Position numbers and translations under genes: made by a program. From Candidatus Faecimonas gallistercoris (GTDB taxonomy: Bacteria; Bacillota_I; Bacilli_A; RF39; UBA660): a stretch of DNA of 46,938 bases. The notes under the pieces were generated by a model. The model saw only the letters and a program-made list of their open reading frames with translations. It was not told where the DNA came from and ran no database searches. The DNA is taken from NCBI GenBank assembly GCA_018712565.1, contig DVGU01000008.1, positions 1 to 46,938 of the forward strand, in the 5' to 3' direction. Each line of letters opens with the position of its first letter. Positions within the stretch are counted from its first letter, which is position 1. Shown here piece after piece: positions 1 through 46,938 of this stretch.

Positions 1-1
1 A

Positions 2-646
2 TCTGATTTAGGATATGTAAGACCTAGGAATATGTCTTATTTGTGTGATATTTATTCTCATCATGTATTAAAAGGACAAAACTATAGAGAAGATGTAAAA
101 ATCATACAAATAAATTTTAGTTATGGATTAACAGATGATGAGGCATTAAGGATATATTATGTGCAAGATAAAGAAAAGAAGAAGTATGTAGAAAACTTTA
201 TTATATATGAAATTAATATGGAAAAGTATAAGAGTTTTTGGTATACTAATGATGTACAACAAATAGAGAAAAATAAAGAGATTATTATGTTAGATTTAGA
301 ATTAGAAGAGTTAAAATCTTTATCAAAGAAAGATAGGATGGTGGAGAGGTTTATGGAAGAAGTAAAAAGGGTAAACGAAGATCCAGATTTTCATGTATAT
401 ATGAGTGTAGAAGAAGATAATAGAAAGATAGAGAATTCTATTCGAGAAGAGATGATAGAAAAAGGCTTAAAAGAAGGCTTGGAAAAAGGCATGGAAAAAG
501 GAGTTAAGCAAGGAAAAAAAGATGCTAATAAGCAAGTGGTTATTGCCATGTTGGAACAAGGGTTAGATGTAAATACCATTTCAAAATATACAAAATTAGA
601 TTTATATTTTGTAAAGAAGTGTCAAGAAAGTATTAGTAATCATTAA
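2..646 (+). CDS. Rpn family / PD-(D/E)XK nuclease family transposase, C-terminal part (truncated by window start)
   Basis: Frame is open to the window edge (SDLGYVRPRNMSYLCDIYSHHVLKGQNYREDVKIIQINF...). C-terminal charged EKGLKEGLEKGMEKGVKQGKK segment and 'AMLEQGLDVNTISKYTKL' tail are typical of Rpn/PDDEXK transposase-like proteins. Confidence 0.75.
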   Translation, partial: SDLGYVRPRNMSYLCDIYSHHVLKGQNYREDVKIIQINFSYGLTDDEALRIYYVQDKEKKKYVENFIIYEINMEKYKSFWYTNDVQQIEKNKEIIMLDLELEELKSLSKKDRMVERFMEEVKRVNEDPDFHVYMSVEEDNRKIENSIREEMIEKGLKEGLEKGMEKGVKQGKKDANKQVVIAMLEQGLDVNTISKYTKLDLYFVKKCQESISNH

Positions 647-675
647 AAGAGTTCAGTAGTTGAACTCTTTTATAA
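645..675. terminator. Bidirectional intrinsic terminator
   Basis: AAAAGAGTTCA-GTAGT-TGAACTCTTTT perfect 11-bp inverted repeat between convergent genes. Confidence 0.85.
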
Positions 676-921
676 ATATTTATTTTTTTGTTCCTTATAT
701 AGTTTTAGTAGTTGTTGATAAAGATTTGGACTTATTTTATTTTTTAATTCATTAAAACTTGTTTCATTTCCTTCCAAAATTTCGCTATAATTTTTCATAA
801 TAAACTGGTATAATATAGTTGTTTCCGATTCTGTTAGAAGAATTCCTGTTTTTTTTCCATAGTCTTTTATTATATTAGGCGTTAAATTAGGAATCCATTT
901 TTTGATTAATTCTTTATACAT
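670..921 (-). CDS. Small hypothetical protein, DUF2624/YqfT-like
   Basis: 83-aa ORF 'LTPNIIKDYGKKTGILLTESETTILYQFIMKN...LYQQLLKLYKEQ' resembles the DUF2624 pattern; recalled similarity only. Confidence 0.55.
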   Translation of the reverse strand: MYKELIKKWIPNLTPNIIKDYGKKTGILLTESETTILYQFIMKNYSEILEGNETSFNELKNKISPNLYQQLLKLYKEQKNKYL

Positions 922-1001
922 AATTCACCTCTAATAAAATATATGATATAAGTTCATAAAAATGTGGTAGAATATATATTAGTAGAAAAGAGGGATGACT
1001 T

Positions 1002-3065
1002 TTGAAAAAATTAAACTTGAATCAACAAAAGAAAAAAGTTAATTATAATCAGATTATATCTAAGCGTTTTCTTGTTTTTTTGGTTGTTCTTCTTTTACTG
1101 TTTAGTATTTTGGGTATTAAATTATATTTTGTTATGATTGCTAATAATTCTTATTATAAGGATGAGTTAAAAGAACTTTCTTATACGAAGGTAGAAGGTA
1201 CTAGTGCTCCTAGGGGTAGAATTTATGATAGGAATCATAACATTATTGTTGATAATAAGGCTATTAAAAGTATTACGTATGAGAAGGGGAAAAATACTAC
1301 TAATTCAGAGATGATTGAACTTGCTTATTTAGTTTCTCCTCATTTAGAACTTTCTTATTCAAGTTTGACAGATAGAGCGAAAAGAGAGTTTTTCTTAGCA
1401 AAGTATGGGGATTTATGTAATGAAAAAGTTACAAAAAAAGAACGTGAAAAAGTAAAGACTGGGGAGCTTAGTACTACAGATTTAGAAGAGTTGAAACTAG
1501 AAAGAATTACAACAGAAGAGTTAGCTCAGTTTACAGAGACAGATTTAAAGGCGGCTTATTTATATTATCTTATGAATCGTGGTTATACATATGATGAGAA
1601 GGTTATTAAAGAAGAGGCTACTGATCAAGAGTATGCTTATATTGCGGAACATAATAGTGAATTGGATGGATTTAATACAAAATTAGATTGGGAAAGAGTT
1701 TATCCATATGGTGATACTTTTAGAAGTATTTTAGGTACAGTATCTACTACAACGCAAGGCCTTCCTGCTGAAGAGAAAGAGGAATACTTAGAAGCTGGTT
1801 ATGCCTTAAATGATCGTGTTGGACTTAGTTATATTGAAAAAGAGTATGAAAATTATTTAAAGGGAGAAAAAGCAGAGTATGAGGTAGTAAATTCTCATGA
1901 GTTAAAATTACTTAAAGAAGGTAAAAGAGGCAATGATATTGTTTTGTCTATCGATATAAAACTACAACAAGAAGTAGAACGTATTTTAACAGAGCAAGTT
2001 TTAAAAGCTAAAACAGAGCCTAATACAGAGTATTATGATCATTCTAGTGTTGTTATTCAAGATCCGAATACAGGTGAAATTTTAGCAATGGCTTCTAAGC
2101 GGGTTGTTGGTGATAAGGTTGTTGATAATACCACTAGTATTTTAACATCTCCTGTTACTCCTGGATCTGTTGTTAAAGGTGCTTCGATGCTTGTTGCATA
2201 TAATACTGGTGCTGTTCACATGGGAGAGTATATGGTTGATGAATGTGTTAAAATTGCTGGTGCACCAGAAAAGTGTTCTTCTGTGAATAATCTTGGTACT
2301 ATTGACGATATTACAGCGTTAGCAAAAAGTAGTAATGTTTATCAGTTTAAAGCGGCTATTAGGGTTAATGGACAAGAATATTATAGAGGGATGAAGCTTA
2401 ATTTCAATCAAAAGGCTTTTGATATTTATAGAAATATGTATCATTCTTTTGGACTTGGTGTAAAGACAGAGATTGATTTGCCTGTTGAAAGTTTAGGTTA
2501 TAGTGCAGCACAAGATACGAGCTCTGGTAATTTACTTGATTTTGTAATGGGACAATATGAGACTTATACTCCAATTCAATTATCTCAATATGTCACTACT
2601 ATTGCGAATGGTGGTAGTAGGTTGGTTCCTCATTTGTTAAAAGAAGTTCATGCTTCTACAGAGGATTCTTCTTTAGGAAAGACTATTTTAACTGTCAACA
2701 AGAAAGTTTTAAATAAAATTAATACACAACCTCAATATATGGCTCGTGTTAAAGAAGGGTTTTATGCTGTTATGCATGCCAATGGAGGTTATGGTCGAGG
2801 TTATATTGATGATAAATATGATGCATCTGGGAAAACAGGTACTTCTCAAAGTTTTATTGATACAAATAATGATGGTGTTATTGATACAGAAACAATTACT
2901 TCGTCTTTTATTGGATATGCACCTTCAAATAATCCGGTGATGAGTATTATGGTTACTTCTCCTGATTCTTCTCATCCTAATTCTAATACTGATTATGCGA
3001 GTTTGGTTACTTTACATATTACGAAAGCAGTTACTGATAAGTTTTTTGAATTGTATCATTCTTAA
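1002..3065 (+). CDS. Peptidoglycan D,D-transpeptidase (class B PBP, PBP2/FtsI-like)
   Basis: TTG start after SD. N-terminal TM; motifs SVVK (PGSVVKGAS), SSN (KSSNVYQF) and KTGTS (SGKTGTSQS). Confidence 0.92.
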   Translation: MKKLNLNQQKKKVNYNQIISKRFLVFLVVLLLLFSILGIKLYFVMIANNSYYKDELKELSYTKVEGTSAPRGRIYDRNHNIIVDNKAIKSITYEKGKNTTNSEMIELAYLVSPHLELSYSSLTDRAKREFFLAKYGDLCNEKVTKKEREKVKTGELSTTDLEELKLERITTEELAQFTETDLKAAYLYYLMNRGYTYDEKVIKEEATDQEYAYIAEHNSELDGFNTKLDWERVYPYGDTFRSILGTVSTTTQGLPAEEKEEYLEAGYALNDRVGLSYIEKEYENYLKGEKAEYEVVNSHELKLLKEGKRGNDIVLSIDIKLQQEVERILTEQVLKAKTEPNTEYYDHSSVVIQDPNTGEILAMASKRVVGDKVVDNTTSILTSPVTPGSVVKGASMLVAYNTGAVHMGEYMVDECVKIAGAPEKCSSVNNLGTIDDITALAKSSNVYQFKAAIRVNGQEYYRGMKLNFNQKAFDIYRNMYHSFGLGVKTEIDLPVESLGYSAAQDTSSGNLLDFVMGQYETYTPIQLSQYVTTIANGGSRLVPHLLKEVHASTEDSSLGKTILTVNKKVLNKINTQPQYMARVKEGFYAVMHANGGYGRGYIDDKYDASGKTGTSQSFIDTNNDGVIDTETITSSFIGYAPSNNPVMSIMVTSPDSSHPNSNTDYASLVTLHITKAVTDKFFELYHS

Positions 3066-3251
3066 AATAAAAGTAATTGTCTTTTGTTTGTATTTTATCT
3101 AATATTTGGTAGTTAATTTTGATTGGTATTTATTAAGAATATAGAATATAAAAAATGAATAATTATAAGAAAATGATGGTATTCAAAAAAATCTTTTGCA
3201 ATTTTTCTATTTTCTGGTATAATACCTATAGGCGTGTAAGGAGGGATTAAA

Positions 3252-3416
3252 ATGGCTAAAGAAGGAAAAAGACAAATGAAGACTCTTGTTTGTACTGAGT
3301 GTAAAGAGGAAAATTATAGAAAACCTAGAAATGTACAAAATACTACAGAACGTCTTTCCATTAATAAATATTGTCCTAAATGTAGAAAACATACAACACA
3401 TAAGGAAAAGAAATAA
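3252..3416 (+). CDS. rpmG: 50S ribosomal protein L33 (zinc-ribbon C+ form)
   Basis: MAKEGKRQMKTLVCTECKEENYRKPRNVQNTTERLSINKYCPKCRKHTTHKEKK, preceded by aaggaggga SD. Missing from the ORF track because it is 54 aa. Confidence 0.92.
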   Translation: MAKEGKRQMKTLVCTECKEENYRKPRNVQNTTERLSINKYCPKCRKHTTHKEKK

Positions 3417-3462
3417 AATAAGTTAACTACTTATTTTTAATTTTATATAGGGAGTGAGTATA

Positions 3463-4020
3463 ATGATTAGTACAAATGATTTAAAAAATGGTATTACTAT
3501 TGAAGTTGAAGGTGCAATTTATGTTGTTATGGATACTCAACATGTAAAACCTGGTAAGGGTGCCGCTATTGTAAAGGCAAAACTTAAAAATTTAAGAACA
3601 GGGGCTATTATTGAAAAGACTTTTAATGCTGGTGTTAAAGTTGCGACTGCTCATATTGATAAGCAATTAATGCAATATCTATATACGATGAGTGATGTTT
3701 ATTATTTCATGAATATGGATACTTATGAACAATTAGAACTATCTAAGGATATTGTTGGAGATAATGCTAAATTTTTAAAAGAAAATCTAGAAGTATATAT
3801 TACTATGTTTGAGGGTGAAGTATTAGGAATTGATTTACCTGATAAAGTAGAGCTTACTGTTACTCGTACTGAAGCTGCTGTTAAAGGTAATACTACAAAT
3901 AATGCTTTGAAGGATGCAGAAGTTGAGACTGGGTATACTGTTCGTGTTCCTTTATTTATTGGTGAGGGAGAAAAAATTATTATTTCTACTAGTGATGGTA
4001 AGTATGTATCAAGAGCTTAA
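3463..4020 (+). CDS. efp: Elongation factor P
   Basis: MISTNDLKNGITIEVEGAIYVVMDTQHVKPGKGAAIVKAKLKNLRTG... is canonical EF-P. ATG at 3463 preferred over the track's GTG at 3454. Confidence 0.96.
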   Translation: MISTNDLKNGITIEVEGAIYVVMDTQHVKPGKGAAIVKAKLKNLRTGAIIEKTFNAGVKVATAHIDKQLMQYLYTMSDVYYFMNMDTYEQLELSKDIVGDNAKFLKENLEVYITMFEGEVLGIDLPDKVELTVTRTEAAVKGNTTNNALKDAEVETGYTVRVPLFIGEGEKIIISTSDGKYVSRA

Positions 4021-4031
4021 GCTCTTTTTTT
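4011..4031 (+). terminator. Intrinsic terminator overlapping efp stop codon
   Basis: AAGAGCTTAAGCTCTT palindrome followed by a T-run. Confidence 0.7.
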
Positions 4032-4117
4032 TGTCTATTTTTTGTCTATTTTTATAAAACTCTATTTTTCTTATCCTGTTTTGTAGTATAATATGTTTGG
4101 ATAGAAGGAGTATTAAT

Positions 4118-6385
4118 ATGGCAAAGAAAAAACGTAAAAAGCAGACAAAAAAAGGTTTTGAATATAAATTAGAAGTGTATGGTCTTGTATTATTTCTTGC
4201 TGCTATTTTGGGTATTGGCAAATTAGGACCTGTGGGAAGACTGATAGCATCTTTTGCTTTGTTTTTAGTTGGGTCTATTTATATGGTTTTATTGGTTGTT
4301 GTTTTTATTGTAGGTGCTTATTTATTAGTAAAGAGAGAATGGCCTGATTTTTTTTCTACTAAATTGATAGGTCTTTATGTATTTACTATGGGATTTTTAA
4401 TTATTATGCATCAGGATTTTGTTTTGCAAAATGATGGTAATATGATGCTTATTTTTAAAGCAACAATAGATCAGTTAGTGGCTGGTTTTAATGGCATTAT
4501 GAATACTGGTATTTTAGAGGATTGGTATGCTGTTGGTGGAGGTATCTTTGGTGGTATATTTGCTATTTTGTTTGATAAGTTATTTTCTTATACTGGTATG
4601 CAAATTATTGCCTGGGTACTTATTATATTAGGTTTTTGTTTGTTTACTGGCTTTTCTATTGTGGATTTTGTTAAAGATAATGTTGAAAAACAAAAGGAAA
4701 AATTTGTCAAAGCAAAAGAAAAGAAAACTGCAAAAGAAAGTAAAAGAGATGTTATTATTAGTAATGGTGATGAGGAAGAAGATAATTCTCTTGATAAGGA
4801 TAAGCATATCAAAATTACTAGCATTGATGAGCTTACTAAAGTTCCAGTCAAAAATTCTAATGTAGATAGTGAACGTGTAGATGATAAGAATAAGGTTTCT
4901 ACGAATCAAGCTTATCAATTACCGCCTCTTAGTTTGTTAAATCAACCTAAGAAGAAACAGAAAGAGACAGATAGTACAGTAATAGAGAAGAATATTGAGA
5001 TATTAGAAAAAGTTTTAAAGGATTTTAAGATTGTAGGTAAAGTTGTTGAAGTTCATATTGGTCCTACAGTTGCGCAATATGAATTAGAAATAGCTAGTGG
5101 TACTAGGGTAAATAAAATTACTAGTATTAATCGTGAGATTGCTTTAGCACTTGCAAAGAAAGATGTTAGAATTGAGGCACCAATTCCTGGTAAGAATACG
5201 GTGGGAATTGAGTTTGCTAATGATGTTGCGACACCAGTTAGTTTTTATGAAATTATTAGTAGTAAGAAGATGATGGATGCTCCTGATAAAAAACTTATGG
5301 TACCACTTGGTAAGAGTATCATGGGGGATATTGGAGTTTGTGAAATTAATAAGATGCCACATATGTTGGTAGCAGGTACGACGGGATCTGGTAAATCTGT
5401 TTGTATTAATGGTATTATTTGTTCTATTTTAATGCGTGCGAAACCTGATGAAGTGAAGCTTGTGATGGTTGATCCTAAGGTTGTTGAATTATCTGTTTAT
5501 AATGGTGTTCCGCATTTAATGTGTCCGGTTGTTTCTGATCCTAAAAAAGCGGCGGTTGCTTTAAGTAAAATGGTTGCTGAGATGGAAAGGCGTTACGAAA
5601 CTTTTAGTGAGACAAAAACTAAAAATATTGAATCTTATAATGCTTATGTTGATAAATGGAATGAGGAACATAAAGAGGATGATGTAAAGAAAGCAAGACT
5701 TCCTTATATTGTTGTTATTATTGATGAGCTTGCTGATTTGATGATGGTTGCGGCAAAAGAGGTGGAGGATTCTATTCTTAGAATTACGCAAAAAGCTCGT
5801 GCTGCTGGAATTCATTTGATAGTTGCAACCCAGAGACCATCTACTGATGTTATTACTGGTTTAATTAAAGCAAATATTCCGTCTCGAATTTCCTTTGCTG
5901 TTGGATCTGGAGTGGATTCTCGTACTATTTTAGATCAAACAGGTGCAGAAAAGTTATTAGGTAAAGGTGATATGCTATTTTTACCAATTGGTGTAAATTC
6001 TCCAACTCGTATTCAAGGATCTTTTATTACTGATGATGAAATTAAGAGAATTATTGATTATACAGTAGAACAACAAAAAGCTCAGTATGATGATGCGTTG
6101 ATGAATTTAGATGCTAGTGATCATAATGTGGCTTCTGCTAGTGGAGTAGAGTTAGGAGATGCTGCTAATGATGAAGATCCTCTTTATAATGATATTGTTC
6201 AGTTTGTTATTGAAAATCAGAAAGCTAGCGCTTCTCTTTTACAAAGGAGATTTAAACTAGGATATAACCGGGCAGCTAGACTTATTGATTTATTGGAAGA
6301 AAGGGGAATTATTGGGCCTAGTAATGGTTCTAAACCTAGGGAAGTATTAGTTCAATTAGATGCGAATAGTGAAGAGGAGGAGTAA
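4118..6385 (+). CDS. ftsK: DNA translocase FtsK/SpoIIIE family
   Basis: N-terminal TM segments, linker, Walker A (AGTTGSGKSVCINGII), FtsK motor (VIIDELADLMM, RAAGIHLIVATQRPSTDVITG), C-terminal gamma winged helix. Start after aaggag SD. Confidence 0.95.
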   Translation: MAKKKRKKQTKKGFEYKLEVYGLVLFLAAILGIGKLGPVGRLIASFALFLVGSIYMVLLVVVFIVGAYLLVKREWPDFFSTKLIGLYVFTMGFLIIMHQDFVLQNDGNMMLIFKATIDQLVAGFNGIMNTGILEDWYAVGGGIFGGIFAILFDKLFSYTGMQIIAWVLIILGFCLFTGFSIVDFVKDNVEKQKEKFVKAKEKKTAKESKRDVIISNGDEEEDNSLDKDKHIKITSIDELTKVPVKNSNVDSERVDDKNKVSTNQAYQLPPLSLLNQPKKKQKETDSTVIEKNIEILEKVLKDFKIVGKVVEVHIGPTVAQYELEIASGTRVNKITSINREIALALAKKDVRIEAPIPGKNTVGIEFANDVATPVSFYEIISSKKMMDAPDKKLMVPLGKSIMGDIGVCEINKMPHMLVAGTTGSGKSVCINGIICSILMRAKPDEVKLVMVDPKVVELSVYNGVPHLMCPVVSDPKKAAVALSKMVAEMERRYETFSETKTKNIESYNAYVDKWNEEHKEDDVKKARLPYIVVIIDELADLMMVAAKEVEDSILRITQKARAAGIHLIVATQRPSTDVITGLIKANIPSRISFAVGSGVDSRTILDQTGAEKLLGKGDMLFLPIGVNSPTRIQGSFITDDEIKRIIDYTVEQQKAQYDDALMNLDASDHNVASASGVELGDAANDEDPLYNDIVQFVIENQKASASLLQRRFKLGYNRAARLIDLLEERGIIGPSNGSKPREVLVQLDANSEEEE

Positions 6386-6495
6386 CTCCTTTTCTTTTGT
6401 TCGTGTAACAATATTATTTCTTACTGACAAATTATTTTGTTCTTTGTTTTTTTTCTTATTCTTGGTATAATAATAATGTAGAAAGAAGGTATGTT

Positions 6496-7212
6496 ATGGC
6501 TACGCCACATATAGAGAGTAAATTAGAAGATATTGCAGAAGTAGTTTTAATGCCTGGGGACCCTCTTAGGGCTAAATATATTGCAGAAAATTTTTTGGAG
6601 GATGCCAAACTAGTTAATACTGTTCGAAACATGTTTGGGTATACGGGATATTATAAAGGAAAACGTGTTACAGTGTTTGCTTCTGGTATGGGAGTACCTA
6701 GTATTGGGATTTATTCTTATGAGTTATTTAAATTTTATGATGTTAAAAAAATTATTCGTATTGGTACTAGTGGTTCTTTTCATAAAGATATAAAAATATT
6801 AGATGTAGTATTATCTACAGGAGCTTATTGTAAGAGTTATTTTGATCAATTGCTTGATAATCGTGATATCAATTATATTGAAGCAAGTCATATATTGAAT
6901 CAAAAAATAAAAAAAGTAGCTGATGGTAAGCATATTCCTTTAAAAATTGGCAAAACTATTACTAGTGATGTATTTGATTTGTATGCTGATAATGAAGAGG
7001 TATTTAAAGCTAATTTTCCAGGAAATGACTATTTAGCAGTTGAAATGGAGGCGTTTGGTCTGTTTTATGTTGCACATAAGTTGGGAAGAGAAGCCAGTTG
7101 TTTAATGACCGTTGTTGATTCTTTCTATGATAAACGTAGTCTTTCTAGTGAAGAACGTGAAAAATCTTTGAATCAGATGATAGAGTTAGCATTAGATTCG
7201 GCAGTATTTTAA
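6496..7212 (+). CDS. deoD: Purine-nucleoside phosphorylase (DeoD-type)
   Basis: MATPHIESKLEDIAEVVLMPGDPLRAKYIAENFL..., VEMEAFGLF. Confidence 0.95.
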   Translation: MATPHIESKLEDIAEVVLMPGDPLRAKYIAENFLEDAKLVNTVRNMFGYTGYYKGKRVTVFASGMGVPSIGIYSYELFKFYDVKKIIRIGTSGSFHKDIKILDVVLSTGAYCKSYFDQLLDNRDINYIEASHILNQKIKKVADGKHIPLKIGKTITSDVFDLYADNEEVFKANFPGNDYLAVEMEAFGLFYVAHKLGREASCLMTVVDSFYDKRSLSSEEREKSLNQMIELALDSAVF

Positions 7213-7235
7213 AATTATATGGAATGGGGTGAAGT

Positions 7236-8507
7236 ATGGAATACATAAAAAAAGACTTAGGTTCTTATAGATTACATTTAATTAAAACAAAGAAGTTTAA
7301 AACGATAACGGTACGAGTTGCTTTTCGTAGCCCTGTTGTAAAAGAGGAAATTACCATACGAAATGTATTATGTGATATGTTTTTACAGTCTAGTAGAAAG
7401 TATCCTAGTAAAAGAGATTTAACAATAGAAGCTCAAGAATTGTATGCAGCTGATATTCAAACTTATAATTCTAGACTTGGTAATTATAATAATTTGGATA
7501 TTTATTTATCGGTGTTACATGATCGGTATACGGAGGATGGTAATTTTAAAAAGTCTTTGGATTTTTTAAATCAGATTATTTTTCATCCAGATGTTTATGC
7601 TCAGAAGTTTTCAGCAGAAAAGTTAGATGTTGTTAAAAATACTATGAGAAGTAATCTTTCTTCTATTAAAGAGGATGGCGGAAATTATAGTTTATTACGA
7701 TTATTTGAAACTATGGACAAGAATAGAGTATCCTCTTATCGAATGGTAGGATATTTAGATGATTTAGAGAAAGTAACACCAGAATCTTTATACCAATATT
7801 ATCAAAAAATGATACGTAGTGATTTAGTTGATATTTTTGTAATTGGTGATATTGATTTTAAAGAAATTACGGCTTTGATTCGTCAAAAAATTCCTATTAA
7901 AACTGTTAAAAGACAAAGGGTTCCTTATTTACTTGAGGATGTTAGACCTAGGGCTAGAAGATTATTTGCTAGAGAAAGTATAGATACAACTCAGTCTAAA
8001 TTAGCAATAGGTTGTCGTGCTTATGGACTTAGTGATTACGAGAGAAATTATGCACTTACTTTATATAATATCATTTTAGGTGGTAGTGGTGATTCTAAAT
8101 TATTTCAGGAAATAAGAGAAAGTTATTCTTTATGTTATGTTATTAATTCTGTTCCTAATAAATTGGATCGTTTAATCTTAATTCGTGCTGGTATCGATAA
8201 AGAAAATTATACTAAGACATTAGAGCTTATTGATAAAATTTTATTAGATATGCGTAAGGGTAAGTTTTCTGATGAGGATATTAGAATTGCGAAAGAGTAT
8301 TTCTGTACGGCTTTAGATGAAGTACTTGATAGTCCTAATCGAATTATAGATAATTATTATATGATGGAGTTACTTGGTACAGATACCATTGAAGAGAAAC
8401 GTCGTAAGATTATGAATGTTTGTAAGGATGATATTATCAAAGTAGCTAAGAAAGTAAAAATGGATACTGTATTTTTATTAGAGGGGGATGGCAATGAAGA
8501 AAATTGA
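7236..8507 (+). CDS. M16-family peptidase-like protein without HxxEH (YmfF/YfmF-like)
   Basis: M16 fold pattern (LGGSGDSKLFQEIRESYSLCYVIN) but no HxxEH; adjacent to an M16 member that has HFLEH. Confidence 0.85.
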   Translation: MEYIKKDLGSYRLHLIKTKKFKTITVRVAFRSPVVKEEITIRNVLCDMFLQSSRKYPSKRDLTIEAQELYAADIQTYNSRLGNYNNLDIYLSVLHDRYTEDGNFKKSLDFLNQIIFHPDVYAQKFSAEKLDVVKNTMRSNLSSIKEDGGNYSLLRLFETMDKNRVSSYRMVGYLDDLEKVTPESLYQYYQKMIRSDLVDIFVIGDIDFKEITALIRQKIPIKTVKRQRVPYLLEDVRPRARRLFARESIDTTQSKLAIGCRAYGLSDYERNYALTLYNIILGGSGDSKLFQEIRESYSLCYVINSVPNKLDRLILIRAGIDKENYTKTLELIDKILLDMRKGKFSDEDIRIAKEYFCTALDEVLDSPNRIIDNYYMMELLGTDTIEEKRRKIMNVCKDDIIKVAKKVKMDTVFLLEGDGNEEN

Positions 8508-9774
8508 TTTAAAAGGATTAGATTTATGTTGTTATACGGAGACATTATCTAACGGGTTAGATATTATTTTTGTTCCTTTTCTTGATAAGGCTAATTATTT
8601 TATTAGTTATGCTACTAGGTTTGGTAGTGAGGTTACGACATTTATTCCTGATGGTGAAAAAAAGCCTCGTAAAGTACCAGATGGAATTGCTCATTTTTTG
8701 GAACATAAAATGTTTGAACAAGAATCTGGAGAAGATCCATTTGCTTATTTTTCAAAAAGCGGTACTGGTGCGAATGCTTCTACTACTTATAATAGTACTC
8801 AGTATATTTGTTATGGTACAAAGAACTTTTTAGATAACTTACGATATTTAATTCAGTATGTTAATGCTCCTTATTATACGGATTCTAATGTAGAAAAAGA
8901 GAAGGGAATTATTGCTGAAGAGTTAAAGATGTATGCGGATTTACCTGATGTTCAGCTTGAGTCTAGATTACGTAAAAATATTTATCATATTCATCCTAGA
9001 CGTGTTGATATTGGTGGAACTGTAGAAGAGATAAATAAAATTACAAAAGAGGATTTGTATTTGTGTTATAATAATTTTTATAGCCCTAATAATATGTTTT
9101 TACTTGTTGTTGGTAATTTTAATATGGATGAGGCTATGAGGGTAATTCATGAAGAGTTAGATCATAGAGAAAATTTAGTAAAATCTGAGATTGTCCCTAT
9201 AAAAGAAAAAAAGAGTGTTTGTAAAAAAGAAGATAGTTTTGAAGGAAATATTCAGGTGCCTAAAATCGGTGTAGGGTTAAAGATTGCTATTTCTGATTTA
9301 GGAGAGTATGATGATTTGGAACTTGATTTGTATTTGACTATGTTAACAACTATGTTATTTGGTTCTTCTTCTAGTTTTAGAGAAAGAGTTCGTAGTGACA
9401 AGTTACTTAATAATTTTTATACTGATTGGGATAATACAGAACGATATAAGACTTTTATTATATTAGCTTCAACTAATCAGCCTGGTCAGTTAATTAAAGA
9501 AATTAAAAAAGAAATTTCTAATCATGACTTAGATGAAGATATGTTTCAGCGTATGAAAAAGGTTTGGATTGCTAATGAGGTAAAGATGGCTGATTATATT
9601 GATTCTACTGTGAATAATATTTATGATGATATGATTCGTTATCATAAAGTTATTCCTAATAAAGTAGATATTATCAGAAATATGAATATGGAGGTTTTAC
9701 AAGAAATTGTGTCTTCTATAGATTTTGATAATTTAAGTGTTGTTACAATGTTACCTCAAGAGGAAATATTATAA
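8494..9774 (+). CDS. M16-family zinc peptidase (YmfH/YfmH-like)
   Basis: HFLEHKMFE zinc motif, downstream E; overlaps the previous gene. Confidence 0.88.
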   Translation: MKKIDLKGLDLCCYTETLSNGLDIIFVPFLDKANYFISYATRFGSEVTTFIPDGEKKPRKVPDGIAHFLEHKMFEQESGEDPFAYFSKSGTGANASTTYNSTQYICYGTKNFLDNLRYLIQYVNAPYYTDSNVEKEKGIIAEELKMYADLPDVQLESRLRKNIYHIHPRRVDIGGTVEEINKITKEDLYLCYNNFYSPNNMFLLVVGNFNMDEAMRVIHEELDHRENLVKSEIVPIKEKKSVCKKEDSFEGNIQVPKIGVGLKIAISDLGEYDDLELDLYLTMLTTMLFGSSSSFRERVRSDKLLNNFYTDWDNTERYKTFIILASTNQPGQLIKEIKKEISNHDLDEDMFQRMKKVWIANEVKMADYIDSTVNNIYDDMIRYHKVIPNKVDIIRNMNMEVLQEIVSSIDFDNLSVVTMLPQEEIL

Positions 9775-9803
9775 ACTCGTTACTTGGCAAGCGAGTTTTT
9801 TTT
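9773..9803 (+). terminator. Intrinsic terminator
   Basis: AACTCG-TTACTTGGCAAG-CGAGTT followed by T8. Confidence 0.8.
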
Positions 9804-9835
9804 GGTATGATATAATACTTTTAGAGGAGAGTATT

Positions 9836-10015
9836 ATGAAAAAATATTTTATTATTCATGGTTCTTATGAGAATCCTTATAAGAATTTTATTCCTTGGTT
9901 AAAAAAGAAATTAAGTAAAAGAGGTAAGATGTGTATCGTTTCTCATTTTCCAAGTTTTAAGTTTCAAAGTTATAAAAATTGGGAGAGGAGTTTTAGATAT
10001 AGGTTGTTATCGTGA
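9836..10015 (+). pseudogene. Truncated RBBP9/YdeN-like serine hydrolase remnant
   Basis: MKKYFIIHGSYENPYKNFIPWLKKKLSKRGKMCIVSHFPSFKFQSYKNWERSF matches the N-terminal pattern of RBBP9/YdeN hydrolases; ends after 59 aa with no catalytic GxSxG, D or H. Confidence 0.6.
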
Positions 10016-10163
10016 TGGTGCTTGATTGAAATGAATTGTTTATGAAGGAAAATGGTTATTAGTTTCTCTTTTTTTCTTTTGTTAAGTTTAGTTGACAAAT
10101 TTCCATGTTGTTTTGGTAGTGTGCAACTGAAATATTTAATATAATGTTTTTGAGGTGAAGAAG

Positions 10164-10826
10164 ATGAGTTTAGGTGAAAAATTATTAAAACTAAGAAAAA
10201 AGAAAGGACTGTCTCAAGAAGAAGTTGCGGATATTTTGCATGTGACTCGTCAGACGGTATCGAAATGGGAGACGAATCAAAGTATGCCTGATTTCGATAA
10301 AGTGGTTCCTATTTGTAATTTGTATGAGATAAGTACAGAGGAGTTATTTCATGACGGGGTATCTGTTAGTAAGAATGAGGAGAATATTCATATAGAAGAT
10401 ACTATTAGTCAACAAAACTATCATCGTAAAAAGGCACTTTTTACTACTGTTGCTGTTACGTTATATATTTTATCTGTTGTAGTGATTATTTTCTTTTCTA
10501 CTGTATTACGTAGTCCTATTGTAGGTATTTGTGTTTTCTTTCTTGTGATTGCGGTTGCTACTGGATTATTAATTTATATTGAAATGATGAAACCTTTCCT
10601 TAATGAACAAACGAGAAAAAAGGTATTGACTGGAGAAGATAGATTATATAAGCAGATTACTAGTGTATTAGCTCTTCTTGTTTTAGCAATTTATTTAATT
10701 GTTAGTATTCTTACAATGGCTTGGGGAATTACGTGGATTTTATGGATTGTTTATGCTCTTCTTACAGAGATTATTAAATTAAGTTTTTCTTTGAAGGGAG
10801 TGGATATTCATGCAGAAGATGAATAA
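10164..10826 (+). CDS. XRE-family HTH regulator with C-terminal transmembrane domain
   Basis: LGEKLLKLRKKKGLSQEEVADILHVTRQTVSKWETNQSMPDFDKV plus four hydrophobic segments. Confidence 0.88.
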   Translation: MSLGEKLLKLRKKKGLSQEEVADILHVTRQTVSKWETNQSMPDFDKVVPICNLYEISTEELFHDGVSVSKNEENIHIEDTISQQNYHRKKALFTTVAVTLYILSVVVIIFFSTVLRSPIVGICVFFLVIAVATGLLIYIEMMKPFLNEQTRKKVLTGEDRLYKQITSVLALLVLAIYLIVSILTMAWGITWILWIVYALLTEIIKLSFSLKGVDIHAEDE

Positions 10827-11652
10827 AACAAAAACGATTGTTTTGATTATTTTGCTATCTATTCTTTGTATTATTTTGATTGGATTGATGATTGCATTTA
10901 TTAGTGGAGTTATTCCTATTTGGAAATTTAATATTGATAACGATAAAGTCAGTAAACACTTAGTTTATGAGAAAGTGTATAACAGTGAACTTCAGTCTAT
11001 TGATATTGATATTATGCTTGGAAATGTTGAAGTGTTACCATCCAGTGATGATAATATTCATCTTTCTATTTATAGTGATTATGAATTATATGAAGTGAGT
11101 GATACTAGTTCTTCTTTGGTTGTTAATTTTCAAGAGGAAGAGGGATTTCATTTTAATTTTTCTAAAGTAGGAGATAAAGTAGAAATTTATATTCCAGAAG
11201 ATAGTGGTATATCATTTGATATTTCTGTCGATAAAGGAGCGGTGGAAGTTGGTAATTTTTTGAATTCTTCTTTTGATATTACTGCTGATATGGGTGATGT
11301 CGATGTTGATGGCGGAAAATTTATTGATGTTAATAGTGATATGGGAGATATTTTTATTGGAAAAGTTAGTAGATTAAATGCAGAGTTAGATTTGGGTGAT
11401 TTGGAGGTTGAGACTGTAACAGAAGCGGTTGATATTAGTTGTGATATGGGAAATGTGTCAATAAATGAAGTACATTTGTTAAAAGATTCAGCTATTACTC
11501 TTTCTTTGGGAGATTTAGATATCAATAATCTTTCTGGTGTATATGTGGATGCTAAAACAGATTTAGGGGACGTTGATGTAAAAGATAATAATAGAAATGC
11601 TTCTTATACATTAACTATTAAAAATGATATGGGAGATATTTCTATTGGATAA
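10810..11652 (+). CDS. DUF4097-type beta-strand-repeat protein, membrane anchored
   Basis: N-terminal TM; repeated D-[ML]-GD-[VIL] strands (TADMGDVDVDGG, NSDMGDIFIG, ELDLGDLEVE, SCDMGNVSIN, TDLGDVDV, NDMGDISIG). Overlaps the XRE gene. Confidence 0.82.
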   Translation: MQKMNKTKTIVLIILLSILCIILIGLMIAFISGVIPIWKFNIDNDKVSKHLVYEKVYNSELQSIDIDIMLGNVEVLPSSDDNIHLSIYSDYELYEVSDTSSSLVVNFQEEEGFHFNFSKVGDKVEIYIPEDSGISFDISVDKGAVEVGNFLNSSFDITADMGDVDVDGGKFIDVNSDMGDIFIGKVSRLNAELDLGDLEVETVTEAVDISCDMGNVSINEVHLLKDSAITLSLGDLDINNLSGVYVDAKTDLGDVDVKDNNRNASYTLTIKNDMGDISIG

Positions 11653-11712
11653 ATGTAGTTTGGTGATGTACATTTTTCCATATAATGGGTATACATAAGT
11701 AATCATTTATGC

Positions 11713-11768
11713 TATACTGTTGTTAGAGAAGCGCTGGTATAGGCTTTTGTCTTTGCTAGCGTCTTTTT
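11713..11768 (+). promoter_or_regulatory. Promoter -10 (TATGCTATACT) followed directly by terminator-like leader hairpin
   Basis: TATACT at 11713-11718; GCGCTGG/CTAGCGT (11731-11737 / 11756-11762) plus inner AGGC/GTCT stem, then CTTTTT. Confidence 0.5.
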
Positions 11769-11786
11769 ATGTTAGTAGGTGATAAA

Positions 11787-11951
11787 ATGAAAAAAAGATG
11801 TAAATTTTGTAAGAAAGAGATAGGTATTTTTGTAAAAGAATGTCCTTATTGTTATGAGGATCAGAGCATTTTAAGTATGATTTGGCCTTTTTTACTTATT
11901 TTATTGATAATCATTCTTTTTATAAGCATTTATTTTTTAATAACTATGTAG
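11787..11951 (+). CDS. Small zinc-ribbon membrane protein
   Basis: MKKRCKFCKKEIGIFVKECPYCYEDQ + TM helix; CxxC...CxxC; aggtg SD. Confidence 0.6.
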   Translation: MKKRCKFCKKEIGIFVKECPYCYEDQSILSMIWPFLLILLIIILFISIYFLITM

Positions 11952-12042
11952 TTTTTTCCCATTATCTGAGTTGTTATGTTATAATAATATATCTAAATGA
12001 GTTAAAATTTTATTATTAACATATCGAAGGAGGAATTGTTTG

Positions 12043-13767
12043 ATGGGAAAGGTTCGTGTTAGAAAGAAAAACTTGGCTATTTTTTTAACAAGTGTTGTGT
12101 TAGTAGGTTCTTTAGGTAAGCTAACTTATAATCGTTTAATTAAAAATAAAGATGAGGTAAAAGTTGAGAATGAGAATGGATATGATAATATTAATCCTAT
12201 ACTAAACTTTACTGTTGATGATGAGGATTTTGTTATTTTAGATATTGGTAATCATCATGAGTATGGTACTTATTTTCAGAATATGAAGATGAAAAAGTGT
12301 AATGATAATGATATTTCTTTAGGAGTTATTATTTCTACGGATGCACAGGATGAAGCGTCTATTTATGATGATGTTGAGTATGTTAAGAGTGTCTTGGCTA
12401 AACATACTGTAGATTTTCCTGTTTATTTAGATATTAATACTTTGATGGAAGATAATACTTTAAATACTGAGATGAAGACGAAAATAGCAAAAGATTTCTT
12501 GGAAAAGTGTGCTTCTAATGATATATATGTAGGAGTTTATGGTACGGATACTAATTTATGTCGTTTTAAGAAGTATTGTAATATTTCTTCTTACGATGCT
12601 TTCTTAGTTATGGATCAGGAAAAAATTCAATATGATGGAACATATTATGTGGTAAAAGATTTAGATGGGAATATTAAAGCTACTACTAACTTAGCAAGTG
12701 TTATTTTAAAAAATGGTAATAATACTAGTGATGGTTTTGTTCAAGATGGTTCGTATACAGTAAAAGAGAATGATGACTTAGTTGATATTGCGTTACAAAG
12801 TGGTATGAGTGTTGATGAATTATTGGAGTTTAATGATATGAGAGAGTCTGATATTGAAAAGGGAAGTATTATTCGCTTTCCTAGTGTTGTAGCCACCAAT
12901 AATAAAGATGGAGATTTTTTATCTTTATCTTCTCCTTTAAGGGGATGTGATTTATCTTATGCTCAAGGAAGTAATATTAATTGGGATAAAATTGATAAAA
13001 ACTTTGATTTTATAATTGTTAGATGTGCACAAGGAACTGTTTTAGATAGTTGTTTTGAAAATAATATTAAAAATTGTAATACTTATGGGATTCCAGTTGG
13101 TGTTTATTGCTATAACGGATTTCATCGTATGAATACATCTTCTATTGATGAGTTTACTTTAAATCAAGAAAAACAGGCTGATTTTGTTTTAGATTCTTTG
13201 AAAAATAAGAAAATTGATTATCCAGTTTATCTTGATGTGGAATTATTAAATGGTACTCGTTGGAAGGATTATTATAATTCTGAGTATGTTTCTAAAATGC
13301 TAGATATCTGGGAGAAAAAGATGAGGGATGCCTCTTATGTTCCGGGACTTTATTGTAATCAGAGTGGATTTCGTTTTTTACAGAGTTGTGTAGATTATGA
13401 TTTATCTGAAAAGTTTGAGTTGTGGGTTGCTGGTGGAGAGCAATATACTGCGGGAAAGCAAGATATTGATCTTGAAAAAGTTTCTTCTCCTTCTGTTTTG
13501 GAAAATAATTCTAATATTTCTATGGCACAAGCAACAGATAGTGCAGTTAATGCTGGTGCTGGTAATAAGCAAGGTCATTTAGATGTTAATTTTTCTTTAA
13601 AAGATTATACAAAAAATATTTCTGATGTAGAAGATGATTTATTTGATATTAAGGAGTTTAGACGTATTCCTACGAAGGGAATTATGTATAATTGTGGTGC
13701 GTTGACTATTGGTCTTTTAGGAGCAAAAATTATTCAAAATAAAGGTAAAAGAAAAGTTAAAAAGTAG
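12043..13767 (+). CDS. Glycoside hydrolase family 25 (lysozyme-like) protein with LysM and a second degenerate GH25-like domain
   Basis: N-terminal TM; LysM-like GSYTVKENDDLVDIALQSGMSVDELLEFNDM...IRFPS; GH25 LRGCDLSYAQGSNINWDKI...YPVYLDVELL...GLYCNQSGF; C-terminal TM with basic tail. Confidence 0.85.
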   Translation: MGKVRVRKKNLAIFLTSVVLVGSLGKLTYNRLIKNKDEVKVENENGYDNINPILNFTVDDEDFVILDIGNHHEYGTYFQNMKMKKCNDNDISLGVIISTDAQDEASIYDDVEYVKSVLAKHTVDFPVYLDINTLMEDNTLNTEMKTKIAKDFLEKCASNDIYVGVYGTDTNLCRFKKYCNISSYDAFLVMDQEKIQYDGTYYVVKDLDGNIKATTNLASVILKNGNNTSDGFVQDGSYTVKENDDLVDIALQSGMSVDELLEFNDMRESDIEKGSIIRFPSVVATNNKDGDFLSLSSPLRGCDLSYAQGSNINWDKIDKNFDFIIVRCAQGTVLDSCFENNIKNCNTYGIPVGVYCYNGFHRMNTSSIDEFTLNQEKQADFVLDSLKNKKIDYPVYLDVELLNGTRWKDYYNSEYVSKMLDIWEKKMRDASYVPGLYCNQSGFRFLQSCVDYDLSEKFELWVAGGEQYTAGKQDIDLEKVSSPSVLENNSNISMAQATDSAVNAGAGNKQGHLDVNFSLKDYTKNISDVEDDLFDIKEFRRIPTKGIMYNCGALTIGLLGAKIIQNKGKRKVKK

Positions 13768-13797
13768 ATTAGGGGTATATATTTATGAGGTGGTATT

Positions 13798-15030
13798 ATG
13801 CGTAAAGTAGCGATTATAGGAGCAGGAGCTGCAGGAGTGGTGTGTAGTATTTATGCTGCAAGTAATGATTTGGAGGTTGTTTTATTTGATAAAAATAAGA
13901 GAGCTTTAAAAAAACTTTTAGCAACTGGTAATGGTCGTTGTAATTATTGGAATCGTGATCAAGATTTATCTCATTATCATAGTAGGAATGAGGAGTTGAT
14001 TTCATCTATTATTACTCCTCAAGTACAAAAAGAAGTTTTACCCTTTTTTGAAAGTTTAGGTATTGTTCCTAATATAAGAAATGGTTATTATTATCCTTTT
14101 TCTAATCAAGCTAATAGTATTCGTGATATATTGGAAAGTGAAGCTTTGCGAAGAGGGGTTATATTTTCTTTAGCTACGGAGGTTTTAGATATCTATAAAG
14201 AAAAGTCAAAATTTGTGGTTTCTTATGAAGATAAAAAAGAATATTTTGATGATTTGGTAATAGCAACAGGATCTAAAGCTAGTCCTAAAACTGGTTCTAC
14301 GGGAGATGGGTATTTTTTTGCAGAAAGATTTGGTCATAGTGTTGTTACAGTTTATCCTTCCCTGGTACAAATGATTACGGAAGGGAATTTTTTGAATGAC
14401 TGGGCTGGTGTTCGTAGTTTATGTAGTGTTTCTTTATATGAAAATAATCAATTAGTAAAAAAGGAAGAAGGAGAAATACAACTTACTAATTATGGTGTGA
14501 GTGGTATTTGTGTTTTTAATTTGAGTCGTTATGTATCTATTGGTATTGAAAAGAAGAAAGAGATGTTATTAAAGATTAATTTTATGCCTTTTTTAGAGGA
14601 TATGACTAAAGAAGAAGTATGGCAATGGTTTTCTTTTAGAGGCAGAAATTTAGGATTGCTTTCCTTGGTAGAGTTTTTAGAAGGAATTCTTCCTTATAAA
14701 TTATTGATGGTTATTTTAAAAAGGTCTGGGTTATCTTTTAAAAGGACTTGGAATGATTTAGAGGATTTAGAGAAAAAACAACTTATTTCTATGATTTTAG
14801 AGTTTCCATTGTCTGTTTTAGGTACAAAAGATTTTTCGCATTCTCAAGTATGTAGTGGAGGAGTGCCTCTTACTGAGGTTGATTGTTATTTAGAATCTAA
14901 GAAAGTTAAGCATCTATATTTTATTGGTGAAGTTTTAGATGTTGATGGTGACTGTGGAGGATATAATTTAGGCTTTGCTTTTATGTCGGGTATGATTGTT
15001 GGTAAAGCATTACGAGGTGATATGAAATGA
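13798..15030 (+). CDS. NAD(P)/FAD-dependent oxidoreductase, HI0933 family (BaiN-like)
   Basis: MRKVAIIGAGAAGVVCSIYAASNDLEVVLFDKNKRALKKLLATGNGRCNYWN...; FIGEVLDVDGDCGGYNLGFAFMSG. Confidence 0.92.
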   Translation: MRKVAIIGAGAAGVVCSIYAASNDLEVVLFDKNKRALKKLLATGNGRCNYWNRDQDLSHYHSRNEELISSIITPQVQKEVLPFFESLGIVPNIRNGYYYPFSNQANSIRDILESEALRRGVIFSLATEVLDIYKEKSKFVVSYEDKKEYFDDLVIATGSKASPKTGSTGDGYFFAERFGHSVVTVYPSLVQMITEGNFLNDWAGVRSLCSVSLYENNQLVKKEEGEIQLTNYGVSGICVFNLSRYVSIGIEKKKEMLLKINFMPFLEDMTKEEVWQWFSFRGRNLGLLSLVEFLEGILPYKLLMVILKRSGLSFKRTWNDLEDLEKKQLISMILEFPLSVLGTKDFSHSQVCSGGVPLTEVDCYLESKKVKHLYFIGEVLDVDGDCGGYNLGFAFMSGMIVGKALRGDMK

Positions 15031-16613
15031 TTCGTGTACGTCAGGTTAAAGTTTTAGTAGGAGAAGAGAAAAATTTAAAAAGAGCGATTGCTAGAAAAGT
15101 GGGTATTAAAGTTAATGATATATTAGATATTGTTATTCAGAGAAAGTCATTAGATGCTAGGGATAAAAATAATATTCATTATGTTTATGAAGTTGATATA
15201 GAGGTTATGAAAGAAAGTAATATTTTAAAGAGAAAGAAATCTAAAGATATTTTTCTTACCCCTAAGGAAGAATATCAATTTCCAAAGAAAGGTAAAGATC
15301 CACTATCTTCTCGTCCTATTGTGGTAGGGAGTGGACCTGCTGGATTATTTTGTGCTTATATGTTGGCTATGCAAGGATATCGTCCTTTAGTTATTGAAAG
15401 GGGAGAAAAAATAGAAGATAGGGTAGATGCTGTTTTTAAATTTTGGAATACGGGTAAGTTGAATCCTAATTCTAATGTTCAATTTGGTGAAGGAGGTGCG
15501 GGTACTTTTTCTGATGGAAAGTTAAATACTTTAGTCAAAGATAAGTTTTTTCGAGGGAAAAAAGTATTTGAAATTTTTGTAGAACATGGTGTTCCTTATG
15601 AAATTATGTATTTGCAAAAGCCTCATATTGGAACAGATTTGTTACGGGATGTTATTGAAAATATTCGTAATTCTATTATACGTATGGGTGGAGAATTTCG
15701 GTATACTACGTTGCTTACGGATATTATGATAGAAGATGGAAAAGTTGTTGGCATTGAAGTGAATCATAATGAGCATATTCCATGTTCTGTTTTGGTATTG
15801 GCGATAGGTCATAGTGCTAGAGATACTTTTTCTATGTTATATGATAAAGGCGTTTCTATGGCTGCTAAAGCATTTGCTGTTGGGGTGAGAGTTGAACATT
15901 TGCAAGAGATGATTCAGATGAGTCAATATAAGACTTTAGATAAGCGTTTACCTGTTGCTGATTATAAACTTACTTATAAGACAAAGTCTGGTCGAGGAGT
16001 TTATTCTTTTTGTATGTGTCCAGGTGGTTATGTTGTAGATGCTTCTAGTGAATATGGTAGACTTGCAGTTAATGGTATGAGTTATCATGCTAGGGATAGT
16101 AAGAATGCTAATAGTGCGTTGGTAGTAACTGTTGGTCCTGATGATTTTGGACATCACCCTTTGGATGGTGTAGTTTTTCAGCAACAGTTGGAAGAAAAAG
16201 CATTTTTGGTGGGAAATGGTCATATTCCTATACAACTATATAAAGATTTTTTAAAAAAAAGAGTATCTTTTTCTTTTGGAAAATGGACTTCTCAGATGAA
16301 AGGTAACTATCAATTTAGTGATTTAAATCAAGTACTTCCTGATTTTGTTTCGGATGCTATTAAGGAAGCAATGCCTTATTTTGGTAAAAAAATTTCTGGT
16401 TTTGATCAAGGAGATGCTATTTTTTCTGGTGTTGAAAGTAGAACTTCTTCACCAGTTAGAATTTTACGTAATGAGGATGGTGTTTGTAATATTTTAGGAC
16501 TTTATCCTTGTGGAGAAGGAAGTGGCTATGCAGGAGGAATTACTACTGCAGCGATGGATGGAGTTAAGATTAGTGAGTTGATTATAAAAAAATATCAATC
16601 GTTTTCAGATTAA
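15027..16613 (+). CDS. FAD-dependent dehydrogenase (COG2509-like)
   Basis: PIVVGSGPAGLFCAYMLAMQGYRPLVIERGEKIEDRVDAV...GGAGTFSDGKLNT...PCGEGSGYAGGITTAAMDG; 4-nt ATGA overlap with upstream gene. Confidence 0.9.
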   Translation: MIRVRQVKVLVGEEKNLKRAIARKVGIKVNDILDIVIQRKSLDARDKNNIHYVYEVDIEVMKESNILKRKKSKDIFLTPKEEYQFPKKGKDPLSSRPIVVGSGPAGLFCAYMLAMQGYRPLVIERGEKIEDRVDAVFKFWNTGKLNPNSNVQFGEGGAGTFSDGKLNTLVKDKFFRGKKVFEIFVEHGVPYEIMYLQKPHIGTDLLRDVIENIRNSIIRMGGEFRYTTLLTDIMIEDGKVVGIEVNHNEHIPCSVLVLAIGHSARDTFSMLYDKGVSMAAKAFAVGVRVEHLQEMIQMSQYKTLDKRLPVADYKLTYKTKSGRGVYSFCMCPGGYVVDASSEYGRLAVNGMSYHARDSKNANSALVVTVGPDDFGHHPLDGVVFQQQLEEKAFLVGNGHIPIQLYKDFLKKRVSFSFGKWTSQMKGNYQFSDLNQVLPDFVSDAIKEAMPYFGKKISGFDQGDAIFSGVESRTSSPVRILRNEDGVCNILGLYPCGEGSGYAGGITTAAMDGVKISELIIKKYQSFSD

Positions 16614-16720
16614 TATTTTACGTCAACTTCTTTTTTTCTCTTTTCTTTTTTTCTATCCTTATATATAATTAGAATAGACGGGGTAGGTTGTTATTTTTTG
16701 TTAAATGACGGAGGGATTTT

Positions 16721-17626
16721 ATGTATGTTCCAGATGATGATAATTATATTGTTGATGGAGAAAACTATGCTCCACCTAGGCCTCCTCAACATGATGAGGA
16801 AAAAAAGAAGTTGCCAGGTAAAGTTATTGTATTAGTTCTTGTAGCAATCGTCTTAGGAGTAGGTGTTTATTTTGTTAGTAGTCTATTTTTTGGAGGGGAT
16901 AATAAGCCAAGGGAAGATGATTCTTTTTCTACAACATTAAGTGTTGATGATCCTGAGGTGAAAAAAATTTATGAGAAAGCAACTTATGGAAGAAATAGTG
17001 GTACTTTAAATAAATATTTAAAAGAACAATTTGTTTCTTTAAAAGATTTTAGTAATGCCGAGAAGTTTAGTTATGCTCTTTATGGGCTTCGAGAAAAAGA
17101 TTTAGAGGAGTCTGATGAAGAAGGACAATACCTTATTTCTGATAGTAGAATGGATGAACTAATGAAAGCATATTTTGGAGATAAAGTTACTTATCTAAAA
17201 CAAGGAACAATTCCTATTACTCTTGGAAAGACTTTAAGAGGAGGAAATAAATTATCACTTACTTATGATGTAAATAAAGAAATGTATACTACTTCTGTTA
17301 CTTCTACCACATTATCTTCTAAGACAATTCCTGTTTATATGGCAATATTAGAAAGTGCATCTAGGGATGAAGATAGGACAGTAACTCTAGTAGAGAGAGT
17401 AATTTATATTACTAGTTCTCAGTCTAATAATGTAGTTAGTTATAATGTATACCGTGATTTTAATCATACGATGTTAATAGATAGTGAAAGTAATGTTTCT
17501 TTAGCAGATTATCAAAAGAGTCCAATTTCTGTAGAAGATTATATTAATCAGGCTAATATTATAACTTATAAATTTAAGGAAAAAGATGGGGAGTATTATT
17601 TTTATCAGAGTTCGATTCAAGAATAA
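16721..17626 (+). CDS. Hypothetical membrane-anchored protein
   Basis: Acidic/Pro-rich cytosolic N-terminus, one TM, extracytoplasmic domain; no family recognised. Confidence 0.7.
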   Translation: MYVPDDDNYIVDGENYAPPRPPQHDEEKKKLPGKVIVLVLVAIVLGVGVYFVSSLFFGGDNKPREDDSFSTTLSVDDPEVKKIYEKATYGRNSGTLNKYLKEQFVSLKDFSNAEKFSYALYGLREKDLEESDEEGQYLISDSRMDELMKAYFGDKVTYLKQGTIPITLGKTLRGGNKLSLTYDVNKEMYTTSVTSTTLSSKTIPVYMAILESASRDEDRTVTLVERVIYITSSQSNNVVSYNVYRDFNHTMLIDSESNVSLADYQKSPISVEDYINQANIITYKFKEKDGEYYFYQSSIQE

Positions 17627-17627
17627 T

Positions 17628-17660
17628 TATTACATTACTTTAGGGTAATGTTTTCTTTTA
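17628..17660 (+). terminator. Intrinsic terminator
   Basis: ACATTAC-TTTAGG-GTAATGT then TTTCTTTT. Confidence 0.75.
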
Positions 17661-17735
17661 TCCCTAAAAAATAGAAAATATGATATACTAGTATTTGTGA
17701 TGGTTATATTAATTAGTTAAAAAACAGGAGGATTT

Positions 17736-19532
17736 ATGAGGCAGGAGAATATTAGAAATTTTTGTATTATTGCTCATATTGATCATGGGAAAAGTACACT
17801 TGCTGATCGGATTTTAGAGAAAACTGGTGCAATAGAAAAACGTGAATTAAAGAATCAAATGTTGGATTCTATGGATATTGAAAGAGAACGAGGAATTACG
17901 ATTAAGTTAAATGCGGTACAACTTACGTATCATCATGACGGAGAAGAGTATTATTTTCATTTGATAGATACTCCGGGACATGTAGATTTTTCTTATGAGG
18001 TGTCTCGTAGTCTAGCAGCTTGTGAGGGAGCGTTATTGGTCGTTGATGCTACACAAGGAGTAGAAGCACAAACATTAGCTAATTTATATTTGGCACTTGA
18101 TAATAATTTAACAGTTATTCCTGTTGTTAATAAGATTGATTTACCGAGTGCTGATTTACCTAAGGTAGAAGAAGAATTAGAAAATATTGGGTTTTCTAAG
18201 GAGGAAATTATTTTTACTAGTGCAAAAACAGGTGAGGGAATTGATACTTTGTTAGAGGCCATTATTGAAAAGATTCCTGCTCCTACTGGTGATGTTCATA
18301 AGGCTTTAAAAGCATTAATTTTTGATAGTTTATTTGATGCTTATCGTGGTGTAATTATCAGTATTCGTGTGATGGAAGGTGAGGTTAAAGTTGGTGATGT
18401 TATACGGATGATGGCAACAGGAGCAACATATGACGTGGTTGGACTTTCTATTGATACTCCTAAAGAGAAAGCTATATCTTCTTTGAAGGCTGGAGAAGTT
18501 GGTTATCTATCTGCGTCTATTAAGAGCATTAGTGATGTGGAAGTAGGGGATACAATTACGTTGCAATCTGATCCAGCAGCAGAAGCATTACCTGGATATC
18601 AACCGATGAAACCTATGGTTTATTCTGGACTATATCCAATTGATGCTAGTAAATTTGAAGACTTAAGAGATGCTCTTGACAAACTAAAACTAAATGATGC
18701 TTCTTTGACTGCAGAACCGGAGACATCAAAAGCATTAGGATTTGGATTTCGATGTGGTTTTTTGGGACTTTTACATATGGAAGTTATTGAAGAGAGAATA
18801 GAAAGAGAATTTGGAATAGATTTAATTGCTACATCTCCTTCGGTTATTTATGAAGTTTTACTTACTGATGGTTCTAAAGTTATGGTTGATTCTCCTACAA
18901 AAATGCCAAAAAGAGAAGTTGTTTCTAAGACATTTGAACCTTATGTTAAAACTAGTATTTTTACACCTAGTGATTATATAGGTCCAATTATGGAATTGTG
19001 TCAAGATAAGAGGGGGACTTTTATTAATATGGAATATTTGGATCAAATGCGAGTAATGATACATTATGAACTTCCACTTTCTGAAATTGTATATGATTTT
19101 TTTGATAAATTAAAGTCTTTTACCAAAGGATATGCATCTTTTGATTATGAGTTGATTGGCTATAAGGAAAGTAATTTAGTAAAGATGGATATTTTATTAA
19201 ATGGAGAAGTTGTTGATGCTTTATCTGTTATTGTTCATAAAGACTTTGCTTATAATCGTGGTAAAGTCGTAGTAGAAAAATTAAAAGAGATTATTCCAAG
19301 ACAAATGTTTGAAGTTCCTATTCAAGCTGCGATTGGTACTCATGTGATTGCTCGTACTGATATTAAGGCATTACGAAAAAATGTTTTAGCGAAATGTTAT
19401 GGTGGAGATGTTAGTCGTAAGAAAAAACTTTTAGAAAAACAAAAAGAGGGTAAAAAGAGAATGAAAAAAATTGGTAGTGTTGAAGTACCACAAGAAGCAT
19501 TTTTATCTATTTTATCTACAGGAGATAAGTAA
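17736..19532 (+). CDS. lepA: Elongation factor 4
   Basis: [57 protein letters not shown]... Confidence 0.98.
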
Positions 19533-19582
19533 TTGGTACTTTTTCTTAACTATTTTTATTATAATTATTAGGAGGATATATA

Positions 19583-20032
19583 ATGAATGAAAAACAAATT
19601 ATAGAAGAAGCAAAATTATATATAAGTAATGATAAAACAATTAGTGATACTGCTTGTGATTTAGGTATTTCGAAGAGAACACTTCAGTTACATATAAAAA
19701 AGTTAGAGGCTATTAATCCTGAATTATATAAACTTGTTTTAGAAAAAAAAGAATCTAATCAAAAAGCTGGTCGACGTATTGGTGGTTCTAAAGGTAAGAA
19801 AGGGGTTACATATACTAGTGAGAAGGCATTAGAGGTTGCTTCAGAAATTGTTTCTCAACATTTAACCTATCAAGGAGCAGAGGCTTTATATGGGATGCCT
19901 AGTTCTACTATATATGATATGGTTCATAGTGATTGTGTACCTTTGGAGGTTCAGGAACAATTAGATTTAACGGCATATGAAAATCAGAGAAGGTCTGTGG
20001 ATGAAGATAGAAAAGGTCATTTTAGAAAATGA
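19583..20032 (+). CDS. SpoIIID-like HTH DNA-binding protein with probable second HTH
   Basis: ISDTACDLGISKRTLQLHIKKLEAINPELYKLVLEKKESNQKAGRRIGGSKGKK resembles SpoIIID; TYQGAEALYGMPSSTIYDMVHSD is a second HTH-like segment. Confidence 0.65.
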   Translation: MNEKQIIEEAKLYISNDKTISDTACDLGISKRTLQLHIKKLEAINPELYKLVLEKKESNQKAGRRIGGSKGKKGVTYTSEKALEVASEIVSQHLTYQGAEALYGMPSSTIYDMVHSDCVPLEVQEQLDLTAYENQRRSVDEDRKGHFRK

Positions 20033-21126
20033 TACGTAGTTGCTACATCCATATTCCTTTTTGTAAAAAAATTTGTAGTTATTGTGATTTTTGTAAATTG
20101 TTTTATGATACAGGATATGTTTTATCTTATTTAGATAGTTTGGATGAAGAGATTTTAAAAAATTATCAAGAAGAAGAATTAAATACTATTTATATAGGTG
20201 GTGGAACACCTAGTTGTTTATCGATTTGTGAACTTAAATATTTATTTTCTATTTTATCTAGATTTAAAAGAAGTAAAGATTGTGAGATTACAATTGAGGC
20301 AAATTTTGATAGTATTACTAAGGAAAAAATAGATTTATTTTTAGAGTTTGGTATTAATCGTATTAGTTTTGGAATGGAAACTACACACGAATGGATTTTA
20401 AAGAAGATGAATCGTAGCCTAGATTTGTCTTATGTTAAAGAAATTATTTGTTATTGTAGAGAAAAAGGACTTACTAATATTAATTTAGATTTAATGTATG
20501 CTTTTCCTGGTGAAAGTATACAGGAAGTAGAAGAAGATGTTTCTTTTCTTTTATCTTTAGATGTTAATCATATTTCTACTTATTCACTTATTTTAGAAGA
20601 GCATACATCATTGTATTTGCAACATTCTTCTTTGGTCGATGAAGATATGGATGCTAGAATGTATCAGAGAATTTGTGAGATGTTAAAAGACTATGTTCAT
20701 TATGAGACTAGTAATTTTGCAAAAGATGGAAAGTATTCTCGTCATAATTTGTGTTATTGGAATAATTGGGAGTATTATGGTTTTGGCCTTGGAGCCAGTG
20801 GATATATTTTAAATATTCGTTATGCTAATACTCGTAGTATGACACATTATTTACAGGGAAATTATCGTTACCAAGAGGAAAAATTGTCTACTTATGATAA
20901 AATGGAATATGAGGTTATTTTAAATCTAAGGACAAAATGGGGAATTTCTAAGAATAAATTTTTTCAATTCTATGGTAAAAACTTAGAAGAAGTTTATCCT
21001 TATCAAAAGTTAATTGATCAGGGATATTTAATTGAAAAAGATGATAATATTATTATTCCTTATTCTTATTGGTATCTTAGTAATGAAATTATAGTTAAAT
21101 TATTGGAGGGATGTTGTTATGAATAA
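20029..21126 (+). CDS. hemW: HemW-like radical SAM protein (oxygen-independent coproporphyrinogen III oxidase family)
   Basis: CYIHIPFCKKICSYCDFCK (CxxxCxxC), YIGGGTPS, INRISFGMET; downstream of lepA as in many Firmicutes. Confidence 0.92.
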   Translation: MIRSCYIHIPFCKKICSYCDFCKLFYDTGYVLSYLDSLDEEILKNYQEEELNTIYIGGGTPSCLSICELKYLFSILSRFKRSKDCEITIEANFDSITKEKIDLFLEFGINRISFGMETTHEWILKKMNRSLDLSYVKEIICYCREKGLTNINLDLMYAFPGESIQEVEEDVSFLLSLDVNHISTYSLILEEHTSLYLQHSSLVDEDMDARMYQRICEMLKDYVHYETSNFAKDGKYSRHNLCYWNNWEYYGFGLGASGYILNIRYANTRSMTHYLQGNYRYQEEKLSTYDKMEYEVILNLRTKWGISKNKFFQFYGKNLEEVYPYQKLIDQGYLIEKDDNIIIPYSYWYLSNEIIVKLLEGCCYE

Positions 21127-21700
21127 AGTAGAAGAGTTTGAGGTTGAACTTGGTTATATAAAGGATGAGACTATTTTAGAAGATTGTCGTACGATGATAG
21201 GGGCATTACCTGATTATTTCTTTTTAGTTCCTGCATCTTCTACAGGAAAGTATCATCCTAGTTATTCACTTGGTGAAGGAGGACTTCTTCGTCATACAAA
21301 AGCGACGGTTAGAATTGGTTATGAATTATTACAAGATCCTTGTATTGGTAATAAATATACGGATAATGAAAAAGATATTATGTTAATGGGATTATTACTT
21401 CATGACGGATTAAAACATGGTATTCCTAAAGAACGTTATGTTCGCTTTGATCATCCTCTTTTAATGGCTAATTATATTATGGAACATAAAGCTGATTTAC
21501 TTATGAGTGATGAAGAGTTAGAACTTCTTTGCTCTGTCATTCGAACTCATATGGGGCCATGGACTAAGGATTATAATGGTGAAGAAGTATTAGAAGCTCC
21601 AAAGACAAAGTATCAAAATTTTGTTCATATGTGTGATTATCTAGCAAGTCGTAAGTGTTTACTTGTACCTTTTGATGAAAATAATAGAATAAGTGTTTAA
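21119..21700 (+). CDS. HD-domain phosphohydrolase-like protein
   Basis: GEGGLLRHTKATVRIGYELL...MGLLLHDGLKHG...RTHMGPW. Confidence 0.75.
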   Translation: MNKVEEFEVELGYIKDETILEDCRTMIGALPDYFFLVPASSTGKYHPSYSLGEGGLLRHTKATVRIGYELLQDPCIGNKYTDNEKDIMLMGLLLHDGLKHGIPKERYVRFDHPLLMANYIMEHKADLLMSDEELELLCSVIRTHMGPWTKDYNGEEVLEAPKTKYQNFVHMCDYLASRKCLLVPFDENNRISV

Positions 21701-21717
21701 TGGTACACTTATTTTTG
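21688..21717 (+). terminator. Intrinsic terminator overlapping HD gene stop
   Basis: AATAAGTGT-TTAATGGT-ACACTTATT then T's. Confidence 0.75.
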
Positions 21718-21742
21718 GTTATAAGGGATTTAAAGGTTACTC

Positions 21743-21771
21743 TTGACAAGCGAACAAACGTATTATATAGT
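21743..21771 (+). promoter_or_regulatory. Sigma-A-like promoter with LexA/DinR-like box in spacer
   Basis: TTGACA-17-TATAGT; spacer contains CGAACAAACGTATT (21751-21764). Confidence 0.75.
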
Positions 21772-21824
21772 AATTATATTAGGAGAAAAGTTTATTTTGT
21801 ATGTAGATAGAAAGGATTGGTTGT

Positions 21825-22493
21825 ATGAAAGGAAAGATAATTGTTATCGAAGGGACAGATTGTTCAGGAAAAGAAACACAATCTCTTTTGTTAGAAAAAA
21901 AATTAAAAGAAGCTGGAAAAAAATGTATTCGCTTTGGATTTCCTATGTATGATACACCAACTGGTAGAATTGTAGGAGGTCCTTATCTGGGAAATCCAGA
22001 AATTTTACAAGGCTTTTTTCCAGAAGGGGCTGATCATGTTGATCCTCATATTGCGTGTTTATATTATGCTGCAGATAGAAAGTATAATATGGAGAAAATT
22101 CTTCCTTATTTAGAAGATGGTTACTATGTTATTTTAGATCGTTATACTACTTCTAATCTTGCTCATCAGGGTAGTAAGATTCATGATAAGGATGAGAGGT
22201 TTTTAATGTATCAATGGATTGATAAATTAGAATATTGGTTGTTGCAACTTCCAAAGCCTGATCAGACTATTTTTTTACATATGCCATATCAATATTCTTT
22301 AAAATTAAGAGAAACTAGAAAAGTGGTGGATGAACATGAACGTTCTGAGGAGCATTTAAAAAATGCTGAGGAGGCTTATATTGAACTTTCTGAGATGTAT
22401 AATTGGAAAAGAATAGAATGTGTTAAAGATGATAAAATAAGGTCTATTGAAGATATTAATCAAGAGATTATTGATAATTTAATTGAGATTTAA
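21825..22493 (+). CDS. Thymidylate kinase-like deoxynucleotide kinase
   Basis: MKGKIIVIEGTDCSGKETQSLLLEKKLKEAGKKCIRFGFPMYDTPTGRIVGGPYLGNP...ILDRYTTSN. Confidence 0.88.
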   Translation: MKGKIIVIEGTDCSGKETQSLLLEKKLKEAGKKCIRFGFPMYDTPTGRIVGGPYLGNPEILQGFFPEGADHVDPHIACLYYAADRKYNMEKILPYLEDGYYVILDRYTTSNLAHQGSKIHDKDERFLMYQWIDKLEYWLLQLPKPDQTIFLHMPYQYSLKLRETRKVVDEHERSEEHLKNAEEAYIELSEMYNWKRIECVKDDKIRSIEDINQEIIDNLIEI

Positions 22494-22503
22494 CTTTTTA
22501 TAA

Positions 22504-22538
22504 AAAAAATCCTCTAATTTTAATTTAGAGGATTTTTC
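22504..22538. terminator. Bidirectional intrinsic terminator
   Basis: AAATCCTCTAA...TTTAGAGGATTTTT between convergent genes. Confidence 0.85.
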
Positions 22539-22540
22539 AT

Positions 22541-24262
22541 TTATTGACTTGGTAGAACACTTATTGCTTGTGAAACCATTTGTTCAGTTGCTGGTTGTTG
22601 CTCTGCTTTATTAATAATGGTTGGAATAATTGAAGTGGCTTGTTTTTTTTGATTGACTGGTGATTGTGTTTGTTCTGTTGCTGGTTTTTTTGTGGTGGAT
22701 ATTATAGGAATAATCGAAGGTTGAGAAGTGTCAATCTTAGTAATGGTAGGGTTACTGAAAGGGGTTGGTTGTTGTTCTTGTTTGATTGCTGAGGTGATTT
22801 CTGGGGTGTTTTTTTGATTTTCAACTGTGTTTATTTTCTCTAGTGTATTGATTGGTTTGTCTGTTGTTGTTGTTTTCATGGTTGGTTGTGTAGATTCATT
22901 TTGAATAGTCGTTGGAATATTTGTAGGGGTTGCTTTATTTAATGGTACTATTTCTAACTCTTGTTGTGCATTTTCTTCCTGTTCTTTCATTTCTTCTAGT
23001 TTTTCTTGTTCTTCCTTAGCTTTTTCTTTTGCCTTTATTTTTTCAGCAACATCATTTTCAAAGAAATCTTCAGCATCTTCTATTTCTATAACACGTAATA
23101 CTTCTTCGAAGCTTGTACTTCCATCGACTACTTTTCCTAAAGCATCTTGTAACATTGTAATTACTTTATCACTATATACTAATTTTGATAGCTCATCTTT
23201 ACTTATATTTTCATTATTTAATGCATTTCGCATTTCATCATCTAATTCTAGTACTTCTTGTATAGCGACACGTCCTTTATATCCTTTACGGCAGGCATCA
23301 CAACCATCATGGTTAGCATCCCATACTCTATCTATATCTTTTTTTAAGTATTTTTTAAATACCTTTTTTTCAAATTTAGTTGTTCTTCTTTTGACACGAC
23401 ACTTAGTACATATTTTTTTTGCTAGTCTTTGTGAGATGATACCGGTTAGGGCAGTAGATAATAAGTAACGTTCTACGTTCATATCTAGTAGACGTTCTAC
23501 TGTTGATAATGTATTATTGGTATGGATTGTTGATAAAACTAAGTGTCCAGTAATTGCGGCACGAACGGCAATTTGCGCAGTTTCACTATCACGAATCTCT
23601 CCGATTAGAATAACATTAGGGTCTTGACGTAGGATAGAACGAAGTGCTGCGGCAAAGGTCATACCGATTTCGGCATTTACTTGTACTTGATTCATACCTT
23701 CAATATTCATTTCTATAGGATCTTCTACTGTGATAATGTTAGTTTCTTCTTTATTTAATGTTTGTAAAACAGAGTATACAGTGGTTGATTTACCAGATCC
23801 TGTTGCTCCAGTGATTAGAATAATTCCATTAGGCACTTGAATCATACGTTTTAATCTGGCTAAGTTTGATTCGTTAAATCCTAGACTATCTAATCCTTGC
23901 AAACTTCTGGAATAATCTAGAATACGAATAACTATCTTTTCTCCTTCATTTAATGGAAGACATGAAACACGCATATCTAAATAAGTACCACCGAAATTAC
24001 CTTTGATGGCTCCATCTTGAGGAAGACGAGATTCTGTAATGTTCATATTTGCTAGTAATTTTAGTCTGGTAGTAAGATTTCTTTCATACGTTTTTGGTAT
24101 ATATGTAAAATTTTGTAAATCACCATCGATACGAAAACGAACCATCATGCCATCTTCTCTAGGATCAAAGTGTATATCAGAAGCACCTGATTTAGCAGCT
24201 GATATAATTATATAGTCTGCAATCTGGGTAATTGGTGTCTTCGTAAAGTCAAATTTTATCAT
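22541..24262 (-). CDS. Type II/IV pilus assembly ATPase (GspE/PilB/ComGA-like) with long low-complexity C-terminal tail
   Basis: SGASDIHFDPREDGMMVRFRIDG, GATGSGKSTTVYSVLQ, DPNVILIGEIRDSETAQIAVRAAITGHLVLSTIHTN, CxxC...CxxC. About 180 aa E/K- then P/T/Q-rich tail. Confidence 0.93.
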   Translation of the reverse strand: MIKFDFTKTPITQIADYIIISAAKSGASDIHFDPREDGMMVRFRIDGDLQNFTYIPKTYERNLTTRLKLLANMNITESRLPQDGAIKGNFGGTYLDMRVSCLPLNEGEKIVIRILDYSRSLQGLDSLGFNESNLARLKRMIQVPNGIILITGATGSGKSTTVYSVLQTLNKEETNIITVEDPIEMNIEGMNQVQVNAEIGMTFAAALRSILRQDPNVILIGEIRDSETAQIAVRAAITGHLVLSTIHTNNTLSTVERLLDMNVERYLLSTALTGIISQRLAKKICTKCRVKRRTTKFEKKVFKKYLKKDIDRVWDANHDGCDACRKGYKGRVAIQEVLELDDEMRNALNNENISKDELSKLVYSDKVITMLQDALGKVVDGSTSFEEVLRVIEIEDAEDFFENDVAEKIKAKEKAKEEQEKLEEMKEQEENAQQELEIVPLNKATPTNIPTTIQNESTQPTMKTTTTDKPINTLEKINTVENQKNTPEITSAIKQEQQPTPFSNPTITKIDTSQPSIIPIISTTKKPATEQTQSPVNQKKQATSIIPTIINKAEQQPATEQMVSQAISVLPSQ

Positions 24263-24356
24263 AGTGTCAACCCCTTTTGTTTTTTACTATGGTATTTTAT
24301 CTTATTTTATTATATAATATTTTTAGTATAATAGCAAGAAAGTAGATGGGAAAAAG

Positions 24357-24899
24357 ATGAAAAAAAATAATAAAGGTTTTGTTTTGGTTGAAACATTGGT
24401 TGTTACAGTTTTTGTTATGGCTGTATTTTCTGTTATTTATGTTAATTTTTATCCATTAGTAGGTGAGTATGAAAGAAGAGAGTTTTATGACGATGTAGAT
24501 AGTAAATATGGAGCTTATTGGATTAAGAGATTTATTCAAAGTAGTAGTTATGATTTTTATCGTTCTGGGGGACTGAATGCTAATATTACTAGTAATGGAT
24601 ATGCTAATTTTCAATGTAGTGAGTTAGGGAGCGAGGATAGGAATTTCTGTAGTGAGATGTGGAGTAGGCTAGGTATAAATAAAGTCGTGGTTACTACTTA
24701 TAATATACAGACATTTAAGGATAAAATACAAAGTAATTCTACTGGTTTTACTGAAAATTTTGTCTCTTATATTGAGTATTTACCAAATTTTGAAGTTGCT
24801 TCTGAAAATGGTGCTAAGTTTAGAGTTTTAGTTGAATTCAAACAAACTTCCGAAGATGAAGAATATTATTCTTATGCAAATATGGAGGTGGTTAAATGA
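24357..24899 (+). CDS. Prepilin-type N-terminal methylation protein (pseudopilin)
   Basis: MKKNNKGFVLVETLVVTVFVMAVFSVIYVNF: G|F cleavage site, E5, hydrophobic helix. Confidence 0.82.
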   Translation: MKKNNKGFVLVETLVVTVFVMAVFSVIYVNFYPLVGEYERREFYDDVDSKYGAYWIKRFIQSSSYDFYRSGGLNANITSNGYANFQCSELGSEDRNFCSEMWSRLGINKVVVTTYNIQTFKDKIQSNSTGFTENFVSYIEYLPNFEVASENGAKFRVLVEFKQTSEDEEYYSYANMEVVK

Positions 24900-25516
24900 T
24901 ACGAAAATTAAATAATAAAGGAATGACAGCTGTAGAGATTTTAGTTACTTTTGTTATTATTATTGTTATTGTTGTTTCTATGTATAATGGAATTTTGGAT
25001 TTAAAAAATAAAGAGACTATATCTTCTTATAAATTGAGTTTAGTTACTTATAATAATTTGTTAACAAAGGATATTCAAGATGATTTGATTAAGATTGGCC
25101 TATCTACAGTACAAACCAGTGCTTTAGATGGAAACTCTGGTTATCGTATTACTATGGCTTTGAAAGATGGTACGAAGCGAATTTTAGAAATTAAGCAGAT
25201 TTTTGGATGTAGTGCTGTAGATTCTAGTGATGTTAGTACTTTATGTACGCCTTATAATATTCCTGAGAATCGAAGTGATGAATTTTCTATTAGTTATGGT
25301 CCTGAAGGTGATTTAACTGAGTATCCACTTCCTGATTTAGGGCATGAAGAGATTAATAATTCTAGTGGTGGTACGAGAACGATTTATAGTCTTAGAATTA
25401 ATGCAGTAGAGGTTTCTACGGCAAATCAAGTTTTTTCTCTTCATATTATTATGTCACATCCAGATTTAGGAGATAGATATTCTATTGATATTGTTTCACC
25501 AATTAATTATACATAA
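24896..25516 (+). CDS. Prepilin-type N-terminal methylation protein (pseudopilin)
   Basis: MIRKLNNKGMTAVEILVTFVIIIVIVVSMYNG: G|M cleavage site, E5; 4-nt overlap with upstream pilin. Confidence 0.82.
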   Translation: MIRKLNNKGMTAVEILVTFVIIIVIVVSMYNGILDLKNKETISSYKLSLVTYNNLLTKDIQDDLIKIGLSTVQTSALDGNSGYRITMALKDGTKRILEIKQIFGCSAVDSSDVSTLCTPYNIPENRSDEFSISYGPEGDLTEYPLPDLGHEEINNSSGGTRTIYSLRINAVEVSTANQVFSLHIIMSHPDLGDRYSIDIVSPINYT

Positions 25517-26386
25517 AAATAAAATACTGGCTAATATTATTTGATATATCCTTCCTATAAGGAAATTTTTATAATTTATTTTAGTATCAGCGATGATACT
25601 TTTTGTTTGCATATGAACAGAAATTCCACCTAATGCAAAGAAAAAGATAATGATTAAACTTCGTATTATAGGATTGGAAATTAGACTGGTTAAGAAGACG
25701 CCGTTTGTTAAGTCAAAGATTCCATTTATTAATATGTATTCTATTAGTGGTAATTTTATATATTGATTTATAATAGTAATTATTAAATAAAAGAAAATAG
25801 ATGTTCCATAAATTAGTAAGATGGTTTTTATAGATGAAAATATTGCTTTTGGTAGGATTTTTGGAAAGGAAGGAGTATTTTCTATAAATACTAGGGGATT
25901 ATCTTTTTCTTTCGGTCTTTTTATGAAAGCAATGATTAAATTAGCTAGTATTAAACTAATAAGTATTGTAGTTGCGTATCGTTTCGATGGAAAAAGAACA
26001 GATACAGACCCTAAAATAAATAAGGGATTGGGAAAATGAGTAAAGCTGATTAAATAGTTTGCATCTTTTTCAGTGATTAAGTTTTTTTCTAATAAATCTT
26101 TTGTATATTTACTACCACTAGGGAATCCACTAATTAGGCTCATAATTACTACATAAAAACAGGAACCATTTTTATGTAGTAGATTACTTAGTTTTTCTAC
26201 GGCATTATATTCAATTAATAAAGTTGATAGGGTAAAGAATAAAAAACTTGCTGGAAATAGTTTTTCTATAAATAGTTTTGTATATCTTAGAATTTGGTTT
26301 GTTATTAGGGTGGAGTTTATTAGATATAATATACTTAGACATATTAATACAACTAGAATCAAGTTACTTTTTTTATTTTTTTTCAT
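25496..26386 (-). CDS. YlbJ-like integral membrane protein (nucleoside recognition/Gate domain)
   Basis: LISGFPSGSKYTKDLLEKNLITEKDANYLISFTHFPNPLFILGSVSV matches the YlbJ pattern; divergent neighbour is SepM/YlbL-like. Confidence 0.75.
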   Translation of the reverse strand: MKKNKKSNLILVVLICLSILYLINSTLITNQILRYTKLFIEKLFPASFLFFTLSTLLIEYNAVEKLSNLLHKNGSCFYVVIMSLISGFPSGSKYTKDLLEKNLITEKDANYLISFTHFPNPLFILGSVSVLFPSKRYATTILISLILANLIIAFIKRPKEKDNPLVFIENTPSFPKILPKAIFSSIKTILLIYGTSIFFYLIITIINQYIKLPLIEYILINGIFDLTNGVFLTSLISNPIIRSLIIIFFFALGGISVHMQTKSIIADTKINYKNFLIGRIYQIILASILFLCIINW

Positions 26387-26429
26387 ATTTCCTCATTTCT
26401 TTGTTATAATGTATCATGGAGGTAATTGC

Positions 26430-27440
26430 ATGCTTAAGAAATTTTATGAGAAAATTTTGAATTTTATTAAAAGTGAATATAAATATATTTTATTTTTGAT
26501 TGCTTTTTGGGTAGTTTGTTCTTGGCCCGTTAATTATTATATTATTATTGGTGGGGGAATTAGTGATATTAGTAAACGGGTAGTTGTAGAAGATGGATAT
26601 CAGAGTAAGGGTAGTTTTAATTTATCTTATGTTTCTGAATTAAAAGGAACAACGCTTAGTTATTTACTTAGTTATGTTATGCCTAATTGGGAAAAGGTTA
26701 GTATGGATGATTATAAATATACAACGGATGAGGATTATGACGATATTGAATTCCGTAGTGAGCTAGATTTAGAGTATTCTAATAGTAATGCTATTTATTA
26801 TGCGTATAAATTGGCTAATAAAAAATGTAATATTATTGATACTAAAGTTTATGTTATTGTGACTCTGGATGGGTATGATAATCCTCTTGAGGTAGGAGAT
26901 CAACTTATAAGTATTAATGGTAAGGACTGTGATAATTTAGAAGAATTTCAAAATGAGTTGCAACAAATAGAGGATAGTAAAGTTACTGTTACAGTGTTAC
27001 GGGATAAAAAGCGTGTCGATCTTGATTGTAGGTTATATCTAGAAGATGGACGTAAGCTTTTAGGGGTTGCGTTACAATCTGTTAGTAGTTATGATACAGA
27101 TCCTAAGGTAGAATTTCAGTTTGAGCGTAATGAGTCCGGACCTTCTGCTGGTCTTGTTACAACGCTTTCTATTTATGATCAGTTGATAAAAAAAGATTTA
27201 ACGAAGAAAATGAATATTGCTGGAACTGGTACTATTGAGTCTGATGGTACTATTGGAGAGATTGGGGAGGTTGAATATAAATTATTAGGGGCTGTTGATG
27301 GAGGAGCTGATGTCTTTTTAGTTCCAGCGGGTGATAATTATAAAACTTGTTTAAAAGTAAAAAAGGAAAAGAATTTAGATATTAAATTGATTCCTGTTAA
27401 AACTATTTATGATGCTGTAGAAAAATTAGAAAAAATGTAG
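26430..27440 (+). CDS. SepM/YlbL-like PDZ and Lon-type serine protease
   Basis: N-terminal TM, PDZ segment, catalytic GPSAGLV Ser and GEVEYKLLGA Lys. Start ATG at 26430 after ggaggt SD. Confidence 0.88.
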   Translation: MLKKFYEKILNFIKSEYKYILFLIAFWVVCSWPVNYYIIIGGGISDISKRVVVEDGYQSKGSFNLSYVSELKGTTLSYLLSYVMPNWEKVSMDDYKYTTDEDYDDIEFRSELDLEYSNSNAIYYAYKLANKKCNIIDTKVYVIVTLDGYDNPLEVGDQLISINGKDCDNLEEFQNELQQIEDSKVTVTVLRDKKRVDLDCRLYLEDGRKLLGVALQSVSSYDTDPKVEFQFERNESGPSAGLVTTLSIYDQLIKKDLTKKMNIAGTGTIESDGTIGEIGEVEYKLLGAVDGGADVFLVPAGDNYKTCLKVKKEKNLDIKLIPVKTIYDAVEKLEKM

Positions 27441-27458
27441 TTAGGAAGGTGTATAATT

Positions 27459-27863
27459 ATGAGTGATAAAGAATTATTAGATTTTGGATTGAAGTATATG
27501 AGTCAAGTAGAAGGTTTTATTAAAAATAATCATTATAAACTAGTTGATTTAAAAGAACATTATTGTGTAATGAAAGCAGAGGTTCGTGATGAAAGTTTAA
27601 ATCCATATGGAATGGTACATGGTGGTTTTTTGTTTGGACTTGCTGATACAGCTGCTGGTATTGCGGCTCGTTCTACTGGTAGAAAAGCTGTTACATTAAA
27701 TGCTAATATTGAATATTTACATGCTGCTTATGGAAGTTATATTAAAGCGGTTGCTAAGGCGATAAAGATTGGAAAAACTATCTCTGTTTATGAAGTTTTA
27801 CTTTATGATGATAAAGAGGTAATGGTAGCAAAAGCGTCAGTTGATTATTTCTTTATTGATTAA
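27459..27863 (+). CDS. PaaI-family hotdog thioesterase
   Basis: NPYGMVHGGFLFGLADTAAGIAARSTGRKAVTLNANIEYLHAAYG. Confidence 0.85.
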   Translation: MSDKELLDFGLKYMSQVEGFIKNNHYKLVDLKEHYCVMKAEVRDESLNPYGMVHGGFLFGLADTAAGIAARSTGRKAVTLNANIEYLHAAYGSYIKAVAKAIKIGKTISVYEVLLYDDKEVMVAKASVDYFFID

Positions 27864-27883
27864 AGATATGGATGTTAATTTAT

Positions 27884-27911
27884 AAGAAATTATCAATATT
27901 TCTTTTTTTTT
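27884..27911 (+). terminator. Intrinsic terminator
   Basis: AAGAAAT-TATCAAT-ATTTCTT followed by T-run. Confidence 0.65.
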
Positions 27912-27950
27912 AAATTTTTTTTTGATATAGTTATACTAGAGGTGAGTTAG

Positions 27951-28634
27951 ATGAAGAAGAAAATATTATTTATTCTTGGTATTGTAATTATAGCTTTTAT
28001 AGTTTTTTTAGGTTATAGAAGTTACTTGGTTTATTTTAAATACAAGGTTGTTGTGGATGAATATGTCCCTACTAAGGGAACCTTAGGACTTTCTTCTACT
28101 GAGGAATGTGATTTCCATTTTAAAGGTCTTTCTATTTGTTTACCCGATGGATTTACTAAGGATTTAGATCGGAAAGATAATGATTTTGATGTTTTATACT
28201 CTAATGGTGAAGTAGATATTGCTATGTCATTGATGAAGAATGATTTGAGTAGTAGTATAGAGGATATTGATAAACATATAGATGCAAAAAAAATAATGAA
28301 GAAGTATGATATTTCTACTATGACGGATGTTTTACATTATTTAGATAAGCATGGTAAAGATAAGTTTACGATTTTTTCTAAGCTTTCGGATATTCAATTT
28401 TATTATGTTGCTAGAACATTAGTAGATTTGTTAGTACCTACAGGAGATGTTTATTATTTAGATGGTGATGTAGGTGAAGGTTATATGATAAAACAGAAGA
28501 ATAATTATTTTGTTTATTTATATAATGGTAATAATAAATATGTTATATCTTTCTATCAAGAACAGTTGGATGATGATTATTTTAATGATGATAATGTTTA
28601 TAAAATACTTAGTAGTATACAATTTAGGGACTAG
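27951..28634 (+). CDS. Hypothetical membrane-anchored protein
   Basis: Complete ORF with N-terminal TM and SD (aggtgag); no family recognised. Confidence 0.65.
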   Translation: MKKKILFILGIVIIAFIVFLGYRSYLVYFKYKVVVDEYVPTKGTLGLSSTEECDFHFKGLSICLPDGFTKDLDRKDNDFDVLYSNGEVDIAMSLMKNDLSSSIEDIDKHIDAKKIMKKYDISTMTDVLHYLDKHGKDKFTIFSKLSDIQFYYVARTLVDLLVPTGDVYYLDGDVGEGYMIKQKNNYFVYLYNGNNKYVISFYQEQLDDDYFNDDNVYKILSSIQFRD

Positions 28635-28650
28635 TTTTAGTCTTTTTTTA
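28628..28650 (+). terminator. Intrinsic terminator overlapping stop codon
   Basis: GACTA-GTTT-TAGTC followed by T7. Confidence 0.75.
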
Positions 28651-28861
28651 TTCCCATAATTTCCCGTTTTTTTATCAAGTAGTTTTCATAATTGTTTTAT
28701 ATATTTATAGCAAGAAAGGAGGAGAAAAGATAAAAATTCTTTATCGGAAATTATATTCCCATAATTTCCCATAATTATTTAATAATTCTTACACATTTAT
28801 GCGATATAGTTAAATTGTCGAAAGGAGGAAGATAGATAGAAGTTAGTTAAATAGAATGAAT
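28651..28861 (+). repeat. ~105-bp imperfect tandem duplication of operator/-10/SD-like unit
   Basis: TTCCCATAATTTCCC at 28651 and 28756; TATATT/TATAGT 49 nt downstream of each; AAAGGAGG at 28715 and 28821. Confidence 0.7.
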
Positions 28862-29005
28862 GATTATTATACCAATTTTTTTATATAGATGAAAGGAGGA
28901 GGATATTTATAGTGGAGTCAATATATTTCTTATTAAAGGAGGGGATGCTCATAAGGTTATAGATGAATTCAGGGAATAGTGTTATACTATTGGTAGGTGG
29001 TTAAT

Positions 29006-29668
29006 ATGTATACAATTTGTTTTGTTGAAGATGAAGTTGACTTATCAAACCTTATTCAGACCTATTTAGAACGTTCTGGTTATCAGGTTATTGCTTTTAC
29101 AAAAGGTCGCGATGCACTTAATTATATAGGTGGAAAAGTTGATTTGTGGATACTGGATATTATGTTAGGAGATGATGTTAATGGCTACGATATAATCAAA
29201 GCTATCCGGGAGCAAGATGAAGATGTACCTGTTATTTTTACTTCCGCACGAGATCAAGACTTAGATAAGATTTTAGGTTTAGAGCTTGGTAGTGATGATT
29301 ATATTACAAAACCATATTCTAGTAAGGAATTAGTATTACGTGTTAATAAAATTTTAAAAAGAGTATATAAAGATACTCAAACACAATATCTTTGTTATGA
29401 TTGTTATAAAATTGACGCAGAAAAGCGAATTGTATTAGGCAATCGTGATAAAGAATTAAAACTTACAACGTTAGAGTTTGACTTGTTGTTACTTCTTTTA
29501 AAAAATAAAAATAAATGTTTTTCTAGGGAAGAAATATTGGATGCTGTTTGGGGAAAAGATTATTTTGGAACTGATCGAGTAGTGGATGATTTGGTTCGAA
29601 GACTTAGAAAAAAGATGCCTAAACTTAATGTCAATGCTGTTTATGGTTATGGGTATCGTTTATCATGA
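29006..29668 (+). CDS. OmpR-family response regulator
   Basis: Receiver (CFVEDEVDLSN, WILDIMLGDDVNGYD, FTSA, KPYSSKEL) and winged-helix C-terminus (LTTLEFDLLLLLL...YGYGYRL). Confidence 0.93.
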   Translation: MYTICFVEDEVDLSNLIQTYLERSGYQVIAFTKGRDALNYIGGKVDLWILDIMLGDDVNGYDIIKAIREQDEDVPVIFTSARDQDLDKILGLELGSDDYITKPYSSKELVLRVNKILKRVYKDTQTQYLCYDCYKIDAEKRIVLGNRDKELKLTTLEFDLLLLLLKNKNKCFSREEILDAVWGKDYFGTDRVVDDLVRRLRKKMPKLNVNAVYGYGYRLS

Positions 29669-30939
29669 GATTACGTAAGACAAAACTTAGTCATCAGTTA
29701 CTATTTTTAATCGGTTTGGCTTTTACAATCTTATTTATTTCCATGGGTGTTATTCTTCCAAAAATGTTGATTCCAGTAGCAGAAAAAAATATATATACCT
29801 ATTTAAGCGAACCTTTAAAATTTGTAGGTGATAATCGTATTGATGATTCATTACTTAATACGGAAATTGCATATCTTTATATCGTTGATGATACTATGAT
29901 GACCAGTGAAAATATTCAACAAGTGATTCACATCAAAGATACTAATAAACTATTATCCTATATTAAAGATGATTATGGAAAGTTTCACTATAATCATGAT
30001 ACTTACTACTACTATACAATTACAAAAGATGACATTACAAAAGTTGCTATCTCAAATGATAGTTATATCAACGAAACAAAAGAGACAATTTTAAGCACTA
30101 TCTTTCCAATAGTTTTGAGTACCTGTTTATTAATTGGTCTTTTACTTGTCATTTGGTCTTCTTTTATTGTTAAAAGAATCGAAAAACTAAAAGATAAGAT
30201 TGATCATATTGATAATACAGATTATAATCATAATATTAATTTTGAAATTGATGATGAAATTAAATCACTTGCTTTAGCAATCGAAGATATGAGAATCTCT
30301 CTAATTAATCAAGAAGAATACCGTAATCAAATGTATCAAAATATATCACATGATTTTAAGACACCTCTCACCGTTATAAAATCATATATTGAAGCTGTTG
30401 AAGATAAGGTCGAAGATAGTAATACTGCTCTTCGAGTTATAAAACAGCAAACTGAAAAGTTAGAAAATAAAGTACACTCACTTCTTTACTTGAATAAACT
30501 TGATTATTTAAAAAATACTAAAAATATTGAAAATAAATTAGTCGATATGACGAAAATTATCCAAATTGAAGTTGATAAATTTAAGTTTCATAGAAAAGAA
30601 ATTAATTTTGTTGTAGATGTTGACAAAAAATCTAAATACTATGGTACTATGGAACATTGGGAAACCATTTTTGATAATTTACTTTCGAATTTTATGCGAT
30701 ATGCTAATACTACTATAAAAATTACTGCAAAGCAAAATAAAATAATTTTATATAATGATGGAGAACACATCGATGATGATTTTCTTGAGGGAATTTTTAC
30801 TCCGTTCCGGAAGGGAATCAAAGGAGAGTTTGGATTGGGTCTTTCGATTGTTAAAAAGACTTTAAATATTATGAATTATGATATTACTATTAAAAATGAA
30901 AAAAAAGGTGTATCCTTTATTATTAAGAGAAGCTCTTAA
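29665..30939 (+). CDS. Sensor histidine kinase
   Basis: Two TMs, HAMP-like linker, NISHDFKTPLTVIKSYIE H-box, GLGLSIVKKTL ATPase motif. Confidence 0.92.
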   Translation: MRLRKTKLSHQLLFLIGLAFTILFISMGVILPKMLIPVAEKNIYTYLSEPLKFVGDNRIDDSLLNTEIAYLYIVDDTMMTSENIQQVIHIKDTNKLLSYIKDDYGKFHYNHDTYYYYTITKDDITKVAISNDSYINETKETILSTIFPIVLSTCLLIGLLLVIWSSFIVKRIEKLKDKIDHIDNTDYNHNINFEIDDEIKSLALAIEDMRISLINQEEYRNQMYQNISHDFKTPLTVIKSYIEAVEDKVEDSNTALRVIKQQTEKLENKVHSLLYLNKLDYLKNTKNIENKLVDMTKIIQIEVDKFKFHRKEINFVVDVDKKSKYYGTMEHWETIFDNLLSNFMRYANTTIKITAKQNKIILYNDGEHIDDDFLEGIFTPFRKGIKGEFGLGLSIVKKTLNIMNYDITIKNEKKGVSFIIKRSS

Positions 30940-30958
30940 GTATAGAGTTTCTTTTTTT
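30928..30958 (+). terminator. Intrinsic terminator overlapping kinase stop
   Basis: AGAAGCTCT/AGAGTTTCT (one GU) followed by T's. Confidence 0.7.
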
Positions 30959-30983
30959 GGTTATTCTAATTATGGGTGGTTTT

Positions 30984-31757
30984 ATGCGTGCTTTAATTAC
31001 AGGGGCTAGTTCTGGTATTGGTTATCAAGTGGGGAAGAAGCTTGCTTTGGAGGGACACTTGGTTTATATGACTTGTAGAAGTGTGAGGGAGGTTTTTCAT
31101 TTACGAAAAAAATTAGAAAAAGAGGGAGTTCATGCTATTTGTTTTAAGATGGATTTAACTTCTGATGATATTAATATTGTCGATCATTTAGATATTGATT
31201 GTTTATTTAATCATGCTGGTTGTGGTACTGCCGGTAGTATATTGTCGATGGATGAGAATAGTTTGAGAGATATTTATGAGGTTAATCTTTTTAGATCTTT
31301 TTTGTTATTGAAGAAAGTTTATCAACATATGGTAGATAAAAAGATTACTGGTAAAATTTTTGTTACTTCTTCTTTAGCTTCTATGTACCCATTTCCTTTT
31401 TTAGGTGTTTATACATCTAGTAAGGCTGCGATATCGCAGCTTGTGAAAACATTGCAACGAGAGAGTAGAGTTTTCGGTAATTCTGTTTGTTTTTGTTTGG
31501 TCGAGCCTGGTGCTTATGCAACAGGATTTAATCAAGCAATGATTGATAAAGTAGAGTTATATCAAGAGTTGAATGATAAGTTTTTATCTATACATAATTA
31601 TCAAAGAAAACTTTTTTCTTTATTAGAATCTAGAAATATTGATAAAATAGCTAATAAAATAGTTAAGGAAATGGTAAAAGAAAAACCGAAGAAGATTCTT
31701 CGGATTCCTTGGGTACAAGGTATTTTTCTAAAGATACATGCTTTCTTTTTCTTGTAG
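30984..31757 (+). CDS. Short-chain dehydrogenase/reductase
   Basis: MRALITGASSGIGYQVGKKLALEG, FNHAG, YTSSKAA (YxxxK). Confidence 0.9.
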   Translation: MRALITGASSGIGYQVGKKLALEGHLVYMTCRSVREVFHLRKKLEKEGVHAICFKMDLTSDDINIVDHLDIDCLFNHAGCGTAGSILSMDENSLRDIYEVNLFRSFLLLKKVYQHMVDKKITGKIFVTSSLASMYPFPFLGVYTSSKAAISQLVKTLQRESRVFGNSVCFCLVEPGAYATGFNQAMIDKVELYQELNDKFLSIHNYQRKLFSLLESRNIDKIANKIVKEMVKEKPKKILRIPWVQGIFLKIHAFFFL

Positions 31758-31785
31758 CTTGACAATAAAAAAGAAGAATGGTTCT

Positions 31786-32154
31786 TTAGTTCTTTTTATT
31801 TAGACGATGTTTTAAATAAGTTTTTATTTTGCTTTTTGTTGAGGCTATTTGGTGAGTTTGTTTGAATTGTTTAAATTGCTCATCAGTTAAAAATATTGTT
31901 GATAGACTGTGTTCATCATAATATGGTATTTTTTCTCCTTCTTTAGGATGGTTGTTTAACCAATCTACTGCTTCTTCATGAGTATTAGGAGCTTCGCCAG
32001 TATCAAATCGTATTAATCTACCAGAAAAGTTTTGGTAAAATAAAACATTTTTTTCTATTAGAGTAGGTCTAAATTTACTTTCTACTGTTGCATCTTGTAT
32101 ATTTTCTGCAATGATTTCTAAGTTATTTATGTTTCCTCTGTAACATTTTTTCAT
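31786..32154 (-). CDS. Hypothetical protein
   Basis: Complete ORF; ATG at 32154 (MKKCYRGNINNLEI...) preceded by a purine-rich SD. Confidence 0.6.
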   Translation of the reverse strand: MKKCYRGNINNLEIIAENIQDATVESKFRPTLIEKNVLFYQNFSGRLIRFDTGEAPNTHEEAVDWLNNHPKEGEKIPYYDEHSLSTIFLTDEQFKQFKQTHQIASTKSKIKTYLKHRLNKKN

Positions 32155-32238
32155 GTAATCTCTCCTTTGTATGTATATTATATCTAAAAAATAGCAATTT
32201 GTATATAACAAAAATAAAAAAGGTATTGAAAAAGTTTT

Positions 32239-32267
32239 TTTTATCTGTTATAATCAATTTGTTATGT
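32239..32267 (+). promoter_or_regulatory. tRNA promoter
   Basis: TTGAAA-like -35 and TATAAT -10 (ttgaaaaagttttttttatctgttataat) directly upstream of the tRNA; approximate coordinates. Confidence 0.6.
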
Positions 32268-32272
32268 GAAAT

Positions 32273-32349
32273 GGCGATGTAGCTCAGCTGGCTAGAGCGT
32301 CTGGTTCATACCCAGAAGGTCGGGGGTTCGATTCCCTCCGTCGCTACCA
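32273..32349 (+). tRNA. tRNA-Met (CAT), elongator type
   Basis: GGCGATGTAGCTCAGCTGGCTAGAGCGTCTGGTTCATACCCAGAAGGTCGGGGGTTCGATTCCCTCCGTCGCTACCA: cloverleaf folds, anticodon loop TTCATAC, encoded CCA; G1-U72 pair rather than the initiator C1xA72 mismatch. Confidence 0.95.
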
Positions 32350-32361
32350 AAATAGCATTTT

Positions 32362-32387
32362 ACTCGGAATTTAGTTCCGAGTTTTTT
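32362..32387. terminator. Intrinsic terminator after tRNA
   Basis: ACTCGGAA-TTTAG-TTCCGAGT followed by T6. Confidence 0.85.
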
Positions 32388-32700
32388 ATATATAAAAGAT
32401 TGGAGAGTTTGATGGGGTGGTTATGTTGGAAGTAGTTGTTGCTGTTGTTTGTTGTTGTGGTGCTTTTTCTTGTGGTGTTTTGGTATCACGGATGGAATCA
32501 GCAATTTTAAATATTGTTTTGGCGTTATTCATAATAGGTTTTATTTGATATACAATGGGAATTGCTTGATTGATAACTCCTAGAGTTTTCTGGGTTCCTT
32601 CTAATAAGCTTGACCATTTTACAGTTTTTATTGCTTGTAGACCTCGAGTTAGTAGACTTGCCTTGGGAGTTAGATTCATTAAATAAGGATTAGGATACAT
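32386..32700 (-). CDS. VrrA/YqfQ-like small protein
   Basis: LLEGTQKTLGVINQAIPIVYQIKPIMNNAKTIFKIADSIRD resembles the YqfQ/VrrA core; P/Q/T-rich tail. Confidence 0.55.
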   Translation of the reverse strand: MYPNPYLMNLTPKASLLTRGLQAIKTVKWSSLLEGTQKTLGVINQAIPIVYQIKPIMNNAKTIFKIADSIRDTKTPQEKAPQQQTTATTTSNITTPSNSPIFYI

Positions 32701-32810
32701 ATCATCACCTCTTATTTTAATATATGTAAATTCATTGAAAAAGTTAATTTAATTATTTTCAAAAAAAATATGTTATGTTATACTTAATTAAGAATAGGGA
32801 GTGATGAATA

Positions 32811-34295
32811 GTGGGTATACTATCGAAAGTTGGAAGTGCATTAAAAAAAGACTCTCAAAATTCAAATGCTACAACAGCGGTTGGAGGTAATGTTGCTGCA
32901 GGTCAACCTGTGCCTGATGGTAATAATGTTCTTCCAGCACAAGGGAATGTTGCACCTCCAAAACAAAAAAAATCACTGTTTTCTTTTCAAAAGAAGAAAG
33001 ATAAAAAGACGGATGTCAACTCTGATATGAATGACTTTTCTCCTAAGCCAGGGATACAAAAAAGAGTTGAAAATGCACCAGAGAGACCACTAATTAAGTA
33101 TCGTTACGTAGTTATTAATGCTATGGGTAAAAAGGAAAAGGGAACTTTTGAGGCGGAGAGTGAGTCAGAAGTTAGAAATTTTTTGTTGTCTCAGGATTAT
33201 GAAGTTGTATCTATTACAGTACGAGCAGCTTATGATATAGATATTAATGATCATGCTAAAATGAAGGTTTCTGATTTGTCGTTTTCACTAACTCAGTTAT
33301 CTACGTATATTAAATCTGGTATACCACTTGTTGATGCTGTTAAGATTTTAGCAAAACAAGCTAGTAAGCCAGCATCTAAAAAAGCTTTTCAACGATTAGT
33401 GTATGAATTGTTAAAAGGTGAGAATCTTTCTAATGCAATGTTAAAGCAAGAAACTGTGTTTCCTAAATTATTAGTTAATATGGTAAAAACAGCGGAGATG
33501 ACTGGTGATTTACCTTCTATTTTGGATGATATGGCAGATTATTATACTACAATGGAGAGAACACGTAAACAAATGATTAGTGCTATGACATATCCTTGTG
33601 TTGTATTATCTATTGCTTTTATCGTACTTATTTTTATGCTTACTTATTTAGTTCCACAGTTTGCTAGTATGTTTGAAAGTAATGATGCAGAACTTCCTGC
33701 TATTACACTTGCTGTTTTAGGTGCTAGTAATTTTATTAAAAATAATTATATTGTTCTTATTATAGGAATTATTTTGGTTGTTGGAGGCTTTATTTTCTGT
33801 TTTAAGAAAAATAAAAAATTCCGTACTGCTGTTCAAACATTTTTAATGCATATTCCAGTTTTAAAGAGTATCATTATTTATAATGAGGTTGCTAATTTTA
33901 CAAAGACGTTTGCTTCTCTTTTGAATCATGGAGTTTTTATTACAGATAGTATGGAGATTTTATCTAAGATTACCAATAACGAAGTTTATAAACGTATTAT
34001 TGATAAAACGTTACATAATCTTGGAAAAGGAGATTCTATTTCAGCATCATTCCGTGGAGAATGGGCCTTTCCTGTTGTTGCTTATGAAATGTTAGTTACT
34101 GGTGAATCTACGGGGCAATTAGGTTTGATGATGGAGAAAGTTGCTGAGCACTTTCAAGCTTTGCATAAATCAGTAATTGATCAATTGAAGAGTTTAATGG
34201 AACCATTGATGATTTGTGCCTTGGCGGTAATTGTTGGTATTATCTTATTATCAATTGTTGAGCCTATGTTTAGTATTTATGGACAAATACAGTAA
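32811..34295 (+). CDS. Type II secretion/type IV pilus inner-membrane protein (GspF/PilC/ComGB-like)
   Basis: FSLTQLSTYIKSGIPLVDAVKILAKQ, duplicated T2SSF domains with TM helices; GTG start. Confidence 0.92.
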   Translation: MGILSKVGSALKKDSQNSNATTAVGGNVAAGQPVPDGNNVLPAQGNVAPPKQKKSLFSFQKKKDKKTDVNSDMNDFSPKPGIQKRVENAPERPLIKYRYVVINAMGKKEKGTFEAESESEVRNFLLSQDYEVVSITVRAAYDIDINDHAKMKVSDLSFSLTQLSTYIKSGIPLVDAVKILAKQASKPASKKAFQRLVYELLKGENLSNAMLKQETVFPKLLVNMVKTAEMTGDLPSILDDMADYYTTMERTRKQMISAMTYPCVVLSIAFIVLIFMLTYLVPQFASMFESNDAELPAITLAVLGASNFIKNNYIVLIIGIILVVGGFIFCFKKNKKFRTAVQTFLMHIPVLKSIIIYNEVANFTKTFASLLNHGVFITDSMEILSKITNNEVYKRIIDKTLHNLGKGDSISASFRGEWAFPVVAYEMLVTGESTGQLGLMMEKVAEHFQALHKSVIDQLKSLMEPLMICALAVIVGIILLSIVEPMFSIYGQIQ

Positions 34296-34306
34296 GGAGG
34301 ATAATT

Positions 34307-35068
34307 ATGGATATATTATATTTAATTATCTTTTTTATTTTAGGATGCTTTTTTGGAGGATTCTATACAGTTTTGGGAGAGAGATTAGCAACTGAGGATT
34401 ATCATTTTTTTCCTTATCGTTGCAATCATTGTAAACATGCCCTTTCTTTTTTAGATGGGATTCCAATAGTATCTTTTTTGTTTTTGAAAAAAAGGTGTAG
34501 ATATTGTCATCATATTATAGATGTTATGGAACCTCTCATGGAATTTTTTACTGGAATTTTATTTGCTGTTGCTTTTTATAGTTTTGGATTTTCTTATGAG
34601 TTATTAATTGCTTTGGGAATTATTTCATTATTAATTATAGTTACTGTTAGTGATTTAAATTATTTGATTATTCCAGATGAGGTTTTAATTTTCTTTGGTT
34701 TTTATTTTATTGTTGTACAATTTTTTTCTGTTGGAATTGTTAATACTTGTTTTCATGTTTTGACAGGTATCTTCTTATTTCTATTGATGTATTTTATTAT
34801 GTGGTTAGGAGAAAAGATGCTTAAGAAGGAGAGTTTAGGCGGTGGAGATGTTAAAATGATGTTTCTATTTGGTTTAGTATTAGATCCTTTACTTGGTACT
34901 ATAGCAATCTTTTTAGGTAGTATTTTTGCTTTACCTATGTCTTTGTTTTTGCTCTATAAAAATCAAGAAAAAATGATTCCTTTTGGACCTTTTTTACTTA
35001 TTGCCTTTACTTTTTTATATTTTACAAAAATTACACCGGAAATTATTATTTCTTGGTTGAGTTTTTAA
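34307..35068 (+). CDS. Prepilin peptidase (A24, PilD/ComC-like)
   Basis: N-terminal CNHCKHALSFLDGIPIVSFLFLKKRCRYCHH, SDLNYLIIPDE, GGGDVKMMFLFG (GxGDxK). Confidence 0.92.
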   Translation: MDILYLIIFFILGCFFGGFYTVLGERLATEDYHFFPYRCNHCKHALSFLDGIPIVSFLFLKKRCRYCHHIIDVMEPLMEFFTGILFAVAFYSFGFSYELLIALGIISLLIIVTVSDLNYLIIPDEVLIFFGFYFIVVQFFSVGIVNTCFHVLTGIFLFLLMYFIMWLGEKMLKKESLGGGDVKMMFLFGLVLDPLLGTIAIFLGSIFALPMSLFLLYKNQEKMIPFGPFLLIAFTFLYFTKITPEIIISWLSF

Positions 35069-35297
35069 GATGAGGTGTTTGGTTTTAATTACTAGTGATA
35101 GATGAAATAATTTGTTGTTTTCTTTTATATAGATGATAGTAATTAGATTAGTATGTAAAAGTGTTAGGGAAAACGGAAGTAATGATAATAATAAAATATG
35201 ATAGAGATTTTTTTGTGGATTGTGTTATAATACTTGGTGAATTAAAAAAGGATTCTTTTTTAGGGTGATTTATTTGGGTTATAAAGTGGGTGATGGA

Positions 35298-36602
35298 ATG
35301 AAGAATAGGACAATATTACCAGCGGATACTTATATTGTTGTTAATAAGACAGTGATTAATGATTCTGATAGAAAACTTATTACGATGTTATATCAACCAA
35401 TTATTGGATATACAGCTGTGTCATTATATTTTACTTTGTTAGATGATTTGAATCGATTTGCGGTTATGAGTCATGATTTAACTCATCATCATTTAATGGC
35501 AACTATGCAATTAAAGTTAGAAGATATTGTTGTTGCTAGAGAAAAATTAGAGGCTTGTGGTCTTTTAAAGACATATTATAAAGAGGGAAATGTCAATCAA
35601 TATGTATATTTAATATATTCTCCTATGTCTGCCCATGAATTTTTTAATCATCCTATTTTAGGGGTTGTTCTTTTTAATAATTTGGGAAAAAAAGAGTATG
35701 AAAGAATTGTGAATTATTTTAAAATACCACATATTAATTTAGGAGAGTATGAAGACATTACTTCTAGTTTTGATGAAGTATTTACTAGTGTTTTGGGAAA
35801 TGTATTAGAAGTTAGACAAGAGATTATAAAAAGAGAAGTAAATCGACCATCTATAGAAAATAGGATTGACTTTAATTTGCTTATTTCTAGTATTCCATCT
35901 AGTATGGTTCATGAAAGATGTTTTTCTAAAGATGTGAAGGAGTTGATTAATTCACTTAGTTATACATATCAGTTAGATACTTTAGCAATGCAGGGTCTTG
36001 TTAGAGATTCTTTAAATGAAAAAGGAATGATTGATAGGAATTTACTTCGTAAGAGTGCTAGGGAATATTATCAATTTGAGCATAATGGTAATTTACCTAC
36101 TGTTATTTATAATAAACAACCTGATTATTTAAAGAAGCCAGCGGGTGATAATTCTAAATGGGCCAAGATGGTTTATGCTTTTGAGAATTTAACTCCTTAT
36201 CAGTTTTTAAAGGCAAAGTATAAAGGAGCAGAACCAACTGATCGGGATAAGCGTTTGATAGAAAATCTACTTATTGATCAAAAACTTAATCCTGGCGTTG
36301 TTAATGTTTTGATTGCTTATGTTTTAAAAATTAATCATGAAAAATTAAAGAAGAGTTATGTAGAAACGATTGCTGGTCAATGGAAAAGACTTAATATAGA
36401 GACAGTAGAAGAAGCTATGAGAATAGCAGAAAAAGAACATAAAAAAATGAAAAAGGTTCTTACTAAGAATAAAACAGTTAAATCTACTTCTTCAAAGAAA
36501 GAGAATAAATTACCAGCTTGGTTTGATAAAGAATTAGAAAATACTGAAACAACAGAAGAGGAAGCAAATGAATTAAATCAAATATTAAAAGAATTGGTAT
36601 AA
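35298..36602 (+). CDS. dnaB: Replication initiation and membrane attachment protein DnaB (Firmicutes type)
   Basis: ILPADTYIVVNKTVINDSDRKLITMLYQPIIGYTAVSLYFTL... and C-terminal YQFLKAKYKGAEPTDRDKRLIENLLIDQKLNPGVVNVLIAYVL. Confidence 0.88.
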   Translation: MKNRTILPADTYIVVNKTVINDSDRKLITMLYQPIIGYTAVSLYFTLLDDLNRFAVMSHDLTHHHLMATMQLKLEDIVVAREKLEACGLLKTYYKEGNVNQYVYLIYSPMSAHEFFNHPILGVVLFNNLGKKEYERIVNYFKIPHINLGEYEDITSSFDEVFTSVLGNVLEVRQEIIKREVNRPSIENRIDFNLLISSIPSSMVHERCFSKDVKELINSLSYTYQLDTLAMQGLVRDSLNEKGMIDRNLLRKSAREYYQFEHNGNLPTVIYNKQPDYLKKPAGDNSKWAKMVYAFENLTPYQFLKAKYKGAEPTDRDKRLIENLLIDQKLNPGVVNVLIAYVLKINHEKLKKSYVETIAGQWKRLNIETVEEAMRIAEKEHKKMKKVLTKNKTVKSTSSKKENKLPAWFDKELENTETTEEEANELNQILKELV

Positions 36603-36713
36603 TTTTCTATTCTTTTTTTACTTAATTCGATAAATTTGTACTATATTATTTCTATGAAAACCTCTTTTTTTGTTTAGAAATAATTATTATATCAGAGTTT
36701 TTTTGTATTTTGT

Positions 36714-36744
36714 ACATCCGAAACCATATACTATCGGATTTTTC
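36714..36744 (+). terminator. Intrinsic terminator
   Basis: ATCCGA-AACCATATACTA-TCGGAT followed by T's. Confidence 0.65.
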
Positions 36745-36926
36745 GTTAGTTTGCAAAAAAGTTGGATTTATGATATAGTTTTATTTGTGTGCAGCGTGCG
36801 AATGTCAATTTACATGAAGAAGTATGACCCTTTTTGTACATTTCTTGCTTAGTATTTAGTTTTATGTTATCATGATAGAGTAAGAATTTGCATAAAATAT
36901 ATGGGATATAGAAAAAGGATGTTTAT

Positions 36927-37427
36927 ATGAATAATTATGTAGATGAAGAATTTGAAAATATTGTTGCTCCTATTTTGGAATTAGAAGAATTTAATCGTTT
37001 AAAATTTATTACACATCATGGTATTACAAGATATGATCATTCTATGCGAGTAGCATATTTATCTTATAAAGTTAGTAAATCGTTAAGATTAGATTATAAA
37101 GAGGTTACAGAGGCAGCTTTATTACATGATTTCTTTTTGGATGAAGTAAATCATGAAAGTAGAATAGAGAGACTTCGTCATCATCCAGAGTGTGCTGTGA
37201 AAAATGCTTCTAAATATTTCGATTTAAGTGATAGACAAAAGGATATTATTAGGACACATATGTTTCCTGTAACTTTTACTCCGCCAAAATATATTGAGAG
37301 TTGGATTGTTGATTTGGTAGATGATATAGCAGCTGTTTATGAAGGATGCTATCGTATGCATTTAGAACTTCGTACAGCCATGTTTATGTTTATGTTTTTC
37401 GTAGTTAATTTTGTTAAAATGAGATAG
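36927..37427 (+). CDS. HD-domain protein
   Basis: HGITRYDHSMRVAYLSYKVSK...ALLHDFFLDE...HHPECAVKNA. Confidence 0.85.
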   Translation: MNNYVDEEFENIVAPILELEEFNRLKFITHHGITRYDHSMRVAYLSYKVSKSLRLDYKEVTEAALLHDFFLDEVNHESRIERLRHHPECAVKNASKYFDLSDRQKDIIRTHMFPVTFTPPKYIESWIVDLVDDIAAVYEGCYRMHLELRTAMFMFMFFVVNFVKMR

Positions 37428-37448
37428 TTCTTGTGAACTGTTTTTTTA
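37424..37448 (+). terminator. Intrinsic terminator
   Basis: AGTTC-TTGT-GAACT followed by GTTTTTTT. Confidence 0.65.
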
Positions 37449-37482
37449 GTTTGTTTTATTGCTTCATTTACACTTATATATT

Positions 37483-37557
37483 AGAGGTATTGGTCCTATT
37501 TTGGTTATTTTATTTTTAATTATTATAAAAGATGATTTTTAATACCTCTTTTTTTTA
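37483..37557 (+). other. Long-loop terminator-like hairpin (possible small RNA or leader)
   Basis: AGAGGTATT ... AATACCTCT, 9-bp perfect stem with ~49-nt loop, followed by T8. Confidence 0.45.
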
Positions 37558-37602
37558 TTTGGAATTTATGATATACTTTTGCAAGAAAGAAGTGATAGTA
37601 TT

Positions 37603-39222
37603 ATGGAAAAAACATTTATATTTGGACATAAAAAACCAGATTCAGATTCAGTTATGTCAGCTATTGGGCTTTCTTACTTAAAAAATCAATTAGGTGAGAA
37701 TACAGAGCCTAGAATTTTAGGTAATATTAATAAAGAAACTAAGTATGCGTTAAAATTCTTTGATTTAAAAGAGCCTGAGTATTTAAATGATGTAAAACTT
37801 CAGATTAAGGATGTTAATTATCATAGGGATTTTGTAATTAGTGATACAGACTCTGTTTATGATGGATATCAGATGATGTTAGAAAAGGGGTTAACAGGCG
37901 TTCCAGTAGTTCAAAAAGATAATGATTTTTTAGGGTTAATTACTATTAAGGATTTATCACATATGGTAGTTAATGCTAATTATGAAGAGTTATATACTTC
38001 TTATAGTAATATTATGAAGGTTTTAAAAGGAGAAGAAGTATTAAAGTTTGATGAGGAACTTGCTGGGAAGATTATAGTTGCTGCTTATCGTAGTACTACT
38101 TTTATTAATACTGTTCCTTTGACCAAAAATGATATTTTAATTGTTGGAGATCGTCATAGTGTTATTGAGTATGCCGTAGAATCAGGTGTTAAGTTATTGA
38201 TTTTATCTGGGGATTCTGAAATAAAAGAAAAACATATCAAAATTGCTAGAAAAAATAAAGTAAATATTATTCGTACTCCTTATGATTCTTATCATATTAC
38301 AAGACTTATTCCACTTACTAATTATATTAGAATGATGATACGTAGTTATAATCCAGTAAAGTTTGAAGAAAGTGAATTTGTTGATACTGTTTTAGATATT
38401 AATAATAAATTAAAACATACTAATTATCCTATTGTTAATAAGAAAAATCAATGTTTGGGATTATTACGAATTACAGATCTTAATGAAAAACATCCTAAAA
38501 ATGTTATTTTAGTTGATCATAATGAAAAATTACAAAGTGTAGAAGGTCTTGATGAGGCTAATATATTGGAGATTTTTGATCATCATAATTTAGGTAGTAT
38601 TACGACTAATTCACCAATTAATTTTCGTAATATGGCTGTTGGATCAACTTGTACTATTGTTTATACTTTATATAAAGAAAGAAAAGTGGATATTCCTAAA
38701 GAAATAGCAGGAGCTTTACTTTCTGGTATATTGTCAGATACTTTAATTTTAAAAAGTCCTACTGCAACACCTCGTGATGAAGAGGCAGTTACTGAGTTGG
38801 CTCGTATTGCGGGTGTTAATTATCAAGATTATGGAATGGAGATGTTAGAGGCTGGTACTTCTTTAGAGGGAATGAGTAAAGAAGATGTATTATATAATGA
38901 TTTTAAATTATATACTGTTAATGAGAAGACATTTGCTATTGGACAATTCTTTACTATGAATTTTGATGAGATGAAAGAAGAATTGGATGATTATGTTCAT
39001 GTATTAGATGAGGTTTCTGAAGCTAATCATTATGATTTTCTTGCTTTATATGTTACTGATATCATAAAAAATGGTAGTTATGTAATTTTTAATACAAAAG
39101 GGCAAGAAGTTATGAATGTTGCTTATGAACAAGATATGGTGCCAGAAGGTTATTTTGTAGAGAATTGTGTTTCTCGTAAAAAACATGTTGTTCCATTAAT
39201 AATGGAAATATTTGAAAATTAA
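37603..39222 (+). CDS. Manganese-dependent inorganic pyrophosphatase with CBS/DRTGG regulatory insert
   Basis: FIFGHKKPDSDSVMSAIGLSYL, CBS-like repeats, DHHNLGS, SGILSDTLILKSPT. Confidence 0.93.
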   Translation: MEKTFIFGHKKPDSDSVMSAIGLSYLKNQLGENTEPRILGNINKETKYALKFFDLKEPEYLNDVKLQIKDVNYHRDFVISDTDSVYDGYQMMLEKGLTGVPVVQKDNDFLGLITIKDLSHMVVNANYEELYTSYSNIMKVLKGEEVLKFDEELAGKIIVAAYRSTTFINTVPLTKNDILIVGDRHSVIEYAVESGVKLLILSGDSEIKEKHIKIARKNKVNIIRTPYDSYHITRLIPLTNYIRMMIRSYNPVKFEESEFVDTVLDINNKLKHTNYPIVNKKNQCLGLLRITDLNEKHPKNVILVDHNEKLQSVEGLDEANILEIFDHHNLGSITTNSPINFRNMAVGSTCTIVYTLYKERKVDIPKEIAGALLSGILSDTLILKSPTATPRDEEAVTELARIAGVNYQDYGMEMLEAGTSLEGMSKEDVLYNDFKLYTVNEKTFAIGQFFTMNFDEMKEELDDYVHVLDEVSEANHYDFLALYVTDIIKNGSYVIFNTKGQEVMNVAYEQDMVPEGYFVENCVSRKKHVVPLIMEIFEN

Positions 39223-39235
39223 AAGGAGATAACTT

Positions 39236-40051
39236 ATGAGTTTTGTTGAAATATTAATTTTAGGATTTATTCAGGGGATTGCTGAATTTTTGCCAATATC
39301 TTCCTCAGCTCATTTAATTATTTTTCGTGATATTTTTGGAATAGGAGCAGGAATGAGTGCTAATATGGAACTTACTTTTGATATTGCACTTCACTTTGGT
39401 ACTTTACTTGCAATTGGAGTGTTTTTCTTTCATGACTTTATTCGGATGATTTGTAAGGGATTTACAAAAGGTGTTGCTGATAAAGATGGAAAAATATTGT
39501 GGTACTTAGTTGCTGCTACTATACCTGCTGCTATTGTAGGAGTGCTGTTTGAGGAGCCAATTGAAAAGATTATTCGTTCTAATTATATTGTAATTGCTTT
39601 AGCTCTTGCTATTATGGGTGTGATTATTTATTTGGCTGATAAATATAGTAAGCAAACAAAAACTATTCAAAAAATGACTTTATCTGATGCTATTTTAATT
39701 GGTTGTAGTCAAGTATTTGCTTTGATTCCAGGGTTTTCTCGTAGTGGTACTACTATTGCTGCTGGTAGAGTATTAGGACTTGATAGAGAAAGTGCAGCAA
39801 AGTTTTCTTTCTTTTTAAGTGCTCCAGTTGTATTAGGTGCAGTAGTATTACAATTGATTAAAGATAGTGTTTGGGGGGTTATTGCTGCTAATCTAGGAAC
39901 TTTTATTCTTGGTATACTTGTTTCTTTTGTCATTGGACTTTTATGTATTAAATATTTATTAAAATATTTACAAAAACATAATTTTAAAGTTTTTATGATT
40001 TATAGAGTTTTTTTAGCAGTAGTTGTTATATTATATATTATGGTTAGATAG
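39236..40051 (+). CDS. uppP: Undecaprenyl-diphosphate phosphatase
   Basis: LGFIQGIAEFLPISSSAHLIIF, ALIPGFSRSGTTIAAG. Confidence 0.96.
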   Translation: MSFVEILILGFIQGIAEFLPISSSAHLIIFRDIFGIGAGMSANMELTFDIALHFGTLLAIGVFFFHDFIRMICKGFTKGVADKDGKILWYLVAATIPAAIVGVLFEEPIEKIIRSNYIVIALALAIMGVIIYLADKYSKQTKTIQKMTLSDAILIGCSQVFALIPGFSRSGTTIAAGRVLGLDRESAAKFSFFLSAPVVLGAVVLQLIKDSVWGVIAANLGTFILGILVSFVIGLLCIKYLLKYLQKHNFKVFMIYRVFLAVVVILYIMVR

Positions 40052-40060
40052 GTGATATTA

Positions 40061-40816
40061 ATGAGTGTAGAAAGCATTGGATTGTTAGTTACATTTTTGT
40101 TAGGAGTTTTTGTTTTAATAGGGGCTATGGTTGCTTTTCTTGCTAATAAAAAACAAAAGATTATAGATTTTTCTTTAGGACTTGCTTTTAGTGTTATTGT
40201 TATGTTAATTATTTTGGATTTGATTCCTGAAGTGATTGAACATTTAGGTCTTAGATATATTTGGTTATTTTTGATATTTGTTGTTTTAGGATATGGATTA
40301 CTTAGAGGATTAGATCATTTTATTCCTGATCATCATGATCATCATAAAATGACTAAAAAAGAGGAGAGTAATAATTTAGCTCATATTGGTATTATTTCTT
40401 CGATTGCTTTAGTTATTCATAATATTATAGAGGGAATGGCAGTTTATTCAACTGTATTAACAGATGTTTCTACAGGATTAATGCTTGCTATTGGAATAGG
40501 ATTTCATAATCTTCCTCTTGGAATGGTTATTGCTACTACTTTTTATCAAGCAAATCAAAAATCTAAAAAAGTATGGTTAGTAATTGGTGGGGTTGCTTTT
40601 TCTACTTTAGTGGGTGGAATTATTTCTCTTTTATTAAATAATCAAGTTGTTCCAGAATGGGTAGTTGGTAGTTTACTTTCTCTTACATTAGGAATGTTAT
40701 TGTTTATATTATTTTCTGAATTATGGCCTAGAATCAAAAAAACAAAGTTTGCTCATGAACGTAATTTGGGACTTTTGATTGGTATTGTTATTATGTTGAT
40801 ATCTCTTGTTATTTAG
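40061..40816 (+). CDS. ZIP-family metal transporter
   Basis: His-rich loop HFIPDHHDHHKMTKKE, HNIIEGMAVYS, GFHNLPLGMVIA. Confidence 0.88.
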   Translation: MSVESIGLLVTFLLGVFVLIGAMVAFLANKKQKIIDFSLGLAFSVIVMLIILDLIPEVIEHLGLRYIWLFLIFVVLGYGLLRGLDHFIPDHHDHHKMTKKEESNNLAHIGIISSIALVIHNIIEGMAVYSTVLTDVSTGLMLAIGIGFHNLPLGMVIATTFYQANQKSKKVWLVIGGVAFSTLVGGIISLLLNNQVVPEWVVGSLLSLTLGMLLFILFSELWPRIKKTKFAHERNLGLLIGIVIMLISLVI

Positions 40817-41575
40817 GTGATGTTTATGATATATGTAGTTTGTTCTTGGTTCCTTTTGTTTTTATTATATTCTATGTTTGGATATATTATAGAGGTTATT
40901 TCCGTTAGTATTCATGCGAAGAAATGGGTATTTAATAGAGGCTTTTTAATTGGACCATATTTACCTATTTATGGATTTGGTTCATTGATTATGGTACTTT
41001 TTTTAAATCGATATGAAAATGATTTGCTTGCTTTATTTGTAATGAGTGCGTTTCTTTGTACCTTGCTTGAATATATTACAAGTTTAATTATGGAAAAAAT
41101 TTTTCAACTTCGTTGGTGGGATTATTCAGATAGAAAATTTAATATTAATGGAAGAGTATGTTTAGATAATGCTTTGTTATTTGGTGTAGGTGGAATCTTA
41201 GTTGTTAAAGTGATTCATCCAGCTTTATCCTGGGTTGTTTATCAACCTTCTAGTACGGTTATTATAGTTTTGGCAATTTGCTTGTTTGTTGTTTTCTTAT
41301 TGGATGTTGTTGAGTCTTCTTATATTACTGTTCGATTGAAAATTAATATTAGTCATTATATTCGTAAAGATGCAACAGCTAAGATAAAGAAAGAAGTTTT
41401 AGCGGCTTTACATAAACATATTACCTTAACATCGAGATTATTAAGAGCATTCCCTAATGTTTCATATGATGCTAATAAGAAAGTAAAAGAGTTTTTACAA
41501 TTACTTGATAAAACTAAAAAAGAGATGAAAATTCAAAAGTTAAAGAAAAAAATAAAAAAAGAAAAGAAAAAATGA
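40817..41575 (+). CDS. Putative ABC-transporter type IV (CmpB-like) membrane protein
   Basis: SMFGYIIEVISVSIHAKKWVFNRGFLIGPYLPIYGFGSL...LEYITSLIMEKIFQLRWWDYSDRKFNINGRVCLDNALLFG. Confidence 0.82.
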   Translation: MMFMIYVVCSWFLLFLLYSMFGYIIEVISVSIHAKKWVFNRGFLIGPYLPIYGFGSLIMVLFLNRYENDLLALFVMSAFLCTLLEYITSLIMEKIFQLRWWDYSDRKFNINGRVCLDNALLFGVGGILVVKVIHPALSWVVYQPSSTVIIVLAICLFVVFLLDVVESSYITVRLKINISHYIRKDATAKIKKEVLAALHKHITLTSRLLRAFPNVSYDANKKVKEFLQLLDKTKKEMKIQKLKKKIKKEKKK

Positions 41576-41676
41576 AATATTGTGTGTTAATAGTAAAGTT
41601 CAATTTTGATCTTTGCTTTTTTCCTTTATTTATCTTTTTGCTTAACTATGTTATACTGGGATTATAGGAGGTTAAT

Positions 41677-43050
41677 ATGAGATATAAAGAAGATATTAAT
41701 AAGAATATATTTAGGGGATATGATATTAGAGGTATCTATCCTAGTGAGATTGATGAGGATACTGCCTATACTATTGGACTTGGGTTTGGTAGTTATGTAC
41801 GTGATTTAGGTAAGAAGACTTGTATTGTTGGTCATGATAATCGTCTTAGTAGTCCTAGTTTGTATGAGGCTTTGACTAAAGGAATTTTAGAAACTGGTGT
41901 TGATATTATTTCTTTAGGTCTTTGTACAACACCAATGTATTATTATGCTTGTATTAAGTTAAAAGTATATAGTGGTATTATGGTTACTGCTAGTCATAAT
42001 CCTAAGGATGATAATGGATTTAAGTTTGCTTTTGATGAGAGTGGTAATTGTAAAGGACAAGAAATTCAAGATTTTTTGGCTTATATTTTGCGTGGAAATT
42101 TTCAAAAAGGAGAAGGAAAGTTATCTACTTATAATATAGAAGATGATTATTTAGAGTTGTTCCGTACTCATTTAAATTTTGGACCACGTCGTGTTAAAGT
42201 GGTTATTGATCCAGGAAATGGTACAACTAGTATTATTGCTAAAAAATTATATGAGATGTTTCCAATGGATTTAGTTGTCATTAATGGAGAAAGTGATGGT
42301 ACTTTTCCAAATCATCATCCTGATCCATGTGTTGAAGAAAATCTTAGTCAATTAAAGAAAAAGGTATTGGAAGTTCATGCAGATGTTGGTCTTGCATTTG
42401 ATGGTGATGGTGATCGTATGGGAATGGTTACTAATTCTGCTAAATTCTTACCAAATGATTTATATATGATATTAATGATTCGTGATATGATTGATAAAGT
42501 ACCAAAAAAAGAATTTTTATATGATGTTAAATGTTCTAAGGCATTGTCTGATGAAATTAGTCGTTTAGGTGGTAAGGGTATTTGTTATCGTACAGGGAAT
42601 TCTTATACGAAAGCAAAAGTTAGAGATGATGATTTGCCATTTGGTGGAGAATTATCTGGTCATGTATATTTTAGAGATCGTTGGTTAGGTTTTGATTCAG
42701 GACTTTATGCAGGACTTCGTATGGTAGAGTTATTGTCTAGATGTAGTGAGTCTGTTGATGAATTAACTAAAGATATTCCGGTATATTATTCTACTTCTGA
42801 ACTTAAATTTTCAGCAAGTGATGATGTGAAGTTTTCTATTGTTGATAAAATAGGTGAGTATGCAGATAGTAAGAATTATGAACATTTAGATATTGATGGA
42901 GTAAAAGTATTATTTGATGATGGATGGGCATTAGTACGTGCTAGTAATACAGGACCAAATATTACAGCGAGATTCGAAGCAAATACTAAGGAAAGATTAG
43001 AAGAGTTACAAAATGAATTTATCACTGTTTTACAAGAGTTATTAAAATAA
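41677..43050 (+). CDS. Phosphomannomutase/phosphoglucomutase
   Basis: FRGYDIRGIYP, MVTASHNPKDDNGFKF, FDGDGDRMG, GGELSGHVYFRD. Confidence 0.94.
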   Translation: MRYKEDINKNIFRGYDIRGIYPSEIDEDTAYTIGLGFGSYVRDLGKKTCIVGHDNRLSSPSLYEALTKGILETGVDIISLGLCTTPMYYYACIKLKVYSGIMVTASHNPKDDNGFKFAFDESGNCKGQEIQDFLAYILRGNFQKGEGKLSTYNIEDDYLELFRTHLNFGPRRVKVVIDPGNGTTSIIAKKLYEMFPMDLVVINGESDGTFPNHHPDPCVEENLSQLKKKVLEVHADVGLAFDGDGDRMGMVTNSAKFLPNDLYMILMIRDMIDKVPKKEFLYDVKCSKALSDEISRLGGKGICYRTGNSYTKAKVRDDDLPFGGELSGHVYFRDRWLGFDSGLYAGLRMVELLSRCSESVDELTKDIPVYYSTSELKFSASDDVKFSIVDKIGEYADSKNYEHLDIDGVKVLFDDGWALVRASNTGPNITARFEANTKERLEELQNEFITVLQELLK

Positions 43051-43062
43051 AGATTAATATAT

Positions 43063-43091
43063 AACCGATACATTTAAGTATTGGTTTTTTT
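43063..43091 (+). terminator. Intrinsic terminator
   Basis: AACCGATAC-ATTTAA-GTATTGGTT followed by T's. Confidence 0.8.
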
Positions 43092-43103
43092 GTGTAAAAA
43101 TCG

Positions 43104-43132
43104 TTGATATACAAACAAATGTATTATATAAT
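43104..43132 (+). promoter_or_regulatory. Sigma-A-like promoter with LexA/DinR-like box in spacer
   Basis: TTGATA-17-TATAAT; spacer has CAAACAAATGTATT (43112-43125), same phase as at 21743 and 46490. Confidence 0.65.
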
Positions 43133-43180
43133 ATTATTGTAATATATGATGTAGTATGATAAAAGAAGGAGATATAATAA

Positions 43181-43618
43181 ATGAATTTTTATGTAGGATC
43201 AGGAATGAAAAATTGTGAATTAGTAACTTGTTATGCAGAAAAATTAAAAGAAAAGGGGTGGCATCAAACTTACGATTGGGTAGAGAATGTATGTGATGAT
43301 GAACCGATAGATGATATGATAAATTATGCAAGACGTGAAAAACAAGCTGTTATAGACTCTGATGTTGTAATTATTATATTACCTGCTGGAAGAGGAGCGC
43401 ATATTGAACTAGGAATGGCTCTAGCATTAGATAAAAAACTTTTTCTATGTGCACAGTCAGAAGATGAGTTTAGTATAGATAATACAGTAGCTTTCTATGA
43501 ATTACCTAGTGTAGTAAAATTAATTGGAACAGTTGATGAAAATATTGATAAAATAATGAAGGTAGTAGTAGCAGATAAAAGTAAAGTGAAAGAGATAACA
43601 ATGAAAAACAATAGCTAA
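43181..43618 (+). CDS. Nucleoside 2-deoxyribosyltransferase-like protein
   Basis: MNFYVGSGMKNCELVTCYAEKLKEKGW...VIDSDVVIIILPAGRGAHIELGMALALDKKLFL; NDT-like Rossmann pattern. Confidence 0.75.
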   Translation: MNFYVGSGMKNCELVTCYAEKLKEKGWHQTYDWVENVCDDEPIDDMINYARREKQAVIDSDVVIIILPAGRGAHIELGMALALDKKLFLCAQSEDEFSIDNTVAFYELPSVVKLIGTVDENIDKIMKVVVADKSKVKEITMKNNS

Positions 43619-43637
43619 TATTTGTAAAAGTATCTTG

Positions 43638-43745
43638 TAACTAAAGTGGGTTTATGCTATAGTGGAGTAGACGTTTGCTTTAAAATTATATAGTGTAGGG
43701 TAACTGCATATGAATGTAGTTTTTTAGCGTTGTTTAGTTTTTAGA
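43638..43745 (+). promoter_or_regulatory. Promoter and attenuator-like leader of HelD-like gene
   Basis: TTGTAA-17-TATAGT promoter (~43635-43663); hairpin AACTGCAT-ATGA-ATGTAGTT (43702-43721) followed by T-run; overlapping ATGAATGTAGTTTTTTAG mini-ORF. Confidence 0.55.
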
Positions 43746-43764
43746 GAATAAATAAGGAGGTATT

Positions 43765-45795
43765 ATGGCAATTGGTAGAGAGGAGTTAAAAAAAGAAGAT
43801 TTAATATTATCTAAGGTATTAAAATTATTAGGTAATACTTTGGAGGAGTTAGGTGGAGATGTTTATCAAGAGGAAGAGGATTTTACTGAGTTTAAGAAGA
43901 TGATGTGGGAAGATTCTAATAGTTTTGATCAAGCAGAAATTGGGCAAGTTATGGCAGCGACACAGCAAGAGGCAGAAAAGGTTTTAATGAAGAGAAAGTA
44001 TTTTATAAGACTTAATCAAATTAAAAATAAACCTTATTTTGCATCGATTGTTTTTCAAGATGAAGAGGGTAAAAATTATAATATTTATATTTCTTTGACA
44101 TATTTAAAAGATAAAAATCTTAATAATATTTTATATGATTGGCGAAGTCCTATTTGTAGTTTGTTTTATGATTATGAAGTTGGGCCTTGTTCTTATATTG
44201 CTCCTGGAGGAGAATATTTTGGAGAGTTAAAAAGAAAAAGGCAATATAAGATAGAGAATAGGAAGTTAGTTGGTGTTTTTGATAATTCTTTAAATATTGA
44301 TGATGAAGTATTGCAAGAAGTTTTAGCACATGAGGATAGTGATAAGATGAAGAATGTAGTAAATACAATTCAACAAGAACAAAATCAAGTGATTCGTAAT
44401 TTGGAAGATCATAATTTAATTGTCCAGGGGATTGCAGGAAGTGGTAAGACTACGGTTGCTTTACATAGAATTGCATTTTTACTTTATCGCTTAGAAAAAT
44501 TAACTAGTAAAAATATTTTAATATTTTCTCCTAATCCTGTATTTAGCGAGTATATTTCGGATGTATTACCTTCCTTAGGAGAAGAGAATACTTTACAGAC
44601 AACGTTTCATGATTATATGGCATATCAGATTACTGAGTATAAAGAGATAGAGTCATTTACTGATTTTGTAGCGAGATATTATACTTATCAAGTTCCTGAT
44701 ATAGAATTAATTAAATATAAACAAAGTGATGAGATTATTAGTGATATAGATCAGTATTTAGATGAATATATTTCTAAGGCAAAATTTATAGAATCTTTTT
44801 ATGAGGGAGATGTTCATTATGTTTCTTTAGATGATATTAATTTTTTACTTCATCATAAGTATGATAGATTTCCTTTGTTTGAAAGAGTAGAGGAGATTGC
44901 GAAGAAGTTATCTTATGATTTCTATCAAGGTAGTGGTAAGAAGACGGGAGTTTTTCGTAAGTTATTAAGAGAGCATGCTAATTTTAAGAAGAATATAAAG
45001 GAAATTTATAAGGGGTTTTATTCTAGTGTTTATTGTAGGGTTACGTTGACGGATAAAGAGATTAATCAGTTTGTAAGAGGAAGAAAATTGTTTTATGAAG
45101 ATGCTTTATTGTTTTGCTATATAAAGGGAAAGTTAGAAGGCTTTTTGTATGAAGAAAATATTAAGCAAGTTGTTATTGATGAGGCACAAGATTATAATAA
45201 GTTACAATATATGATTATTTCTCGTATTTTTGGGAGAGCAGATTTTACTATTTTAGGAGATGTTAATCAGAATATTAATCCTTATTATCATTATGATTCA
45301 TTAGAGGAGTTGAAAAGCGTATTTACTAAGGATAGTAAGTATATTGAACTTTTAAAGACTTATCGTTGTTCTCCTGAGATTATTGAATATACTAATAAGA
45401 TATTACATCTAAATCATGTTAATGCTATACGTCGTGATAATCAGAAACCTGTTGTTTTTAGGAGACATTTAGAAAATTTAAAAGAAAGTTTATTACATGA
45501 TATAAAAGTACTTAAAGAAGAACATTCTAGTGTTGCAATTATTACAAAAGATGATAATGAGGCAGAAAAGATTTATTCTTTAATTAAAGATAGTGTGAAA
45601 GTTACTTATATTACTTTAGATACTAAAGAATTTTCTAGAGAGTTAGTTTTAGTACCAGCTTATTTAGCGAAGGGATTAGAATTTGATAGTGTTATTTTGT
45701 ATAATGATAGAGAAAATTCTTATAAGGGGAATGAACGTAATTTATTATATGTTGCTTGTACTAGAGCACAACATGAGCTTTATATTTATAATTAA
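43765..45795 (+). CDS. HelD-like UvrD/Rep-superfamily ATPase (RNA polymerase-recycling type)
   Basis: LIVQGIAGSGKTTVALHRIAFLLYRL, VIDEAQDYNKLQYMII, YVACTRAQHELYIYN; DWRSPICSLFYDYEVGP N-terminal pattern. Confidence 0.88.
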   Translation: MAIGREELKKEDLILSKVLKLLGNTLEELGGDVYQEEEDFTEFKKMMWEDSNSFDQAEIGQVMAATQQEAEKVLMKRKYFIRLNQIKNKPYFASIVFQDEEGKNYNIYISLTYLKDKNLNNILYDWRSPICSLFYDYEVGPCSYIAPGGEYFGELKRKRQYKIENRKLVGVFDNSLNIDDEVLQEVLAHEDSDKMKNVVNTIQQEQNQVIRNLEDHNLIVQGIAGSGKTTVALHRIAFLLYRLEKLTSKNILIFSPNPVFSEYISDVLPSLGEENTLQTTFHDYMAYQITEYKEIESFTDFVARYYTYQVPDIELIKYKQSDEIISDIDQYLDEYISKAKFIESFYEGDVHYVSLDDINFLLHHKYDRFPLFERVEEIAKKLSYDFYQGSGKKTGVFRKLLREHANFKKNIKEIYKGFYSSVYCRVTLTDKEINQFVRGRKLFYEDALLFCYIKGKLEGFLYEENIKQVVIDEAQDYNKLQYMIISRIFGRADFTILGDVNQNINPYYHYDSLEELKSVFTKDSKYIELLKTYRCSPEIIEYTNKILHLNHVNAIRRDNQKPVVFRRHLENLKESLLHDIKVLKEEHSSVAIITKDDNEAEKIYSLIKDSVKVTYITLDTKEFSRELVLVPAYLAKGLEFDSVILYNDRENSYKGNERNLLYVACTRAQHELYIYN

Positions 45796-45825
45796 TATGA
45801 TATACTATATATTTAAGGTGATTTT

Positions 45826-46395
45826 ATGAATTATGGTTATCCTGGTGTTAGTGATAGTGAAATTATTAAAAATTATAAGGTAATAGATGGTGTTATTGTT
45901 GTTAAGTATTTAGATGGTAGTAGTGATTATTTGTGTTATTCTGATAGTGAGGTTGAAAAAATAGAAGAACAGATGATAGAGCAAGCCATAGATAGAGATA
46001 ATAGTTTAGCTTTTTTTGAATGTAGTGCTAATAAGAAAATTTTATCTGTGAAGATAGCGATAACTATGATGTCGTCTTTAGGTTTTGCTATTGCATCTTA
46101 TTGTAATGATGTTGATTTTTTCTATAGTTGTTTCAGTGGAATTAGTGGTTGTTTAGCTTTTGATAGTATTTCTGAATATTTATCGTATCGTGATGAAGCA
46201 GAAGAACTTAGTAAATATAGAACTTATTTAACTATGATGGATAAACTTGATAGTATAGAGGATCATTCTAGTTTGTATCAAAGTCCTGAGAGACTTACTA
46301 TTCATACTTTAGATGATTTTTCTTCTAAAGAAGTTAAAAATATTTATAAAACTTTGAAGAGTAATTCTACTGGGTATGCTTATGTAAAAAAATAA
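45826..46395 (+). CDS. Hypothetical protein
   Basis: Complete ORF with weak SD (aggtga) and two central hydrophobic segments; no family recognised. Confidence 0.6.
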   Translation: MNYGYPGVSDSEIIKNYKVIDGVIVVKYLDGSSDYLCYSDSEVEKIEEQMIEQAIDRDNSLAFFECSANKKILSVKIAITMMSSLGFAIASYCNDVDFFYSCFSGISGCLAFDSISEYLSYRDEAEELSKYRTYLTMMDKLDSIEDHSSLYQSPERLTIHTLDDFSSKEVKNIYKTLKSNSTGYAYVKK

Positions 46396-46397
46396 AA

Positions 46398-46434
46398 AAT
46401 CATAAAGAATTAGTTTTCTTTATGATTCTTTTTT
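46398..46434 (+). terminator. Intrinsic terminator
   Basis: AATCATAAAGAA-...-TTCTTTATGATT then CTTTTTT. Confidence 0.85.
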
Positions 46435-46489
46435 GTATATTAGGAATTTGCTTCTCAAAATGCAAATTTGAAAACTTGATAAAAAATAG

Positions 46490-46518
46490 TTGACATGCGA
46501 ACAAATGTATTATATAGT
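46490..46518 (+). promoter_or_regulatory. Sigma-A-like promoter with LexA/DinR-like box in spacer
   Basis: TTGACA-17-TATAGT; spacer contains CGAACAAATGTATT (46498-46511). Confidence 0.75.
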
Positions 46519-46539
46519 GTTCTCATCAGGAGGAATATT

Positions 46540-46938
46540 ATGTATAGAGCTTATCGGTTTCGTTTGTATCCTACAACTAATCAAGTAGAGTTAATTCACA
46601 AAACATTTGGTTGTACTAGAGTAGTATATAATCATTATTTAGAAAAGCAAAAATCACTTTATGAAGAGAAAAAAGATTCTTTATCTTGTTTTGATATGAT
46701 AAAAGATTTAAAAAACTTACAAGTAGAACATCCCTTTTTAAAGGAAGTAGATTCTTGTAGCCTAAGATGTAGTTTATTTAATTTAGAGGATGCTTTTAAA
46801 AGATGGTATAAAGGACAAGGAGAATACCCTAAATTTAAGGGAAAATACAACTCTAAAAGAAGTTATAGAACAAACTGTATAAGTAATACTTATAAAGATA
46901 AAACATATCAAAGTATAGAAGTAGATTTAAAAAGACAC
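46540..46938 (+). mobile_element. tnpB: IS200/IS605-family TnpB (OrfB), N-terminal part, truncated by window end
   Basis: MYRAYRFRLYPTTNQVELIHKTFGCTRVVYNHYLEKQKSLYEEKK...LFNLEDAFKRWYKGQGEYPKFKGKYNSKRSYRTN: classic TnpB N-terminus. aggagg SD; open to window edge so absent from the ORF track. Confidence 0.93.

Follow-up and report, generated by a model that had tools for sequence, protein, structure and literature searches.

The 29-nt sequence at positions 21743 to 21771 (+ strand) is best read as a promoter carrying a LexA (SOS) operator in its -35/-10 spacer and driving a dTMP-kinase-like gene, a reading to which we give a probability of about 0.8 on the basis of sequence comparison. The same type of promoter recurs upstream of repair genes in related genomes and also occurs in a family of TnpB transposons, within the left end of the element.

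Results

A LexA-type box overlies the promoter of a dTMP-kinase-like gene

The promoter, TTGACAAGCGAACAAACGTATTATATAGT, consists of a -35 element TTGACA (21743-21748), a 17-bp spacer (21749-21765) and a -10 element TATAGT (21766-21771), and the letters and coordinates reported for it in an earlier note proved exact. The ATG of the downstream gene lies 53 bp past the 29-mer. This gene (21825..22493, + strand) encodes a 222-aa protein that matches PF02223 with an E value of 3.1e-21, and its best NCBIfam matches are dTMP kinases, although these fall below their cut-offs. The box, CGAACAAACGTATT (21751..21764, + strand), sits inside the spacer and therefore over the promoter. Compared with CGAAC-N4-GTTYG its left half is exact and its first 11 nt fit CGAACRNRYGT, while the right half, GTATT, is degenerate; the divergence remarked on previously is real and amounts to two positions. 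Also as described, the promoter is 27/29 identical to that of the tnpB gene at 46490, with two differences.

To score such boxes we used a weight matrix trained solely on those upstream of lexA in related genomes (73 boxes from 39 regions, most lexA upstream regions containing at least one), the consensus of which is CRAACAWWTGTTYG. When the window, meaning the whole 46,938-nt stretch of DNA analysed here, was scanned with this matrix, the three sites that had been singled out ranked first (46490, score 13.74), second (43104, 13.45) and third (21743, 11.55). The 21743 score is lower than that of most lexA and recA boxes, and random sequence would contain about 19 equally good sites per Mb.

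The promoter-plus-box pattern marks repair, replication and thymidylate genes

The bare 14-mer is not unusual in the window, where six occurrences with up to three mismatches were found against 4.6 expected, and a further count at a loose mismatch level gave 30 against 36 expected, with no enrichment. Since the bare motif gives no signal and the promoter-plus-box pattern does, the promoter context is needed for significance. Specifically, TTGAYNNNCRAACAAAYGTATTATATA with up to three mismatches occurs at 11 places in the 1.29-Mb source genome, for which our genome-wide statistics rest on such pattern searches, and at none when the pattern is reversed. Across the family sample, the promoter plus box with up to two mismatches was found at 34 places in 19 of the 195 genomes, again with none for the reversed control. 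In the collected loci, with their 17-bp spacer, the box follows the -35 element after 2 nt in 38 distinct promoters and directly in 30, counts that are biased by the search pattern.

In the source genome the 11 places precede the dTMP-kinase-like gene, a deoxyribosyltransferase-like gene and recX, the other eight being apparently TnpB copies or remnants. In relatives, the promoter is carried by recG (twice), ruvA, a Y-family polymerase gene (dinB/umuC, twice), rarA/MgsA, addB-like genes, dnaE, thyX, pcrA/UvrD and recX, together with one dTMP kinase gene, TnpB and some genes without an obvious link. Taken together, the genes behind the promoter show a strong bias towards repair, replication and the supply of thymidylate. 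Genes of the phage-antirepressor type (ORF6N, Bro-N, KilA-N) also lie downstream of the same promoter at nine loci in relatives. Among one genome per GTDB r220 species the exact pattern retrieved 55 stretches, all from genomes labelled Bacilli, Bacillales, Tenericutes, Erysipelotrichaceae or Clostridium, and by eye roughly two thirds of them lead into TnpB.

The clade appears to have a Gram-positive-type SOS regulon

The matrix trained on lexA finds boxes at recA and at some recX genes, and the clade therefore appears to possess an SOS regulon of the Gram-positive type. Each of the 28 genomes scanned has a strong box before recA, of canonical type in the source genome (AAAACAATTGTTCG), and a box scoring at least 11.3 was found in 6 of 28 recX upstream regions; recX of the source genome has the same type of promoter with a box. 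The canonical box CRAACNNNYGTNYG has only one match in the source genome. The expectation that SOS genes would share the site held for recA and recX here and, in relatives, for recG, ruvA, dinB/umuC, rarA, addB-like genes and pcrA; it failed for uvrB, whose upstream regions contained no LexA box in any of the 27 family genomes searched (0/27), unlike the situation in many bacteria.

A search of the source assembly with TIGR00498 found no lexA. Both genomes of the same genus that were examined, G176 and G040, do contain the gene, and the G176 protein passes the lexA equivalog model at 221.6 bits against a cut-off of 110.95. Proteins with an S24 domain were detected in 192 of the 195 family genomes, a count that includes weak matches and not necessarily LexA, and several genomes have more than one such match. 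Of these, the strongest that were inspected are genuine LexA proteins: they measure about 205 aa, match LexA repressors of solved structure over the full length, and have both Ala-Gly at the site of cleavage and the serine motif GESM. The lexA-adjacent region of G040 matches one contig of the source assembly, C42, but the match stops about 550 bp before lexA is reached, and the contig itself ends within about 180 bp of that point. Its end (positions 1-150 of the extracted locus) gives a sub-threshold match to a group II intron (27 bits, gathering cut-off 32, E 0.001), so the assembly was probably interrupted by a repeat at the expected location of lexA, and the gene is probably missing through a gap beside this putative intron. 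Moreover the recA box of the source genome argues that LexA is still present, and we infer that lexA lies in the missing part of this genome. Taken on sequence grounds, the LexA-like operator proposed in the earlier note is supported at most points where it was checked: boxes at SOS genes, the recA box and lexA within the genus.

The right half-site appears to be a natural variant

The promoter divergent from lexA carries CGAACAATTGTATG in the same-genus genomes, whereas in other genera the right half there reads GTTCG or GTTTG; the same-genus boxes associated with LexA show the related right half GTATG, which also occurs at the recX promoters of three other genera. The presence of GTAT right halves at lexA-divergent and recX promoters indicates that they are natural variants. 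At a ruvA promoter the spacer accommodates a canonical box, so the -10 element does not impose the weak half. An asymmetric site with GTATT in place of GTTYG is predicted to give weaker, leakier repression, and lower affinity is expected of the 21743 box.

The same half-site could be taken as the mark of another specificity, the spacer being read by a different repressor, be it an S24 protein (phage-type or HdiR-like) or some unrelated regulator. The absence of lexA from the source assembly, the family genomes with several S24 matches, the fact that GTATT is not the commonest form in the boxes of lexA itself and the phage-antirepressor-type genes that carry the promoter would all fit such a regulator. 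However, the positions taken by canonical boxes at the lexA-divergent and recX promoters of other genera can instead hold GTATG or GTATT forms, the left half is an exact LexA half-site, and the canonical and GTATT forms have common gene sets and the same promoter phase, which makes a different repressor improbable, at about one chance in ten.

Predicted SOS control of the dTMP kinase gene is recurrent but sporadic

Of the 195 family genomes, 152 contain an orthologue or homologue of the dTMP-kinase-like gene, and the same HD-domain gene is a frequent neighbour. Boxes scoring at least 11.5 were found in 8 of 88 upstream regions of orthologues, against 0.65 in dinucleotide shuffles (maximum two in 60 rounds); the corresponding Poisson value, about 6e-6, takes no account of relatedness between genomes, although the positive regions come from different genera. 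Of the eight boxes, three are almost perfect and fall within the spacer of the promoter. Most orthologues, including that of the same-genus genome G040, lack a box, and the predicted SOS membership of this gene is accordingly recurrent but sporadic.

An origin of its promoter from a decayed TnpB transposon end was also considered; it was suggestive in one comparison and unconvincing against all copies, where the flanks gave values of 0.24 downstream and of 0.017 upstream, the latter from an alignment that overruns the end of the preceding gene. That the sequence is simply a strong constitutive promoter, spread by the transposon or arisen by chance and holding a fortuitous LexA half-site, is slightly less probable again than another repressor: it would accommodate the lack of over-representation of the bare motif at loose mismatch levels, the membership of most source-genome copies in one transposon family and the faint likeness of the flanks to the transposon end, but that likeness did not hold up against all copies, dTMP-kinase orthologues of other genera repeatedly have near-perfect boxes in front of them, and the conserved spacer and the bias to repair genes would be left unexplained.

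Further sites in the window

The best-scoring promoter of the window (46490..46518, + strand; box CGAACAAATGTATT, 46498-46511) is part of a TnpB transposon, located within its left end and upstream of a tnpB gene of the IS605 OrfB type (46540..46938, + strand; PF12323, E 1.3e-19) that is cut by the contig end; a full-length relative matches guided_TnpB at 311.9 bits (cut-off 100). Similarity among the transposon copies begins about 57 nt before the -35 element. The promoter is thus internal to the transposon and travels with it, and SOS control would extend to every copy that has retained it. The IS605-type family is multi-copy (46433-46938 in the window; loci L009, L012-L017 and L123-L177), with the LexA-box promoter within about 60 nt of the left end, and many copies sit at contig ends.

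The second site (43104..43132, + strand; box CAAACAAATGTATT, 43112-43125) precedes a nucleoside 2-deoxyribosyltransferase-like gene of 145 aa (43181..43618, + strand; PF05014, E 1.3e-4, below the gathering cut-off). This gene is rare (7/195 family genomes) and no box scoring above 8.2 was found at the loci of the six other copies, so the site is unsupported by conservation. An internal stop codon in three of those six copies is suggestive of decay. The helicase-like gene that follows (43765-45795), which a Pfam look had suggested might be a repair helicase, is instead HelD-like (RNA polymerase recycling; NF041464, 480.8 bits) and no obvious repair gene. The small regulon of three genes envisaged in the earlier note, joining the kinase, the deoxyribosyltransferase and TnpB, gives way to a wider one: the sites would belong to an SOS regulon that is not private to these genes, and the deoxyribosyltransferase link is confined to the source genome.

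Discussion

We propose that in the undamaged cell a LexA dimer would occupy the 21743 box and block RNA polymerase, and that after DNA damage RecA filaments would provoke LexA self-cleavage and so induce the dTMP-kinase-like gene, presumably providing more dTTP for repair synthesis. With GTATT as right half, the gene would be repressed less tightly than recA or lexA and expressed at a higher basal level. LexA binding, induction and the dTTP rationale are all extrapolated from sequence. A broader proposal, to which we give slightly less than even odds, is that in this clade of Bacilli with small genomes an IS605-type family has put TnpB under host LexA, so that it would be made mainly upon DNA damage, and that the SOS regulon recurrently recruits dTMP kinase, here via a weak asymmetric operator.

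Our literature search found no report of a LexA-controlled TnpB nor of SOS control of thymidylate supply, and a limited search found no LexA study of this uncultured group of gut Bacilli. The site is most likely an SOS/LexA operator, of a type already known, and the TnpB and dTMP-kinase links would be the interesting parts. The results outline an SOS regulon for a large uncultured group and raise two testable possibilities, that a TnpB nuclease and that thymidylate supply are under SOS control.

The Gram-positive LexA/DinR box is GAACN4GTTC (B. subtilis; C. difficile regulon, PMC4234289). The sites described here resemble it in the CGAAC left half, the 4-nt centre, the position over the promoter and the association with recA, recX and other repair genes, and differ in the GTATT right half of the 21743 box and in a target set that includes dTMP kinase and not uvrB. 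ISDra2 of Deinococcus radiodurans is likewise an IS200/IS605 element tied to DNA damage, being activated by irradiation, with transposition that depends on TnpA and for which TnpB is dispensable (PMC2806898); the accessible part of that report describes no LexA box before tnpB, whereas the TnpB family found here has one. A parallel in placement is offered by the ISCR elements, whose transposase promoters are LexA-controlled, with LexA binding demonstrated (PMC13393415), and which also hold the LexA box within the mobile element's own promoter. There, however, the box is the proteobacterial CTGT-N8-ACAG and the gene a transposase, while here a Gram-positive box, known from its sequence, precedes the RNA-guided nuclease gene tnpB.
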